A stretch of 64,000 nucleotides of DNA, taken from positions 248,001-312,000 of the forward strand of contig NZ_BSDE01000001.1 in the NCBI RefSeq assembly GCF_030268085.1, read 5' to 3'. A program made the position numbers and the translations under genes. This DNA comes from Geothrix limicola. GTDB lineage: Bacteria > Acidobacteriota > Holophagae > Holophagales > Holophagaceae. Positions 1 through 64,000 of this stretch are shown here, piece after piece; position 1 is the stretch's first letter; each line of letters begins with the position of its first letter. The notes under the pieces were generated by a model, which was not told the DNA's origin, searched no databases, and was given only the letters and a program-made list of their open reading frames with translations.

Positions 1-1340
1 ATGGCCGTGACGTTCGGATCGGAACTCACGGGGTAGCTCCAGGTGCGCTTGGTCTGGCCGTAGCGCGCATCGAGGACCCCAGAGCTGCCAATGATGCCCT
101 TGTAACCGATGCTCAGGAAACTGGTCCAGTACCGGTCGGTGCCAGTGCCACCGGGTGTGTCACTTCGGTAGTCCGTGTAGCGCTGGTTATCCTGCGTGTA
201 GCTGAAATCGACCTGGTGGTTTTCATTGAGCTGGGCGAACAAAACGTACTGGTTCCAACTTCTGGTGCCTTGGTAGGGAAGCGTCTTGCCATCAAAGTCC
301 CCGAGGTTGGCATTGCCGATGGTCGTCGTCGTGCCGGGGATCGTGAAGCCGGTGTAGTGGAGATCCGTGGGGCTGTTCGGGTAATAGTTGCGGGAAATGG
401 GCGTGTTGTTGTCGGGAAAGATGCGAGTCGCGTAGGCGAAGGTGATGTGATCCTTCCAGATGGGGCCGCGGAGGGTGGCCTGCCATTCGCCGTTTTGCTG
501 GCCCTCAGGAGCCTGAGGTTTGGCGTAAACGTTTCCTAGACGGTCCGGATTGGTGTACAGGTTGGCACCATTCCAATAGTTTCGGCTGTAGCTGCGACGG
601 AGGGTGCCTGCGAATTCGTTGCTGCCGCGGGTGGTCACCCAGCTCATGATGCCGCTGTCCGTGCCGCCGTACCTGGCGTTCAGAGGTGACTGAATCACGG
701 CCATGGATTCGAGCATGTCCGGAATCGTGGGGTTGACGGTCCAATTGGCGAAGGCGCCGTCGTTCACCTGGGAGCCGTTGAGCAGGATCTTGGTGCCCAC
801 GTTGGAGCCGCCCCGAATACTGGGTGAATTGATGTTCTTCCCGTCTGCGGTCACGCCGGGGGCGAGGTAGGCCAGGGCGAAAATATCCGTCTGAGTGATT
901 TTCATCATCTCTTCTTCAGAGAAGATGCTCTGGGTGACGGTTTCGGTCTTGTCCCGCTGGCCCATGGTGCTTTCCACCACCACCACAGCAGCCTGCTCCT
1001 TTGCGACTTCATTCATGGGCGTCAGAACGCCGTCCTCGTGAGAGGTCTGGCCCGCGACAACTCGGAAGTTCCCCTTGGAAGTCGCGAAGTCCTTCATGGT
1101 AATCGTGACGGTGAATTCGCCGCCGGGAAGCAGGGGAATGCGGTAGCCACCTTTGGCATCGGTGATGGCCGTTCGCTCGCCCAACAGTGCGGGCGAGCTC
1201 AGGCGCACCACGGCGCCTTGAAGCGGGGCTCCAGCCTTGGAGGTGACCCGGCCGGTCACGGTACCGGTGGTCTCCTGGCCCATGAGGGCACTGGCGGCAA
1301 TGAGCAGCGCCAGGGGTGTCATTCTTCGTGTCATGTTCAT
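1..1340 (-). CDS. TonB-dependent receptor, Oar-like (3' part missing)
   Basis: The reading frame is open from an ATG at 1340 to the left edge (about 446 codons), so only the N-terminal part of the protein is seen. A short hydrophobic signal peptide (about residues 4-20) is followed by a carboxypeptidase-regulatory-like beta-sandwich (about 24-105; TGTVTGRVTSKAGAPLQGA) and a plug-like region with SIRGGSNVGTKILLNG and NARYGGTDSG. The start of an outer-membrane barrel rich in Tyr, Trp and Asn follows. This is the layout of Oar/SusC-like receptors that import large substrates with TonB energy. An AGGAG sits 7-8 bases before the ATG. It lies 30 bases downstream of the barrel protein gene on the same strand, so the two are probably one transcript. 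The substrate cannot be read from sequence; the neighbouring peptidases make peptides a reasonable guess. Confidence 0.88.
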   Translation of the reverse strand, partial: MNMTRRMTPLALLIAASALMGQETTGTVTGRVTSKAGAPLQGAVVRLSSPALLGERTAITDAKGGYRIPLLPGGEFTVTITMKDFATSKGNFRVVAGQTSHEDGVLTPMNEVAKEQAAVVVVESTMGQRDKTETVTQSIFSEEEMMKITQTDIFALAYLAPGVTADGKNINSPSIRGGSNVGTKILLNGSQVNDGAFANWTVNPTIPDMLESMAVIQSPLNARYGGTDSGIMSWVTTRGSNEFAGTLRRSYSRNYWNGANLYTNPDRLGNVYAKPQAPEGQQNGEWQATLRGPIWKDHITFAYATRIFPDNNTPISRNYYPNSPTDLHYTGFTIPGTTTTIGNANLGDFDGKTLPYQGTRSWNQYVLFAQLNENHQVDFSYTQDNQRYTDYRSDTPGGTGTDRYWTSFLSIGYKGIIGSSGVLDARYGQTKRTWSYPVSSDPNVTA

Positions 1341-1370
1341 CAGAAGGCTCCTGTCTAGAATCAATGGGGG

Positions 1371-2189
1371 TTAAAGCTTCATGGACAGGCCGATCTCGAA
1401 TACGAAACCTCGGCCGTTCTTGTTGCTCAGAGTTCCGGGCTGGCCAGAGTAGGCGAGGGGGGTGTAGTCCTTGATGCCGTAGCCGATGTTCCGGAGGTTG
1501 CCTTCGAGCTTGAATTCCTTGGAGAACTGGTAAGCCAGACCTACGTGGGCGCCAATGCCAACCACAGTTCGATTGCTTTGGCCCGCGTAGCCCTCGTGAG
1601 CAGTGACGAAGTTTCCATTCGCATCACGAGGGAAGTACCTGCTCATCGAATGCCAGTTGCCATTCGCATCGAACCAGACGGCCCGCAGGTCAATCAGGAA
1701 CTCATTACTGGACTTGTAGGCGTCGAGACTCAGGCCTGCCTGCCAGGAGAGTCCCTCGATGCCGGGAATGGGGCTCAGATATGAGGTGCGTACTCCGAAT
1801 CCTTCCATCTTGTGGGCGCGAGAATCCGTGGAATTGATGGGACTGATCACCAGCGGATTTTGGGTGCTCGGGTCCTTGGTGACGATGCCGTAACCAGGAA
1901 CGTCGGCATACACGGTGCTGGGGGACTGCATCCGATCTCGCGTGTTCCCGGGGAAGAAGTCGTAGCACAGTTCGACACTGATGCCCCTGCCGCCGCCCAA
2001 GGGGAATGTGTTAGCCAAGGCAAAGCCGAAAGCCTGGTTGTTCTGTGTGTCCTTGGCCAGGGTACCGGCGGTGAGCCCGGACCGGATCTTGAACTCTGGG
2101 TTCAGTAACGACCCGTCCTTGGCTGCCAGGGGCAGGGCCAGGATGGCGGCGCTTGCGAGAAGCAAGCGCCCGAGTTTGATGTGCGACAT
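1371..2189 (-). CDS. Outer-membrane beta-barrel protein, unknown function
   Basis: A 272-residue protein with a clear signal peptide (cleavage probably after LPLAA, near residue 23). Alternating hydrophobic/polar stretches are rich in Gly, Tyr and Asn, and the sequence ends in a hydrophobic strand (FVFEIGLSMKL) of the kind recognised by the BAM machinery. This supports a small outer-membrane barrel; no named family is recognised. AGGAGG lies 7 bases before the ATG. It is the first gene of a probable two-gene unit with the TonB receptor, and a candidate regulatory site lies about 120 bases upstream (2309-2320). It could be an accessory porin for the same substrate; that is inference from position only. 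Confidence 0.75.
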   Translation of the reverse strand: MSHIKLGRLLLASAAILALPLAAKDGSLLNPEFKIRSGLTAGTLAKDTQNNQAFGFALANTFPLGGGRGISVELCYDFFPGNTRDRMQSPSTVYADVPGYGIVTKDPSTQNPLVISPINSTDSRAHKMEGFGVRTSYLSPIPGIEGLSWQAGLSLDAYKSSNEFLIDLRAVWFDANGNWHSMSRYFPRDANGNFVTAHEGYAGQSNRTVVGIGAHVGLAYQFSKEFKLEGNLRNIGYGIKDYTPLAYSGQPGTLSNKNGRGFVFEIGLSMKL

Positions 2190-2581
2190 GGAGAGTTCCT
2201 CCTGGGAAAGGTGGCGATGTCTTGTCAGAGCTCGCCGAGTTGGAAGGGGGAGACGGGGTAGTCGAAAGCTGTCAAAATCGAAGGAACACGGTGTGCTGTA
2301 TTTGAGATCTAATACATCAGGTTTTCAAGATAAAAATCTACAGCCATCTTCTGAGTTGAGCCTCTTCCCTTGTTTGGCCATGAATTTTGTTGATTTCAGG
2401 CGTGTTGTAATTTTATGAGTAGACAAAACATGAGAAAAAAAATTAAAGTGTCGTTTTTTTCGTGGCAACGATCTGGGGCGAGCTTGAAGGCAGGCGGTGC
2501 CATCCATGCCCCTGCCTGGAGGCATTCCGGTAGGGGGCCCCAGGGTCGTCAGTTCGGAGGCACTGGCGGGACGGGCCACCC
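2190..2581. other. Intergenic region with divergent promoters
   Basis: This gap separates the minus-strand barrel/receptor unit from the plus-strand GntR gene. Its middle (about 2290-2470) is much richer in A/T than the surrounding genes, as expected for promoters. It holds the 12-bp element at 2309-2320 and, near the regulator, long A and T runs (about 2432-2460). The short open frames within it lack good ribosome sites and coding character. Confidence 0.6.
2309..2320 (-). promoter_or_regulatory. Candidate GntR operator (or -10 element), copy 1
   Basis: CTAATACATCAG (CTGATGTATTAG on the minus strand) is an imperfect palindrome with one mismatched pair. The identical 12 bases occur at 7309-7320 in the same orientation relative to the downstream gene. 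It lies about 120 bases before the barrel protein start and about 260 bases from the adjacent GntR gene. A repressor site is the preferred reading. It could instead be a shared core promoter, since TATTAG resembles a -10 box. Confidence 0.5.
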
Positions 2582-3361
2582 ATGCTTTGGCCGGACCAGG
2601 GCTCCCTTGGTCGCGAGCTGCCGATGAAACCTGCGCCCGATGTCGCCGTGATGTCGCCTCGTTCTGGGGACACCCGACTCCCTTCCAGGACGCCGCTCCT
2701 TCAGACCAAGTCCCTGCGCGAGCAGGTCTATGACTACCTCCGCGCGGAGATGAACCGGGGGGGGCTGGATCCTGGAGCCTTTCTCGATCTCAATGCCATC
2801 GCGCAGCGCCTCGGAATCAGCCGCACGCCGCTACGCGATGCGCTGCTGCAGCTGGAGGTCGAGGGTTACATGGAAATCCAGCCCCGGCGCGGATTCCGGC
2901 TGAAGATGCTGACCATCGAGGAGATCCGGCACATCTATCAGATCGTGGGGGCGCTGGAATCCGCGGCGGTGATGATCGCGGGGCCGCGGATCGGGAAGGC
3001 CGGCCTGGCGAAGATGAAGGCCGAGAACCTGGGCATCTACCGGGCCATCCAGGCCCAGGACTATGGGATGTTCTACCTCCACAACTCCGCCTTCCACGGG
3101 GTCTTTCTGGACGGTTGCGCCAATCCGCGCATGGCCGCGCTCATCAAGTCGCTCAAGCAGCGCCTCTACGATTGGCCGCGCCGCAAAGTGTTCCTGAAGA
3201 CCTGGGAAGTGCGCCTCGTGAAGGATCACGAGGATCTCATCGCGCTCCTGGAGGCCGGGAATTACAAGGAGGCCGGCGCCCTGCTGCGGGAGGTGCACTG
3301 GTGCTTCGACGCGCAGGAGGACTTCATCCGCGTCTACTACCTGACGGATCTCCCCGAGTAG
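2582..3361 (+). CDS. GntR-family regulator, FCD (FadR) type
   Basis: A transcription factor with an N-terminal winged helix-turn-helix (about residues 45-110; SLREQVYDYL then LNAIAQRLGISRTPLRDAL) and an all-helical FCD ligand domain (about 120-245). The FCD domain keeps histidines in the places where this family often binds a metal (FHGVF, KDHEDL, EVHW). FCD regulators usually sense small organic or amino acids. The start is uncertain: 2582 gives 259 residues, while 2624 and 2651 are in-frame alternatives and none has a strong ribosome site. It converges on the C69 dipeptidase gene (18 bases apart). The two copies of CTAATACATCAG nearby suggest that it controls the receptor/barrel unit and the peptidase pair; this is inference. 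Confidence 0.88.
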   Translation: MLWPDQGSLGRELPMKPAPDVAVMSPRSGDTRLPSRTPLLQTKSLREQVYDYLRAEMNRGGLDPGAFLDLNAIAQRLGISRTPLRDALLQLEVEGYMEIQPRRGFRLKMLTIEEIRHIYQIVGALESAAVMIAGPRIGKAGLAKMKAENLGIYRAIQAQDYGMFYLHNSAFHGVFLDGCANPRMAALIKSLKQRLYDWPRRKVFLKTWEVRLVKDHEDLIALLEAGNYKEAGALLREVHWCFDAQEDFIRVYYLTDLPE

Positions 3362-3379
3362 GCGTCTGTTATAGGGGAC

Positions 3380-5026
3380 CTACTCCCGGTTGTTGGTGTA
3401 CTTCGTGATGAGCTTCTCGCGCAGCCGGATGTAGAAGGCGGGAACTGCGTTCTGGAGGCCCACACAGTAATCCGTGAGGAGCCGCTTGGCGGCCTCCGGG
3501 TCCTTCTTGTGAAGCGCCAGCGCCTCGGCTTCCAGGGCGGGCAGGCGGTCGAAGATGGCCTGCTCGAAGGGGGCTCGAGCTGCCCGCACATCCCGGATGG
3601 CTTCCTGGTAGCGAAGGTTGGCGAGGTTGTCCACGAAGTCGATGGTCCAGCGCGCACTGGCGTCGCTGTAGGCCTCGGGATCGTAGGTCTGGTAGCTGGG
3701 GGCGGTGGCCGTGACGCCCGCGTACATGGGCACGTAGGGGCTGATGGCGGGGTTGTCCAGATAGACCCAGTAGAGGCCGCCGATGGCATCGGGCAACCAG
3801 CCGCGCAGCTGGCACACCATGCCGTAGAAGCCGCGGTGACGGGCCACGGGGCGCCGGTAGGTGATCCGAAGGAGCGCGCGCAAATCCCTGCCTGGGAAGG
3901 GCGTGGCGAGGGGGCTCTGCACCAGGCCGCCCTTGCCGTCGGGGACGCGCCAGGCGGGGTCCGAGGCCATGTCGTAGATGGTGCCTTCCATGGTGGAGCG
4001 CTGGAAGGCGATGACATCCTGCACGGAGATCTTCTTCTCCGGTTTCAGTGAGAAGGGATAGATGGAGAGCGGCTCCACCGTCTGGAAGTAGGCGTTGAGG
4101 CCCTTGGCGGGATCCTCCGGGCCGAGCCTGCGGTTGGGCCAGGGGTGCCCGCCGGGGCGCATGCTCGGGGCGAAGGTGGTGGCGAAGAGCCAGCTTCGGC
4201 CGGTGGCCACCTCGTCGGGCAGGGGTGCATAGGCCTCCTGCCAGATGAAGGGGCGACCCGAGGCAGGATCGAACCAGCCGCGATCGATGGCCTCCTGCTT
4301 GTAGTTCTTCGAAACGAGGAAACGGGTGCTGTCCGCCGGATCGATGGCCTTGATGATGCTCCAGTTCGGGATGAGCACGGCCTCGTCATCGGGAATGCGC
4401 TGGGCGGCCCAGATGGCGCCGGGTTTTCCACCCGCCTTCTTCCATCCGGGGCCGACGGCGAAGACCTCGAAGACCCAGGCCTCCTCCGTGTCGCCGATGA
4501 CGAGGGCTTCGGAGCCATCGCCCGCGGAGGGCAGGAACCCGTGGGTTTCGAGCAGCTCGCCCACGAGGCGCACCGCGTCCTTGGCCTTGCGGCAACGCTG
4601 GAGGGCGAAGATCTGGGCCTGCTCGATGGTCATGATCTGGTCGCCCGCGCCCTTGGTCACGATCAGCTCTGGGCGCTGGCTCGTGGTGCTTTCCGCGATG
4701 CCGAGCTGGTGCTCGTTCATGTGGGAGTAGGCGGACTGGAAGTAGCCGTAGGTCTGCGTGACCTGGGGGATGTGCCCGAGCACCTCCCGCGGATGATCCA
4801 GGGGTTGCGAAGGATCCTGCAGGCCCCAGTAGATGGCGGCCTGGTCACCGGGCTTGAAGCGCATGGCGGGCACGACGCGGATTCGCGAGTCCGGCCCGCA
4901 GTCCGTGTGGGAGAGGATCACCGATCCATCCTTCGTCGCCTTCTTGCCCGCGGCGATGACGGTGCAGGGCCGGAGGGTGGCGGACGCCACGAGCATGGCG
5001 CAGAGCAGGAGCAGGGGCTGCTTCAT
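3380..5026 (-). CDS. Family C69 dipeptidase (PepD-like Ntn hydrolase), exported
   Basis: A 548-residue peptidase of family C69. After a hydrophobic leader, Cys21 begins the mature protein (RPC-TVIAAGKKATKDGS) and is followed by the typical LSHTDC segment. In this family an autoproteolytically exposed N-terminal Cys is the nucleophile. Further family features are the central SAYSHMNEHQLGIAEST block and the C-terminal helical tail. Such enzymes cut dipeptides with broad specificity. The leader suggests export, or removal of a propeptide. It lies 4 bases downstream of the S9 peptidase gene, so the two are co-transcribed and would act in sequence: peptides to dipeptides, then to amino acids. Confidence 0.88.
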   Translation of the reverse strand: MKQPLLLLCAMLVASATLRPCTVIAAGKKATKDGSVILSHTDCGPDSRIRVVPAMRFKPGDQAAIYWGLQDPSQPLDHPREVLGHIPQVTQTYGYFQSAYSHMNEHQLGIAESTTSQRPELIVTKGAGDQIMTIEQAQIFALQRCRKAKDAVRLVGELLETHGFLPSAGDGSEALVIGDTEEAWVFEVFAVGPGWKKAGGKPGAIWAAQRIPDDEAVLIPNWSIIKAIDPADSTRFLVSKNYKQEAIDRGWFDPASGRPFIWQEAYAPLPDEVATGRSWLFATTFAPSMRPGGHPWPNRRLGPEDPAKGLNAYFQTVEPLSIYPFSLKPEKKISVQDVIAFQRSTMEGTIYDMASDPAWRVPDGKGGLVQSPLATPFPGRDLRALLRITYRRPVARHRGFYGMVCQLRGWLPDAIGGLYWVYLDNPAISPYVPMYAGVTATAPSYQTYDPEAYSDASARWTIDFVDNLANLRYQEAIRDVRAARAPFEQAIFDRLPALEAEALALHKKDPEAAKRLLTDYCVGLQNAVPAFYIRLREKLITKYTNNRE

Positions 5027-5030
5027 GTAA

Positions 5031-7247
5031 TCACCTCTTGGGTTGGGCGTTCATCAGGTTGCGCACGAAGAAATCGCCGATGCGCCGGCGGATGTAGGGG
5101 TTCTCCAGCAGCCAGTGGTCCGCGCCGGGCACGACGAGCATCTCGAAATCCTTGTCGGCCTTGATGAGGGCGTCCACCACCTGCAGCGTGGAGGCGGGAT
5201 CCACGTTATGGTCCATCTCACCCACGGTCAGGAGGAGCTTGCCCTTCAGGTTGTGCGCCTGGGTGATGTTGCTCTGGGCTTCGTAGTGGGGGCCGATGGG
5301 CCAGCCCATCCACTGCTCGTTCCACCAGATCTTGTCCAGGCGGTTGTCGTGGCAGCCGCAGTCCGAGGCGGCGACGGTGTAGAAATCGCCGAAGGCCAGG
5401 AGGGCCCGTAGCGCGCTCTGCCCGCCGGCGCTGCCGCCGTAGATGCCCACGCCGCGGCTGAGGTCCATCTCGGGATGGGCCGCGGTCGCCGCGCGGATCC
5501 AGGCCATGCGGTCGGGGAAGCCCGAGTCGCCCAGGTTCTTCCAGCAGACGTCGTGGAAGGCCTTGGAGCGGTTGCTGGTGCCCATGCCGTCCATCTGCAC
5601 GACGATGAAGCCGAGCTCGGCGAAGAACTGGGGCGAGTGGTAGGCGCGGAAGGCCTTGGGCACGTGGCTGTCGTGGGGGCCCGCGTAGATGTATTCGATC
5701 ACGGGATACTTCCGGGCGGGGTCGAAGGCGAAGGGCCGGAAGATGACGCCGAAGATATCGGTCTTCCCGTCGCGTCCCTTGGCGGTGAACCGTTCGGGAG
5801 GCCGCCAGCCTGTGGCAAGCAGGGCGGTCCAATCCGCCTTTTCGACCTCGGCCAGGACGGCTCCGTCCTCGGCGCGATAGAGCCGCGCGACGGGCGGCAG
5901 ATCCACGCGGGAGCACAGGTCCACGAAGTAGCGACGGTCCGGGCTGAAGGTGGCGCGGTGGGTGCCATCGCCTTCGGTGAGGATGCGCAGGCCGCTGCCG
6001 TCAAGGTTCACGGACGCGTAATGGAGGTAGTAGGGATCCTGTCCGGGGTGCAGGCCGCCGGCGGTGAAGGTGACCCGGCGGGTCTTGGGATCCACCTGCT
6101 CCACGGCGCGCACGGGCCAGGCGCCGCGGGTGATCTGTCCCTTCAGACGGCCATCTTGGCTGTCGTAGAGGTAGAGGTGGTTCCAGCCATCCCGCTCGCT
6201 CATCCAGACGAGTTCGTGCGTGTCGTCCAGGAATTCCAGGAAGAATTTCCCGGAGTAGTCGATGAAGGTCGCGCTGCGCTCCTCCACCAGCACCTTGGAG
6301 TCGCCCGTTCCCGCATCCACCGAAACGACGCGCAGGAGCTGGTGGCCGCGCTCGTTGTAGAGGTAGGTGAAACGGCTGCCGTCCTTGCTCCAGCGGACCT
6401 CGGAAACCTCGTAGGGATTGGGCGCGAGGTCATCCTTCACGGGAATCTGGCGGCCCGTCTCGACTTCGAAAAGCTGGGGCCTGGGGCGGGGCAGGGGGTC
6501 GCCGGGCTTGGTGTATTCGTTGATCTGAGTCTTGGGCTGGAACTGTTCCCTGGGCGTGGATTCCACGAGGGTCACCTTGCGCTGTTCCACTTTGGTGGCG
6601 CGCAGGGCCACGAGCCGTTTGGAATCGGGGCTCCAGTGGAATTCCCCTGTGTAGGCGTCGCCCAGGTTGCCGTCGCGGCTGCGGAAGACTTCGGTGCCCT
6701 CCTTCACGCGGAGGACGGCGACGTTGTCACCGCGCAGCGCCGCCACGAATCGCCCGTCCGGGCTCTTGGGATCACCGGGCTTGTCGTCTTCGCGCTTGGG
6801 TTTGTCGGGTTCGGGATGCAGCGCATAGTCCTTCAGGTCGCAGATCCAGATCTGTTTCTCCACGCGGAAACGGAGGCTGGTGGCCGAGGGGCAGCTCAGG
6901 TCCTCCATCGGGAGCTTGCCTGCCTCGACGCTGCGTCCGAGCGCCGTGCCGAGGGCCTTGGCCAGCGCAACCTGATCGAAGGCGGGCTGCTTGGAGCCCG
7001 AGGGCACCTCCATGAGCACCCAGGCCCAGGTTCCATCCCCGAGCTCATCCCGGTAGAGGAAGGCGCTGCCGTCGGGCAGCCACAGGGGACGGAGGTCGCC
7101 GTGGCGCACCTTGTGGTCGACGAGGGTCCGGAGCCCGGCGGCGCGGGCGAAGTCCGGCTTGGGCAGGGGACTCTGGGCGCTCAGCGACATCCCTGCGAAA
7201 AGGAGGAACGTCGCCATGCCACGAAGGGTCGGGTGCGGAAGCTTCAT
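5031..7247 (-). CDS. S9 family prolyl oligopeptidase / dipeptidyl-peptidase IV-like, exported (copy 1)
   Basis: A 738-residue secreted serine peptidase with a signal peptide (about residues 1-24, ending SLSAQ). A DPP-IV N-terminal propeller (about 40-480) is followed by a C-terminal alpha/beta hydrolase. The nucleophile is Ser606 in YGGSAGGQS; Asp679 (GEMDHNV) and His711 (GADHW) complete the likely triad. The family cuts after proline or alanine near the N-terminus of peptides. A closely similar paralogue is at 50451-52685, sharing long blocks such as MDGMGTSNRSKAFHDVCWKN. It heads the pair with the C69 dipeptidase, and the second copy of the 12-bp element lies 62 bases upstream. Confidence 0.92.
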   Translation of the reverse strand: MKLPHPTLRGMATFLLFAGMSLSAQSPLPKPDFARAAGLRTLVDHKVRHGDLRPLWLPDGSAFLYRDELGDGTWAWVLMEVPSGSKQPAFDQVALAKALGTALGRSVEAGKLPMEDLSCPSATSLRFRVEKQIWICDLKDYALHPEPDKPKREDDKPGDPKSPDGRFVAALRGDNVAVLRVKEGTEVFRSRDGNLGDAYTGEFHWSPDSKRLVALRATKVEQRKVTLVESTPREQFQPKTQINEYTKPGDPLPRPRPQLFEVETGRQIPVKDDLAPNPYEVSEVRWSKDGSRFTYLYNERGHQLLRVVSVDAGTGDSKVLVEERSATFIDYSGKFFLEFLDDTHELVWMSERDGWNHLYLYDSQDGRLKGQITRGAWPVRAVEQVDPKTRRVTFTAGGLHPGQDPYYLHYASVNLDGSGLRILTEGDGTHRATFSPDRRYFVDLCSRVDLPPVARLYRAEDGAVLAEVEKADWTALLATGWRPPERFTAKGRDGKTDIFGVIFRPFAFDPARKYPVIEYIYAGPHDSHVPKAFRAYHSPQFFAELGFIVVQMDGMGTSNRSKAFHDVCWKNLGDSGFPDRMAWIRAATAAHPEMDLSRGVGIYGGSAGGQSALRALLAFGDFYTVAASDCGCHDNRLDKIWWNEQWMGWPIGPHYEAQSNITQAHNLKGKLLLTVGEMDHNVDPASTLQVVDALIKADKDFEMLVVPGADHWLLENPYIRRRIGDFFVRNLMNAQPKR

Positions 7248-7308
7248 GCGGATCCCCCATGCGGTGCCGCCAGGATTGATTCGGTCTGGTCGACACGGTC
7301 ATTCTGGA

Positions 7309-7320
7309 CTAATACATCAG
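7309..7320 (-). promoter_or_regulatory. Candidate GntR operator (or -10 element), copy 2
   Basis: Identical in 12 of 12 bases to 2309-2320 and in the same orientation relative to its target. It sits 62 bases before the S9 peptidase start, in the 119-base gap after the dehydratase gene. Its presence suggests that the S9/C69 pair has its own promoter rather than relying on read-through from the hydroxyproline operon. Confidence 0.5.
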
Positions 7321-7366
7321 ATATAACTCCAAACGATCCCGGAACCCAGGGCTTTCGCGGGCCGGT

Positions 7367-8377
7367 CTACTTCAGGAGGAAGCCCTTCCCGATCTCGTCC
7401 CCATCCTCGAGCCAGAACCGGGCCTCGCCGGTGTAGTGGGCCGATCCGCCCACGCGGACAGTGACGGCGGGCTTGGAGCCACAGGCGATTTCAGTTCGGA
7501 TTTCCCCTGTGAAACGGGCGCCGGTGACGCTGTCGATCTCGCAGACCTGCCCGGCACGCACGAGCCCGCGCTGGAACCGCGCGGCCATGCGGGCGGTGAC
7601 GCCCGATCCGGTGGGGCTGCGGTCCACCTCCGCATCCGCGAAGACGCAGATGTTGGCGGAGGGGCCTTCCTCCGGGCGCTCGCGGCCATCCGTGAGGATG
7701 CTGCCGTAGAGAAACCCCAGGTCCGGCTCGAGGGGATGCTCGATGGGAATCGCGCGGTTGACGGCGGCGGAGAGGACCGTGGCGGCATCGACCAGATCCC
7801 GCACGCGGCTGGTTCGCACATCGAGGCCGAACTGGCCCGCGTCCGCCAGGGCGTAGAAGGCCCCGCCATAGCTCACGTCCGTCGTCACCGGTCCGAAGCC
7901 CGGAACCTCCACCCGAATCTGTTCGGCCAGCAGGAAGGCGGGCACGCTGTCGAAGCTCACGCGTCCGGCCTTGCCATCCCTGACTTCCACGTAGACCTTC
8001 ACGAGTCCGCAGGGGCATTCGAGGCCCACTTCGGTGATGGGCTCCACCTTCGGCACCAGGCCGTGGTCCACGGCGTAGCGGCCGAGGGCGATGGTGGCGT
8101 GGCCGCACATGGTGCTGTAGCCCTCGTTGTGCATGAACAGCACCGCCAGATCCGCGCCAGGAAGACTCGGCGGCACCAGCAGCGCCCCGTACATGTCGTA
8201 GTGACCGCGGGGTTCGAACATGAGCAGCTTGCGCAGGTGGTCGAGGTGCTCGCGGACATGGCGGCGCTTGGTGAGGATGGTCGCGCCTTCGATGGGCGGG
8301 TACCCGCTGCGCACGATGCGGACCGGCTCGCCACCGGTGTGCATGTCAAGAACATGGATGGAAGGGGTTGACGTCAT
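7367..8377 (-). CDS. trans-3-hydroxy-L-proline dehydratase (proline racemase family)
   Basis: A 336-residue member of the proline racemase superfamily. Cys91 (TMCGHATI) is kept. The second catalytic position is Thr256 (DRSPTGSGVTA) where racemases and 4-hydroxyproline epimerases have Cys. Cys/Thr is the known signature of trans-3-hydroxy-L-proline dehydratase (human L3HYPDH type), which removes water to give delta-1-pyrroline-2-carboxylate. The N-terminal DMHTGGEPVRIV also fits this subgroup. AAGG lies 7 bases before the ATG. It is the last gene of the hydroxyproline operon, 34 bases after the alanine-dehydrogenase-like gene. The operon therefore takes both 3- and 4-hydroxyproline. Confidence 0.88.
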   Translation of the reverse strand: MTSTPSIHVLDMHTGGEPVRIVRSGYPPIEGATILTKRRHVREHLDHLRKLLMFEPRGHYDMYGALLVPPSLPGADLAVLFMHNEGYSTMCGHATIALGRYAVDHGLVPKVEPITEVGLECPCGLVKVYVEVRDGKAGRVSFDSVPAFLLAEQIRVEVPGFGPVTTDVSYGGAFYALADAGQFGLDVRTSRVRDLVDAATVLSAAVNRAIPIEHPLEPDLGFLYGSILTDGRERPEEGPSANICVFADAEVDRSPTGSGVTARMAARFQRGLVRAGQVCEIDSVTGARFTGEIRTEIACGSKPAVTVRVGGSAHYTGEARFWLEDGDEIGKGFLLK

Positions 8378-8411
8378 GTCGGTGCCTTCAGGTGGCCTTC
8401 TGTTGAAGGGC

Positions 8412-9548
8412 TCAACGCACGGGGTGCGCCTCGCGGGGACTGCAGGGCCGGCCCGTATCTTCGGCCAAGGCGGCGCTCACGATGCGGCCGCCCTGTACGA
8501 GCAGGCCGCCCAGCAGGCCCGGAGCCTCCGACACGGCGCCCTGCAGGCCCCGGTCCGCGATGAGCCGCATGAAGGGCAGGGTGGCGGCCACGAGGCTCTG
8601 GGTCGCCGCGCGCGGCACGAGGGCCGGGATGTTCGACACGCCGTAGTGGAGCACGCCCTCCTCCACGTAGAGCGGGTTGGAGAGCTTGGTCTGCCGCGAG
8701 GTTTCGGCGAGGCCGCCCATGTCGATGCCCACGTCGATGAGCACGGAGCCCCGTCGCATGGTCTTCAGCATGGTCCGGGTGATGAGCTTGGGCGTCAGGC
8801 GGCCGGGGATGGAGATGGCGCCGATCACGACATCGGACTGGGCCACCCGGGCGGCCAGGGTGGCGGGTGTGGACAGCGCCGTCTCCAGACGTCCCCCGGA
8901 AACATCCAGCAGCTTTGTCTCTACCTGCTTCAGCTGCGGGAGGGCGACGCCGAGCACGGTCACGGGGCAGCCGAGCCGCAGGAAGGCCCTGGCGGCCGCC
9001 TGGCCCACGACGCCGTCACCGACGACGAGCACGCGCGCGGGCGGCACGCCTTCGGCGCCCGAGAGCAGGATGCCGCTGCCGCAGAGCTCGCCTTCGCGAT
9101 GCTGGAGGGCCCAGGCGGCGATCTGCGCCGTCATCTGCCCGGCGATGGCGCTCATGGGCGTCAGCATGGGGCGGCTGCCGTCGGAGGCGGTGACGCCTTC
9201 GTAGGCGAGGCAAGTGATGCCGCTGGCGAGGACGGCGTCCAGCAGCTCGGGATCTCGGCCCAACTGCTGGTAGCAGGCCACGATGGTCCCGGCCCGCAGC
9301 CGGGCGTACTCGGCCTTCTGGATCTCCTTCACCTTGACGATCAGGGGGCAGGCGAAGGCCTCTTCGGGCGCGACGACGATGCGCGCGCCGGCCGCCACAT
9401 AGGCCTCGTCCCCGAAGCCGACGCGGGCTCCCGCGCCCGTTTCCACCCACACGGAATGCCCGCCCTCGACGAGGTTTCGGACGGCCTCGGGCGTGGCGCC
9501 CACCCGGGCTTCGCCGTCCTTGATTTCCTTCGGGATTCCGATCTGCAT
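8412..9548 (-). CDS. Alanine-dehydrogenase-like oxidoreductase with altered active site
   Basis: A 378-residue protein of the alanine dehydrogenase/pyridine nucleotide transhydrogenase family (PKEIKDGEARVGATP; Rossmann GDGVVG at about 177-182; DVGIDMGG). Compared with known alanine dehydrogenases, Arg15 and Lys74 are kept. The catalytic His in the canonical FTYLHLA block is Gln95 here (ACYQQLG). The acidic residue ending the second Rossmann strand (canonical VTVLDVN), which favours NAD, is Gly200 (VTVLGVA). A plain alanine dehydrogenase is therefore unlikely, and NADP(H) use is plausible. Its place in a hydroxyproline operon next to trans-3-hydroxyproline dehydratase suggests it may reduce delta-1-pyrroline-2-carboxylate to proline; this is a hypothesis. 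Confidence 0.85.
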   Translation of the reverse strand: MQIGIPKEIKDGEARVGATPEAVRNLVEGGHSVWVETGAGARVGFGDEAYVAAGARIVVAPEEAFACPLIVKVKEIQKAEYARLRAGTIVACYQQLGRDPELLDAVLASGITCLAYEGVTASDGSRPMLTPMSAIAGQMTAQIAAWALQHREGELCGSGILLSGAEGVPPARVLVVGDGVVGQAAARAFLRLGCPVTVLGVALPQLKQVETKLLDVSGGRLETALSTPATLAARVAQSDVVIGAISIPGRLTPKLITRTMLKTMRRGSVLIDVGIDMGGLAETSRQTKLSNPLYVEEGVLHYGVSNIPALVPRAATQSLVAATLPFMRLIADRGLQGAVSEAPGLLGGLLVQGGRIVSAALAEDTGRPCSPREAHPVR

Positions 9549-9617
9549 GGTGAGCTTCCTTTGCGTCGCGGGTGCGACCCCTTCAGGGTATGCGGCGCGA
9601 GCCGGGAAGGTTCGGGT

Positions 9618-11189
9618 TCAATGTTTCCCCATCACGCCGTCCCGCAGGCGCCAGAGGCCGAGCGGGTTGTCCTGGCGCAGCGGGGGAGGGAGCAGGCCCT
9701 CGGGCGTGTCCTGGTAGCACACGGGCCGGGCCCAGCGGGAGATGGCGCGGGTACCGACGGAAGTGGTCTGGGGCGCGCTGGTGGCGGGCCAGGGGCCGCC
9801 GTGCACCATGGCATGGCCCACTTCGACGCCGGTGGGCACGCCGTTGAACAGCACGCGCCCGGCCTTGGCGCTGAGCAGAGGCAGCAGGTCCGCGGCGAGG
9901 GCTTCATCGCCGTCGCCCGTCCAGAGGGTGGCCGTGAGCTGGCCCGACAGGGAGGCGAGCACGGCGCGCCGTTCTTCTTCGTCCTCGCAGGCTACGAGGA
10001 GCGTGAGCGGTCCGAAGACCTCCTCGGCCATGGAAGGCGTGGCGAGGAAGGTGCGGGCGCTGGTTTCCAGCAGGGCGGGGGCGCCGAAACGCGACGAGGT
10101 CCCCTGGGGTGCGAAGGCCAAGGTGGCGCCGGCGGCCTCCCGTTCGGCGCGTCCCTCGCGGTAGGCGCGTGCGATGCCTTCGCCGAGCATGGGTCCGGAT
10201 GTGCCACCGCTCAGGGTTTCCGCGAGGCCGTTGCGGAACGCGTCGAAACCCGGTCCCTTCACGGCCACGACGAGGCCCGGGCAGGTGCAGAACTGGCCGA
10301 CGCCATTCAGCACGGAGGCGCCGATGGCCTTGGCGATGGCTTCGCCGCGACCGGAGAGCGCCGCCGGCAGCACCGTCAGCGGATTCGCGCTGCCCATTTC
10401 GGCGTAGACGGGGATGGGCTCGGGGCGCGAAGCGGCGTGATCCAGGAGGGCCTTGCCGCCGCGGTAGGAACCCGTGAAGCCCACGGCGCGGATGGCGGGA
10501 TGCCGCACGAGCCGGGCGGCGACGGCATGGCCCCCATCGAAGAGCAGGCTGAAGGTGCCGGAAGGCAGGCCGAGCGCCGCGATGGCCCGCAGCGTGACGC
10601 GTGCCACCAGTTCACTGGTGCCGGGATTCAGCGGGTGCGCCTTAGCCACCACGGGGCAGCCCGCGGCCAGGGCCGAGGCGGTGTCGCCGCCCAGGGCGCC
10701 GAAGGCCAGGGGGAAGTTGGAAGCCCCGAAGACGGCCACGGGGCCGAGGGGTTGCAGGGCGGAACGCAGATCAGGCTTGGGCAGCGGCGCGCGCGCCGGA
10801 TCGCCCTTGTCGAGGCGCGCCTCGACCCAGGAACCCTCTTCGGCCACGTCCGCGAAGAGACGCAGCTGGAAGCAGGTGCGGCCCAGTTCGCCGCGCACGC
10901 GGGCCTCGGGCAGGCCGCTTTCGGTCATGGCCAGGGGCACCAGGTCTGGCGCCGCGGCTTCGAGGCCCTCGGCGATGGCGCGCAGCAGGGCGGCCCGCTT
11001 GCTTCCAGGCAGCGCGCCGAAAGTGGGCGCGGCAGCCTGGGCCAGCGCCACCGCCCGATCCACCTCGGCCTCGGTGGCGCTGTGGAAGAGGGGCTCCAGG
11101 GCCTCGCCCGTGGCGGGATTCACGGCCTGGAAGGTCGCGGATCCCCGCTGGCCGGGTTCAGAACCGAGAAGAGAGAGGCCTTGGAGCAT
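9618..11189 (-). CDS. 2-oxoglutarate semialdehyde dehydrogenase (aldehyde dehydrogenase family)
   Basis: A 523-residue aldehyde dehydrogenase of the type that oxidises 2,5-dioxopentanoate (2-oxoglutarate semialdehyde) to 2-oxoglutarate. Visible family parts are NPATGE near residue 24, the cofactor region FGASNFPLAFG (about 154-164), GFTGSYRGGKAL, the general base Glu264 (AEMGSANP) and the nucleophile Cys301 (GQFCTCPG). The FCT-PG form is typical of the hydroxyproline/pentose-linked subgroup. AGGTG lies before the ATG. It follows the deaminase gene and catalyses the last step of 4-hydroxyproline breakdown, feeding the TCA cycle. Cofactor preference cannot be settled from sequence alone. Confidence 0.9.
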   Translation of the reverse strand: MLQGLSLLGSEPGQRGSATFQAVNPATGEALEPLFHSATEAEVDRAVALAQAAAPTFGALPGSKRAALLRAIAEGLEAAAPDLVPLAMTESGLPEARVRGELGRTCFQLRLFADVAEEGSWVEARLDKGDPARAPLPKPDLRSALQPLGPVAVFGASNFPLAFGALGGDTASALAAGCPVVAKAHPLNPGTSELVARVTLRAIAALGLPSGTFSLLFDGGHAVAARLVRHPAIRAVGFTGSYRGGKALLDHAASRPEPIPVYAEMGSANPLTVLPAALSGRGEAIAKAIGASVLNGVGQFCTCPGLVVAVKGPGFDAFRNGLAETLSGGTSGPMLGEGIARAYREGRAEREAAGATLAFAPQGTSSRFGAPALLETSARTFLATPSMAEEVFGPLTLLVACEDEEERRAVLASLSGQLTATLWTGDGDEALAADLLPLLSAKAGRVLFNGVPTGVEVGHAMVHGGPWPATSAPQTTSVGTRAISRWARPVCYQDTPEGLLPPPLRQDNPLGLWRLRDGVMGKH

Positions 11190-11223
11190 ATGTCACCTGA
11201 GGGAGGAAAGCGGTTGAAAGGGC

Positions 11224-12132
11224 CTAGGCGCGGGTCGGCAGCGCCTCGTTCAGCGTGGCCTGGGCCTGCTTCAGTACTGCCAGGGCCGCCTCGCGCTCGG
11301 CGCCGACGAGGGCCGCGCGGGGGGCGCGCATGCGCTCGCTGCCCCAGCCCATCTCCTGCTGCACGAGCTTGATGAGCTGCACGAACTTGGGCACGGTGTC
11401 CATGCGCAGCAGGGGCAGGAACCAGGCGTAGAGGCGGAAGGCCTCGTCGAACTTGCCGGCGCGGCTGAGTTCGAAGAGCTCCACGCTCTCCTTGGGGAAG
11501 GCATTGACGAGGCCGGCGATCCAGAAGGAGGCGCCCATGGCCACGCCTTCCATGAGGCAGTCGTCCACGCCCACGCCCAGCACGAGGCGGTCGCCGATGA
11601 GGGCGCGGATGGCGGCGATGCGGCGGGCATCGGTGCTGCTCTCCTTCACGGCCACGAGGTTGGCGTGGCGCTTGGCCATCTCGGCGATCTGCTCGGGCAG
11701 GAAGTCGACCTTGTAGGCCACGGGGTTGTTGTAGAGGAGGCAGGGCAGGGGCGTGGCGTCGATGACGGCATCGAGGTGCGCGCGCATCTCGGCCCAGTCG
11801 CCCACGTAGACGTAGGGCGGAAGCACCATGAGGCCCTTGGCGCCCACGGCCTCGGCGGCCTTGGCGAGGCGCACGGCCTCGGCGGTGCTGAGGGCTGCGA
11901 TGCCCGCGATCACGGGCTTGTCGCCGGCGGCGAGCACGCAGGTACGGATGACCTCGACCTTCTCGTCGAAGCTCAGCGTGGCGCCTTCGCCGAGGGAACC
12001 GCAGGGCACGAGGCCCGAGCAGCCGTTGGCCAGCATCCAGCGGGCGTGGGCGTCCATGACGGCGAAGTTGACCGTGTCATCGGCGAGGAAGGGCGTGGTG
12101 ATGGCGGGAATGACGCCCTGGAAGGGATTCAT
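11224..12132 (-). CDS. Delta-1-pyrroline-4-hydroxy-2-carboxylate deaminase (DapA/NAL family)
   Basis: A 302-residue TIM-barrel protein of the dihydrodipicolinate synthase/N-acetylneuraminate lyase family, with Schiff-base Lys163 (VAVKESS), Tyr134 (LLYNNPV) and the GSLGEGATLS loop (45-54). In hydroxyproline operons this family deaminates pyrroline-4-hydroxy-2-carboxylate to 2-oxoglutarate semialdehyde, and the flanking genes supply the preceding and following enzymes. The start at 12132 is set by a 4-base ATGA overlap with the upstream dehydrogenase gene and by GGAG before it. A longer frame to 12216 exists, but its extra 28 residues are out-of-frame translation of the neighbour. Confidence 0.9.
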   Translation of the reverse strand: MNPFQGVIPAITTPFLADDTVNFAVMDAHARWMLANGCSGLVPCGSLGEGATLSFDEKVEVIRTCVLAAGDKPVIAGIAALSTAEAVRLAKAAEAVGAKGLMVLPPYVYVGDWAEMRAHLDAVIDATPLPCLLYNNPVAYKVDFLPEQIAEMAKRHANLVAVKESSTDARRIAAIRALIGDRLVLGVGVDDCLMEGVAMGASFWIAGLVNAFPKESVELFELSRAGKFDEAFRLYAWFLPLLRMDTVPKFVQLIKLVQQEMGWGSERMRAPRAALVGAEREAALAVLKQAQATLNEALPTRA

Positions 12133-13385
12133 GGCTGCTCCGTGGGTGAAAGGGCGCCGACGAGGTCGGCGAAGGTGGTGGGAACGAGGGGCTGGTTGGG
12201 CCCGCCCGGGGCCCATCCGAAGAGGAATTCCGCGGCGGGTCCGCAGGTGCGGCCCTGGCAGCGACCCATGCCGCAGCGGGCGTGCAGGCGGGCGTCGCGG
12301 CCCCGGGCGAAGGATTGGAGTGCGCCCACGCTCACGTCCTCGCAGCGGCAGAGCATCGTCTCGGGCGTGGCGAGTCCGCGCAGCTCGGGACGCAGGGCGT
12401 GCGCCGCCTCCAGGGCCCGTCCCCAGGCGCGGCTGCGCGCAGCGGCGGGGATGTGGCGCCGGGCTTCGTCCTCAAGCCCGGTGGCCGCAAGGCCCGCGAG
12501 ATGGCCTTCGGTCAGGGCCTTGTCCACGCCGCCGATGCCCGTGGATTCCCCGGCGGCGAACACGCCGGCCACGGAGGTGCGCTGCAGCTCATCGACCGCC
12601 ACCGCGCCCTCGTGGATGGCGCATCCCAGGAGGCGGGCCAGGTCGAGGTTGGGCACCAGTCCGAAGCCGCAGGCGAGCAGGTCGGCCTCCAGCACACGGG
12701 CTCCCTTGGGCGTATTCAGGTGCACGCGTTCCAGGCGTCCTTCGCCTTCCGCGCGGGTCACCCAGGCGCCCGCCTGCGTGGGCAGGCTCAGGAAGGGCAG
12801 GGCCTGGAGCAGGAGTTTCGGACGCGCGAGCAGGCCGGGGATGAGCGAAACCAGGGCACGGTTGGGCGCCTGCTCGGCCACCGTGAGCACGCGCGCGCCC
12901 TGGCTGCGCAGGTGCGAAGCCACCGCCAGCAGCAGGGGGCCGCTGCCCGCCACCACCACGCGCTTGCCCCTCACCTCCAGGCCGCCTTTGACGAGCCCCT
13001 GCAGGGCGCCTGCGCCGAGCACGCCCGGCAGCGTCCATCCGGGAAAAGGCAGGAAGCGCTCGCGCGCCCCGCTGGCAAGGACGAGGCGGTCGTAGGACAG
13101 GACCTCGGGGCCATGGGGCCCGATGAGGCCCAGGCTGCCGGGCCCGGGCGCCGTGACGATGCGGCAGCCCATGCGCAGGACGACCCCGCTGGTGCGCAGC
13201 GCGTGGAAGTGGGCCCCGGCCTTGCCGGGCGCGTCCTTGCGCCAGAGCCCGCGCCAGATCTGGCCGCCGGGCTCGGGCAGCGCATCCACGAGGGTGACGT
13301 CGGCGCCTAGCGCTTCGGCGGCCAGGGCGGCGCCGAGGCCCGCCGGACCGGCGCCCAGCACGAGGATCCGCGGCGCCCTAGCCAC
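12129..13385 (-). CDS. D-hydroxyproline dehydrogenase, alpha subunit (HcnB-like flavoprotein)
   Basis: A 418-residue FAD-linked oxidoreductase. The N-terminus is a dinucleotide-binding fold (RILVLGAGPAGLGAA, then a second motif VVVAGSGPLLLA around residues 140-150). The C-terminus carries a Cys-rich iron-sulfur region (LCRCEDV and ARCGMGRCQGRTC). This is the architecture of the large subunit of hydrogen-cyanide-synthase-like amino-acid dehydrogenases, including the three-part D-hydroxyproline dehydrogenase. The start is a GTG at 13385: GGAGGT precedes it by about 5 bases and it overlaps the small-subunit stop by 8 bases. The product oxidises D-4-hydroxyproline to pyrroline-4-hydroxy-2-carboxylate together with the next two subunits. 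Confidence 0.88.
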   Translation of the reverse strand: MARAPRILVLGAGPAGLGAALAAEALGADVTLVDALPEPGGQIWRGLWRKDAPGKAGAHFHALRTSGVVLRMGCRIVTAPGPGSLGLIGPHGPEVLSYDRLVLASGARERFLPFPGWTLPGVLGAGALQGLVKGGLEVRGKRVVVAGSGPLLLAVASHLRSQGARVLTVAEQAPNRALVSLIPGLLARPKLLLQALPFLSLPTQAGAWVTRAEGEGRLERVHLNTPKGARVLEADLLACGFGLVPNLDLARLLGCAIHEGAVAVDELQRTSVAGVFAAGESTGIGGVDKALTEGHLAGLAATGLEDEARRHIPAAARSRAWGRALEAAHALRPELRGLATPETMLCRCEDVSVGALQSFARGRDARLHARCGMGRCQGRTCGPAAEFLFGWAPGGPNQPLVPTTFADLVGALSPTEQP

Positions 13386-13605
13386 GGCGCACCTCCATGC
13401 CTTCCCGTGCGGGCGTGAGGCAGGCCAGCACCTCGCGGCCTTCCAATTGGACGCGGCATTCGAAGCATTGGCCCATGCCGCAGAGGGGGCCGCGCGGCTC
13501 GCCCGAGAGGCTGCGGCAGGCCACGGGCGGAAGGCCCAGGGCCGCCACCAGCAGGGCGCCTTCGGCCACGTCGACGGGCCGGCCATCCACGATGACTCTA
13601 GGCAT
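13378..13605 (-). CDS. D-hydroxyproline dehydrogenase, gamma subunit ([2Fe-2S] ferredoxin-like)
   Basis: A 75-residue protein with the ferredoxin/HcnA-like cysteine pattern CGMGQCFEC followed about a dozen residues later by ACLTP, so four Cys can bind a [2Fe-2S] cluster. It is the small electron-transfer subunit of the D-hydroxyproline dehydrogenase complex. It lies 8 bases after the beta-subunit stop and overlaps the start of the alpha subunit. The tight packing beta-gamma-alpha supports a single complex. The family is usually 80-110 residues, so this copy is compact. Confidence 0.88.
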   Translation of the reverse strand: MPRVIVDGRPVDVAEGALLVAALGLPPVACRSLSGEPRGPLCGMGQCFECRVQLEGREVLACLTPAREGMEVRRG

Positions 13606-13613
13606 GGATCACC

Positions 13614-14732
13614 CTAGGCATGGGCCAGCTCCGGGAAGCGCGAAGGCAGGTAGGGCGCGGGATCGATGGCCGGCTTCCGCCCGAGCACTTCGGCGGCGAT
13701 GAGTTCGGCGGTGGCGGGGGCTGTGGTGATGCCCAGGCCCTCGTGGCCGCAGGCCAGGAGGACGCCAGGGTGGCCGGGCAGGGGCCCGATGAGCGGGCGG
13801 TGATCCGGCGTGATGGGGCGGAAGCCCGTCCAGGCGCGGACCACGGAGACCTGGGCGAGGTCAGGTACGTAGGAGAGGGCCTGTTCGATCATGCGCCGCA
13901 GCAGGGTGGTGCGGATATCCGGCGCCTCGTCCCCGAACTGGCGGCTGGATCCCAGGAGCAGCTGACCATTGGGCCGCGGCTGCAGGTTGAAGGCCACGCT
14001 GTCGGTGTCGGAACCATGGGCGGATTTGAGGTAGCCGAGTTCCACCAGCTGGTGGTGGAGGAAGCCGGGACGCCGTTCGGTGATGGCCAGGTGGCCCTTG
14101 CGCCGCACGAGGGGAAGCCTCGGGATCAGGGCTTTCGACGCGCTGCCCGCCGCCAGCACCACGCATCCGGCCGACAGGGCGGTGCCATCCGCCAGCCGCA
14201 GGCCATGGGGTTCCAGCGAGGCCACCCGGATTCCCGTGAGGATGCGCGCGCCCGCGCGCTGGGCCGCTTCCGCCAGCAGGCGCGCGCCCGCGGGCGGGTA
14301 GATCACCGAATCGCCGGGCACGCGCATGCCGCCGGGCAGGTGCGGGGCCAGGTGGGGTTCCGCTTCGTGCAGGGCGCGGGCATCGAGCAGTTCCGCCTCG
14401 ATGCCCGCGGCGCGGTAGGCCTCGCAGCGGGGCTTCACGAGGGCCATCTCCTCCTCGTCGGCCGCCACCCACAGGGTGCCGCAGGGATCCAGTTCCAGCG
14501 CCGCGCCCAGATCTGGGGCCAGCGCGTTCCAGCGGGCCTGGCCCAGGCGGCAGAGGGCCAGTTCGGCGTCGGAACCGTCCAGGGCCACCAGGTGCCCCAT
14601 GGCCGCGGCCGTGGCGCCGCCACCCAGGCCTTCGGCCTCAAGCAGCGTGACGCGGCAGCCCTCGGTCGCGAGGGCCTGCGCGCAGGCGGCGCCCACGACG
14701 CCGCCGCCCACGATGAGGACGTCCGGGTTCAC
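13614..14732 (-). CDS. D-hydroxyproline dehydrogenase, beta subunit (DAO-family FAD oxidoreductase)
   Basis: A 372-residue protein of the D-amino-acid oxidase/glycine oxidase fold, with an N-terminal FAD site (VLIVGGGVVGAACA followed by Glu in LLEAE) and the C-terminal block TGFRPITPDHRPLIGPLPG. It is the substrate-oxidising FAD subunit of the HcnC type. The start is a GTG at 14732 that overlaps the epimerase stop as GTGA, so translation is probably coupled; no strong separate ribosome site is seen. A longer frame reaching 15407 is out-of-frame translation across the epimerase gene. The position next to the epimerase fits a substrate handed over as the D-isomer. Confidence 0.88.
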   Translation of the reverse strand: MNPDVLIVGGGVVGAACAQALATEGCRVTLLEAEGLGGGATAAAMGHLVALDGSDAELALCRLGQARWNALAPDLGAALELDPCGTLWVAADEEEMALVKPRCEAYRAAGIEAELLDARALHEAEPHLAPHLPGGMRVPGDSVIYPPAGARLLAEAAQRAGARILTGIRVASLEPHGLRLADGTALSAGCVVLAAGSASKALIPRLPLVRRKGHLAITERRPGFLHHQLVELGYLKSAHGSDTDSVAFNLQPRPNGQLLLGSSRQFGDEAPDIRTTLLRRMIEQALSYVPDLAQVSVVRAWTGFRPITPDHRPLIGPLPGHPGVLLACGHEGLGITTAPATAELIAAEVLGRKPAIDPAPYLPSRFPELAHA

Positions 14733-15676
14733 GAGGGGATCCCGAAGGCGAAGGGATCCTCGAGGTCGAGGATCAGGATGGCTTCGGCGGTGATGTAGGC
14801 GCGTCCCTGGATGTGGGGGAGCACCTGCCCGTTCACCCTGGACATCCAGCCCGTGAAGACCGAACCCACCAGACTCTCCTGGCGCCACACCTGGTCTTCG
14901 ATCAGCTTGCCTTCGTCGAGCAGGCAGGCCAGCTTGGCGGAGGTGCCCGTGCCGCAGGGGCTGCGGTCCCACTCCATGCCGGGGCAGAGCACGAAGTTCC
15001 GGCCGTGGTTCGCGCGGTTGGCTGCCGGCCCCGTGAGTTCGATGTGATCGATCTCGGCGCCGTGCTCGCCCGTGATGCTCGCCGGGCCGAGGGCCTCGCG
15101 GATGGCGCAGGCGGCCTCCTGCAGACGGCGCAGGTTGGAAGGACGCAGGTCGAGGCCATGGTCCTCCACGAGGAAGAACCAGTTGCCGCCCCAGGCCACG
15201 TCGCCGTGAACGAGGCCGAGGCCGGGCACCTGAACCGGGACCTGGCGCCGGTATCGATGGGATGGCACGTTGATCACCACGGCGGTGCCGTCCACCCTCA
15301 GCTCGGCCTCCACCACGCCCACGGGGGTGTCGATGCGCAGGCGGCCAGGTTGCAGGCGCCCCAGGTGGCGCAGGGTCTCCACCACGCCGAGGGTGCCGTG
15401 ACCGCACATGCCCAGCACGCCGACGTTGTTGAAGAAGATGATGCCGAGGTCGCAGCCGGGTTCATGGGGTTCCACCAGCAGGGCGCCCACGAGGACTTCC
15501 GAGGCCCGGGGTTCGCAGGCCACGGCCCGGCGCCAGGCGTCGTGGACCGTCATGAGCCGTTCGCGGCGTTCGCTCAGGGGGCCACTGCCGAGATCGGGCG
15601 CGCCCTCGAGCACCACGCGGGTCGGCTCGCCGCCGGTATGGCTATCGACGACGCAGATGGATAAGCGACTGGCCAT
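14729..15676 (-). CDS. 4-hydroxyproline 2-epimerase (proline racemase family)
   Basis: A 315-residue proline racemase homologue with both catalytic cysteines: Cys91 (GMCGHGTLG) and Cys241 (DRSPCGTGTSA). DSHTGGEPTRVV opens the fold. Two Cys allow two-base epimerisation of trans-4-hydroxy-L-proline to cis-4-hydroxy-D-proline, and the three-subunit D-hydroxyproline dehydrogenase directly downstream supports this substrate over proline. The start is placed at 15676 because AAGGA lies about 7 bases before it; an in-frame ATG at 15703 has poorer context. It is the first gene of the operon, transcribed away from the AraC-type regulator. Confidence 0.9.
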   Translation of the reverse strand: MASRLSICVVDSHTGGEPTRVVLEGAPDLGSGPLSERRERLMTVHDAWRRAVACEPRASEVLVGALLVEPHEPGCDLGIIFFNNVGVLGMCGHGTLGVVETLRHLGRLQPGRLRIDTPVGVVEAELRVDGTAVVINVPSHRYRRQVPVQVPGLGLVHGDVAWGGNWFFLVEDHGLDLRPSNLRRLQEAACAIREALGPASITGEHGAEIDHIELTGPAANRANHGRNFVLCPGMEWDRSPCGTGTSAKLACLLDEGKLIEDQVWRQESLVGSVFTGWMSRVNGQVLPHIQGRAYITAEAILILDLEDPFAFGIPS

Positions 15677-15709
15677 GGACGTTCCTTCAGGGGAAGGCCT
15701 CATCTTGTC

Positions 15710-15715
15710 GTTATA
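15710..15715 (-). promoter_or_regulatory. Candidate -10 box of the hydroxyproline operon
   Basis: On the minus strand the hexamer is TATAAC, 34 bases before the epimerase ATG. The sequence at the -35 position (about TGAGAC) is poor and is overlapped by the near arm of the inverted repeat at 15729-15768. This is the arrangement expected of a promoter that needs an activator bound next to RNA polymerase. Confidence 0.45.
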
Positions 15716-15728
15716 GGGTGCGGGCGGT

Positions 15729-15768
15729 CTTGTCTCATTCTCCTGTCATGACCGGCGAATGAGACAAG
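15729..15768. promoter_or_regulatory. Inverted-repeat operator for the PAS/AraC regulator
   Basis: CTTGTCTCATTC (15729-15740) and GAATGAGACAAG (15757-15768) are perfect 12-base inverted arms with a 16-base spacer. Allowing one mismatch the arms extend to 15 bases (CTTGTCTCATTCnCC). The repeat sits in the 134-base gap between the divergent epimerase and AraC-type genes. It is the natural candidate binding site for that regulator, controlling the operon and probably itself. Confidence 0.7.
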
Positions 15769-15810
15769 GATGGGACCGGAGGTGCATCCAGGCGGGTTAG
15801 ACTGCCTGAC

Positions 15811-16578
15811 ATGCCTCTCCCTCGCGTCTCGGGCCTGGATGCCCTCCTGAGCCGGCTCGACAGCCTCGGGTTCGTGGAGGAACTCTTCGATCACGTCCGC
15901 GACGCGGTCTTCACCGTGAAGGATCCCGAGGGACGCTACCTGGCCATGAGCCGGAGCGGCGTTGAGCGTTGCGGCCTGCCCTCCAAGGAGGCGGCCCTCG
16001 GCAAATCGGCCTTCGACCTCTGGCCCGCGGACATGGCCCGGCGCTACGCCGAGCAAGATGCCCGATTGTTCCGCACAGGCCGGCCCATCGTGGACGCGCT
16101 GGATCTGACCCTCTATCCGGATCTGCGGCCGGGCTGGTGCCTGACTCAAAAGGTGCCCCTGAAGGACACAGGTGGGCGCGTGGTGGCCCTGGCCTGCCTC
16201 AGCACGGACCTGCCCGAGCCCAGCCGCGCGGGCTTCATCGACGCGCCCTTCGCCGCCGCCGTGGATCACATCCACGGGCACTTCGCCGAGGGGCTGCGCC
16301 TCGAAGAACTGGCCGCCCTGGCCGGGTTGTCCCTGGGCCAGTTCGAGCGGCGCATGCGGAAGCTCTTCCACCTGAGCCCCGGCCAGTACGTGATGAAGGT
16401 GCGCATCCAGGCCGCGGCCCAGGCCCTGGCGGACTCCGATCATCCCATCGCCGCCATCGCCGATGAGGTGGGCTTCTGCGATCAGGCCGCCCTGAGCCGC
16501 CATTTCAAACAGGTCGTGGGCCTGAGTCCGGCCGCCTACCGGAAGTGGGCTTGGGAACGGACCGAGAAGCCGTCCTAG
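15811..16578 (+). CDS. PAS-AraC transcription regulator of the hydroxyproline operon
   Basis: A 255-residue regulator. Residues about 20-125 look like a PAS ligand domain (DAVFTVKDPEGRYLAMS, DLWPADMARRYAEQD, CLTQKVPLKD). Residues about 150-248 are an AraC-type double helix-turn-helix (LEELAALAGLSLGQFERRMRKLF, and IAAIADEVGFCDQAALSRHFKQVVGLSPAAYR). PAS-AraC proteins occur beside amino-acid and hydroxyproline genes. The gene is divergent from the operon with the inverted repeat between them. No Shine-Dalgarno is evident before the ATG, and a TAGACT-like box only 7 bases upstream suggests a very short leader. The PAS ligand is unknown; a hydroxyproline isomer is a reasonable guess. Confidence 0.88.
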   Translation: MPLPRVSGLDALLSRLDSLGFVEELFDHVRDAVFTVKDPEGRYLAMSRSGVERCGLPSKEAALGKSAFDLWPADMARRYAEQDARLFRTGRPIVDALDLTLYPDLRPGWCLTQKVPLKDTGGRVVALACLSTDLPEPSRAGFIDAPFAAAVDHIHGHFAEGLRLEELAALAGLSLGQFERRMRKLFHLSPGQYVMKVRIQAAAQALADSDHPIAAIADEVGFCDQAALSRHFKQVVGLSPAAYRKWAWERTEKPS

Positions 16579-16907
16579 CCGGCGTCGCCACAGGCTCCAG
16601 GCCGGATGCGGGGGCAATCCCTGGCGCTTCGGCCGGGTTCAGCCGAAGGGCAGATTAAAAATATCGATGACACAATATTTTTCTTGACCCCTTTTAAGTG
16701 TGTCCATATGCTACAGAAAATTCTTTGACAATTGAATTCTTTTGTTTGCTCAAAAATATATTCCCAGCCCCGTTCCGATCTTCAAGTCTTCAGGGTTCGG
16801 CTGTCGGTCTCTTCGGCCGGAGCGCCTCCAGGAAGGGGGCCGCAGATCGCGTTCCTTTGTCTCGATGAACCCGCCGGGAGCCTTCCCGGTCTTCGACAGG
16901 AGAAGCA
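16579..16907. other. A/T-rich promoter and leader region
   Basis: A 329-base gap between the AraC-type gene and the secreted DUF3472-like gene. Its centre (about 16655-16765) is strikingly A/T-rich against the GC-rich genes. It holds the promoter candidate at 16684-16712, a second TTGACA at 16725-16730 without a well-spaced -10, and an approximately 195-base leader. A short hairpin (CCGGGA, loop GCCT, TCCCGG; 16874-16889) lies just before the AGGAG ribosome site and might modulate translation. No known riboswitch consensus was recognised. Confidence 0.55.
16684..16712 (+). promoter_or_regulatory. Sigma-70-like promoter candidate
   Basis: TTGACC (16684-16689) and TATGCT (16707-16712) are separated by 17 bases inside the A/T-rich block upstream of the secreted protein gene. 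The boxes and spacing fit a housekeeping promoter. The resulting leader would be about 190 bases. Confidence 0.5.
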
Positions 16908-19169
16908 ATGGCTTTTGAACCGAGGTTTCCACGCGCGCTGAACCACTGGAGGACCCTCGCCATCGTGGCGGGCCTGTGCGTTTCGGCCAGCCAGGCCGGC
17001 GCCCAGGATCTCGCCTACAACGGCGGGAAGGGCTCTGCGCTCATCTTCGAGAACCAGATCAATGTCAGTGCCGCGGTGCCCGGCACCTACTACGGCATGA
17101 TCGGCAACGCCTGGGGCTATGGCGGCATCCAGATGAACGACAGTGTCACGGCCCGGACCGGTATCTTCTCGATCTGGGACACGACCGAGATGACGACGGA
17201 GTATGCCTACAACGCCACGCTGGACATCAAGAAGCACGGGCGCTTCGGCGGGGAGGGCACGGGGGCCCAGTTCCTCTTCCACTACGACTGGCAGTACGGC
17301 ACGGACTACCGCTGCGCCTACCGCGTGTTCCCCGAGCCGGATGGGATCCACCTCCGCTTCAATGCCTTCTTCTACGATGCGAGCCTGGGCACCTGGGTCT
17401 ATGTCGTGACGTACCGCGCCAACACGGGAGGGACGGCGCTGCAGACGGATCGGTTCTACTCCTTCGCCGAGAACTACGCCAACACCTGGGGCAATCGGAC
17501 GGCGACGATGAGCAACGCCTGGATGTATTCAGCGGGTGGGGGATGGACGGACCTCACCGGGGGATGGATCTTCAACATCCCCCCGGGCGATCAACCCTCG
17601 CAAAGCAATCGGCCCGACTTCGGTCAGATCCTGACCAGCTCCCAGGGTTTCCGGTTCCATTCCGATACCGACCCCGCCACCAGGACCCAGGCGGAATGGG
17701 AGGCCGTGAGCTACGCGCCGTCGGCGGCGGAAGCGCCCATCGTGATCCCCTACTTCCTCGGCTGCGGCAACGCGAACGCCCAGGGCAATTGGGAGCCCGA
17801 CGGCTATTGGAAGGATGTGGCCGGGGATTCGCAGATGCGCAGCAACCCCGCGCCCGTGGACGCCTCGGATGTCCGGAACCCGGCGCCCCAGGCGGTCTAC
17901 CAGAACCTTCGGAAGGGGAGCCACTTCCAGTACAACCTCATTGGATTCCTGCCGAACGCGGAGTATCACGTCAGGCTCCACTTCGTGGAGGACTCCGCCA
18001 CGGCCCGCGGCCAGAGGCTGCAGGACGTCTTCATCAACGGAGGAGAAGTCCTCGGCCGCTTCGATATCTTCAAGCATGCCGGCGCAGCGCATAAGGCGAT
18101 CACCCGAAGCTTCACCGCCAAGGCCGACGCGTCGGGCCAGATCCTGGTCGAGTTCAAGGCTTCGGCCGGAAGCCTGTTGCCCGAGGCCGTGGTCAGCGCC
18201 ATCACGGCCACCGAGGGCCGGCCGGCCTTCAGGCTGGAGCCCCGTTCATCCTCCATCGAGGTGATGCGGGGCTTCGGCACCCAGACGAAGGAAACGGTCC
18301 TGAGCCTGAACGGCTTCAGCTCGCCGACCCACCTGGCCATCTCGGGCCTGCCCTGCGGCGTCACGGCGACCTTCTCGCCCAATCCCGTGACCTTCGATTC
18401 GGGGGCTTCCGCCGTGTCTTCCACCCTCACGCTCGCCTCTTCCCCGGAGACGCGCCACGAGGATCGAGCGCATGAGCGCGAGGGCGGGCGGGTCGTCCTG
18501 ACCGCCTCCTCCGAAGGGCGCACGGTCCATGTGCCCCTCCAGGTTTCGGTCGTTGCGCCGAGTCCCACCTTCGTGCAGGCCAACGAGAGCACCTATGTCG
18601 ATGCGGCCACATCCCTCCAGGCGACCTACGCCTCCGCGCAGGTGGCGGGCGATCTGAACGTCCTGGCGGTCCAGTGGCAGGACACCTCGGCCCACGTGAC
18701 CTCGGTGACCGATTCCAGCGGCAACGCCTACACCCTGGCGGTGGGGCCCACTCAGAACCCGGACCAGCCGGGCACCCAGGCCATCTACTATGCGAGCAAC
18801 ATCCGGTCGGCCGAGGCCGGGGCGAACACGGTGACGGTCACCTTCGACAGTCCCGCCGCCTACCCGGACGTGATCATCGCGGACTATGTCGGTGTCCGCT
18901 CCCTGGGCACCACCGCCGCGGCCATCGGCAGCACCGTCACCCTGGACAGCGGCGCCGTCACGACGGATTCGCCCAACGAACTCCTCTTCAGCGCCACCAA
19001 CGTGCCCTGGTGGACCGATGCCCCCGGCACCGGGTACACCCAGCGTTTCCAGTCGGACTGGGGCAACATCATCCAGGATCGCGTGGCCACGACGCCCGGA
19101 ACCTACAACGCCACCGCCACCCAGAATGGCGGCGCGCCCTGGATCATCCAGCTGGTGACGTTCAAGTAG
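16908..19169 (+). CDS. Secreted multidomain protein, DUF3472- and malectin-like
   Basis: A 753-residue secreted protein with a signal peptide (about residues 1-32, ending SQAGAQ). Residues about 33-270 resemble the DUF3472 domain (WDTTEMTTEYAYNATLDIKKHGRFGGEG; aromatic-rich). Residues about 280-425 resemble a malectin-like carbohydrate-binding domain (GCGNAN, QAVYQNLRKGSHFQYNL, YHVRLHFVED, FDIFKHAGAAHKAI). Residues about 430-545 look like an immunoglobulin-like domain, and the rest is a second beta-rich module ending QLVTFK. This suggests extracellular binding of glycans or cell-wall material; no catalytic residues are assigned. AGGAG precedes the ATG and a terminator follows. It stands alone between other transcription units. 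Confidence 0.75.
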   Translation: MAFEPRFPRALNHWRTLAIVAGLCVSASQAGAQDLAYNGGKGSALIFENQINVSAAVPGTYYGMIGNAWGYGGIQMNDSVTARTGIFSIWDTTEMTTEYAYNATLDIKKHGRFGGEGTGAQFLFHYDWQYGTDYRCAYRVFPEPDGIHLRFNAFFYDASLGTWVYVVTYRANTGGTALQTDRFYSFAENYANTWGNRTATMSNAWMYSAGGGWTDLTGGWIFNIPPGDQPSQSNRPDFGQILTSSQGFRFHSDTDPATRTQAEWEAVSYAPSAAEAPIVIPYFLGCGNANAQGNWEPDGYWKDVAGDSQMRSNPAPVDASDVRNPAPQAVYQNLRKGSHFQYNLIGFLPNAEYHVRLHFVEDSATARGQRLQDVFINGGEVLGRFDIFKHAGAAHKAITRSFTAKADASGQILVEFKASAGSLLPEAVVSAITATEGRPAFRLEPRSSSIEVMRGFGTQTKETVLSLNGFSSPTHLAISGLPCGVTATFSPNPVTFDSGASAVSSTLTLASSPETRHEDRAHEREGGRVVLTASSEGRTVHVPLQVSVVAPSPTFVQANESTYVDAATSLQATYASAQVAGDLNVLAVQWQDTSAHVTSVTDSSGNAYTLAVGPTQNPDQPGTQAIYYASNIRSAEAGANTVTVTFDSPAAYPDVIIADYVGVRSLGTTAAAIGSTVTLDSGAVTTDSPNELLFSATNVPWWTDAPGTGYTQRFQSDWGNIIQDRVATTPGTYNATATQNGGAPWIIQLVTFK

Positions 19170-19189
19170 CCGAGCCAGCCCAGGCGAAG

Positions 19190-19224
19190 CGGGCCCTCGA
19201 CCTTCGGGACGGGGGCCCGTTTTC
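19190..19224 (+). terminator. Rho-independent terminator
   Basis: CGGGCCC (19190-19196) pairs with GGGCCCG (19213-19219) and is followed by TTTTC. It lies 20 bases after the stop of the secreted protein gene. Confidence 0.75.
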
Positions 19225-19317
19225 GTTCGAAAGGTCCACGGTGTTCCAGTCGGCTCCGGTTTCTGAAGCAACCCTTCAACGCCAGCCGAGCTCCCAGGGT
19301 CGATGAGAGGGGGACCT

Positions 19318-19617
19318 ATGACGAGATTCGATGAGAAGGATGTGCCACCGGTCCGGGCGGTACGGCGAGTCCGGGCTCTGCGCCCGGTACGGATTCCCCG
19401 GCGGGTCTGGCGGCCACTGCGCCGGCGCCTGGTCCCGGCCGGGTTGGCCGCCCAGCGCCGCGAACAGAGGCAGGAAACCCTGGATGGGCGCAGGGTCCCC
19501 CCTCCGGTTCGTCCGCCCGAATGCGAGCCGCCGGAAACCTACGGCGAACACGGCGACCTTCACCATGCCGGATCCACCGAACAGCCCTTGATCCACAGGC
19601 TCGACCTGGAAGGCTGA
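19318..19617 (+). CDS. Small Arg/Pro-rich hypothetical protein
   Basis: A possible 99-residue protein starting MTRFDEKDVPPVR, with AGGGGG placed 5 bases before the ATG. The first half repeats Val-Arg-Pro-type units (PPVRAVRRVRALRPVRIPRRV); the second half is more mixed. Third-position G/C is high, as in neighbouring genes. No family is recognised and no promoter stands out. Low-complexity basic frames can arise by chance in GC-rich DNA, so this is a tentative call. An overlapping minus-strand frame has no ribosome site and runs into the terminator-side flank of the tRNA. Confidence 0.4.
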   Translation: MTRFDEKDVPPVRAVRRVRALRPVRIPRRVWRPLRRRLVPAGLAAQRREQRQETLDGRRVPPPVRPPECEPPETYGEHGDLHHAGSTEQPLIHRLDLEG

Positions 19618-19730
19618 GATCCCGGATTCGTGACGAAGGACTGGGGACTTCCCTCCGGGACCGCCAAGCTGCGGCGTTTCCTCGAGCCTTTCTGTGATGT
19701 CGAATTCCCCCACCCTTCCCACTTACGAAA

Positions 19731-19752
19731 GAAGCCGCCTTGCGGCGGCTTC
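19731..19752 (-). terminator. Terminator of the tRNA-Ser transcript
   Basis: GAAGCCGCC (19731-19739) and GGCGGCTTC (19744-19752) form a perfect 9-bp stem with a 4-base loop. On the minus strand it is followed by TTTCG, just past the 3' end of the tRNA. Confidence 0.75.
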
Positions 19753-19756
19753 GATC

Positions 19757-19847
19757 TGGCGGAGAGTGGGGGATTCGAACCCCCGGTAAGCTTTTGACCT
19801 ACACACACTTTCCAGGCGTGCTCCTTAAACCACTCGGACAACTCTCC
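19757..19847 (-). tRNA. tRNA-Ser (anticodon GGA)
   Basis: On the minus strand the acceptor arms GGAGAGT and ACTCTCC pair over 7 bp, followed by discriminator G and an encoded CCA. The anticodon arm CACGC-CTGGAAA-GTGTG shows GGA, reading UCC/UCU serine codons. A long variable arm typical of class II tRNAs precedes the T arm GGGGG-TTCGAAT-CCCCC. Length is 91 bases with CCA. A terminator hairpin follows directly. It lies 75 bases beyond the stop of pepD on the upstream side. Confidence 0.97.
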
Positions 19848-19922
19848 ATGGCTCCGCGAAACCGCGGAAACAACAAGGCTACCACGGCCCCTGGCCTGCG
19901 CCAAGGGCCGGTATGAGGGGGG

Positions 19923-21371
19923 CTACACGGCCTCGAGGACGGCCACCAGCAGCTTCCAGAAATTGGCGGCGGAGGGCACGCTGACGTGCTCGTCGGGGGT
20001 GTGGACATCCCACATGTTGGGACCGAAGGAGACCATCTCCATGCTGGTGTACTTCTCGCCGATGAGACCGCACTCCAGGCCGGCGTGGATGGCCATGATC
20101 TCCAGCGGCTTGCCGAAGAGCTTCTGGTTGGTGTCGTTGACGATCTGGACGAGGGAGGCCTTGGGCTCGGGCTTCCAGCCGGGGTAGCCGCCGGTGACGT
20201 AGGACTCGAAGCCGCCCAGGGCGCAGGTGGCCGCGATGCGCTCGGAGAGGGCGGTGCGCGAGGCGTTGATGGAGCTGCGGGTGAGCAGGTTCACTTCCAC
20301 TTCGTCTTCGCGGGTGTCGATCACACCCATGTTCGTGGAGGTCTGCACCAGGCCCGGGATGTCGGGGCTCATGGCCTCGACGCCGTGGGGCAGGGCGAGC
20401 AGCAGGCGCATCAGGGCCGTGGCGTCGGCCTCGGACATGACCTGGTTGGCTTCGCTCGTCTCAAGGGCGAAGTGCAGGCCCGGATCGTGGGCGCCGAGGG
20501 CGGCGCGCCAGTGGGCCTCATGGGTGGCCAGGGCCTCGCGGAAGGCGGCTTCCTTGGCGGGGTCCAGCAGGAGGGTGGCCGAGGCTTCGCGGGGGATGGC
20601 GTTGCGCTTGTTGCCACCCTTGATGCCCGCCAGGCCGAAGCCGAAGGCCGGGTTCAGGGCGCCGAGCACCTGGGCCAGGATGCGGATGGCGTTTCCGCGG
20701 TGGCCGTTGATATCGATGCCGGAGTGGCCGCCCTTGAGGCCGAACACCTTCAGGCGGAAGGCGCGGCTGCCCGCAGGGGCCGCGACGCGGGTGAGCTTGC
20801 GGGTGGCGATGGTGTCCTCGCCGCCGGCGCAGCCGATGGTGAGGAAGCCCTCCTCCTCGCTGTCGAGGTTGAGCAGGAATTTGGCCTGGAGGCGGCCGGG
20901 CTGCAGGCCGTTGGCGCCGGTGAGGCCCGTCTCCTCGTCGATGGTGATCAGCACTTCGATGGGGCCGTGGGCGATCTCCTCGCTGGAGAGCACTGCCATG
21001 GCGGCGGCGACGCCGATGCCGTTGTCGGCGCCGAGGGTCGTGCCCTTGGCGCGGAGGAGGTCGCCATCGCGCCAGACCTGGATGGGATCGCGGGTGAAGT
21101 CGTGGTCGGTGCCTTCGTTCTTCTCGCAGACCATGTCCACATGGGCCTGGAGGCAGACGGTGGGGTGGCCTTCCTTGCCGGGCGTGGCCTTCTTCCGGAT
21201 GATCACGTTGCCGACGGCATCGCGCTCGACCTCGCAACCCAGGGCCTTGGCCTGGTCGGCCACCCAGTCCGCGGCGGCGGCCTCGTTCTTCGAACCGCGG
21301 GGGATCTTCGAGAGCTCGAGGAAGTAGGACCAGAAGGTCTTCGGTTCGAGGGTTTCGAGCAAGGCGTTCAC
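19923..21371 (-). CDS. pepD: Aminoacyl-histidine dipeptidase (M20 family, PepD)
   Basis: A 482-residue cytosolic di-zinc peptidase of the M20C type, close to the usual length of about 485. Zinc and catalytic residues are visible in LQAHVDMVCE (His, Asp), LGADNGIGVA (Asp), TIDEETGLTGA (two Glu) and NLDSEEEG (Asp), with a HAGLECG block near the C-terminus. It hydrolyses Xaa-His and other dipeptides. The start is placed at GTG 21371, with GGGAGG 5 bases before it; a longer frame to 21419 adds 16 residues without support. It is monocistronic, divergent from the chemosensory operon, and would process dipeptides brought in by a transporter such as the POT protein at 53938-55212. Confidence 0.92.
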   Translation of the reverse strand: MNALLETLEPKTFWSYFLELSKIPRGSKNEAAAADWVADQAKALGCEVERDAVGNVIIRKKATPGKEGHPTVCLQAHVDMVCEKNEGTDHDFTRDPIQVWRDGDLLRAKGTTLGADNGIGVAAAMAVLSSEEIAHGPIEVLITIDEETGLTGANGLQPGRLQAKFLLNLDSEEEGFLTIGCAGGEDTIATRKLTRVAAPAGSRAFRLKVFGLKGGHSGIDINGHRGNAIRILAQVLGALNPAFGFGLAGIKGGNKRNAIPREASATLLLDPAKEAAFREALATHEAHWRAALGAHDPGLHFALETSEANQVMSEADATALMRLLLALPHGVEAMSPDIPGLVQTSTNMGVIDTREDEVEVNLLTRSSINASRTALSERIAATCALGGFESYVTGGYPGWKPEPKASLVQIVNDTNQKLFGKPLEIMAIHAGLECGLIGEKYTSMEMVSFGPNMWDVHTPDEHVSVPSAANFWKLLVAVLEAV

Positions 21372-21750
21372 AGGGCCTCCCAAAAGGTCGTCGTCAGCCC
21401 GCGCGGGGATCGGGGCCACGGTTCAGGGTACCGGGGGCCTCTCCGGGCAGGCGTGACGTGCATCACGATGACTGTGCATGATAAGGGGAAACCCGCCTCA
21501 AATCGAAGTTTCTGCCTCTGAACGGTCTATTGGGGCGGGAAATGGAGCTGATTTATCCAACCCCCGGCGACGACCGGGCCGCCCTGACAGGACTTCGGCC
21601 TGAAGCTCTGGCGCTGCTGGGCCCGGTCGGAGTCCTTTGGGGCGGACCTGGTTCGGGGGGGGCTGGCCGGGCCGGGACCCGATCCATCAAAAATCATTCT
21701 TGTTCCGGACTTGGACGAAAGAGGGAGGCACATCATCCCAAGAGGGCTCC
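21372..21750. other. Intergenic region between pepD and the chemosensory operon
   Basis: This 379-base gap carries the divergent promoters of pepD and the che operon. A possible flagellar-type box (CGAAGTTT at about 21504) is too weak to claim. A frame open from ATG 21637 enters the first che-operon gene, but its first 38 codons have poor codon use and no ribosome site, so they are treated as leader. Confidence 0.45.
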
Positions 21751-22893
21751 TTGTCTGGCCAATGGAAGTCCAACCACTTGTGGACCCCCCTCGGAGGGCT
21801 CCTCCTCGCCATCTTGTTCTTCGGCCCCGTGCTGGCCGCGAAAGGCGGCGCGGCCGGCTGGGTATGGGGCCTGCTCTGCGCAGCGGCGGGGGCCTGGGTC
21901 CTCGGCCGGACCGGAGCGGACGACCGTTCTGGGGCCGGCGAGGTTCTGGCCCAGCCCACCCCCTTGGCCCATCACTCCACCTCGCCGGCCACGGAAGATC
22001 CCCTTTCCTTCGCCGTGGTTCCGGTCTGGCGCCGCCAGACCCAGTCCGTGCACGATCAGACCGAAGAGGCCGTGACCGACCTGACCACCCGCTTTTCCGG
22101 GATGCAGCGGCTGCTGCTGGAAAGCGCCGGTGGTGTGGCCCTGAAGGGCGAGAACAGCCTGTCGACCGTCATCACGGGCAACCAGACCCGCCTCCAGGTC
22201 ATCGTCGACTCCCTGCATACGACCCTGGCCGAACAGGTCGAACTGATCTCCAAGGTGGGCGAACTGGCGGGGTTCACCGAGGAACTCCAGCAGATGTCCG
22301 TGGAAGTCACGGCCATCGCGGATCAGACCAACCTGCTGGCCCTGAACGCGGCCATCGAGGCCGCCCATGCCCGTGAGCACGGCAAGGGCTTTGCCGTGGT
22401 GGCCGAGGAGGTCCGCAAGCTGTCGGAACGCTCCGGCCGGGCGGGACAGCTGATCACCGAAAAGATCCAGTGGATGGACCAGTCCCTCCGCAAGACGCTG
22501 GAGGCGGTCGAGGCCTTCGAGGCGCGGCAGTCCTCGCTCATCCAGGATGCGGAGGCGACCATCCTGGGCGTGGTGTCCGATTTCAGCTCGGCCTCCGGTG
22601 AACTGGAATCCGCGGCCTCTCGTCTCGAATCCGTGAACGCCAACGTCAATACCGAGATCCAGGAGACACTCTTCCAACTGCAGTTTCAGGACCGGGTCTG
22701 CCAGATCCTCCGCAACATCATCCGGGACATGCAGAAGTTCGAGGCCCGGGACAGCGTGGTGATGGGCAAGGCGGAGATCGACGTCTGGCTCCGGAACCTG
22801 GAGACGACCTACACCACGGCGGAGGAGAAGCACCTCCACCGGGGAACCTCGGCGGCCAAGGCCGACGAGGATTCGGACATCACCTTCTTTTGA
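21751..22893 (+). CDS. MCP-like membrane signalling protein with CheZ-like helix
   Basis: About 380 residues from a TTG start at 21751 with AAGAGGG before it (an in-frame ATG at 21637 is less likely). Two N-terminal hydrophobic segments (about 11-28 and 33-48) leave no room for a periplasmic sensor. A coiled-coil region contains the MCP signalling tip ([39 protein letters not shown]). Near residue 314 a helix [14 protein letters not shown] matches the Asp-x3-Gln pattern of CheZ phosphatase (QDLTGQ). A flexible linker follows, then an acidic tail ending DSDITFF, reminiscent of the CheY-docking tail of CheZ. It is encoded directly before cheY. It may scaffold the kinase, dephosphorylate CheY, or both; this is inference. 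Confidence 0.8.
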
Positions 22894-22901
22894 GTGAGCC
22901 C

Positions 22902-23270
22902 ATGGCCAAGACGATCCTCATCATCGACGATTCCACCAGCCTGCGGCAGGTGGTGAACATCACGCTGACCAACGCGGGCTACGACGTGATCGAAGCGGTC
23001 GACGGCCGGGACGCGCTCACGAAGCTCGACGGTCGCAAGATCCATCTCATGATCTGCGACGTGAACATGCCGAACATGGACGGCATCAGCTTCCTGAAGG
23101 CGGCCAAGGAGGATGCCCGCTACAAGTTCACGCCGATCATCATGCTCACCACCGAGGCGGGCGAGGACAAGAAGAAGGAGGGCCAGGCCGCCGGCGCCAA
23201 GGCGTGGGTGGTGAAGCCCTTCCGCCCCGAGCAGATGCTGGTCGCTGTTTCCAAGCTGATCCTCCCCTGA
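22902..23270 (+). CDS. cheY: Chemotaxis response regulator CheY
   Basis: A single receiver domain of 122 residues. Acidic pocket residues are at ILIIDDSTS, the phosphate-accepting Asp is Asp53 (MICDVNMPNMDG), Thr is in MLTTEAG and Lys in VVKPFRP, so it should be active. It has no output domain and would act by binding a target or as a phosphate sink for CheA. The ATG at 22902 is preferred over an in-frame TTG at 22890; the gene starts 8 bases after the MCP-like stop. The upstream neighbour may be its phosphatase. Confidence 0.93.
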   Translation: MAKTILIIDDSTSLRQVVNITLTNAGYDVIEAVDGRDALTKLDGRKIHLMICDVNMPNMDGISFLKAAKEDARYKFTPIIMLTTEAGEDKKKEGQAAGAKAWVVKPFRPEQMLVAVSKLILP

Positions 23271-23293
23271 CCGGGGATTCCCACGAGGCCCCT

Positions 23294-23620
23294 ATGCTCA
23301 CCTTCGAGAGCACCCAACAGAAAGGCAAGGTCCTCATCAAACTGGTGGGGGCGCTGACCATCTACACGGCGGTCCAGGCACGCAAGGAATTCTCGGACGC
23401 CCTCGAAGTCCACGCGGCGCCCGAAGTCGATCTCAGCGGGGTGGACGAGATCGATACGGCCGGCGTGCAGGTGCTTCTCTGGATCAAGCAGGAGGCCGCG
23501 CTGCGCGGCCGCAGCATTCCCTTCGCCTTCCACAGCCCCGCCGTGGTGGAGGTGCTCGACCTGCTCAACCTGGCCGGCACCCTGGGCGACCCCATCCTCA
23601 TCGCCCCGCCTCATTCCTGA
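23294..23620 (+). CDS. STAS-domain protein
   Basis: A 108-residue stand-alone STAS domain similar to anti-sigma-factor antagonists and to STAS proteins found in some chemosensory operons. The conserved turn is DEIDTAGVQVLLW, where a Thr occupies the position phosphorylated (as Ser or Thr) in SpoIIAA-like proteins. It could bind nucleotide or partner proteins. It is placed between cheY and cheA, 9 bases before the cheA start, so its amount is tied to the kinase. No cognate anti-sigma kinase is in the window. Its role in the array is unknown. Confidence 0.85.
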   Translation: MLTFESTQQKGKVLIKLVGALTIYTAVQARKEFSDALEVHAAPEVDLSGVDEIDTAGVQVLLWIKQEAALRGRSIPFAFHSPAVVEVLDLLNLAGTLGDPILIAPPHS

Positions 23621-23629
23621 GGATTTCCC

Positions 23630-25816
23630 ATGGACATGGATCTCGCCAAGCAGACCTTCATCCAGGAAGCCTTGGAATTGCTGGCCTCCATGGAATCCGC
23701 TCTCCTCGCCTTCGAGGACCAGGCCGATCCCGGAGAATCCATCAACGCCATCTTCCGGGCCGTGCATACGATCAAGGGCAGCGCCGGACTGTTCGGCCTG
23801 GAGGGCATCGTCCGTTTCGCCCACACGCTGGAGACGGTGCTGGATCGCGTGCGCAATCACGAGGTGTCCCTGAATCGGGCCTCCATCAGCCACCTGCTGG
23901 AATGCCATGACCACCTGGCGGGCATGGTGAATGATCTGGCCTCCCAGCCCGAGGGTTCGCCGGATCTGGATCCACACGGTCGGCAGCTGCTGGAAGGACT
24001 CGTGCCTCTGCTGGAAGGCAAGGAGGTGGCGGCCTTTGAAGTCGTGCGGGTGGACGCGCCGGTGGCGGAAACGGCAGGCGCCCCCGCGCTGGGCGGCGGC
24101 AATGGTGCGGACTGCTGGCACCTCTCCATCCGCTTCGGTCGCCAGGTCATGCAGGACGGCATGGACCCTCTGGCCTGTCTGCGGTACCTGGGCACCCTGG
24201 GCACCATCAGCCACCTGTTCAGCCTCATCCATCTGCCCGAAGGCGATGCCTTCAACCCCGAAGAATGCTACCTGGGGCTGGAAATCGAACTCGACACCGC
24301 CGCCGACCGGAAGACCCTCGAGGAGGTGTTCGAATTCGTGCGGGAGGAGAGTGTCATCCGCCTCATCCCGCCCCACGCCAAGATCCGTGAGTACGTGGCC
24401 CTCATCCAGGAGGCCGGCGATAGCGGCGACCTGCTGGGGGACATCCTCGTCAAATGCGGGTGCATCTCGAGGGATGACCTGCGGGAGGCCCTGCAGATCC
24501 AGGGCAAGGAGCTGACCACGCCCGGCAGCATGCAGCGGCGCCTGGGCGAGATCCTGATGGATGAGCAGTCGGTTCCGCCCGCGGTCGTGGCTGCGGCGTT
24601 GGACAAGCAGCGCCGTCCCGCGGATCGCCAGGGGATCGAGAGCAAGGTCGTGAAGGTGCAGGCCGACAAGCTGGACCGTCTGGTGGACCTGGTGGGCGAG
24701 ATCGTGATCGCGGGCGCCTCGGCCCACGTGCTGGCCGCGGCCACCAAGGAGCCGGCCCTCATCGAATCCACGGCCATCATCAACAAGCTGGTGGAGGAGA
24801 TTCGCGACAACGCCCTGAGCCTGCGCATGGTGCAGATCGGGGAGACCTTCAACCGGTTCAGGCGGGTGGTGCGGGACGTATCGCGCGAGACCGGCAAGGC
24901 CATCGAACTGGAGATCCGGGGCGGCGACACGGAACTCGACAAGTCCATCGTGGAGAAGCTCAGCGATCCGCTGATGCACATCGTCCGCAACGCCATCGAC
25001 CACGGCATCGAGCCCGTGGAGGTGCGCCGGGCCCGGGGCAAGGTGGACACCGGCTCCCTCACGCTGGCCGCGACCCACGAGGCGGGCAGCATCGTCATCG
25101 AAGTCAGCGACGATGGCGGCGGCCTGAACCGCGAGCGCATCCTCGCCAAGGCCAAGGAGAAGGGCCTGATCCGCGAGGGTGAGGTGTTGAGCGATCAGGA
25201 GGTCTGGCAGCTCATCTTCGAGCCCGGCTTCTCGACCGCCGCGGCCGTCACCGACATCTCGGGACGCGGCGTGGGCATGGACGTGGTGCGCCGCAACATC
25301 GACGATCTGCGCGGGTCCATCGAGATCGAATCCTACGAAAGCGCCGGCACCACCTTCCGCATCCGCCTGCCGCTGACGCTGGCCATCATCGATGGCTTCC
25401 GGGTTGGCGTTGGGGCGGGATCGTACGTGCTGCCGCTCGAGCTGGTGCAGGAATGTGTGGACCTTGGGCCCTTCCTGGAATCCGCCGAGAATCATCTGGT
25501 GAACCTCCGCGGCGAGGTGCTGCCCTTCATCCGCCTGCGGGAGATCTTCGGGGTCCATGGCGCGCTGCCCCCCCGCGAGCAGGTGGTGGTTGTGCGTTAC
25601 GGCGAGACCCGCGCGGGCATCGTGGTGGACCGCCTGCTGGGTGAGTTCCAGACCGTGATCAAGCCCCTGGGCGAGCTCTTCCGCCAGATCCGAGGCATCG
25701 GGGGGTCCACCATCCTTGGTTCCGGCGAAGTCGCCCTCATCCTCGACGTGCCCCAGCTCATCCAGCTGGTGGCCACCGCGAATCGACGTCCCACCCTCTC
25801 GAGCACGGTCAATTGA
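23630..25816 (+). CDS. cheA: Chemotaxis histidine kinase CheA
   Basis: A 728-residue CheA. The Hpt domain is N-terminal with phospho-His46 ([14 protein letters not shown]). A middle region (about 165-265) resembles a P2-type response-regulator docking domain. After an approximately 60-residue linker come the P3 dimerisation helices ([14 protein letters not shown]), the P4 ATPase ([31 protein letters not shown]) and the P5 CheW-like domain (about 590-720). All ATPase boxes are present, so it should be active. GAGGA precedes the ATG. It phosphorylates CheY and CheB encoded in the same operon under control of the two MCPs. Confidence 0.95.
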
Positions 25817-25841
25817 GCGAACCGCTATTCAAGGAGATCCC

Positions 25842-27482
25842 ATGAACTGGTTCAGGAACCTCAAGCTCGGCACCCAACTCATCTCCGCCTTCCTCGTGGT
25901 GGCCTTCATCGCCGGGTTCGTCGGCCTTGTGGCCTACCGGAACATCCACAACATTAATGACGCGGACACCTTCCTCTACGAGAAGACCACCGTGCCCCTA
26001 GGTCAGATGGCCGTCATCGTGGGTAACTTCAACCGTATGCGCGTGGCCGACTACCGGACAGCCGTATCGCCCACCAAGGAAGAAGCGATCAAGGCCATGG
26101 AGCGCAGTGTGGATCTGATGAAGGGAATCCAGAAGAACCTCGAAGGGTATGCCAAGACCTTCATCGATGCCGAGGACGAGGCCAACTGGAAGAAAATGAA
26201 GGCTGACCTTGAAGCCTTCGACAAGGCCCAGGCGCGGGTCCTGGAACTGAAGCTGGCCGGGAAGGACAAAGAGGCCCTTGTCTATATCGAAAATGACCTT
26301 CGCAAGCCGGCCCTCGCTCTCACCGAGTTCCTCGACAAGGTGGTGGAATCAAATGTAAAGGCGGCCAAGGAAACCTCGGACAAAAATACCGCCACCGCCA
26401 ACGCTTCCGATCGGCAGATGCTCATCACCATCGCCCTGGGTATGGCCCTCGCCGCCGGACTGGGCCTCTTCGTCACGCGCGTCATCAAACAGCAGGTGGG
26501 CGGCGAACCAAAGTACGCCGTGGAAATCCTGGGACAGGTGGCCTCGGGCAACCTCGCCGTCGACATCCACTCCGCTGAAGGCGACACCCACAGCATGATT
26601 GCGTCCATCAAGGCGGTGGTGGCCAAGCTGGGCGAGATTATGGGCCAGGTGCGGGAAGCCTCCGGCAACCTCGTGGGCGCCTCCGAACAGTTGAGCTCCA
26701 CGGCCCAGTCCCTCAGCCAGGGTGCCTCGGAACAAGCGGCCAGCGTGGAGCAGACGAGCGCGGCCATGGAGGAGATGAGCGCCTCCATCGCGCAGAACAA
26801 CGAGAACGCCAAGGTCACGGGCGACATCGCCACCAAGTCCGCCGGAGATGCCTCGACGGGCGGCGGCGCCGTAAAGGAAACCGTGGCGGCCATGCACCAG
26901 ATCGCGCAGAAGATCGCCATCATCGATGACATCGCCTACCAGACCAACCTGCTGGCGCTCAACGCGGCCATCGAGGCGGGCCGGGCCGGCGAGCACGGAA
27001 AGGGCTTTGCGGTGGTGGCGGCCGAGGTGCGGAAGCTGGCCGAGCGCAGCCAGGTGGCGGCGGAAGAAATCAGCCAACTGGCCAAGGGCAGCGTGGGGCT
27101 TGCAGAGCGGGCCGGAACGCTGCTGGAGACCATCGTTCCCTCCATTCACAAGACCTCGGACCTGGTGCAGGAAATCGCGGCGGCCTCCGGAGAGCAGACC
27201 GGGGGGGTGGGCCAGATCAACGGTGCCCTCTCTCAGATCAGCCAGGCCGTGCAGCAGAATGCCGCCGCCGCCGAGGAACTGGCCTCCTCCTCGGAAGAGG
27301 TCAGCGCCCAGGCCGAAGAGCTCATGAGCATGATGGAGTTCTTCACCCTGGCCAACGAGCCGGTGAAGGCCTCGGCCCAACGCCGGTCCGCCCCGGCCAA
27401 GATGCGTTCCTCCTCACCCGCCGCACGGCAAAAGCACCTGCCTGGCGACGAGGTGGACGAGCGCGAATTCACCCGGTTCTAG
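25842..27482 (+). CDS. Methyl-accepting chemotaxis protein with 4-helix-bundle sensor
   Basis: A 546-residue transducer. TM1 is at about residues 12-32 ([19 protein letters not shown]) and TM2 at about 185-208, with a roughly 150-residue periplasmic helical bundle of the 4HB_MCP type between them. HAMP and a long MCP signalling domain follow, with the tip [40 protein letters not shown]. The C-terminus is EFTRF, matching the x-aromatic-x-x-aromatic pentapeptide that tethers CheR and CheB in other bacteria. AAGGAG lies before the ATG at 25842. The signalling half is almost identical to that of the MCP at 28087-30003, so this looks like a recent duplication. The ligand is unknown. Confidence 0.93.
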
Positions 27483-27491
27483 GGGGTCGCC

Positions 27492-28037
27492 ATGGACGAA
27501 CTCATCAAAGCTCCCAGCCACGCACTTCGAGGTTCCGGGCGTACGCCGGCCTCGGAGGTCCGCATCCAGTACCTGGCCTTCTCCAGCGGCGGAGAGACCT
27601 TCGCCATGGACATCCGTTCCGTGCGGGAGGTGATCCAGTACGGCGGTCTCACGGAAGTGCCGCTCATGCCCGTCTTCATCCGGGGTGTCATCAACCTCCG
27701 GGGTTCGGTGGTGCCGGTCATCGACCTGGGCGTCCGCCTGGGCCGCAATGGTACCGAAGTGGCCCGGCGCACCTGCGTTGTGATCCTGGAAGTTCCCAGC
27801 ACCGATGGCACTTCGGTTATCGGGATCATGGTCGACAGCGTGAACGAAGTGCTGGAAATCGCCCCGTCCGAGATCGATCCGGCGCCTTCCTTCGGGCATG
27901 ACATCCGCACCGAATTCATCAGCGGCGTCGGCAAGGTCAACGGCCGCTTCGTCATCCTCCTGGATGTTCAGCACGTCCTCTCCATTCAGGAGATGGCGGC
28001 ACTGGCTGGTGGCCGCGAGGTTCCTGCAAGTGGCTGA
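27492..28037 (+). CDS. cheW: Chemotaxis coupling protein CheW
   Basis: A 181-residue CheW-domain protein (QYLAFSSGGETFAMDIRSVREVIQYG, PVFIRGVINLRGSVVPVIDLGVRLG, GIMVDSVNEVLEI). It links CheA to receptors in the array. It carries an extra N-terminal segment of about 25 residues and ends with a short extra tail. AGGGGG lies before the ATG, and it sits between the two MCP genes in the operon. Confidence 0.94.
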   Translation: MDELIKAPSHALRGSGRTPASEVRIQYLAFSSGGETFAMDIRSVREVIQYGGLTEVPLMPVFIRGVINLRGSVVPVIDLGVRLGRNGTEVARRTCVVILEVPSTDGTSVIGIMVDSVNEVLEIAPSEIDPAPSFGHDIRTEFISGVGKVNGRFVILLDVQHVLSIQEMAALAGGREVPASG

Positions 28038-28086
28038 AGGTAGAGAATGCTAACGCTAAATCAGAGGCACTCTTACAGGAGATAAC

Positions 28087-30003
28087 ATGGACTGGTTCAG
28101 GAATTTGAAACTGGCCACCCAGCTCATCACGGCCTTCATTCTGGTGGCGCTCATTGCTGGGGTCGTTGGGGGCATCGCCATCCAGAACCTGGAAAAGCTG
28201 GCCGCCAGCGACAAGGCGATGTACGAAGATGCGGCGGCTCCCATGAAGAACCTGGACGCCATCAATGGGAACTTCCAGCTGGTTCGGAACTACCTGAGCA
28301 AGACGGTCTCGGCCTCGGACAAGGAGAAGCTGGGAGCCGTCACGGTGAGATACCGAACCCACTGGAAACTGATGGAAGAGGCCGTGACTGCCTACACTTC
28401 ACAGGCGAAGACGCTCACGGAAAGGTCGAACCTCACCCGCCTTAAAGAACTCGTGGACCAGTACGATCGGGAAGTGGCCCTGCCCCTGGTTAAGGCCGCG
28501 GAGGCGGGAAAGGTCAGCGAGGCCTTGGCCATTTCCTTCAGCACCAACGTCTCTAAGATCACCACCGAACTCAATGAACTCATCGACAAAATGATCCGGG
28601 AGAATGTGGAAGCGGCTAAAACCATTTCCGAAAACAACGCCAAGATCGCCGCTGCGGCCACCCGGCAGATGGAGGTGGCCATGGTCCTAGGCGTGCTCCT
28701 GGCCATCGGCCTGGGACTCTTGGTCACCGGCGTCATCAAGAAGCAGGTGGGGGGCGAGCCTGGGGATGCCTCTCGCATCGCCCGGCGGGTGGCTGAGGGG
28801 GACCTGTCTGTGGAGGTGGTTCTCGCCGACGGGGATACCACCAGCATGGTGGCGGCCATCAAAACCATGATCGAATCGCTTACTGCAGTGGTCGGGGATA
28901 CGAAGAGGATCGTGGAGGCGGCCGGGCGGGGTGATTTTGGCCAGTCCATCGATGTCACCGGGAAAAAGGGATACATCCACGACCTGGGTGTGGGTCTCAA
29001 CCAACTTACCGAGACCTGCCACAGGGGACTGAGTGATGTTGAGCGTACGCTTGGCGCCATGGCCCAGGGAGATCTCAGGGAGCGGATCCGGGCCGAGTAT
29101 CGCGGTGCCTTTGGCCAGCTTAAGGATGCCTGCAACGAAACCAATGAAAAGCTTGCCTCCACCATTGCTCAGGTGCGGGATGCGGCGAGCAATCTCCTTG
29201 GGGCCTCGGAACAGCTCAGCTCCACGGCCCAGTCCCTCAGCCAGGGGGCGTCCCAGCAGGCGGCCAGCGTGGAGGAGACCAGCGCGGCCATGGAAGAGAT
29301 GAGCGCTTCCATCGCGCAGAACAATGAGAATGCCAAGGTCACCGGCGATATCGCCACCAAGTCGGCCGGGGATGCCACCACGGGCGGGGCGGCGGTGAAG
29401 GAGACCGTGGCGGCCATGCATCAGATCGCGCAGAAGATTGCCATCATCGATGACATCGCGTACCAGACGAACCTGCTGGCTCTCAATGCGGCCATCGAAG
29501 CGGGTCGGGCCGGCGAGCACGGCAAGGGCTTCGCAGTGGTGGCGGCCGAAGTGCGCAAACTGGCCGAGCGCAGCCAGGTGGCCGCCGAAGAGATCAGCCA
29601 ATTGGCCAAGGGCAGCGTGGGGCTCGCGGAGCGGGCCGGCACTCTGCTGGAAACCATCGTGCCCTCCATCCAGAAGACCTCGGATCTGGTGCAGGAGATC
29701 GCGGCGGCCTCGGGCGAGCAGAACGGCGGCGTGGGCCAGATCAACGGGGCCCTCTCCCAGATCAGCCAAGCCGTACAGCAGAATGCCGCAGCAGCAGAAG
29801 AACTGGCTTCCTCCTCCGAAGAGGTGAGCGCCCAGGCGGAGGAGCTCATGGGCATGATGGAGTTCTTCACCCTGGCCAACGAGCCTTCGAAGGCCCCGGC
29901 CCGCCGCAGCGCCCAAAGGAAGGGGCTGGGCGTGACCCCTTCCGTCCGTTCCAGGCCTTCACCCGAGGACCCGGTCGACGAACGCAACTTTTCCCGTTTC
30001 TAG
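28087..30003 (+). CDS. Methyl-accepting chemotaxis protein with extended HAMP region
   Basis: A 638-residue transducer. TM1 is at about 12-32 and TM2 at about 200-220, with a helical 4HB-type periplasmic sensor between. After the HAMP domain there is roughly 90 extra residues ([47 protein letters not shown]) that look like further HAMP-type repeats before the signalling domain. The tip region is nearly identical to that of the preceding MCP. It ends NFSRF, again matching the CheR-tether pentapeptide pattern. AGGAG lies before the ATG. The ligand is unknown. The repeated HAMP units lengthen the rod between membrane and kinase tip. Confidence 0.92.
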
Positions 30004-30111
30004 GGGCCCAGGGCTGAACGCATGCATCCCCACGGCGCCGCCAGAGCCTCCACCAAGCCCCATTGAACCCGCACGGCCCTGGCCGGATACCCCACAGGAA
30101 CCCACCTTCTG

Positions 30112-30957
30112 ATGCCCACCGACGCCGCTTCGAAAACGGGCCCTTCCTCGGGGCTGGTGCTGGACATCTCGGATGTCGAGTTCATGAGATTCCAGACCCT
30201 CGTGAAAACCGCCACGGGCATCACGCTCTCGGATCTGAAGAAGGCTCTCGTCGTCTCCCGTTTGGGCTCCCGGCTCCGTCACCGGAAGGCCCGGACCTTC
30301 AGCGAATACTACCGGATCATCACGGACCCCGAAGAAGGCGATGAGCTGCAGGCGGCCATCGACCTCATCACCACCAACGAGACTTCCTTCTTCCGCGAAC
30401 CGATCCACTTCACGGTCCTGCGCGACCATATCCGCAGCCTGCGCCCGGTACCGCTGCCCTTCCGCGTGTGGAGCGCCGCAGCCTCCTCCGGCGAAGAGGC
30501 CTACACCATCGCCATGACCCTGGCCGAAACCCTGGGCCAGGCCGAGTGGGAAGTCCACGGCACGGACATCAGTACGCGCGTGTTGGAACGGGCCCGGAAA
30601 GCCGTCTATCCCATCGAACGCAGCACGACGATCCCGAAGGAGCTGCTGAGCCGCTACTGCCTGAAGGGCCATGGGCATTACGAGGGCATGTTCCTCATCG
30701 ACCGCAAACTCCGGTCCAGGGTGGGGTTCAGCCAGGCCAACCTCTGCCGGCCGCTGCCCAACCTCGGGCTCTTCGACGTGGTGTTCCTGCGCAACGTCCT
30801 GATCTACTTCGCGCCCTCCGAAAAGCGCATGGTGGTGGAGGCCATCGCCAGCCGGATGAAGCCCGGCGGGCTGCTACTGATCGGCCATTCGGAAACCCTG
30901 ACCGGTCTCACGGACCGGTTCCAGGCCATCCAGCCCACGGTGTACCGTGTCCCCTGA
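30112..30957 (+). CDS. cheR: Chemotaxis methyltransferase CheR
   Basis: A 281-residue SAM-dependent glutamate methyltransferase. An N-terminal helical domain (to about 95; ITTNETSFFRE) is followed by the SAM fold (VWSAAASSGEEAYTIAM, EVHGTDIS, DVVFLRNVLIYF). The beta-subdomain reads LSRYCLKGHGHYEGMFLI, with the glycine-rich insertion seen in CheR enzymes that bind receptor pentapeptide tails. That matches the EFTRF and NFSRF tails of the two operon MCPs. It methylates the MCP adaptation sites. The ATG is 17 bases after an AGGAA; its stop overlaps the CheD start by 11 bases. Confidence 0.93.
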   Translation: MPTDAASKTGPSSGLVLDISDVEFMRFQTLVKTATGITLSDLKKALVVSRLGSRLRHRKARTFSEYYRIITDPEEGDELQAAIDLITTNETSFFREPIHFTVLRDHIRSLRPVPLPFRVWSAAASSGEEAYTIAMTLAETLGQAEWEVHGTDISTRVLERARKAVYPIERSTTIPKELLSRYCLKGHGHYEGMFLIDRKLRSRVGFSQANLCRPLPNLGLFDVVFLRNVLIYFAPSEKRMVVEAIASRMKPGGLLLIGHSETLTGLTDRFQAIQPTVYRVP

Positions 30958-31456
30958 GTCCTCCGTCAAGCTCATCACCCTGAATCCGGGCGACTACGCG
31001 TTCGGCGAGGGCGGCACGGTCCTCCAGACCCTGCTGGGCTCCTGCGTCGCCATCACGTTCTGGGTGCCCCGGTGGAAATTCGGGGCCATGTGCCACTACA
31101 TCCTTCCCACCCGGCCCAGTAACAACGAGCACAGCAGCCTCGGCTGCTACGCGGAGGAGACGCTCCCGGCCATCGCGGGCCGGTTTATCGACATGGGGCT
31201 GCGGGCCGATGATATGGAAATCCGCATGTTCGGGGGTGGCAATATGTTTCCCATGCAGTTCCCCCAGAAGGAAACCCTCATCGGTGAACAGAACATCGCC
31301 GCAGGACGGCGTCTGCTCAAGGCCTTCGGGTTCAGTCTGGCCGAGGAAGACGTGGCGGGCGAGATGCGCCGAAAGGTCACCTTCGAGATCCTGACGGGGC
31401 GGGTCCAGGTGCAGCACGGCGTCGGCCTCAATCCGGACCTGATGGAGCGCCGATGA
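30947..31456 (+). CDS. cheD: Receptor glutamine deamidase CheD (copy 1)
   Basis: A 169-residue CheD from a GTG start inside the end of cheR. The catalytic Cys and His are in TLLGSCVAI and MCHYILP, and the GGGNM turn is present. It deamidates glutamines on MCPs and in some bacteria stimulates CheA. Its stop overlaps the cheB ATG by 4 bases (ATGA). A second, divergent CheD is encoded at 38068-38592 in the kinase block. Confidence 0.92.
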
Positions 31457-32517
31457 ATCGACCCCAGCCCATCAAGGTCCTGATCGTCGACGACTCCGCC
31501 GTCGTCCGCCAGGTTCTGGCGGAGCTCATGAACAAGGCGCCGGACATCGAGGTGATCGGCCACGCGATGGATCCCATCTTCGCCATGGACCGGATGCAGA
31601 AGCAGTGGCCGGACGTGATCCTGCTCGACATCGAGATGCCCCGCATGGATGGCATCACCTTCCTGAAAAAGATCATGGTCGAGCACCCCACGCCGGTGAT
31701 CATCTGTTCCTCCCTTACGGAAAAGGGGGCGGAAACCACCATGCAGGCCCTGGGCGCGGGAGCCTTTGCCATCTTCACCAAACCCACCATGGGCGTGAAG
31801 AGCTTCCTTCAGGAGGCGGCGCAGGAGCTGGTGGCCTCGGTGCGCGCCGCCGGGGCAGCCCGGGTCTCCAGGATCCCGCGCCTGGCCCTGCACAAGCCCA
31901 CCGCCAAGCTTTCGGCCGATGCGGTGCTCGCGGCTTCCACGGGCGCCATGGCCGTCACCACGGACCGCTTCTCCGCCATCGGCACCTCCACGGGCGGAAC
32001 CCAGGCCCTCGAGTACGTGCTGTCGGCCCTGCCGAGGACCTGCCCGGGCCTGGTGGTGGTGCAGCACATGCCCGAGCGGTTCACGGCGGCCTTCGCCGAA
32101 CGCCTGGACAACCTCTGCGAGATCCGTGTGCGCGAGGCGAAGACCGGGGACCGCATCATGCCCGGCCTCGCCCTCATTGCGCCCGGCGGCAAGCACCTGG
32201 TGGTCAAGCGCAGCGGCGCCCAGTACCACGTGGATGTCATCGGTGCCCCGCCCGTGAACCGGCACTGCCCTTCCGTCGACGTGCTCTTCCGCTCGGTGGC
32301 CAATTCGGCCGGGGCCAACGCCAAGGGCGTGATCATGACGGGCATGGGCGACGACGGCGCCCGGGGCCTGCTGGAGATGCGGGAGGCCGGGGCCCGGACC
32401 TTTGCCCAGGACGAGGAATCCTGCGTCGTGTTCGGCATGCCCAAGGAGGCCATCCGCATGGGGGCGGCCGAACGGGTGCTGTCCCTGAGCGAGATCCCCG
32501 AGGTGCTGGAGCGGTGA
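31453..32517 (+). CDS. cheB: Chemotaxis methylesterase CheB
   Basis: A 354-residue protein with an N-terminal receiver (phospho-Asp59 in [11 protein letters not shown]) and a C-terminal methylesterase. Ser179 in IGTSTGGTQ is the nucleophile; His in VVQHMPE and Asp in TGMGDDGA complete the triad. It removes methyl groups from MCPs when phosphorylated by CheA. The start overlaps the cheD stop as ATGA. It is the last gene of the chemosensory operon, which closes the set cheY-STAS-cheA-mcp-cheW-mcp-cheR-cheD-cheB. Confidence 0.95.
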
Positions 32518-32544
32518 ATCCGCCCCGCGATCGCTCGAAAAGAT

Positions 32545-32636
32545 CCACCACGGAGGCACGGAGCGCACGAGAAGTCACGGAGAAAGAAACAGGTTTTTCT
32601 CCCTGTCTTTTCCGCGTCCTCCGTGTCTCCGTGGTG
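32545..32636. repeat. Inverted CACGGAG-type intergenic repeat
   Basis: CCACCACGGAGGCACGGAG at the left end is largely complementary to CTCCGTGTCTCCGTGGTG at the right end, so the 92 bases can fold into a long imperfect hairpin. A related single arm lies at 50395-50435. It falls between convergent cheB and the Tsx-like gene, where it could also act as a bidirectional terminator. Repeats of this CACGGAG type are dispersed in several bacterial genomes. Confidence 0.7.
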
Positions 32637-32651
32637 AATCCTACAGCGGCC

Positions 32652-33542
32652 TCAGAAGTGGATTTCCAGCTGCACCATGGGGGCGGTGACGCGCTGGTTG
32701 TTCAGCCAGGGGGTGCTGGCCGGAGCCGTGTTGTTCTCGCCGCCGAACTTGTTGTTCCAGTATTCGAAGCCGGCACCCAGGTAGACGGCCTTGGGCTTGC
32801 GGCCGAACACCGAGCTGATGTCGAACATGAGGGCGATGTCCGACAGGGTTTCGGGTTTGGTCTCGACGCCGAAGCCATCCTTGCCCTTGGTGCCGAGGTA
32901 GTTGGCGAAACCCTTGAACTCCGCGTCCACCGGGCCCACGGAGAAGGGGATGCCCCAGGCGGCCGAAATCTCGAAGGTCGTTTTGAAGTCCACGGGCTTC
33001 ATTACGACACCGTTGAAATTCTGCTCATGGCAGGCCCAGATGCCCACGTCCAGGAAACCCTTGGGCACGGCGAAGTTCACCGTGGGGCCGAAGGAGATGA
33101 AGCGTTTCCGGGAGCCGAAGGTGTTGGCCTTGGCGTTGAATTCCAGCCCCGCCGTCAGCGAGATGTCGCGGATGGGGCCCGCGGCGAGGCTGGTCTTGAA
33201 CACCTTGCTGAGATTGAAGGCGGAGTGGTAGACGACGTAGACCTCGTTGGTGCCCGTCACGCCGTTGCCCGGCTGGCCGGCCCCGAAGTTGGGGGCGTTG
33301 CTGTTCTGGGCCGGATCCTGGTTGCTGGAAAAGAGCATGTCCACGTTGAAGAAGTTGGTGCCGTATTCCCATCCGCTCACGTGGGTCAGCTGGAAGATGT
33401 TCTTCTCGATGGTTCCCGCCAGGCCGGGTTCGCGGAACTGGGTGCCGTACCGCCAACCGGCCCAGGTGTCGCTCCAGTCGGCGGCGGCGAGGGGAAGCGC
33501 GGCGAGGACGAGGGCCAGGGCCTTGATGGGGAGTGTGTTCAT
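32652..33542 (-). CDS. Outer-membrane channel, Tsx/nucleoside-specific porin-like
   Basis: A 296-residue protein with a signal peptide (cleaved near LPLAAA, residue 21) and a beta-strand-rich body starting DWSDTWAGWRYGTQFREPG. It ends in a C-terminal strand MVQLEIHF typical of outer-membrane barrels. The N-terminal Trp-rich start and repeated Tyr/Phe strands resemble the Tsx/OmpK nucleoside-channel family; this match is by eye and moderate. GGAG lies 6 bases before the ATG. It is 53 bases downstream of the Cache MCP on the same strand and may be a separate unit. Confidence 0.65.
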   Translation of the reverse strand: MNTLPIKALALVLAALPLAAADWSDTWAGWRYGTQFREPGLAGTIEKNIFQLTHVSGWEYGTNFFNVDMLFSSNQDPAQNSNAPNFGAGQPGNGVTGTNEVYVVYHSAFNLSKVFKTSLAAGPIRDISLTAGLEFNAKANTFGSRKRFISFGPTVNFAVPKGFLDVGIWACHEQNFNGVVMKPVDFKTTFEISAAWGIPFSVGPVDAEFKGFANYLGTKGKDGFGVETKPETLSDIALMFDISSVFGRKPKAVYLGAGFEYWNNKFGGENNTAPASTPWLNNQRVTAPMVQLEIHF

Positions 33543-33595
33543 GAATCGCTCCGGAGGGGGTGGCTTGAAACAGCGTCGGGGAAGGGAAGGCGGGG

Positions 33596-35470
33596 CTAGA
33601 ACCGTGGCCTGGAAGCGGAAGCGCGACGGGGGCTCCGGGTCGAAGGGCGCGTGAGTTCTGAGGGCAGCTGGAAGAAGGTCATGGTCGTCTGCAGTTCCTG
33701 GGCCTGGGCGCTCAGTTCGCTGGCGGTGGAGGCCAGCTCTTCCGACGACGCGGCCGTGTGCTGGATGGCCTGGCTGATCTGGGTGATGGCCTGGCTGATC
33801 TGGTTGACGCCGGTGTTCTGTTCTTCGGAGGCGGCCGAGATCTCCTGTACCAGGTCCGAGGTCTTCTGGATGGAGGGCACGATGGTCTCCAGCAACGTTC
33901 CGGCCTTTTCGGCGAGGACCACGCTGCCCTTGGCAAGCTGGCTGATTTCCTCGGCCGCCACCTGGCTGCGCTCCGCCAGCTTGCGCACCTCGGCGGCCAC
34001 GACGGCGAAGCCCCTTCCATGTTCACCGGCCCGTCCCGCCTCGATGGCGGCGTTGAGGGCCAGCAGGTTGGTCTGGTAGGCGATCTCATCGATGATGGCG
34101 ATCTTCTGGGCGATCTGTTTCATGGCTCCCACGGTTTCCATCACGACGCGTCCGCCCGCCACGGTTTCGGTGGAGGTGCGCGTGGCGAGGCCGCCCGTGA
34201 CCTTGGCATTCTCGTTGTTCTGGGCGATGGAGGCGCTCATCTCCTCCATGGCGGCGCTGGTCTCCTCGACGCTGGCGGCCTGCTCGCTGGCACCCTGGCT
34301 GAGGGACTGGGCCGTGGTGCTGAGCTGGTCCGAGGCGTCCACCAGCTTTCCGGCGTTGGCCGACACCTGGCCGATGGTCTCGGCCAGCTTGGAGACCATG
34401 CGGGTCATGGCGGTCTGGAGCACCTTCAGTTCACCGCCCTGGGCCGTGACAGACACGTCGAGGGCCAGGTCGCCCTCGGACATCCTTTCCAGCGAGGCCG
34501 CAATGGCACCGATGGGGTTGGCGATGCTTCCCGCGATCCACACCATGACGGCCAGGGCAAGGACCAGCATGCACGCCATGACGAGTCCGAGTTTGGCAAG
34601 CATGGCGTGGACCGGACCGAGAACCTCGGATTCGGGCAGTTCCACGATGACGAAACTCTTGAGCGAAGGAATGAAGGAGGAGGCCACCAGCCGCGTGCCA
34701 TCGGCAGCGGGATAGCGATCGAAATTGAAATCGGTCTCCTTCAGAAGTCCGGGAGCCGCGGCTTTCAGGCCGGGAAGATCCTCCAGCTTCTTCTTGGCGA
34801 TGAGGGCACTGTCCCGGTGTACGAGAAAAGTGCCGTCCTTGCGCACCAGCATGGCCTGGCCGCTCTGGCCCACCTGCACCTTGCGGATCTGCTCGGCGAG
34901 TCGGTTGGCGCTGAGCCCCAGGCCGCCGACGAAGAGGCGCCCCTTGGCGTCTCGGCCACGGGCGTTGATGTAGAGCATCATCTCGGTGGGTTTGTGCTCG
35001 TCGGCATCGGCGTTCAGTTCAAAATCCGCGCCCCGGTCCAGGAACCCGTACAGCCAGCCGCTGTCGGCATTGCCCCGCTTCATGGTCTTCAACAGGCCGA
35101 CCTGGCTGTAGTAGTGCCCCGTCTCCATGGGGATGAAGGTGATGGAATCGGCGGCGTTGAGCCGCATCATCTCCTCGCCGTAGCGTTTCCAGATGGCCAG
35201 TCCGCCGGCGGACTCCCCCCCGCCCGCCCAATCCATGAGGAAGGGGTTGCTCACGACGGAACGGGATACGGCCAATGGGCCCGCGATCTGCTGCTCCACC
35301 TCATGGCGGATGGACCCGAGGATGGCGGGCATCTCGGAGGTTTCGATGCGCTTGTTGACGAAGTCGCTGGTGCTGGTCAGGTAGACGAAGGAACTGACCC
35401 CCAAGGTCACCAGCAGCACGAGCGAGGTCGTGAGAAGCAGCCGGACCTTGATGGAATGAAGGTCGATCAT
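33596..35470 (-). CDS. Methyl-accepting chemotaxis protein with Cache-type sensor
   Basis: A 624-residue transducer. TM1 is at about residues 10-30. The periplasmic region (about 31-290) has Cache-like features ([58 protein letters not shown]). TM2 is at about 293-315, followed by HAMP and an MCP signalling domain of the same subtype as the two operon MCPs. Its last residues, SRPRF, do not fit the aromatic pentapeptide, so it would rely on the tails of neighbours in the array for CheR. GGAGG lies before the ATG. It follows the hybrid kinase gene at 35589. Confidence 0.92.
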
Positions 35471-35588
35471 GCCTAGCCTCCGTTACTTTCTCATAACGGC
35501 CAGGCGGGTCGGCTTCTCAAATTCTAGGGCGGCTGATCGGCGTGGAAAGGCCGTTGAGACTGACTCTCCGCAGGGGGCGACCTGTGCC

Positions 35589-38039
35589 TCAGGACCGGGG
35601 AAGCAGGGGGTCGGCGGGGGACGACTCGATGCCCAGGCCATGCAGCTTGGCCGCGAGCTGATCGAGCGTGAAGGGCTTCTTGATGAGGTTGAAGCCTTCT
35701 TCCAGCACACCGCGCTTGGCGATGACATCGGCGGTATAGCCGGACATGAAGAGGGTGGGGACGCCCGGCCGCAGCGCCTCGAAGCGGTCCTTCAGCTCCT
35801 TCCCGTTCATTCCGGGCATGACCACGTCCGTGAGCAGGATGTGGATCGGGAGGTCTTTCCGAGCGGCGAATTCGAGGGCCTCCTCGGGCGAATCCGCCGC
35901 GAGGGCTTCGTAGCCGAGTTTCTGGATGACCGTCGTGATGACGTTCCGGAGCAGGGGATCATCCTCCACGAGGAGAATGGTCCCGCCGAGGCAGGTCCTC
36001 GGCGGCGCGACCTTGGATTCGGGCGCGGCCAGCTCCACCTCCGCGATGCGGGGCAGGTAGACCTGGAAGCGGCTGCCCCGGCCCAGTTCGCTGGTCACGG
36101 TGACGAACCCTTCGTTCTGCTTGACGATGCCGAGGATGGTGGGCAGGCCCAGCCCCGTACCGACGCCCAGCTCCTTGGTGGTGAAGAAGGGCTCGAAGAT
36201 CCGCGTGAGGGTGAGCGGATCGATGCCGCTGCCCGTGTCCTGCACGGAGATGACGACGTAATCACCCACCGTGGCCTGGGGGCATTCGCGGCAGAAGGTT
36301 TCGTCCACGTGCTGGTTCCTCGTTTCGAGGCTGATGCTTCCCCCGTTCGGCATCGCATCCCGGGCATTGATCACGAGGTTCATGAGGATCTGGTCGATCT
36401 GGGAGGCGTCGGCAAAGATCTGCCAGAGGTTCTCGCCCGGCCAGAAGGACAGCTGGATGTCCTCGCCGATCAGGGGAGCGAGCGTCTGCTGAGTGGCCTT
36501 GAGATGTCCGTTCAGATCGAGGGACTGGGGCGCGATGACCTGTTTGCGGGAGAAGGCCAGCACCTTCTGCACGATGTCCTTCGAGCGATCCGCCGCCGCT
36601 TGGATGCCCTCCAGGTGCCGGTTCACGCGGGGGGTGGCAGGCACCTCGTCCCGCAACATCTCCAGGTGGCCCATGATGGCGCCGAGCATGTTGTTGATGT
36701 CGTGGGCGATGCCCCCCGCAAGCAGGCCCAGGGATTCGATCTTCTGGGACTGGAGAAGCTGGCTTTCCAGCAGCTTGCGCTCCTGGTCGGTACGGATCCG
36801 CTCGGTGATGTCCCGGGACAGCACGATGAACCGCGGGTCTTCGCCCGGCTCCGTGGCCTTGCGTGCCACCGAGAGCTCGAACCAGGTCCTGCCCTGGGCC
36901 AGGTTCAGCTCGATCTGTCGGCCCAGGGATTTGCCCGTGTCGTGGGCCTCTCGCAGCGACTGCATGACCACTTCCGCCGCTTCGGGCGGAAGGACTTCCT
37001 GGACGGTGTGGCCGAGCAGCTGTTCTGGAGGTGCCGCCAGCAGGTCTTCGCGTTCCGAATGGAAGTCGTGGTAGCGGCCGTCCAGTCCGATTTCGAAGAG
37101 GAGGTCGGGAACGGCGTCGAGGGTGGCTTTCAGGCGGTTGCGGTAGGCCCGGAGCTCATCCTCCTGCTGCTTCCGTTCGGTGATGTCGATGAAGGTGGCC
37201 AGATTGAGGTTTCGTCCATGCATGGCCACGTGGGACAGGCGGACTTCGCAGAGACGGGTGCTGCCGTCCTGCGTGCGGATGAGCCGCTCGAACAGGATGA
37301 TGCTCTGCTCCTTGGCCAGAATGTTGTTCCGCGCCATGCTTTCGGCGATGGGCAGGCCGTCAGGCTGCTCCTCGTGATAGTAGTGGTCCGGGTGACTGCC
37401 GAGCAGCTGGTTCCGCGCCACACCGAAGAGCTCCTCGGCCCGGGGATTGGCATCCACGATCACATGCTTGTCGACATCGAAGACGAGGATGGCCTCGGGA
37501 GCGTTATCGAAAAGCACGCGGTTCTGCTCTTCGCTCATCTGCAGGGCCTCGAACCGGTTCTGAAGCTCACGTGTGCGGTCCTTCACCAGCCATTCGAGGC
37601 GTCCGTTGGTGTCTTCCAGGTGGCGATTCTTCGCCTGGAGTTCCCGCTGCAATTCCGCGAGGTGCAGGTGGTGCCCGACCCGCGCGGTGACCTCCTGGAG
37701 GCGGAAGGGCTTCTGTACATAGTCCGCGCCACCTACCTCGAAGGCCCTGACCCTCAGCATGTCTTCATCCTGGGCGCTGATGAAGATCACGGGCACGTCG
37801 GCCAGTTGCGGATCCTGCTTCAGCAGGGAGCAGAATTCGAACCCGTCCAGCTCGGGCATGGTGATGTCCAACAGCACCAGATCGGGCTTCGCCAGCCGCG
37901 CCGCGTCCAGCCCGCGCCGTCCGTTGGTGGCCACGCGGACCCGGTAGCCCTGCCGCTGCAGCATGTCCGACAGCACCCCGAGGTTGTTCGGGTTGTCGTC
38001 CACCACGAGGATGTCGGGCATGGGGAAGGTCTGATTCAT
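35589..38039 (-). CDS. Hybrid sensor kinase REC-PAS-PAS-HK-REC
   Basis: An 816-residue soluble kinase. The N-terminal receiver has Asp58 ([13 protein letters not shown]). Two PAS domains lie at about 180-305 and 310-425 ([39 protein letters not shown]). A HisKA helix has the phospho-His in [11 protein letters not shown] (about 445), followed by an ATPase with [15 protein letters not shown] and [12 protein letters not shown]-terminal receiver ([23 protein letters not shown]) completes it. The first receiver is closely similar to that of the kinase at 38595-39890. It starts 28 bases after the second CheD gene. No DNA-binding output is attached. Confidence 0.92.
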
Positions 38040-38067
38040 GGGGCTGCTCCCGGATGGGAGGGCAAGG

Positions 38068-38592
38068 TCAGGTTCGTTTCGGGAGGTTCCCCTCGGGGAG
38101 GGGCAGTCGCACCCAATCCTGCCGGACGACTTTCCTCACGAGCACCGACCCGAGCTTCGTGTTGAATTCGACCTTCATGGCCTGGGTGCCGCCCACCTCG
38201 GAGGCGAGGATGGGAATGCCATTCATCTTCAAGGCTTCCTCCGCGAGCTGGATGTTGCGTTCCCCGACTGAATAGAGGTCCTGGGAAAGGTCGATGACGC
38301 TGGCCCCTCCGAACACCTTGGCCACCAGATCCCCTTTTCGGCAGCCCAGGGCCAAAAGGTGTTTAACAAGCTTCTCGATGGCGATGTTGCCGTATTTCGG
38401 AGTGGGAAGCCCCTTGCCGTTCCAGAGCGGCAGCATGTAGTGGTTCATGCCGCCGCAGCGGAGATTGGCATCCCAGAGGCAGACCGATACGCAGGATCCC
38501 AGCAAGGTCGAGATAAGGTGCTCCTCCCGGTGCGCGAAGAACATGCACGGATTCAGGAAGTGTTTCCTCGGACCAGGCGGGGAAGGGGCCAT
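38068..38592 (-). CDS. Receptor glutamine deamidase CheD (copy 2)
   Basis: A 174-residue CheD homologue with the catalytic Cys in TLLGSCVSV and the His in MNHYMLP, plus the FGGASV turn. It diverges from the che-operon CheD and has a longer N-terminus rich in Pro. It is embedded between two REC-bearing kinases (2 bases after one, 28 before the next) and not beside cheB or cheR. It may act on the Cache MCP encoded further down the same strand, or on other receptors. All catalytic positions are present. Confidence 0.9.
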   Translation of the reverse strand: MAPSPPGPRKHFLNPCMFFAHREEHLISTLLGSCVSVCLWDANLRCGGMNHYMLPLWNGKGLPTPKYGNIAIEKLVKHLLALGCRKGDLVAKVFGGASVIDLSQDLYSVGERNIQLAEEALKMNGIPILASEVGGTQAMKVEFNTKLGSVLVRKVVRQDWVRLPLPEGNLPKRT

Positions 38593-38594
38593 GT

Positions 38595-39890
38595 CTACAG
38601 CTCTTCTGGGCTTTCGAAAATGAACATGTTGCCTTCGAAGGAGGAGGTGCTGGTTTCGTCCATGGCCGTGAATCGGGGCAGGCGGCAGGTGAAGACCGCG
38701 CCTTTTCCGACCTCCCCTCCGACATCGATGGTTCCGTTCAGGAGGTCCACCAGGGCCTTCGTCACGGGGAGTCCCAGGCCCTGGCCGCGGTGGGCGCGCG
38801 TGGGCCCCTCCTCCAGCTGCTTGAACCGATCGAAGATCCGGGAACGGTCCTCGGGGCGGATGCCGATGCCTTCGTCTTCGATTTCCAGCCGCAGGGTGGC
38901 TTCCTCCAGGGCCGCGCGCAGGCGGATGGTTTGCCCCTCGCTGCTGTATTCGATGGCATTGGCGAGCAGGTTCGCCGTGATGATCCGGAGCATGGCCGCA
39001 TCCGTGCCGAAAACGAGGGGCGTCGGGCCGGAACCGCCTTCGAGGCGCACCGTCAAGGCCTTGGCCTGGGCCTCGTGGGAGAACGCCTCCATCACGTTGC
39101 GCAGCACGGACCCCACGTCCACCTGGGTCACCGAAGGCTGGACCGCGCCGGCTTCCAGATCCGCGGCGGCGAACAGGTTGCGGATCTGGAAATCCAGGTA
39201 CGAGGCCTCGGCCTTGATCCTCGCGCAGGCTGAATGGATCTGCTCGGGACTGAAGGCTGCCTGAAGGGCCTGGTCCGCCAAAGCGATGATGGCGCTGAGC
39301 GGATTGTTGATCTCATGCCTCATCCTGGCGAGGAAGCGGCTCTGGATCTCCTCGGATTGGCGCAGCTTTTCGTTGAGGCCGATCAGTTCGCGGTTGAGCG
39401 CCTTCGCCTCGAACAAGGCGTGATGGACGAGCTCGGCCTGCTCGCGCAGGCTGTTGTTGGATGCCTCCAGATCCTGGTTCTTCGCCTGGAGTTCCCCCTG
39501 GAGGGAGGCGAGGCGGAGCTGGAGCCGCACACGCATCAGCACCTCCTGGACCTGGAAGGGCTTCTGCACGTAGTCGGCACCGCCGGATTCGAAGGCTTTC
39601 AGCTTCTCCAGGGTGCCCTCATGGGCGCTGAGAAAAACCACCGGGATCGCCGCCAACTCTGGATCGGCTTTGAGCCGGGTGCAGACCTCGAACCCGTCCA
39701 TGTCGGGCATGGTGATATCGAGCAGGATCAAATCCGGCTTGGCGATTTGAGCCGCCTCCAGGCCGCGGTGGCCGCTCTGGGCCACACGGACGCGGTAACC
39801 CTGATCGCGGAGCAGGTCGGAAAGCACCCCGAGGTTGCTCGGATTGTCATCGATGACGAGGATGTCGTGCTGGGGGCGCAGGTCGTTCAT
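38595..39890 (-). CDS. REC-histidine kinase
   Basis: A 431-residue protein: an N-terminal receiver with Asp58 (LILLDITMPDMDG), a coiled coil (about 130-190), a HisKA helix with phospho-His in MRHEINNPLSA, and an ATPase domain (NLLANAIEYSSEG; EDEGIGIRPED; GQGLGLPVTKAL). It has no transmembrane segment. A receiver ahead of a kinase suggests that the kinase is tuned by phosphate from another kinase. The receiver is a near twin of that in the 816-residue kinase. The start overlaps the upstream stop as ATGA. Confidence 0.92.
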   Translation of the reverse strand: MNDLRPQHDILVIDDNPSNLGVLSDLLRDQGYRVRVAQSGHRGLEAAQIAKPDLILLDITMPDMDGFEVCTRLKADPELAAIPVVFLSAHEGTLEKLKAFESGGADYVQKPFQVQEVLMRVRLQLRLASLQGELQAKNQDLEASNNSLREQAELVHHALFEAKALNRELIGLNEKLRQSEEIQSRFLARMRHEINNPLSAIIALADQALQAAFSPEQIHSACARIKAEASYLDFQIRNLFAAADLEAGAVQPSVTQVDVGSVLRNVMEAFSHEAQAKALTVRLEGGSGPTPLVFGTDAAMLRIITANLLANAIEYSSEGQTIRLRAALEEATLRLEIEDEGIGIRPEDRSRIFDRFKQLEEGPTRAHRGQGLGLPVTKALVDLLNGTIDVGGEVGKGAVFTCRLPRFTAMDETSTSSFEGNMFIFESPEEL

Positions 39891-42800
39891 GGGGCCTCCG
39901 GTGGGGAGAGCAGGCGCTCAAGTTCATCCAGCCTGAATTCGCGAAGGGCTTTCTGGATCGCGTTCGAAAGGGGTCGCTGGGAGGGAGGCAGCTCGTCGAT
40001 CAGGCGATGTGCCGCCTCCACGTCGCCGGCCCTGAGGCAGCGGGACAAGGCCGCGCGCCAGGTGTCGTCCAGCCCCGCCACCAAGTCCGGAGAGAGGGGT
40101 TGTGCGGCGTCCCGCGGCCCGGCGTCCTCCTCGAAGTGGAGGCCCGTGGATCGGGTGAGCAGTTCGAAGAGCTCCCGATCCCGGAAGGGCTTGTGCAGGA
40201 TGGCGTCGCAGCCCGCCGCGAGGATGCGTTCCCGGTCCTGCTCAAAGGCACTGGCCGTGATGGCCAGGATGGTGGTTCGGGGAAGACGGCCTTCGGCTTC
40301 CAGGGCGCGGATGCGCCGGGCCGCCTCGTAGCCGTCCATGACCGGCATCCGCATGTCCATCCAGACCACCTGGGGCTGCCATGCCTTCCAGGCTTCCAGC
40401 GCCGCCTGGCCGTCGGCGACGGCGCGGACGTGGAATCCGGCGGCTTCGAGGAATCCGGCGAGGAGCTCCCGGTTGTCGGCCTTGTCATCGACCACGAGCT
40501 GTTTCAGGTCGGGCTGGCCCGCGGCGAGCACCAGGCGTTTCCGGTCGACCGTCGGGGACCCGGGCGCGAGGTGGGCGGCCCCCAGCGGAATCTCGAAGCT
40601 GAAGCAGGCTCCCTCCCCGAGTCTGCTTTCGACCTGGATCTCGCCGCCCATGAGCCGGACGAGGGCCTGGCTGAGGTTCAGCCCCAGCCCCGAACCTTCG
40701 GCGGAGCGGCGGCCGGATTCGGCCTGCACAAAGCTTCCGAAAATCTGGGGTATCTCTTCGGGTGTGATGCCGGGGCCGCTATCGCGGATCTCGAAGCGGA
40801 TCAGGTCCCCTTCGCCCTTCCTGACCTTCAGGCTGAAGCCCCCGCGTTCGGTGAACTTCACGGCATTGCCCAGGAGGTTGAGGAGCACCTGCCGGAGTTT
40901 CCCCTCGTCGCCGGTGACCAGGCCGGGAATCCGCGGATCCACGACAACCTCGAAGGCGAGGCCTCTGGACTCGGCGCGGACCTGGATCATGTCCTGGATG
41001 CCTTCGAGGCAAAGCCTGGGGTCGAAGCCTGCCGTGTGCAGTTCCAGCTGGTGGGCCTCGATGCGCGAAATGGACAGGACATCGTTGATGAGGTCCAGCA
41101 GGTGTTCTCCCGCGCGGAGGATCTTCTCCAGCTTGGCCAGGTCCTTCGGTTCGCGCCCAGGTTCGCGTGCCATGAGCTGGGAGAAACCCAGCACGGCGTT
41201 GAGGGGGGTCCTCAGTTCGTGGCTCATGCTCGCGAGGAAGGTGCTCTTCGCCTGGTTCGCGGCCTCGGCCGCAGCCTTGGCCTGTTCGAGGTTGCGGACG
41301 GTCTGATCCAGCTCCTGGGTCCGTTCGATGACCAGCCGTTCCAGATTCTCCCGGTACTTTTCCAGTTCCTGCTCGGCCACCTTGCGCAGGGTGATGTCGT
41401 TGAAGAGCAGGGCGAACTGGCCGTGCCGTGGCGAAAAGACCCTGACCTCGTAGTACCGCTGGAGCGATTCGTTGAAGCGCTCCCAGTGCAGGGGCTTGCC
41501 ACCGAGGGCCACCTGGTAGTAGGCCTGGGCCACTTCGGGCGGCCACTTGAAGCTGAGCTGCTCGGAGGTGAGGCCGATCTCCTTGGCCCGGTTCAGGCCG
41601 GTCATCTGCTCGAATTCCGAGTTGGCCTGGAGCAGGCGGTGATCCACCGGCTTCCCCTCCGGATCCAGGATCACCTCCATGAGGACGAAGCCGCTGAACA
41701 TGTACTCGAAGAGGCTGCGGTACTGCTCCTCCTGCTCTTTCAGGACCGCTTCGGTGCGCACCCGCTGCGTGATGTCGCGCCCGATGCCGAGCACGCCGAG
41801 GAGTTCACCGCCGCTGGCGAAGACAGGGGTCTTGATGGTCTCGAGGTATTCCTCGTGGCCGTCACTGGCGAAGACGACGCTCTCCTCGTTGAGGGTGGGC
41901 TTGCCCGCCTGGATGGCCTTCCGGTCGTTCTCCCGGAAGAAATCCGCCTGCTCGCGGCTCACGAAGTCGTAATCCGTCTTGCCGAGAATGGCTTCCTTCC
42001 GGGCGCCGAAGAACTGCTCGAAGCGCCGGTTGCAAGCGAGGTAGAGGCCGTCTGGATCCTTCATCCAGACCAGGTCCGGAATGGTGTCGAGGAGGGTCTG
42101 CAGCTGGGCCGCACTCTTCTGAAAGGCATCCTCGGCGCGTTTGCGCTCGGTGATGTCCAGCACGTTGACGACGCGGTACAGGACGGTTCCGGCCTCGTCC
42201 TTCACCGCCGTGACGTCCATCAGCACGGGGAAGGTGGTGCCGTCCTTCCGGAGGTGCACGGATTCCCAATGGTGATGTCCGAGGGCATGTGCTGTGCGGA
42301 TCTTTTCGGGGAGTTCTTCGCGGCATTCCGGAGCGTAAACCTCGGAAATCGGCTTGCCCGCCAGTTCTTCGACCGTGTACCCGTGCATGGCCGCGAACTC
42401 GTGGTTCATGGTTTCCAGGCGCTTCCCGTCTGCGCTGCCGATGACCACGCCCCATTTCGCGTGCTGGAAGATGTGCGCCCATCGCTTCAGCTCGTTCTCG
42501 GCCTGCTTGCGCGCGGTGATGTCCTTGCCGAAGACCGAGACACCGATGGTTTCCTTGCCGCGCTTGATGGGATGGAAGGCCATTTCGAGGATGCGGCCGT
42601 CCACCGCTGTATGCTCCATGTGGAAGGGGCCTTCCACCATGGCGCGTTCATAGAGCGGGGGCCAGCGGCTGGCCAGCGGGGGCGGCAAGTGATCCGAGGG
42701 GCCGGTGCCGGGCGTGGATGGGGTGCCGAAGCCGGTCCGAAGGAGGTCGGAGAGCGCGGTGTTGGAAGCCATCATCCGGTAGTCCCGGTCCACGGACCAG

Positions 42801-43621
42801 ATCAGGTCGTTGGTGCTTTCGATGAGCACCCTGAACCGCTCCTCACTGTCGCGGACCCTCGTGAAGCTGGCGTTGACGGCGTTGAACCCGGCGAAGAGCA
42901 GGATGCCGTAGGCCAGCATCCGGCAGACATGCCAAAACCACCAGGCGGGATCCCAGGGCTGCGAACTCCCCCAAAGGAGGCCCGCCAGGGCGAACAGTAC
43001 GGTCTGGCCGCCGAAGAGCAGATCCTCTATCTGGGTGCGGGCCTGGTACCTGCGGAAGAAGAAGACTGCCGCCGCGGCGAAACCGAGCCCTCCGAGGGCA
43101 TGGGTCGCCTGCGCCAGGACGGAGTAGCCCCCGGGCAGAAGGGGCGGGGGCAGGGCCTGGGGCCACCGCAGAATGGCCCCGGCGCAGGCCAGGGCGAGAA
43201 CGGCAGCCAGCAGGATGAGCCTTCCGCTTCGATGGCGGAGGAGGGCTGGCGGCTTCGCCCAGACCAGGGCGAATCCCAACCCGCCCAGGAAGGTGGCGCT
43301 GTGTCGGAGCCAACCCCAGCCCGGGACGGCGTCCCAGGAGGCAAGACCGTGCACCCCATCCAGCAGCCCCATGGCCACCAGTCCCGCGGCCACCCAGAGC
43401 AGGTGGGGGGAGGGGTCCCCCTGCCGCGCCCGGGCCCAGAGCAGGAAGGCCACGGCCAGTCCGGCGCAGCTGCCGATGAGTTCGAGGGCTTCGTGAAAGG
43501 TCTCCTGCACATGAGGGACGTGCCCCAACCGGGAGGCCAGGGCCAGGCTCAGCAGGGCCGGGATCACACCCGCCGAAAGCACCACCAGCAGGATCTTGTG
43601 CCAGGACCGGGTGGGTCGCAT
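39887..43621 (-). CDS. Multi-PAS hybrid histidine kinase with membrane sensor domain
   Basis: A 1244-residue kinase. The first 235 residues hold about seven or eight hydrophobic segments, forming a MASE-like integral membrane sensor of unrecognised type. About four PAS domains follow (starting near residues 245, 370, 495 and 620), several ending in DITxRKxAE linkers. A coiled coil leads to HisKA (MSHELRTPLNAVLGFSQL), the ATPase (NLLGNAVKFTERGG; SGPGITPEEI; GSGLGLNLSQAL) and a C-terminal receiver with Asp in MDMRMPVMDG. The tail after the receiver (about 1175-1244) is helical. It overlaps the REC-kinase downstream by 4 bases, so they are co-translated. Confidence 0.92.
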   Translation of the reverse strand: MRPTRSWHKILLVVLSAGVIPALLSLALASRLGHVPHVQETFHEALELIGSCAGLAVAFLLWARARQGDPSPHLLWVAAGLVAMGLLDGVHGLASWDAVPGWGWLRHSATFLGGLGFALVWAKPPALLRHRSGRLILLAAVLALACAGAILRWPQALPPPLLPGGYSVLAQATHALGGLGFAAAAVFFFRRYQARTQIEDLLFGGQTVLFALAGLLWGSSQPWDPAWWFWHVCRMLAYGILLFAGFNAVNASFTRVRDSEERFRVLIESTNDLIWSVDRDYRMMASNTALSDLLRTGFGTPSTPGTGPSDHLPPPLASRWPPLYERAMVEGPFHMEHTAVDGRILEMAFHPIKRGKETIGVSVFGKDITARKQAENELKRWAHIFQHAKWGVVIGSADGKRLETMNHEFAAMHGYTVEELAGKPISEVYAPECREELPEKIRTAHALGHHHWESVHLRKDGTTFPVLMDVTAVKDEAGTVLYRVVNVLDITERKRAEDAFQKSAAQLQTLLDTIPDLVWMKDPDGLYLACNRRFEQFFGARKEAILGKTDYDFVSREQADFFRENDRKAIQAGKPTLNEESVVFASDGHEEYLETIKTPVFASGGELLGVLGIGRDITQRVRTEAVLKEQEEQYRSLFEYMFSGFVLMEVILDPEGKPVDHRLLQANSEFEQMTGLNRAKEIGLTSEQLSFKWPPEVAQAYYQVALGGKPLHWERFNESLQRYYEVRVFSPRHGQFALLFNDITLRKVAEQELEKYRENLERLVIERTQELDQTVRNLEQAKAAAEAANQAKSTFLASMSHELRTPLNAVLGFSQLMAREPGREPKDLAKLEKILRAGEHLLDLINDVLSISRIEAHQLELHTAGFDPRLCLEGIQDMIQVRAESRGLAFEVVVDPRIPGLVTGDEGKLRQVLLNLLGNAVKFTERGGFSLKVRKGEGDLIRFEIRDSGPGITPEEIPQIFGSFVQAESGRRSAEGSGLGLNLSQALVRLMGGEIQVESRLGEGACFSFEIPLGAAHLAPGSPTVDRKRLVLAAGQPDLKQLVVDDKADNRELLAGFLEAAGFHVRAVADGQAALEAWKAWQPQVVWMDMRMPVMDGYEAARRIRALEAEGRLPRTTILAITASAFEQDRERILAAGCDAILHKPFRDRELFELLTRSTGLHFEEDAGPRDAAQPLSPDLVAGLDDTWRAALSRCLRAGDVEAAHRLIDELPPSQRPLSNAIQKALREFRLDELERLLSPPEAP

Positions 43622-43638
43622 GAGGATCCCCTAGGCGT

Positions 43639-44793
43639 TCATTCCCGGTGGGGAAGGGTGAGGCAGAAGACGGCTCCAGACGGTTCTCCGGGCTCCACCC
43701 AGATCCTCCCGCCGTGGGCCGTGGCCACTTCCCGGCAGAAGGCCAGCCCGAGTCCGCTGCTCACCCGGGCCAGGGGAGCGTCCCGTTCCAGCCGCGCGAA
43801 GGGATCGAAGATCATTTCTTCCATCCCCGGCGGAATCCCGGGGCCTTGATCGGAGATCCTCAGCTCGCAGGTCTGCGGATCCAGGCGCGCCTCGATCCGT
43901 ACGTCGTTTCCGGGCGGGCCGTACTTCGCCGCGTTGTCGAGGAGGTTGAGGATGCAGCGCCGCAGCAGTTCGAGATCGGCCTGGACCACCAGGTCCCGCG
44001 GCACTTCGTTCCGCAGGGTCACCTTGCGCCGCCGGAAGCTGGTCTGGACGCCCTCGGCCCACTGATCCAGAGCTTCCCAGAGGCGGATGGGCTGATGCAG
44101 GGGGGTCAGGTTGCCCTGATGGCACACCACGAGGATGTCCTGGACCATGCGCTCCATGGTGAGCGAGCCCTGGAGGATGTGCCCGGCCATCTTTTGCGTT
44201 TCCGCAGGTGCCGCCGGGTCCTCCGCAAGGATCTCGGCCCCCGAAAGGATGGTCTGCAGGGGGGATTTGAGGTCGTGGACGATGAACCGGAACAATCCTT
44301 CCTGCCGGGCCTGCAGGTCCTTGAGGCTGCGGGATTCCCGTTCGAGCGCCGTCTGGAGTTTGCGGATGCGGAGCAGGGATCGGGCGCGGATGACGAGTTC
44401 GCGCTGGATGGCGGGCTTGTACACCAGGTCGTCGCCGCCGGCAGCGATGGCCTCGGCCTGGGTCTGGGTGCGTTCATCGCCCGTGAGGAAGAGGATGGGC
44501 AGGCCCATGCCGCCTTCCATCGCGCGGATCCGGCGGCAGACCTCGAAGCCGTCCATGCCGGGCATCAGGATGTCGAGGACCACCAGGTCCGGCTGGTAGG
44601 TCTCCATCTGTTCGAGGGCGCTCGGGCCGTCGCTGAATCCCTGGATCTCGAAGTGCGAATCCTTCAGCAGCCCCTCCACCATGAGGAGGGCCGTGGGGCT
44701 GTCGTCGATCACCATCACCCGCTGCGGCGCATCGATACCCGCCGGTGCGAGATCGGCAGAAGGGGAGGGAGCCCCATTCGGCAGGAGGGTCAT
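43639..44793 (-). CDS. REC-histidine kinase
   Basis: A 384-residue soluble kinase with an N-terminal receiver (VMVIDDSPTALLMVEGLL; phospho-Asp in VLDILMPGMDG), a short coiled coil, a HisKA helix with His in FIVHDLKSPLQTIL, and an ATPase (CILNLLDNAAKYGPPG; ISDQGPGIPPG; SSGLGLAFCREVA). GGGAAG precedes the ATG. It stops 17 bases before the large hybrid kinase. Like its neighbours it has a receiver as input and no DNA-binding output, consistent with a branched phosphorelay. Confidence 0.92.
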   Translation of the reverse strand: MTLLPNGAPSPSADLAPAGIDAPQRVMVIDDSPTALLMVEGLLKDSHFEIQGFSDGPSALEQMETYQPDLVVLDILMPGMDGFEVCRRIRAMEGGMGLPILFLTGDERTQTQAEAIAAGGDDLVYKPAIQRELVIRARSLLRIRKLQTALERESRSLKDLQARQEGLFRFIVHDLKSPLQTILSGAEILAEDPAAPAETQKMAGHILQGSLTMERMVQDILVVCHQGNLTPLHQPIRLWEALDQWAEGVQTSFRRRKVTLRNEVPRDLVVQADLELLRRCILNLLDNAAKYGPPGNDVRIEARLDPQTCELRISDQGPGIPPGMEEMIFDPFARLERDAPLARVSSGLGLAFCREVATAHGGRIWVEPGEPSGAVFCLTLPHRE

Positions 44794-44845
44794 GGGCTTC
44801 CCTTCGGTGGATGCGCAAATCGGCTTGAATTCCGGTGGTGGCCGC

Positions 44846-45226
44846 TCAGACCTTTTCGAAATGCGTCTTCAACCCTTCGAGCACGGTTTCAAGCTGCCTT
44901 TCGAAGGCGGAGAGGAGGGCCTCCGTCAGGGTGGCTTTTTCCCCGTGAAGGGCGTCCTGGAGGGCCTGGGACACCGCCGCCAGTTCCAGCGCGCCGATGA
45001 TGCCGGCCGCGGAGATCATGGAATGCGCCACCCGCTCGGCCGCTTCGAGGTCTCCCCGGGCGAGATCGGTGCGGAGCTCTTCGGCCGCATGGGACTTGGA
45101 TTCCAGGAACTTGCCCAGCACCCGTTCGTAGAGGGACTCGGCCGCAAAATGCGCCAGACCGGCCTCCTTTGAAATGCCGGCGAGATCCATGCCTCGCGTC
45201 CTGCGGCGTTCGGGTTGCTTGGCCAT
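44846..45226 (-). CDS. Hpt-domain phosphotransfer protein
   Basis: An all-helical protein of about 126 residues (114 if started at the ATG at 45190). It carries an Hpt-like helix in AERVAHSMISAAGIIGALEL. The His lines up with the phospho-His of Hpt domains, but the usual HxLKG is HSMIS here, with Ile where a conserved Lys or Arg normally follows. It probably relays phosphate between the receivers and kinases of the same strand. The longer frame to 45388 lacks coding character at its start. The choice between the two ATGs is uncertain; the later one has AGGA 8 bases upstream. Confidence 0.7.
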   Translation of the reverse strand: MAKQPERRRTRGMDLAGISKEAGLAHFAAESLYERVLGKFLESKSHAAEELRTDLARGDLEAAERVAHSMISAAGIIGALELAAVSQALQDALHGEKATLTEALLSAFERQLETVLEGLKTHFEKV

Positions 45227-45342
45227 GCGGGATGCCTCGGCGGTGAATCGGAGCCCTTCCCTCCCCAAAGGATGCCATTGAATGCTTCTGCGGAGAGTAG
45301 GAAGGCATCGCCTGGGTGAGTTGGGAATCCCGGAACGGGAAC

Positions 45343-47328
45343 TCAGGGGTGCTTGGGCCCCATGCCCGGATAGAGCTTCTCGGCGCATTCGGGGCAGATG
45401 CCATGGGTGAACTCCGCCTCGGAGTGTTCGGAGATGTAGGCTTCGATCTGGTTCCAGTAGCCGTGGTCATCCCTGATCTTTTTGCAACTGCTGCAGATGG
45501 GTAGCAGGCCACCCAGTGTGCGCACGTCTTCCAGGGCCTGCTTGAGCTCCCGGATCAGCGCCTCGCGGGCCAGCTCTCCCTGCTTGCGCTCGGTGATGTC
45601 GGAGACCACCGAAAGGATGAGATCCGTTCCATCCGGATCGGTGACCAGGCTGCCCTCCAGAAGCACGGGGATGCGCCGGCCATCCTTGTGGAGGTATTCC
45701 TTTTCGTAGGGGCCGTAGTGTCCGGTGGTCTTCAGGCTCTGGAGCTGCGCGGCCTCCTGCTCCATGTAGTCCTTGGGGGTCAGGTCCCAGTAGTTCAGCG
45801 CGTTGAGTTCATCGGTGGTGTACCCCGTGATGGCTGCGAAAGCATCGTTGCTCGCGAGGAACCATCCGTCCGACAGGCGGTTCAGGGCATGACCCACGGG
45901 GGCGTCGTAGAAGAGCGTGCGGAAGCGACCTTCGCTTTCCCGCAGGGCCTTTTCGGCCGCCTTCCGTTCGGTGATGTCGCGGGTGACCCCCTGGAAACCC
46001 TGGACCCGTCCATCGGGCCCCCAGAGCACCCGCACGCGCACTTCAGTGTGCAGCAGGGGGCCTTCCCTGGTCTGAAAGGCTAGTTCCAGCACCTCGTGCT
46101 TGAAGGGCTGTGAACCGGGCGGCAGGGTGCGGACCGTGTCCAGGCGGGACCACAGCTGTGCGTGGACGCGGCCCAGGGGTGTCTGGCTCCCGCTGGTGCC
46201 CCCATCGACCTCGGGTGGCATGGCGCCATGGTGGACCAGGGTCGGGCTGACGTAGGTGAGGAACCCTTCGGCGTCGGCGGTCCAGGTGACATCCAGGGCG
46301 TTCTCGGCGAGCATCCGGTACTTCTCCTCCTGCCTCGCCAGTTGGGCTCGATCCGCCACCTGCTGGCGCCAGGCCCATCGGACCGTCCAGCCGATCAGCA
46401 CGGAGAGGGCCAGCACGCCGAAGACGGCCAGTCCGGCCATGAGCCGTTCACGCCGCCAATCTTCCAGGTAATCCTGCTGGGAGAGCCCCACGAGGATGTG
46501 GAAGCGGGGGTTGTTCATCCGTCGCAGGGTGTAGGTGCGGATGGCGCCGTCGAGCACGGAAGGGGCCGTGAAATGGGCGATGGCCTGGCCTGAGCGGATC
46601 GCATTCAGGAAATCGCCCGAGACCGTCCGGTTGCCGAGCATCTCCTCCCGGCCCGTCAGGGCGGGGTATCGCACAAGCAGACTCAGGTCCTCGCCGCGTA
46701 GTGAAATCGAACCGTGGGGCCCCACATCGATCTGATTGAGGCTCCGGCTGAGTTCGTCGAGGGTGATGGTTCCGTAGACGATTCCGGCGAATCGTCCATC
46801 CGGTCGCTCGATGCGCCGCGACAGGTGGAGGTCCCATTTTCCCGTCAGGCGGCCGATGCTGGGCCGTGAGATGAACAGGCCCGTGGCCGGGCTGTCCTTC
46901 TGGATCTGGAAGTAGTCCCGGTCCGCCACGCTGAGCGGCGGTCCGGCGGGCAGGGCCGTTCCGCGGGTGACGAGGCCGTCGGCGTCCGTCGTGCGGAGTC
47001 CGTGCAGGATCTGGACGCGGGAGACCTGGGCCTCCAGATGGTCCTGGATCCGTTTGCGTCCCTCCGGGAGGTCGTTCCGCTCAGCCTCGTCCTTCACGGC
47101 GAGGAGGGAGAGGTCGACCTCGTGCACCGTGGCCAGGATGTTCTGTTCTAGCACCTGCGCCAGGTGGTGGGTGGCCGTCTCGGCCCGTTCCACGTGCTGC
47201 CGGCGGCTCTGGCGGAGGCTCCATCCCGCGAGGGCGAGAATCAGGAGGTCGAAGAGGACCAGGCCGATGACCAGGATCCGGCTGAGTGCCGAGGGAGACC
47301 TCCCTTCCGGATCGAGGTGGAATCGCAT
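45343..47328 (-). CDS. Cache-PAS-PAS sensor with C-terminal Cys4 module, no kinase
   Basis: A 661-residue membrane sensor. TM1 is at about 14-36. The periplasmic dCache region (about 37-285) includes DRDYFQIQKDSPATGLFIS and GRFAGIVYGTITLDEL, and TM2 is at about 300-322. Two PAS domains follow (about 345-470, ending GVTRDITERK; and 475-595, ending VVSDITERK). A short coil then leads to a conserved C-terminal module with CSSCKKIRDDHGYW and, about 30 residues on, GICPECAEKLYP. The four Cys could bind a metal. No kinase, cyclase or methylesterase domain follows. AAGGTG precedes the ATG at 47328. It heads the minus-strand sensory block, divergent from the NmrA-like gene. Confidence 0.88.
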   Translation of the reverse strand: MRFHLDPEGRSPSALSRILVIGLVLFDLLILALAGWSLRQSRRQHVERAETATHHLAQVLEQNILATVHEVDLSLLAVKDEAERNDLPEGRKRIQDHLEAQVSRVQILHGLRTTDADGLVTRGTALPAGPPLSVADRDYFQIQKDSPATGLFISRPSIGRLTGKWDLHLSRRIERPDGRFAGIVYGTITLDELSRSLNQIDVGPHGSISLRGEDLSLLVRYPALTGREEMLGNRTVSGDFLNAIRSGQAIAHFTAPSVLDGAIRTYTLRRMNNPRFHILVGLSQQDYLEDWRRERLMAGLAVFGVLALSVLIGWTVRWAWRQQVADRAQLARQEEKYRMLAENALDVTWTADAEGFLTYVSPTLVHHGAMPPEVDGGTSGSQTPLGRVHAQLWSRLDTVRTLPPGSQPFKHEVLELAFQTREGPLLHTEVRVRVLWGPDGRVQGFQGVTRDITERKAAEKALRESEGRFRTLFYDAPVGHALNRLSDGWFLASNDAFAAITGYTTDELNALNYWDLTPKDYMEQEAAQLQSLKTTGHYGPYEKEYLHKDGRRIPVLLEGSLVTDPDGTDLILSVVSDITERKQGELAREALIRELKQALEDVRTLGGLLPICSSCKKIRDDHGYWNQIEAYISEHSEAEFTHGICPECAEKLYPGMGPKHP

Positions 47329-47475
47329 GGCTTCACCTTGGATCCGTTGATCGACGTCCTCCGGGCCGGATCTGAGTCCTGGTGCGGTGGCTTCAGTCGC
47401 AGATCGGGGCTGAAAGCTGTCACGGCCGCCCCTCCGGGGAATCCAAGGGTCCGCCATCCAAGCAAAGGAGGTCCT

Positions 47476-48366
47476 ATGATCCTCGTCACTGGCGCGACTG
47501 GAAAGATCGGCAGGGAACTCATTCTGGACCTGTCGGCACGGCAGACGCCCTTCCGGGCCCTGGTTCGATCCATGGAGACGGTGCGGGTCTTCGAGGCGCG
47601 AGGACTGCACGCGGTCCAGGGGGACCTGGAGCGCCCCGATACCTATGGTGCGGCCCTGTCCGACGTCCAGACGGTGTTCCTCCTGACGGCGCCGAGCTCC
47701 GACAGCGTCGCCATGGAGCGGAAATTCCTGACGGCCTGCAAATCCATGGGCATCGAACGGGTGGTCCGGGTTTCGGCGGTGGGGGCCAATCCCTGGGCTT
47801 CCTCTGCCCTTCTCAGGAACCACGGCCGGGCCGAAGCCCAGCTCGAAGACAGCGGCCTGCACTGGACGATTCTGCGGCCGACCATCTTCATGCAGAACCT
47901 GGTGCCCTTCATCGGGCCCACCGTATCCGCAGAAAGCACGCTCTACGCCCCGGCGGGGGCGGCCCTCATGCCCTGGGTGGATACCCGTGACATCGCCGCG
48001 GTGGCGGGTGCGGTGCTGACCGCCAAGGGCCACGAGGGCCTGGTCTACGAGATCACCGGGCCGGAATCACTTTCCTACACGCACGTGGCCGAAGGCCTGA
48101 GCACCATGCTGGGCCGCCAGATCCGGTACGTGAACGTGCCGGACGGCGCCGCCCGCCAGTCCATGGTGAGCATGGGCATCTCCCCCTGGCTCGCCGAAGG
48201 CATGATCACGCTCTACCACCTGTTCAAGGTCAACGGCGCCACCGCCATGGTGCTCGAAACCGTGGAGCGCCTTACGGGACGCGCACCCAGGAGGCTGATG
48301 GCCTACCTGAAAGAAAACGAGGCAGCCTTCCGGTCGCCCCAGTACGTCGAGGTCCGCCGGCGTTAA
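47476..48366 (+). CDS. NmrA-like NAD(P)-binding oxidoreductase
   Basis: A 296-residue short-chain-dehydrogenase-like protein of the NmrA/atypical SDR type. The nucleotide motif MILVTGATGKIGRELI opens the protein, and ALVRSMETVRVFEARGLHAVQGDLERPDTY marks the second strand and the loss/gain loop. ILRPTIFMQNLVPF and MPWVDTRDIAAVA are typical of the family. Members include quinone oxidoreductases and redox-sensing regulators. The canonical Tyr-x3-Lys pair is not evident. AAAGGAGG lies 5 bases before the ATG. It stands alone, divergent from the Cache-PAS sensor. Confidence 0.88.
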   Translation: MILVTGATGKIGRELILDLSARQTPFRALVRSMETVRVFEARGLHAVQGDLERPDTYGAALSDVQTVFLLTAPSSDSVAMERKFLTACKSMGIERVVRVSAVGANPWASSALLRNHGRAEAQLEDSGLHWTILRPTIFMQNLVPFIGPTVSAESTLYAPAGAALMPWVDTRDIAAVAGAVLTAKGHEGLVYEITGPESLSYTHVAEGLSTMLGRQIRYVNVPDGAARQSMVSMGISPWLAEGMITLYHLFKVNGATAMVLETVERLTGRAPRRLMAYLKENEAAFRSPQYVEVRRR

Positions 48367-48743
48367 AGGCACGGGCTTCTGGGGGCATGGGCCTGATGGC
48401 TATGTGTAAAGGTGGTAATCAGCAAGAACATTGATATCCCTTCGCGGAGTCGAACTGATTTGAGTGGCTCACATTCCAAAGCCCCCGGCTCTGCCGGGGG
48501 ATGTCTTGCTGGAAACCTGATGTGATGAAACGCGAGATGCGAAGGTGCATTCCTGTTGAAAAAAATCATTAAGGGTTGCATGGAAACGGGCGAAAATAGT
48601 GGTGACAACCGGAGCTGCGGACCGCCGGATCACTGGTCTGTCGACCTGCTTCATCGGGGTGGGCGCTGCCTGCGAGGCGTGAGGCCGGCCCGGTGAAACC
48701 CGCAGGTTCCTTCGCCGAAGATTCCATCGAACCGGGAGATTCC
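48367..48743. other. Intergenic region with a GC hairpin
   Basis: A 377-base gap. GCCCCCGGC-TCT-GCCGGGGG (about 48481-48500) can form a very stable 8-9 bp hairpin but has no T run on either strand. The section at about 48550-48600 is A/T-richer and probably holds the promoter of the M61 gene. Short minus-strand frames here look non-coding. Confidence 0.5.
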
Positions 48744-50285
48744 TTGCGTCCAGTCCGACTGCTCCTCTATATGATCGTCGCGGGCTCCGCCCAGGCCTGG
48801 GCTTCTGAGCCCCTGGCCTACACCATCCGGATTTCCAGGCCTGCGGACCATCAGGCGGAAGTGAGCGTGAAGATCCCCACGGAAGGCCGGGCCAGCCTGG
48901 ATCTGATGATGCCGCTCTGGTCGCCGGGCTACTACGCCATGCAGGATTACGCAGGCCAGGTTCATGATCTAGTGGCTGTGAATCCAGCTGGCAAGCCGTT
49001 GGCCGTGGAGCATCCGGCCCCGAACCGCTGGCGGGTTCACAGCGAGGGTGAACGTTCAGTGGCCCTTTCCTACCGATTGGCCTGCCCATCTCATTTCGTC
49101 ACCACCAATCTGGTGACCGAAGATCTGGCCGTTCTGAATGGGCCCGCCACCTTCATTACGCCCACCACCTCTTTGAAAGGGTCCTACGACGTGTGGCTGG
49201 ATCTCCCCGCAGGGTGGAAGCATTGCGCCACGGGCCTGGAGGGGGCACCCGACCAGAAGGCGGGGCATTTCGTGGCCCCGGATTACGACACTCTGCTGGA
49301 CTGTCCCATCGTCGCAGGCACCTTTTCCACTCACTCCTTCGTGGTGGCGGGCACCCGTAATGACCTGGTGGACATCGGTTCCTTCGGGACCTGGGACGGC
49401 GCCAAGGTCAGTCAGAAACTCGCAGCCGTGGTGCAGGAAAACCTGCGGTTCTGGGGTGTCTTGCCCTACAAGAAATACGTCTTCCTCAATGTTTTTGGTC
49501 CAGGCGCCGGAGGGCTGGAACACCAGAACTCCACCATGCTCAGTTCCATGCCGCCTCCCGCGGGATCCACCGAGGCCGATTTCCGCTGGTACACGTACGT
49601 GAGCCATGAGTTCTTCCACGGCTACAACGTCAAGCGCCTGCGTCCCGTGGAACTGGGGCCCTTCGACTACGAGCATCCGCCGCGCACCACCGGGCTTTGG
49701 GTGGCTGAGGGCCTCACCACTTATTACGGTCCCGTGATGGCGGTCCGGGCTGGGCTGGGAAGGCCCGAAGATTTCCTCGCGGAACTCAGCGGCGAAATCC
49801 GTGGCCTCCAGAGCGCGCCCGGCCGCCTGAAGCAGACCCTGGAGCGGTCCTCCCTCGATGTCTGGGAGGAGGGCGGTTCCGGTGTGGGCGGCGATCCAAC
49901 CAAGGGCATCAGCTACTACGTGAAGGGCCCCGTGGTGGGATTTCTGCTGGATGCCCGCATCCGCATGGCCAGCCAGGATCGGCGAAGCCTGGACGATCTC
50001 ATGCGTCTGGCCTTCCAGCGCTATGGCGGCGAGAAGGGATTCACCGAAGCCCAGTTCCGCGCGACGGCGGAAGAGGTGGCTGGCGTGGATCTCCGAGCCT
50101 GGTTCCGCAAACACCTGGCCTCCACCGAGGAACTGGATTACAGCGAGGCCTTGGACTGCTTCGGCCTGCGCTTCGCGACCTCTCCAGACCCCGCCAAGCC
50201 CACCTGGAAACTTGAGCCGAACCCAAACGCCACCCCCGCCCAGAAGGCGCGCCTGGCCGATCTGCTGAGGGCCAGGCGCGGCTGA
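48744..50285 (+). CDS. M61 family metallopeptidase (glycyl aminopeptidase-like), exported
   Basis: A 513-residue secreted zinc peptidase from a TTG start at 48744 (GGGAG 6 bases upstream), which gives a clean signal peptide MRPVRLLLYMIVAGSAQAWA. An in-frame ATG at 48693 would add 17 polar residues. The M61 N-terminal beta domain (about 25-190) is followed by the gluzincin domain with HEFFH (288-292) and a third ligand Glu322 in WVAEGLTTYY. Most M61 peptidases have a C-terminal PDZ domain; here the protein ends soon after the helical domain (FRKHLASTEEL), so PDZ seems absent. The family prefers N-terminal Gly or Ala. Confidence 0.88.
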   Translation: MRPVRLLLYMIVAGSAQAWASEPLAYTIRISRPADHQAEVSVKIPTEGRASLDLMMPLWSPGYYAMQDYAGQVHDLVAVNPAGKPLAVEHPAPNRWRVHSEGERSVALSYRLACPSHFVTTNLVTEDLAVLNGPATFITPTTSLKGSYDVWLDLPAGWKHCATGLEGAPDQKAGHFVAPDYDTLLDCPIVAGTFSTHSFVVAGTRNDLVDIGSFGTWDGAKVSQKLAAVVQENLRFWGVLPYKKYVFLNVFGPGAGGLEHQNSTMLSSMPPPAGSTEADFRWYTYVSHEFFHGYNVKRLRPVELGPFDYEHPPRTTGLWVAEGLTTYYGPVMAVRAGLGRPEDFLAELSGEIRGLQSAPGRLKQTLERSSLDVWEEGGSGVGGDPTKGISYYVKGPVVGFLLDARIRMASQDRRSLDDLMRLAFQRYGGEKGFTEAQFRATAEEVAGVDLRAWFRKHLASTEELDYSEALDCFGLRFATSPDPAKPTWKLEPNPNATPAQKARLADLLRARRG

Positions 50286-50332
50286 TCCCAGGCAAAGAGA
50301 CGTTCGCCACGATATTTCTGTTCGTCTCGCGT

Positions 50333-50347
50333 ACCGGCGAAGCCGGT
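50333..50347. terminator. Hairpin after the M61 gene
   Basis: ACCGGC (50333-50338), loop GAA, GCCGGT (50342-50347), about 50 bases past the M61 stop and between convergent genes. There is no clear T run, so termination is only possible. Confidence 0.3.
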
Positions 50348-50394
50348 GCCGAGAAGGCAAGGAAGAGCACGGCGATGACCCCTAGGTCTCAGTG

Positions 50395-50435
50395 CTCCTC
50401 CGTGCCATTCCTCCGTGTCTCCGTGGTGGATCTTT
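50395..50435. repeat. CACGGAG-type intergenic repeat, single arm
   Basis: CTCCGTGTCTCCGTGGTG followed by GATCTTT is the reverse complement of the left arm of the repeat at 32545-32636; AAAGATCCACCACGGAG is shared exactly. It lies just after the stop-side flank of the second S9 peptidase gene, between convergent genes. Confidence 0.7.
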
Positions 50436-50450
50436 AACGACCGTTCGGAC

Positions 50451-52685
50451 TCAGTTCGCGCGAGGCTTCACGCCCAGCAGCTGGCGGACGAAGAAATCCT
50501 TCACGCGGCGCTCCACGTGGGGGATCCGCATGGTGCCGTGGTTGGATCCCGGCACCACCAACATCTCGAAATCCTTGTCCGCTTTCACGAGGGCGTTGAC
50601 CACCTGCATGGTGGAGGACGGATCCACGTTGCTGTCCAGCTCGCCCACCAGCAACAGCAGGTCGCCCTTGAGCTTGGCCGCGTTCGTCACGTTGCTCTGC
50701 TCGGCGTAGTGGGGGCCGATGGGCCAGCCCATCCATTGCTCGTTCCACCAGACCTTGTCCATGCGGTTGTCGTGGCAGCCGCAGTCGGACACGCCGGCCT
50801 TGTAGAAATCTCCGAAGGCCAGCAGGCCGCGGAGGCTGTCCTGGCCTCCGGCGCTGCCGCCGAAGATGCCCACGCGGGTGATGTCCATGGCGGGATCTTT
50901 GGCGGCCGCGGCCTTCATCCACAGGATGCGATCGGGAAATCCCGCGTCGCCCAGGTTCTTCCAGCAGACATCGTGGAAGGCCTTGGAGCGGTTGCTGGTG
51001 CCCATGCCATCGATGGAGACCAGGATGAAGCCCAGCTCCACCATGTCCCAGTGCAGGGGCAGGCGCGTGAAACTCTTGGGAACGAATGAATCCTGGGGCC
51101 CGGCATAGATGAATTCGATGACGGGATACTTCTTCGCGGGGTTGTAGGTGCTGGGACGATAGATGACGCCGTGGATGTCCGTGAGGCCATCTCGCCCCTT
51201 GGCCACGAACCGCTCCGGCGCGCGCCAGCCGGATTCGAGCAGGTCCTTCACCTCGAAGCGTTCCAGTTCGGCGATCAAGCCTCCGTCCGCGACGCGGCGC
51301 AGTTCGGCCACGGGCGGCTGATCCACCCGGGACCACACATCGACGAAGGCCGAGCGGTCCTTGTTGAGGGTGACGGTGTGCGTGCCGTTTCCCGCCGTGA
51401 GTACCTTCAAACCCGTGCCATCGAAACCGACCTTGGCCAGATGGAGGTAGTAGGGATCCTGGCCGGGAAGGATCCCGCCGGCCATGAATAGGATTTCCCG
51501 CTTTTTGGGATCCACGTTCACCACGCTGCGCACCACCCAGTTCCCGCGGGTGATCTGGTTCTTCACGGCGCCCGTGCGGGAATCCACCAGGTAGAGGTGG
51601 TTCCAGCCGTCGCGCTCGCTCATCCAGATCAGTTCATCGGTGTCGCCCAGCACTTCGAGAAACTGCTTGCCGGAGTAGTCGATGAAGGTGGGACTGTGCT
51701 CGTCGACCACGACCCGCGATGCACCCGAGGCGGCATCCACGGCGATCACGCGCAGCACCTGGTGGCCCCGCTGGTTGTACACGTAGAGGTAGCGGCTGGA
51801 ATCCTTGGCCCAGATGACGCGCAGATCCTCGCCGTAGCCGTTGTATGGTGTGGGTGCCAGGGCCGGATCCGCGGTGCTCTGGCTTCGCGCCGCGGGGTTG
51901 ATCAACACGGGCCTGATCACCGGCAGGGGATCGCCGGGCTTGGCGTAGTCGACGACGTGCACCTTGGGTTCCAGCTGATCCTTGGGCGAGGATTCCACCA
52001 GGGTCACTTTGTGGATGGGCACTTGGCTGGCGCGCTGGGCCACCAGCTTCTGGCCATCCGGGCTCCACAGGAAGGCGCCGGTGTAGGCGTCGCTCGTGGT
52101 GCCATCGGTGGTGCGGTAGACCTCCTTGCTTCCGGATCGGATCACCACGTTCGAATCCTGCAGCTGGGCCGACCAGCGTCCATTGGGACTGAGAACAGGG
52201 TCGGTGGTGCGCTGGGAGGGCTCGTCGTCGTCGACCTGGGGCGGCTTTGGCCCCACCTTCGGGGGGCTGCCCGCTTCAAGCAGGCCAGTCTTCAGCGTGA
52301 AGCGCCACCAGCCCTCCTCAGTGCGGAAGAGAAGGTGGCCGCCATCACCAGGGAAGGACAGGTTTTCGATGGGGAGTTTGGCGGCATCCACGGGCCTGCC
52401 CAGGGCCTTGGCCAGGCCCGCGGCCAGCCTGGCGTGATCGAAGGCGGGCGCCTCCCTGCCCGTGCGCGCCTGGACCCGCAGCCATTCCTGGCTACCGCCG
52501 GGCAGGCCATGGCGGTACCAGAACGAGGCGCCATCCTCCATCCAGGTGGGATCGAGGGCGAGGCGCTTGTTTTCCGCCGAGACCAGCTCCTTCATTTTGG
52601 CGGCGCGCTGGTAATCCGCCTGGGTGCCCTGGGCGCTCAGAACGCTGCCCAGGAGCAGGGCGAGGATCGTGGCTTTCGTGGCCAT
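50451..52685 (-). CDS. S9 family prolyl oligopeptidase / dipeptidyl-peptidase IV-like, exported (copy 2)
   Basis: A 744-residue paralogue of the enzyme at 5031-7247 with signal peptide MATKATILALLLGSVLSAQG, a propeller (about 45-485) and a C-terminal hydrolase. The likely triad is Ser611 (GGSAGGQDS), Asp684 (GELDSNV) and His716 (GSNHGTM). The start at 52685 has GGAG 6 bases upstream; the open frame continues to 52787 without support. It is the last gene of a peptide-use unit after the POT transporter and the M24 Xaa-Pro peptidase. All three fit uptake and cleavage of proline-containing peptides. Confidence 0.92.
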   Translation of the reverse strand: MATKATILALLLGSVLSAQGTQADYQRAAKMKELVSAENKRLALDPTWMEDGASFWYRHGLPGGSQEWLRVQARTGREAPAFDHARLAAGLAKALGRPVDAAKLPIENLSFPGDGGHLLFRTEEGWWRFTLKTGLLEAGSPPKVGPKPPQVDDDEPSQRTTDPVLSPNGRWSAQLQDSNVVIRSGSKEVYRTTDGTTSDAYTGAFLWSPDGQKLVAQRASQVPIHKVTLVESSPKDQLEPKVHVVDYAKPGDPLPVIRPVLINPAARSQSTADPALAPTPYNGYGEDLRVIWAKDSSRYLYVYNQRGHQVLRVIAVDAASGASRVVVDEHSPTFIDYSGKQFLEVLGDTDELIWMSERDGWNHLYLVDSRTGAVKNQITRGNWVVRSVVNVDPKKREILFMAGGILPGQDPYYLHLAKVGFDGTGLKVLTAGNGTHTVTLNKDRSAFVDVWSRVDQPPVAELRRVADGGLIAELERFEVKDLLESGWRAPERFVAKGRDGLTDIHGVIYRPSTYNPAKKYPVIEFIYAGPQDSFVPKSFTRLPLHWDMVELGFILVSIDGMGTSNRSKAFHDVCWKNLGDAGFPDRILWMKAAAAKDPAMDITRVGIFGGSAGGQDSLRGLLAFGDFYKAGVSDCGCHDNRMDKVWWNEQWMGWPIGPHYAEQSNVTNAAKLKGDLLLLVGELDSNVDPSSTMQVVNALVKADKDFEMLVVPGSNHGTMRIPHVERRVKDFFVRQLLGVKPRAN

Positions 52686-52735
52686 TCGGTTCTCCATGTA
52701 TTCGAATGTTTCGTTCGAGTCCGTTGCGGGAAGGC

Positions 52736-53926
52736 TCAGCGCGTTCCCGCCAACACGGGCAATTCCACCTGGGGATCGCTCAGCCATTCCGCGCCCGAGT
52801 CGGTGATCAGCACCATCTCTTCGATGGAGACGATGCCGTGGCCTGGCACGCTGAGCCGAGGTTCGATGGTGAAGACCATGCCCGCCTCCAGCGGCTTGAA
52901 GGGCTTGCCCGCGTACTTGGCCCAGGCGGGGCCCAGCAGGGCCGTGCCATCGTGGGCGAAGCGGCCCACCTGGTGACCCAAGCCGAAGGGGTATTCCTCG
53001 TAGCCATGCGTCAGGAGCGTCTGCCGCGCGGCGGTGTCGGCATCCAGGCCCTTGGCGCCCGGCTTCAGGACGGCCTTGGCGGCCTCGATGGCCCGACGCA
53101 GGGTGTCGAAACCGTGCTGGACGGCCTCGGGCAGCGCCGTTTCACCGGGCCGCGCCACGTAGAAGGTGCGCTGCAGATCGGAGCAGTAGCCATCCACGCG
53201 GACGCCGAAATCCATGGTCACCAGGTGGCCCGGTTCGACGGCTCTATCGGTAGGGCTGTAGTGGGCCTCGGCGGTGTCGGGGCCCGTGAACACGGAAGGA
53301 CAGGTGTCGGGATGCCACGCGAAGGTAAGGCCGCGGCGATGCACTTCGGCCTGCATGAAGGCGGCGATCTCCCGCTCGGTGCGGCCGGGGACGATCTGCG
53401 CCTGCACCAGCTGGAAGATTTCCTGCGCCTGGCGGATGGCCTTCCGCATGGACGCAAGTTCTCCTGCGGATTTCCGCTCCCGCAGGGCGGAGACGATCCG
53501 CTCGGCGGACACCATCCGATCAGCCATCCCCAGTTCTCCCAGCAGCCCCTGGAGGGTGAGGAACATGCCGTGGGTGAGGCCATCGCATATCTCGCTGCCC
53601 TCGGAGTAGTTCAGGGCGATGCTCGCAGGCTGGATGGCGCGGATGCAGTCCAGGAAGGGCTCCCGGAAGCTGGTGACGAAATCGTAGACTTCGTCGTAGG
53701 CCCCGGTCTCTTCCACCGTGGCGCGGTCGTAGCGGCCCACGATGGCACGAGCCCGGCCATCGGGCGTGATGATGAAGGCCGAATGCCAGGTGAGGGGGCC
53801 CGGAACAAGGAAGGGCAGGATGGGATCCCCGTTGATTTCGGTTTCCCGGGTGAAGGTGATCCAGCAATCCAATCCGCATTCGGAGAGCGCCTTCGCGGCC
53901 TGCTGGATTTTCTCCTTGATCATCAT
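52736..53926 (-). CDS. Xaa-Pro peptidase (M24 family)
   Basis: A 396-residue pita-bread metallopeptidase with an N-terminal creatinase-like domain (to about 150) and a C-terminal M24 domain. All five metal ligands are visible: two Asp in TMDFGVRVDGYCSDL, His in GLGHQVG, and Glu in FTIEPRLSV and SIEEMVL. No signal peptide is seen, so it acts in the cytoplasm, removing N-terminal residues before proline. The start is the first of two adjacent ATGs (53926), with AAGGGG before it. It stops 50 bases before the S9 gene and starts 11 bases after the POT transporter stop. Confidence 0.92.
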   Translation of the reverse strand: MMIKEKIQQAAKALSECGLDCWITFTRETEINGDPILPFLVPGPLTWHSAFIITPDGRARAIVGRYDRATVEETGAYDEVYDFVTSFREPFLDCIRAIQPASIALNYSEGSEICDGLTHGMFLTLQGLLGELGMADRMVSAERIVSALRERKSAGELASMRKAIRQAQEIFQLVQAQIVPGRTEREIAAFMQAEVHRRGLTFAWHPDTCPSVFTGPDTAEAHYSPTDRAVEPGHLVTMDFGVRVDGYCSDLQRTFYVARPGETALPEAVQHGFDTLRRAIEAAKAVLKPGAKGLDADTAARQTLLTHGYEEYPFGLGHQVGRFAHDGTALLGPAWAKYAGKPFKPLEAGMVFTIEPRLSVPGHGIVSIEEMVLITDSGAEWLSDPQVELPVLAGTR

Positions 53927-53937
53927 GGGCGGCCCCT

Positions 53938-55212
53938 TCAGGCGGTGTATCGTTCCAGGCGCGGCAACTGGATGAGGGCCAGCAGGGCTGAGCAACCCAG
54001 CAGGCCCACCAGGAGCAGGTAGTAGTGGTGGTGGGGCATGCGCCCGTAGAAGCTGCCGATGAGGCCGGAGGCGTAGCCGCCGGTCGCCGTGGCCGCGAAC
54101 CAGCCGCCCATCATCCTGCCCCGGAGGTGCGGCGGGGCCACCTTGGTGACGAAGGACTGCCCCAGCGGTGATATCAGCACCTCGGCCACCGTGATGATGC
54201 CGTAGACGCCGATGAGCCAGGATGGCGACATGATGGGCCGGTCCAGGTTGCCGCCGAGCCGGCTGGCCAGACTCATGATCAGCATGGCCAGGCCCATGAC
54301 CAGCATCCCCAGCAGGATCTTCCGCGGCGTGGACGGCTCCGAGCTTCGCGTCCGAAGCAGGGTGAAGACGCCCAGAATCAGGGGCGTGAGGACGAGGATG
54401 AAGGCCGGTTGGAAGAACTGATAGGTCTCTGGGCGCAACAGCGGCACCACGCGCGTGGATCGCTCCGCGAAGAGGGTCATGGCGAAGCCGTTCTGGTAGA
54501 ACCCGGTCCAGAACAGGGCCGCCACCAGGAACAGCCCCAGCAGGACCAGCACCCGCTGCCTCGATTCAGCCGGAAGCATGGTCTCGGTGGAATCCTCCGC
54601 CCCCGCGGCCAGGGGATTGACCTGGATGAGGCGGCCCCTGCCACGGTAGAAAACCACCTGGGCCATGACCATGCCGAGAGCGCCCACCCAAAACGAAGGA
54701 CGGTAGCTGCCGAACCAGAATCCCAATGCGGTGGCGGCGATGGGTGCGATGGCGGCGCCGATGTTCACGCCCATGTAGTAAAAATTGAAACCCGCATCGC
54801 GCAGGTGCAGGCGATCCACGTAGAGGTTGCCCACCAGGACCGAGATGTTGACCTTGAGGATGCCGGTGCCAACGGCGATCAGGCACAATCCCGCGCCAAA
54901 GAGCGCCACGTGGGCGCGGGAAGACAGGCCCAGGGCCACGTAGCCGAGGGTCATGAGCGCGGCGCCCAGGCGCACCGTTTTGATCTGGCCCAGCACGCGA
55001 TCGCCCAGCCACCCTCCGGCCAGTGGGAAGAAATAGCATCCGGCGAGGAACACGCCGTACACCACCCCCTTGGTTCCATCGCTCCAGCCCATCTCCTTGT
55101 CCATGTGCAGCGTGAGCACGGCCATGAGGATGTAGAAGCCCAGTCGCTCCCAGACCTCGGTGAGGAAGAGGGTCGAGAGGCCCGCAGGGTGACGGTCAGG
55201 GGCTGGAGTCAT
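53938..55212 (-). CDS. POT-family proton-coupled di/tripeptide transporter
   Basis: A 424-residue inner-membrane protein with about 11-12 hydrophobic segments. The proton-coupling motif ExxER is EVWERLGFY (about residues 19-27), and the second POT signature is GFNFYYMGVNIGA. At this length it is slightly shorter than the usual 450-500. It imports di- and tripeptides with protons, which would then be cut by the M24 peptidase encoded just downstream and by PepD. GGAG lies 8 bases before the ATG. It heads the peptide-use unit. Confidence 0.92.
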   Translation of the reverse strand: MTPAPDRHPAGLSTLFLTEVWERLGFYILMAVLTLHMDKEMGWSDGTKGVVYGVFLAGCYFFPLAGGWLGDRVLGQIKTVRLGAALMTLGYVALGLSSRAHVALFGAGLCLIAVGTGILKVNISVLVGNLYVDRLHLRDAGFNFYYMGVNIGAAIAPIAATALGFWFGSYRPSFWVGALGMVMAQVVFYRGRGRLIQVNPLAAGAEDSTETMLPAESRQRVLVLLGLFLVAALFWTGFYQNGFAMTLFAERSTRVVPLLRPETYQFFQPAFILVLTPLILGVFTLLRTRSSEPSTPRKILLGMLVMGLAMLIMSLASRLGGNLDRPIMSPSWLIGVYGIITVAEVLISPLGQSFVTKVAPPHLRGRMMGGWFAATATGGYASGLIGSFYGRMPHHHYYLLLVGLLGCSALLALIQLPRLERYTA

Positions 55213-55299
55213 CGGTCATCTCCGACGGGTAGAAAGGGGCACAGCGACGCCCATCCCATCGCCATGGATGAGAAACAGTACAGAAAGACGCACGTTGGA

Positions 55300-56349
55300 T
55301 TAACGACGGGGAGGGGCGGTGGATTCCCGAATGACGAGCTGGGTGGCGAGGCTGATCTCCTGGGAGGATTTCCGCTTGGGCTTGGCTTCCTTCAGGTGTT
55401 TCATGAGTCGGCTCATGGCCTGGAAGCCGATCTGGTAGCGGGGCATGGCCACGGTGCTGAGGGGAGGGGTCGAATGGGCGGCGGGCCAGATGTCGTCCAG
55501 GCCGATTACCGACAGGTCCTGAGGCACGCGCAGATCCCGGGCGTGGGCTTCTCCCAGGACCCCCAGGGCCATGAGGTCGTTGGCGGTGAAGATCGCCGTC
55601 GGCCATGTCTTCCGGTCGAAGAGCCGGCGAGCGGCCTCGCGTCCGCCCTCGATATGGAAATCCCCCTCCTCGCATTGGATGTGGCTGGGCTTGATGCCGC
55701 GGGCTGCCAGCTCTTCCAGGAACACATCCCGCCTGTGGCGGCTGGTCTGCAGGTCGAGGGGGCCGCTGACATGGGCGAAGCGCCAGTGCCCCAGGCCCAC
55801 CAGATGCTCCACGGCCGCGCGGATGCCGGGGCGGAAATCCACCTTGATGGACACCGACTCCAGAGTGGGAAGGCTGGCATCGGGATCGACCACGGTGACG
55901 GGGATGTTGTGCCCGGCCAAGGTGGTGAGCCACTCTTTGGAGGTGCGGCTGAACAGGATGATCACGCCATCCACCCGGCGGTCGATGAGCGAATGGATGA
56001 GGGTGGTTCCGCGTTCGAGATCGAAGTTCGTGTTGCCCAGGAAGAGGTTGTAGCCCTCCGGAAGGCCAGCGTCTTCCACGCCCTTGATGACGTCGGCGTA
56101 GAAGGGGTTGCCGATGTCGGATACCAGGACGCCCACCGTGTAGGTGCGCTTGCCCGATAGGCTTCGGGCCACGGCATTGGGACGGAAACCCAGCTTCGCG
56201 ACGACCTCCAGAACCTTTTCGCGAGTGGCGGGTTTGATCGGCGCATCGCTGCCCGAAAGAACCCGGCTGACCGTGGATCTGGAAACCCCCGCTTCCTCAG
56301 CCACATCGGTGATCGTCGACATCTTGATTGGGTGAACAGCTTGTTTCAA
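55300..56349 (-). CDS. LacI-family transcription regulator
   Basis: A 349-residue regulator with the LacI headpiece (TITDVAEEAGVSRSTVSRVLSG), hinge (ARSLSGKRTYTVGVLVSDI) and a periplasmic-binding-protein-like effector domain to the C-terminus. The start is taken as TTG 56349 because AAGGGG lies 7 bases before it; ATG 56322 lacks a ribosome site but is closer to the usual length. It follows the aldose epimerase gene on the same strand and probably controls the carbohydrate genes at 56411-64000. A palindrome typical of LacI operators lies at 57660-57675. Confidence 0.93.
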   Translation of the reverse strand: MKQAVHPIKMSTITDVAEEAGVSRSTVSRVLSGSDAPIKPATREKVLEVVAKLGFRPNAVARSLSGKRTYTVGVLVSDIGNPFYADVIKGVEDAGLPEGYNLFLGNTNFDLERGTTLIHSLIDRRVDGVIILFSRTSKEWLTTLAGHNIPVTVVDPDASLPTLESVSIKVDFRPGIRAAVEHLVGLGHWRFAHVSGPLDLQTSRHRRDVFLEELAARGIKPSHIQCEEGDFHIEGGREAARRLFDRKTWPTAIFTANDLMALGVLGEAHARDLRVPQDLSVIGLDDIWPAAHSTPPLSTVAMPRYQIGFQAMSRLMKHLKEAKPKRKSSQEISLATQLVIRESTAPPRR

Positions 56350-56410
56350 TTCACTGCCCCTTCATCCGTGGCAAACCAGAATCTTGACCATGCGTGAATC
56401 TACGACATTT

Positions 56411-57583
56411 TCACGGCTTTGTGCCGAAGTGATAGACCGTGGTGGAGCGATACACCTGGCCGGGCTGCAGGATGGTGGTGGGAAACCCTGGCTGGTTGGG
56501 GGAATCCGGATAGTGCTGGGTCTCCAAGCAGAATCCGCTGCGCTTGGGATAGGGCTGGCCGCCCTTGCCGACCAGGGTGCCGTCCAGGAAGTTTCCCGCG
56601 TAGAACTGGATGCCGGGTTCGGTGGTGAACACCTCCATGGTGCGCCCCGAGGTGGGTTCGAAAACGCTCGCAGCCAGAGCCAGGGCCTTCGTCTTCCGGT
56701 CGATCACCCAGTTATGGTCGTAACCTGCGCCGAAACCGAGCTGCTCATCCTGGGTTCCGATCCGTTCTCCGATGGCGTGGGGCGCGAGGAAATCGAAGGG
56801 CGTTCCCTTCACGGACCGGAGTTCACCCGTGGGGATGAGTCCCTTGTCCACGGGCGTGAAGCGGCTGGCCTTGAGCGTGAGCTGGTGGCCGAGGATATCG
56901 CCGCGGCCTTCGCCGCGCAGGTTGAAGTAGCCGTGGTGGGTGAGGTTCACGGGCGTGGCCTTGTCCGTCTTGGCGCGGTACTGGATCTTCAGATCATTGC
57001 TGGCCGTCAGGGAGAAGGACACGGTCACATCCAGGGTGCCGGGGTAGCCTTCCTCGCCATCCTTCGATACATAGCGCATCTCAAGGCTGTCCGTGCCCTT
57101 CCGGGTGACCCAGGCGGCCTTCCACACGACCTGATCGAAGCCCTTCGTGCCGCCATGGAGGGAGCAGGGCAGGCCGCCGGGCGTGTTATTGGCCGCCAGC
57201 TGGTAGGTCTTTCCCTCCAGGGTGAAGGAGGCGTGGGCGATGCGGTTCCCGTAGCGGCCCACGATGGCCCCGAAGTAGGGATTGCTCTTGCGGAAGGCCT
57301 CAGAGGTGTAGCCGTCCAGCGTGGGGAAGCCGAGCACCACGTCATCCAGCTTTCCGTTCCGGTCAGGGACGAGCAGCCTCACCACGGTCGCGCCGTAGTT
57401 GGTGATTTCCGCCTTCATGCCATTGCGGTTGGTGAGGGTGTAGAGCTGCACGGGGACGCCGTCCTTCGTGGTTCCGAAGGGGCTTGGTGCAGGTGGCGCG
57501 GCCATGCTGATGGCCGTGCAAAGCCCGGCCAGGACGGTGGTGACCGCGGTGCGGCAGGTGGTGGCCAAACCAGGGGTGCTCAT
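56411..57583 (-). CDS. galM: Aldose 1-epimerase, exported
   Basis: A 390-residue galactose mutarotase with a signal peptide (about 1-29, ending ISMAA). Catalytic His is in PVNLTHHGYFNL (His217) and catalytic Glu in SGFCLETQHYPDSPN; NRIAHASF and SLHGGTKGFD are family blocks. It interconverts alpha and beta forms of galactose or related sugars, here in the periplasm. That fits release of galactose by the neighbouring GH36-like enzyme. GGAG lies 7 bases before the ATG. The start overlaps the longest upstream frame as ATGA. Confidence 0.93.
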   Translation of the reverse strand: MSTPGLATTCRTAVTTVLAGLCTAISMAAPPAPSPFGTTKDGVPVQLYTLTNRNGMKAEITNYGATVVRLLVPDRNGKLDDVVLGFPTLDGYTSEAFRKSNPYFGAIVGRYGNRIAHASFTLEGKTYQLAANNTPGGLPCSLHGGTKGFDQVVWKAAWVTRKGTDSLEMRYVSKDGEEGYPGTLDVTVSFSLTASNDLKIQYRAKTDKATPVNLTHHGYFNLRGEGRGDILGHQLTLKASRFTPVDKGLIPTGELRSVKGTPFDFLAPHAIGERIGTQDEQLGFGAGYDHNWVIDRKTKALALAASVFEPTSGRTMEVFTTEPGIQFYAGNFLDGTLVGKGGQPYPKRSGFCLETQHYPDSPNQPGFPTTILQPGQVYRSTTVYHFGTKP

Positions 57584-60363
57584 TGGGTTTCTCCAATCGA
57601 ACGTGGGGCGAGGTCGCGAAGGCTGCTCCGGTGGCCATGATGGCGCAAATGGTCAACAAATGAAATCGGTTTCATTTTCGCTTCTGAAACACCTCGATCA
57701 CTCCGAATGGGAAGCCGGGTGATGGCATAGAACCCAGCCGGCGTGGAGGAGACAGGCAGCTCGACCGTCTTCTCTTGACCAGGTCTGATCCGAAGCAGAT
57801 CCCTCGAGCCATCGGGCCTTTCGATGCGGTAAAGACCCGCGTCTCCCGAGAGCCGCAATCCGATGCTGTGCTGGGTCGGATTGTCGCTCTCAAGTTGGAA
57901 GCGGAACACTGAGAGGTCTTCTTTCACCAGCACGGGGCTGGTGGCTGCAAAGCGATCACCCTCCAGTAGCACGTGCAGCTTTCGATTCCCCAAGAGGGCG
58001 TGGAAGCGCCTGCGGACACCATCCCGTGGCTCGACCTCCAGGAAGCCGCCGGCCGCACGCCAGAGGCCCCCGTAGCAGATCCGGCCGAAGAGGGGATCAT
58101 CCGCAAGGATCGTCGATGCATTCCGCAGCGCCCCGCAGAAACCCAGATCCGATTCCGAACTGTAGTACCAGGGCCCCCGGTGATGAGTCTGTCCCAGCCA
58201 GGTGTGGCCCTTCGCCGCGGGTTCGAATCCACCGCCGACTCCGCCGTCGTTGGCGGCTCCCGGGAACCAGTAACCGAACCCGGATTCCTTCGTTCCTGTG
58301 TTCATGAGGGCCCAGGCGCTCAGGATGGAGGCGTAGCCCAGGCGTAGGTAGGGGGCGGGATTCTGGGCGTGGTTCAGGGCGTAGTCCAGGATGGAACCCC
58401 CGCCCATGGGCGACATGTAGGAGAGGGTGAAGTCCTCGCCAGCCGTGGCCCGGTAGTCGCTCCCCAGCAGGTAGTAGGCGGGCTCGACCCATCCTCGGCA
58501 GAAGAGGTTGGCCTGCAATTGCCGCTGCAGGAAAGCCATGGCCTTGGCCCTTGTGAAGACCGGTCCCGCTGGAGAATGACGCTCCATCGAGGCCTTGAGG
58601 GCGTATGTGGCCAACGCGTGGGTCGACTCGAAACCCGTGGAATCGAAGGGGTACTCCGACCCGAAGAGATTGGGCTTGCCGTTGACGAAATGCCGGGCCT
58701 TCCGATCCCAATGCTGGCTGAGGGTCCGACTTTCCGGTTTCAGCCCCTCCTTTTCCAGCACACCGATCAGCTCCGGTATGACGATCTCGTTGTAGTACCC
58801 GGTCTCGTAGGGGGACCACTGCGCGATGGCCATGGGGATCGTGAACATGGCCAAGGCTGTGCCGTAGGCCCTCCGGAGGTAGGTTTCGGCGGGAAGGGCG
58901 GTGTGGATCGCGGGATGGTTTCGCGCCACGCGGTAGAGCCCGAGGTACATGGCCACGATGTGGGGATAGTCGTAGACCCGCCAGACATGCTGCCGTCCTT
59001 TGGGGCCAGGATCCGGGCTTTCCCGGTTTTGCTTCCAGTCGGGAATGCCGTAGATGGCATACGGGAAGGGCTCGGCCTCGGTCTGCTGGAGGCCGCCCCA
59101 CACGAAGTGCTGGACGTAGTCGTCGAGGGCATCCACTTCGGATTGCACGGGGTACTCGGCCAGCTTGGTGGCCAGGAAGGCGGGCTTGCTGAGGCCGGGA
59201 TCGTCGCAGGTCACTTCGTAGATCCGCCAGCCCTTGATCTGATCGTAGTTGTCGGGGCCCAGCAGGGTTTGGCATTCCATGTTCCATTCGGCCAGGAGGC
59301 CGTTGTACCACTTGCTCGGGTCGCGGTGCTGGTGGCGGGCGATGAAGCTGCCCCGCTTCTGGATGAGGGTCTCCAGCGGTTCTGTGCTGAAGAACTCCAG
59401 GTAGATGTGCCGCCCGTCTCCGTAACGCACGGTCAGGCGGTTTTCCCCCAGCTTCGAAAACCGGATCCGGAAGAGCCGTGTACCGTCGTTTCTGGCGCCC
59501 AGATCCTCGATGGTGGTGGTGGTCGGGAACTCCGCCTCCAGGGCGTGGATGGGGGCCTTCGAGCGCAGGGCCACGGTGGCCGTCAGATCGCTGGGGATGG
59601 TCATGCCGGGGACGACCTGGGTGTCCACATGTCCTTCGTTCACGAGAACCTGGCGGACACCGTCATAGCCATCTGCCCACTGGAATTTGAAATTGTAGGT
59701 GTGGCTGTCGCCCACGGACCCCGCGGGCCTGAGATTCAGGCTGGTGCCGGGTTGGCGCCAGGTCCCTGTTCCTGCCAGAAGATCCAGGCTGCGCTTGGCA
59801 TGGATGAAGACACGGTAGCCTTCCTCCTTCTCCCAATACTCCAGGCTGGTGTCACCCGTGGGGGTCAGGGTGAGGAAGGGCTTGGCGCTGTCGGGCCGCA
59901 TCCAGAACAGGAAGGAACCGGAACCGGAGATGAAGCTGTGCTTGAGGACGGATTCCTTTTCGGAGCCCTCCCTGCTGAAATTCGTACGCATGGGAAGGGG
60001 AAGGGACAGATCCCCCACTTCCACGGCCCTGTCCCCACGGTTCCTGAGCGTGATGGACCAAAGGAGCGCCGAACCCTTCTTTTCGAATCGGCTTTCCACC
60101 GATACATCGGGACCGCCGTTCATGGTTTCGTGCCATTCCCCGCCCGCGGTTTGGTAGCTCAGCTGCACATCCCCGAGCCGCTTCCCCGGGGCGAGGTACT
60201 CCATGCCGTGGTGGGTCTTCGGGCCCCTGAGGCTAAGGAGGAAGCCGCCCTGGGTTTTCACGTTCATGGGAGGTCCGGCGAGAGCGGCCACCGGGCCGGA
60301 GGCCAGCCCTGCCGTCAGGAGCGCAGGAACGATCGCTCGGATGAATGGGACCATGTTCAGCAT
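57580..60363 (-). CDS. Secreted DUF5695-like protein, probable glycan-active
   Basis: A 927-residue protein with signal peptide (about 1-30, ending AALAG). The N-terminal half (to about 330) is a beta-sandwich region. The middle (about 360-740) is helix-rich with many aromatic residues (KWYNGLLAEWNMECQTLLG, YDYPHIVAMYLGLY, YEYPFDSTGFES-like blocks), recalling alpha/alpha-barrel glycosidases; a beta domain follows. It resembles the DUF5695 family by eye; activity is unproven. The last 36 residues (after ITRLP) look unlike protein and cover a LacI-type operator. A one-base shift would give FGVIEVFQKRK and a stop near 57675, so the natural end may be there (see findings). Confidence 0.75.
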   Translation of the reverse strand: MLNMVPFIRAIVPALLTAGLASGPVAALAGPPMNVKTQGGFLLSLRGPKTHHGMEYLAPGKRLGDVQLSYQTAGGEWHETMNGGPDVSVESRFEKKGSALLWSITLRNRGDRAVEVGDLSLPLPMRTNFSREGSEKESVLKHSFISGSGSFLFWMRPDSAKPFLTLTPTGDTSLEYWEKEEGYRVFIHAKRSLDLLAGTGTWRQPGTSLNLRPAGSVGDSHTYNFKFQWADGYDGVRQVLVNEGHVDTQVVPGMTIPSDLTATVALRSKAPIHALEAEFPTTTTIEDLGARNDGTRLFRIRFSKLGENRLTVRYGDGRHIYLEFFSTEPLETLIQKRGSFIARHQHRDPSKWYNGLLAEWNMECQTLLGPDNYDQIKGWRIYEVTCDDPGLSKPAFLATKLAEYPVQSEVDALDDYVQHFVWGGLQQTEAEPFPYAIYGIPDWKQNRESPDPGPKGRQHVWRVYDYPHIVAMYLGLYRVARNHPAIHTALPAETYLRRAYGTALAMFTIPMAIAQWSPYETGYYNEIVIPELIGVLEKEGLKPESRTLSQHWDRKARHFVNGKPNLFGSEYPFDSTGFESTHALATYALKASMERHSPAGPVFTRAKAMAFLQRQLQANLFCRGWVEPAYYLLGSDYRATAGEDFTLSYMSPMGGGSILDYALNHAQNPAPYLRLGYASILSAWALMNTGTKESGFGYWFPGAANDGGVGGGFEPAAKGHTWLGQTHHRGPWYYSSESDLGFCGALRNASTILADDPLFGRICYGGLWRAAGGFLEVEPRDGVRRRFHALLGNRKLHVLLEGDRFAATSPVLVKEDLSVFRFQLESDNPTQHSIGLRLSGDAGLYRIERPDGSRDLLRIRPGQEKTVELPVSSTPAGFYAITRLPIRSDRGVSEAKMKPISFVDHLRHHGHRSSLRDLAPRSIGETQ
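57660..57675. promoter_or_regulatory. Candidate LacI-family operator
   Basis: ATGAAATCGGTTTCAT is a palindrome except for one central pair and matches the TGAAACCGNTTTCA style of LacI-family operators. It lies 77 bases before the aldose epimerase start, inside the doubtful tail of the DUF5695-like frame, and 1.3 kb from the LacI gene. TTGACC follows it on the minus strand. Confidence 0.6.
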
Positions 60364-60379
60364 CAAGCCGCCTACGACG

Positions 60380-60529
60380 TTAAAGGAGGTTCCTGGCTTT
60401 AAGCGCTTTCTCCAGGGCGCTGACCTTCCTGAAGGCGAGGAACCCGAGAATGCCGCCTACGGTCAGAACACCCCCAGGCACGATGGCAATCAGGACAAGC
60501 AGTATTTCCATGAGACCGAGGTTGCCCAT
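60380..60529 (-). CDS. 49-residue single-span membrane protein
   Basis: ATG at 60529 with AGGAG 5 bases upstream opens a 49-codon frame ending TAA. The product starts MGNLGLMEILLVLIAIVPGG, has one hydrophobic helix (about 6-33) and a basic amphipathic tail (RKVSALEKALKARNLL). It ends 16 bases before the DUF5695-like start on the same strand, so it is probably in the operon. It resembles no family I recognise; general shape is that of small inner-membrane regulators or assembly factors. Good ribosome site, topology and position support it being real. Confidence 0.7.
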   Translation of the reverse strand: MGNLGLMEILLVLIAIVPGGVLTVGGILGFLAFRKVSALEKALKARNLL

Positions 60530-60679
60530 GTTCACTCCTATGGGTGATGAGGTGGCCTATCGAATGAACCAACGGGCTCCGCCTTCGCCGAGACGACGGG
60601 TGGAACCGTGGATTCGTGAGAAGAAGAAGGGGAACAAAACTCGCGTGATCCACGTTGAAAACAGGCTCTAGGATGGTGG

Positions 60680-61231
60680 TCACAAGGTGATTCGATACCG
60701 GCAGCTCTTGGCCCCCCGCTGGATGGAGGCCACCACTTCCGCCTTCACGGGCTTGCCCACCACCGCGGAGAACATCTTCTCGGCGAAACCTTCGGAGCAG
60801 TCGCAAAGCAGGGTGGATTTCAGCCCTGCTTCCTTGTGAACCAGGGGGCAAACGCAATAGGACTTGGCCTCGTCGATGTCGATGAAGCCCGCGGCCTTGT
60901 CGTGGTCGATCTTCCAGCCCCATTCGGCGGAAAGAAAGACCAGGAATGCGTCCAGGCGCCCCACGTATGGCGCGAGCTGCTTACCCATGTCGATGTGGTC
61001 GAAGTGGGCCCCGGCGCAGCCCTTCAGAACCGACTTCGCCGTGCCGCGATCCATGTTCCGCTCCAGTTGGGGCAGCAGCGCCGCGATCCACTTGGAGGGC
61101 ATGGGGTCCTTGACCGTCTTGACCTCTCCTTCAGCGGCCCCCACCGGCGAGGCAGCGGCCAGGCGCGAAAAGCCGCAGGCGCAGAGGCCCGTCGTGCAGG
61201 ACGTGAGGAAGGATCGGCGGGTGCTTTCCAT
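60680..61231 (-). CDS. Tat-exported Cys-rich protein of unknown function
   Basis: A 183-residue protein with a twin-arginine signal (STRRSFLTSCTTGLCACGF). The mature part contains several Cys: LKGCAGAHF, YCVCPLVHKE, LLCDCSEGF, KSCRYRI. The pattern YCxCP...CDCSxGF...GKPVKAEVV...RGxxxCRYRI resembles a widespread family of small proteins of unknown function (DUF6144/aminothiazoline-carboxylate-hydrolase-like); assignment by eye. Export through Tat suggests a folded, perhaps metal-bound protein. GGAG is 5 bases before the ATG. It lies 29 bases after the GH36-like gene. Confidence 0.75.
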   Translation of the reverse strand: MESTRRSFLTSCTTGLCACGFSRLAAASPVGAAEGEVKTVKDPMPSKWIAALLPQLERNMDRGTAKSVLKGCAGAHFDHIDMGKQLAPYVGRLDAFLVFLSAEWGWKIDHDKAAGFIDIDEAKSYCVCPLVHKEAGLKSTLLCDCSEGFAEKMFSAVVGKPVKAEVVASIQRGAKSCRYRITL

Positions 61232-61260
61232 GGCAGCTCCAACGGTGAGATCGAAGACCT

Positions 61261-63762
61261 TTATTTGCTCGCCTTCATGAGAACGGGATCCAGCCAGGCC
61301 GCGTGCGGCGCGTTCAGCCAGTCGTCGTCCTCGGGGGCGGCATCCTTGGCGGTGGCGCGCAGCACCAGCCGCTTCACGCCGCTGACATCGAGGCTGAAGG
61401 GCTTGGGGCCCGCGGTTTTGGGCAGGGCTGCGCTGGCCCAAAGTTCACGGCCATCCCCCAGCACCACGAAGGTCACGGGGGTCTTGCCGCGGTCGGAATC
61501 ATCGAAGGCCGCCTGGGCCGAGAAGGTGCTGAAGAGCCCCTTCAGATCGAATTCCACTTCGGAACCCGCATGGGCCGTCAGGCCCTCCCGGTGGCGAGTG
61601 GCCACGGAGAAGGTGCGGGGCTCGGCGCCGCGGCCCTCGGCTCGCACGGGGTCGAGTTGGGCGAGATTGGTCGTGTCGGGCAGCAGGGCGGCGAGGGTGA
61701 AGGTCAGCTCCGCCTTCTTGAGTCCCTTGCTCTCCGTTCCATCCTCCCAGACGCTGCGTACCTCGGCCGTGTAGCTCCGCGCGGGATCCAGCCCACGCAG
61801 GGGAAAATGGGGGCTTCCGCTGTGGCCGAGCAGGCGGCCATCCAGGTACACCTGGTAGCCGGCGTTGAGGTAGTACTGGTCCTTCCACAGCAGATCCACG
61901 CCATCGAGGCCCCTCGGCTCCACCTGCAATCCCACCGGGGTCTGAGTGGGATAGCGGTAGAACCCGGCGGGTTTGAAGGTCACCTTCCAGCTGACCTCCT
62001 GCGTTCTTGGTGAGGCGATGCGGAGGGTGGCCCAGCCCTGGTGGTTGGTGATGCGCACGGGCAGCGCCCCGGAGGATGAGCGGGCCGAAACCTGGCTGAT
62101 CTCGAAGTTCTGGCCCCGCGGAAAGGCGAAGTGCAGCTCGTAGGGATCGTCCTTGATGACCTTGCTCCGGCCGGAAAAGCCGCTGCCCGTGCGGTGCAGC
62201 GCCTGCAGATCCACCCAGCCCTGGGTGAGGTGGCGGTTGGTGGATACCAGCTGGATCTGTCCGTCGCTGGGCACGAGGCTGAGCACACGGCAGCTCGTCG
62301 GCGCGAGATCCAGGGCCAGGCCGGCTTCCCAGGCGCCCAGGTATTCCTGGTTCCAGAAATCGAAGACATGGACGGGGCCGTTCGCGGGCAGGCCCAGTTC
62401 CTGCCAGTTCAGGTAGAGCGGGTCGGGCCTGTCCTGGCGGAAGTTGAAGGCGCCCACCACGTCGTAGCCGCGGCCCAGGTGCTGGATCTTGAGATCCCAG
62501 ATGCGCTTGTTCCGCACGGCGGGGAAGAGATCCAGCGGGCGGATATCGGTGGCGGGGAAGACCTTGTGCAGGATGTCCACGCGTTCCCGCGACAGATCGG
62601 GAAGGCGGTCGCTGGCGAACAGGGCCTGGCCCGTGAGGCCATGGAGCGAAGCCCAGACGCGGGCCTGATCCAGGGAGAGCGGCGCGCGCAGCAGCATCAC
62701 GTCGGGATCGGTGTACCAGGCGATGTTGTGCTGGTAGTAGGACTGCAGGGTGGGGGCCAGGGCCGTGAGGAAGCCTTCCCAGCCCAGCACCACATCGCCG
62801 CCCGTGCGAGAGCCGTTCATGAGGCCCATACCCTCCACGGGCAGGCCCCAGCAGCCCAGGAGGTAGCGCTTGGGCCCGATGCCCGAGCGGATGGCATCCA
62901 GGGTGTGGCGGTAGAGCTTGTCTGGCTCCGCGGGATGCTGCATGAAGGCCTGGGTCTTGCCGTACTCGTCCACCACGATGGGCTGGCCGTCGATCTTCAG
63001 GTAGTCGTAGCCCCAGGCGGTGAATTTGGAAAAGAGGTCTTTCAGGTAGGCCTGGGAGGCTTCCGAAGAGGGATCCACCAGCCACTTGCCTTCCCACGTG
63101 TCGGAGGGGCTGGTGCCATCGGGCTTGCGCAGGAACACACCCGGGAGGCTTTGCACCACCTGGTCGTTGGACTGGCCGTGGGGCGCGATCCAAAGGCCGG
63201 GAGTGAAGCCCTTGCTTTTGATGTAGTGCGCCAGGCTGGCCAGGCCGCTGGGGAAGTGGCGGTCGATGCTGCTCCAATCCCTGGAACCGTGGCCCCCATC
63301 GGCCTTCTCGGCCTGCCAGCCATCGTCGATCTGGATGATCTGGGCGCCGTAATCCTTGAGGTTCTGGGCGATCCAATCGGTGTTGCGCCGCACCTCTCCT
63401 TCATCGAGGTTTTGATAGTAGTAGTACCAGGTGCAGAACCCCGAGGGCGCCACCGGGAAGATGGATTTATCCAGGGGCCGAAAGAACTTCAGCTTCAACG
63501 TGTCGCGGTAGTAGTGCGGCAGCAGGGTTCCGTCCAACAAGGTGAGCTCGTCCTTGGTCGGGTCGTAGCTGCCTTGGGACAGGGGCGTCTGGACATCGCC
63601 GAGGGTCATGACGAACAGATCCCCGTTGCTGCCGTCCTTCACGCGGGCGGGGATGGGGTGGGGCCAGGTCTGGGTTTGGGGCTTGGCCTGGGGTTTGGCT
63701 TGGCCCGAAGCCAGGGCGCAGCCCAGCGCCATGATCAAGGCGGTGCGGGAAAGGGCGGGCAT
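61261..63762 (-). CDS. Alpha-galactosidase-like glycoside hydrolase (GH36/GH27 clan), exported
   Basis: An 833-residue secreted enzyme (signal peptide to about residue 20). A (beta/alpha)8 catalytic domain spans about 100-420: GFCTWYYYYQNLDEGEV, IIQIDDGWQ, the likely nucleophile Asp258 in YDYLKIDGQ, and the likely acid/base Asp323 in SRTGGDVVLGWEG. A beta domain follows (about 450-650), and the C-terminal 150 residues resemble an NPCBM-type carbohydrate-binding domain. Substrate is probably an alpha-galactoside or another alpha-linked sugar. AGGAG before the ATG lies inside the preceding gene; the two are 3 bases apart. With the exported aldose epimerase it forms a glycan-degrading operon. 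Confidence 0.88.
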   Translation of the reverse strand: MPALSRTALIMALGCALASGQAKPQAKPQTQTWPHPIPARVKDGSNGDLFVMTLGDVQTPLSQGSYDPTKDELTLLDGTLLPHYYRDTLKLKFFRPLDKSIFPVAPSGFCTWYYYYQNLDEGEVRRNTDWIAQNLKDYGAQIIQIDDGWQAEKADGGHGSRDWSSIDRHFPSGLASLAHYIKSKGFTPGLWIAPHGQSNDQVVQSLPGVFLRKPDGTSPSDTWEGKWLVDPSSEASQAYLKDLFSKFTAWGYDYLKIDGQPIVVDEYGKTQAFMQHPAEPDKLYRHTLDAIRSGIGPKRYLLGCWGLPVEGMGLMNGSRTGGDVVLGWEGFLTALAPTLQSYYQHNIAWYTDPDVMLLRAPLSLDQARVWASLHGLTGQALFASDRLPDLSRERVDILHKVFPATDIRPLDLFPAVRNKRIWDLKIQHLGRGYDVVGAFNFRQDRPDPLYLNWQELGLPANGPVHVFDFWNQEYLGAWEAGLALDLAPTSCRVLSLVPSDGQIQLVSTNRHLTQGWVDLQALHRTGSGFSGRSKVIKDDPYELHFAFPRGQNFEISQVSARSSSGALPVRITNHQGWATLRIASPRTQEVSWKVTFKPAGFYRYPTQTPVGLQVEPRGLDGVDLLWKDQYYLNAGYQVYLDGRLLGHSGSPHFPLRGLDPARSYTAEVRSVWEDGTESKGLKKAELTFTLAALLPDTTNLAQLDPVRAEGRGAEPRTFSVATRHREGLTAHAGSEVEFDLKGLFSTFSAQAAFDDSDRGKTPVTFVVLGDGRELWASAALPKTAGPKPFSLDVSGVKRLVLRATAKDAAPEDDDWLNAPHAAWLDPVLMKASK

Positions 63763-63765
63763 GGA

Positions 63766-64000
63766 CTACTCCTGATGACGAGGGCAGGGCTGGAAGCGCC
63801 AGTCCACGTGTTCGTGATAGGCCATGGTCGTATCCACGATCTTGTACAGTTCGGGATCATGGGCCTTGAGGGCCTCGTGAGTGGTGATGGGCCGGTGCGC
63901 GCCCACGGGGGCGAAGCCGTCACCCGAGCCATCGAAATAGGCCACCACGCCCGCGGTCCAGTAGGTGAAGCGATCCTGGGCAGCTGGCGTGCCAGCCCAG
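63766..64000 (-). CDS. C-terminal part of an unidentified protein (cut by the right edge)
   Basis: The frame is open from the right edge to a TAG at 63766-63768, giving the last 77 residues. Visible blocks are DRFTYWTAGVVAYFDGSG, PITTHEALKAHDPELYKIV and YHEHVDWRFQPC. Codon use matches the neighbours. No family is recognised from this fragment. It is the first visible gene of the glycan operon and stops 3 bases before the GH36-like ATG. Confidence 0.7.
   Translation of the reverse strand, partial: WAGTPAAQDRFTYWTAGVVAYFDGSGDGFAPVGAHRPITTHEALKAHDPELYKIVDTTMAYHEHVDWRFQPCPRHQE

Follow-up and report, generated by a model that had tools for sequence, protein, structure and literature searches.

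Dehydration of trans-3-hydroxy-L-proline by trans-3-hydroxy-L-proline dehydratase (t3HypD) gives a product that tautomerises to delta-1-pyrroline-2-carboxylate (Pyr2C), a preformed cyclic imine. The known Pyr2C reductases belong to two families, ornithine cyclodeaminase (OCD) and malate/lactate dehydrogenase 2 (DpkA) (PMC4113996). Human t3HypD has the residue pair Cys104/Thr273, its first motif carrying Cys and its second motif Thr in place of Cys (PMC9309405). In alanine dehydrogenase (AlaDH), pyruvate is held by Arg15 and Lys75, while proton transfer at the carbonyl involves His96 and Asp270 (PMC10401832, PMC4691113), and replacement of Arg15, Lys75, His96 or Asp270 by Ala abolishes activity (PMC4691113, PMC10401832).

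The window (the whole 64,000 nt stretch of Geothrix limicola DNA analysed here) carries, directly beside a t3HypD gene, an ORF for an AlaDH-like protein (nt 8412 – 9548, minus strand). Judged from its sequence and gene context, this protein is quite probably a Pyr2C reductase that evolved from AlaDH. As such it would most likely add a new family to those already known for this activity, and would not amount to a new kind of system.

The AlaDH-like protein

The ORF is intact, encodes 378 aa and is preceded by an AGGA-like ribosome site. Domain and residue comparison identify the product as an AlaDH-derived protein with Gln95, Gly200 and Met277. Both AlaDh_PNT_N and AlaDh_PNT_C of Pfam are matched at full length, and there is no Pfam match to the OCD_Mu_crystall (PF02423) or Ldh_2 (PF02615) domains. 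Against the NCBIfam AlaDH equivalog, TIGR00518, the protein scores 347.6 bits, under the cut-off of 391.85. Its closest solved structures are alanine dehydrogenases, and the AlphaFold model (pLDDT 93.6) has an AlaDH-like fold, superposing on AlaDH structures 8hye, 1pjb, 2vhw and 2vhx with TM values of 0.92 – 0.94 (0.93 for the M. tuberculosis ternary complex, 2VHX).

An earlier note on this DNA had described Arg15 and Lys74 as retained, the catalytic His as replaced by Gln95, and the NAD-binding Asp after the second Rossmann strand as replaced by Gly200. Alignments bear out all of these points: the window protein reads CYQQLGR where the canonical motif is TYLHLA, and VLGVAL where it is VTILD. 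Also kept are Met132, Ser133, Asn306, the GxGxxG loop and Asp276, the catalytic Asp that matches Asp269/270 of AlaDH. Changes additional to those of the earlier note include Q277M, L94Q, L126R, A189F and A194C, among others.

The hydroxyproline operon

The gene lies within an operon that is an oxidative trans-4-hydroxyproline route combined with a t3HypD. The earlier note's placing of the gene in a hydroxyproline operon holds, as the components include a 4-hydroxyproline epimerase, an FAD oxidase, a DHDPS-type deaminase, an aldehyde dehydrogenase and a t3HypD. Read in the minus direction, it begins with a 4-hydroxyproline 2-epimerase (nt 14729 – 15703; Cys/Cys motifs, NF052296 at 406.7 bits against a cut-off of 450), followed by the DAO-family FAD subunit of a probable hydroxy-D-proline dehydrogenase (nt 13614 – 14732), a 75-aa [2Fe-2S]-ferredoxin-like subunit in a different reading frame (nt 13378 – 13605; CGMGQCFEC motif), and a Pyr_redox_2 subunit, likewise of a probable multi-subunit hydroxy-D-proline dehydrogenase (nt 12129 – 13385, the start being taken at the GTG before ARAPRILVLG). 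Next come a DHDPS-family gene, probably a pyrroline-4-hydroxy-2-carboxylate deaminase (nt 11224 – 12132), and an aldehyde dehydrogenase that, by Pfam and NCBIfam, is probably the alpha-ketoglutarate semialdehyde dehydrogenase of the 4-hydroxyproline route (nt 9618 – 11189). The AlaDH-like gene and t3HypD (nt 7367 – 8377) follow, and then, in the same direction, an S9 family dipeptidyl/prolyl peptidase (nt 5031 – 7247; Pfam) and, 4 bases after it, a C69-type dipeptidase-like gene (nt 3380 – 5026; NCBIfam score under its cut-off). On the plus strand, a PAS-AraC regulator (nt 15811 – 16578; Pfam) is divergent from the operon, and a GntR/FCD regulator (nt 2582 – 3361; Pfam) lies at its far end.

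For the dehydratase, NF045511 is the best model, with 354.2 bits against a curated cut-off of 540. Its motifs GYSTMCGHA and RSPTGSG form the Cys/Thr pair expected of a t3HypD, and from this Thr motif and the family score (under the cut-off) it is probably an enzyme of that type.

Lying between the FAD and Pyr_redox genes, the [2Fe-2S] ORF (nt 13378 – 13605, minus strand) points to a hydroxy-D-proline dehydrogenase of three subunits, like the LhpBCD type. The S9 and C69-like peptidase genes (nt 3380 – 7247, minus strand) may supply the operon with hydroxyproline from peptides. The G+C content of the operon region (nt 3380 – 15703) is 70%, relative to 65% in nt 16601 – 64000 of the window, and the t3HypD/AlaDH-like pair occurs only sporadically within the family; together, these two features would fit horizontal acquisition of the region.

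Orthologues and the conserved gene pair

Roughly 880 distinct genomes were searched overall with the AlaDH-like protein. Among 77 genomes of the same family there were two orthologues, G1140 and G1141, both from another genus and 65% and 63% identical to the window protein, while everything else in that search was at most about 50% identical. The sample thus has three members including that of the window, two of them from incomplete MAGs (71% and 89%). Both orthologues carry the motifs GYQQ[LM]ARD (Gln95), VTVLG (Gly200), GIDMGG (Met277) and PNIPA, and both fall under the TIGR00518 cut-off of 391.85 (G1140, 351.8; G1141, 346.0). As the same residues are common to both, the changes go beyond chance.

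Searches of 396 Acidobacteriota, 350 Gammaproteobacteria, 91 genomes of another class, and plasmids gave no orthologue among the readable best matches, and a peptide-pattern search of 84,980 species gave no further one among the best matches readable residue by residue. A search of viral contigs for orthologues found nothing. Outside the family, the best matches readable residue by residue were canonical His-bearing AlaDHs, a flavobacterial paralogue (see below) or transhydrogenase subunits.

The co-occurrence of the Gln/Gly pair with t3HypD, a possibility raised in the earlier note, was seen in all three carriers found (3/3), the two genes being directly adjacent in each. The dehydratases of the G1140 and G1141 loci are 82% and 79% identical to that of the window. 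In the window, the pair sits within the oxidative 4-hydroxyproline operon. In G1140, the AlaDH-like gene and t3HypD stand alone with a divergent GntR-type regulator, flanked by a phosphofructokinase-like gene on one side and glycine dehydrogenase genes on the other (named by sequence inspection). In G1141, they have LivG/LivF transporter genes on one side and a glycyl-radical enzyme with its activase on the other. Since the surroundings differ in all three genomes, the conserved unit is exactly the AlaDH-like gene plus t3HypD, and this constant pairing across differing contexts is the strongest evidence on function. The glycyl-radical enzyme of G1141 (L291:4176-7669) has trans-4-hydroxy-L-proline dehydratase as its best match, at a score under cut-off, and the locus is possibly a combined anaerobic cluster for conversion of 3- and 4-hydroxyproline to proline.

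Divergence from alanine dehydrogenases

The canonical set used for comparison comprised 134 AlaDHs selected for Arg15, Lys74 and His95, in whose alignment 81 positions reach a conservation of 95% or more. Of these 81 positions, 61 are retained by the three orthologues and 14 are changed in all three, nine of them to the same residue (Q94, Q95, V106, R126, A144, F189, C194, M277 and L350). Gly200 is also fixed in the three orthologues, while residue 200 in the canonical set is Asp (111), Glu (22) or Thr (1), and never Gly. The orthologues group as a single clade (support 1.0), in which the stem measures 0.53 substitutions per site and the tips 0.27 – 0.29. Pairwise dN/dS among them is approximately 0.24, a rough value as dS is high (1.1 – 1.3). 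The long stem and this ratio argue for a burst of change followed by constraint, not for decay. An early tree placed a Gallionellaceae AlaDH next to the window protein, a placement that was not reproduced once the orthologues were added.

Gln-bearing relatives in Flavobacteriales (L045, L047) came to notice through their position next to proline dehydrogenase and were considered as independent support. They were rejected as such because a search of 247 Bacteroidota placed them in a widespread paralogue family. This flavobacterial paralogue (L045, L047, L235-L261) shares with the window clade the Gln at the His position, often a Met after the catalytic Asp, and a NIPA/NIPS motif. It differs in that Lys74 is replaced (mostly by Glu), the NAD Asp is kept, and it forms a separate clade that is unpaired with t3HypD. 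In one of its carrier genomes the t3HypD already has an OCD gene next to it, which, like the loss of Lys74, spoke for the rejection. The Gln apparently arose independently in this paralogue and, as the latter is common in Flavobacteriia, replacement of the His by Gln is not diagnostic by itself.

Across Bacteroidota, an AlaDH-like paralogue of this kind is near-universal (L045:1823-3022, L047:9911-11110, L235-L263), with Gln at the catalytic His in most Flavobacteriia and Glu or Ala at the substrate Lys. It adjoins tsaE-like genes where inspected, and a proline dehydrogenase gene occurs in the fetched flank of 5 of 30 loci. Its annotation as alanine dehydrogenase seems doubtful.

Distribution of known Pyr2C reductases

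That the operon contains neither an OCD- nor a DpkA-type Pyr2C reductase, as the earlier note had stated, agrees with the family searches. The note had also counted a recognised reductase elsewhere in the genome as evidence against its reading; for the OCD and Ldh_2 families none was found, both PF02423 and PF02615 being absent from the 97%-complete genome in a whole-genome search in which positive controls gave matches. A Pyr2C reductase could still belong to a different family, or be encoded in the 3% of the genome that is missing. A proline dehydrogenase gene is present, so L-proline would be usable.

Among 26 other acidobacterial Thr-type t3HypD loci, an OCD-type gene lies not more than 1.5 kb from t3HypD in nine, and an AlaDH-family gene within 1.5 kb in none, so that the AlaDH-like gene of the window holds the place of the known OCD reductase. 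A local reductase is not obligatory, since at the remaining 17 of these 26 loci (L218-L234) the larger stretches fetched contain no OCD and no AlaDH-family gene. No reductase gene directly adjoins the closest plasmid t3HypD (Thalassospira, 60%). In three acidobacteria (L215, L216 and L217), proline-racemase-family genes adjoin OCD-type genes, and their Cys/Cys pair (RSPCGTGTCAVLA) makes them epimerases or racemases by motif. In the literature library searched, no paper was found that connects Pyr2C reduction with such AlaDH-family proteins.

Proposed reaction and alternative explanations

In the reaction that we infer for the AlaDH-like protein (substrate, product, mechanism and cofactor alike), the carboxylate of Pyr2C would be bound via Arg15 and Lys74, hydride from NAD(P)H would be delivered to C2, and the nitrogen would be protonated with help of Asp276 and/or Lys74. 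The L-proline so formed could then be oxidised by the proline dehydrogenase of the genome. In AlaDH, the His would act on the carbonyl oxygen while the carbinolamine forms and water is lost; because a preformed imine needs neither step, position 95 would be free to become Gln, and the residues predicted to serve carboxylate binding, hydride transfer and nitrogen protonation are kept.

The earlier note had proposed a new NADPH-dependent imine reductase making L-proline. Of this, the reductase part is favoured by the adjacency to t3HypD in 3/3 carriers and the absence of the known families, while the NADPH part is weak, as the residues that follow the shared Gly200 differ among the three proteins (GVALP, GADEQ and GQRPS). 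An Arg placed as expected for NADP occurs in only one orthologue, and the three proteins share no positive residue for phosphate binding. With the acidic residue at position 200 gone, a block on NADP would nevertheless be removed, and a preference for NADPH over NADH is, as a guess, only slightly likelier than not.

The fold is of AlaDH/PNT type throughout, with Arg15, Lys74 and Asp276 kept, and the gene is the only AlaDH-like one in the genome apart from one transhydrogenase-subunit-like match. The protein could then be an alanine dehydrogenase, ordinary or a little altered, by which ammonia from the 4-hydroxyproline deaminase is fixed as alanine, ammonia being released by the window operon. 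This is improbable, given that replacement of the His abolishes AlaDH activity (PMC4691113, PMC10401832), that all three orthologues depart from AlaDH at 14 of its 81 near-invariant positions, and that in G1140 the gene is paired with t3HypD alone, a step without ammonia release. Loss of an essential residue could also indicate a partly inactive AlaDH relative that is not a catalyst of the pathway and has a structural or regulatory role, and the near-universal Bacteroidota paralogue is often without that residue too. Most of those paralogues, however, have Glu or Ala at position 74, whereas the window clade keeps Arg15, Lys74, Asp276 and the GxGxxG loop, and the dN/dS of about 0.24 likewise makes such a role very improbable.

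A reductase or amino acid dehydrogenase for one or several related substrates, such as open-chain 5-amino-2-oxopentanoate (giving ornithine), delta-1-piperideine-2-carboxylate or a hydroxylated pyrroline-2-carboxylate, would be in keeping with an active site that is reshaped near the substrate in these AlaDH-like proteins (L94Q, H95Q, P76I/L, T118G/N and Q277M). DpkA-type Pyr2C reductases also accept piperideine-2-carboxylate, going by the title of a 2005 paper cited in PMC4113996. Such a specificity is nonetheless unlikely, as the constant partner is t3HypD, the product of which is Pyr2C, and the His is expected to be required where an open-chain keto acid is reductively aminated.

Reduction of Pyr2C is thus the preferred reading. 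A wider one can be offered tentatively, in which the protein belongs to a third class of Pyr2C reductase with an evolutionary origin of its own. Derived from AlaDH by His-to-Gln replacement and preferring NADPH, this class would move together with t3HypD as a two-gene module able to join different hydroxyproline pathways, among them one that has a glycyl-radical hydroxyproline dehydratase.

Comparison with known systems

Automatic annotation would label the protein an alanine dehydrogenase despite loss of the defining residue. If it is a Pyr2C reductase, the missing reductase step of 3-hydroxyproline use would be filled in these bacteria, and an AlaDH-derived family would join the two unrelated families already known. 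It would also provide a clean natural case of an amino acid dehydrogenase becoming an imine reductase once the imine need not be built, a change open to point mutants in both directions and useful for cyclic amino acid biocatalysis.

With L-alanine dehydrogenase (TIGR00518; 2EEZ, 1PJC, 2VHX) the window protein shares 38 – 50% identity, the fold, the domain order, the carboxylate-binding Arg15/Lys74, the catalytic Asp276 and Met132/Ser133 of the nicotinamide site. It differs in having Gln for the catalytic His, Gly for the NAD Asp and Met for the Gln next to the catalytic Asp, and in its linkage to t3HypD. The OCD/mu-crystallin-type Pyr2C reductase (PF02423; PMC4113996) is alike in the proposed reaction and in its place beside t3HypD, but is of an unrelated family. 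The DpkA/MLD2-type enzyme (PF02615) is alike in the proposed reaction and unrelated in both fold and family. Although they act on other substrates, condensing an oxo acid with an amino acid, and are likened here by description and not by sequence, saccharopine dehydrogenase (fungal Lys1 type) and N5-(carboxyethyl)ornithine synthase are members of the AlaDH/PNT superfamily that form secondary amines by imine reduction, so that this chemistry has a precedent within the superfamily.
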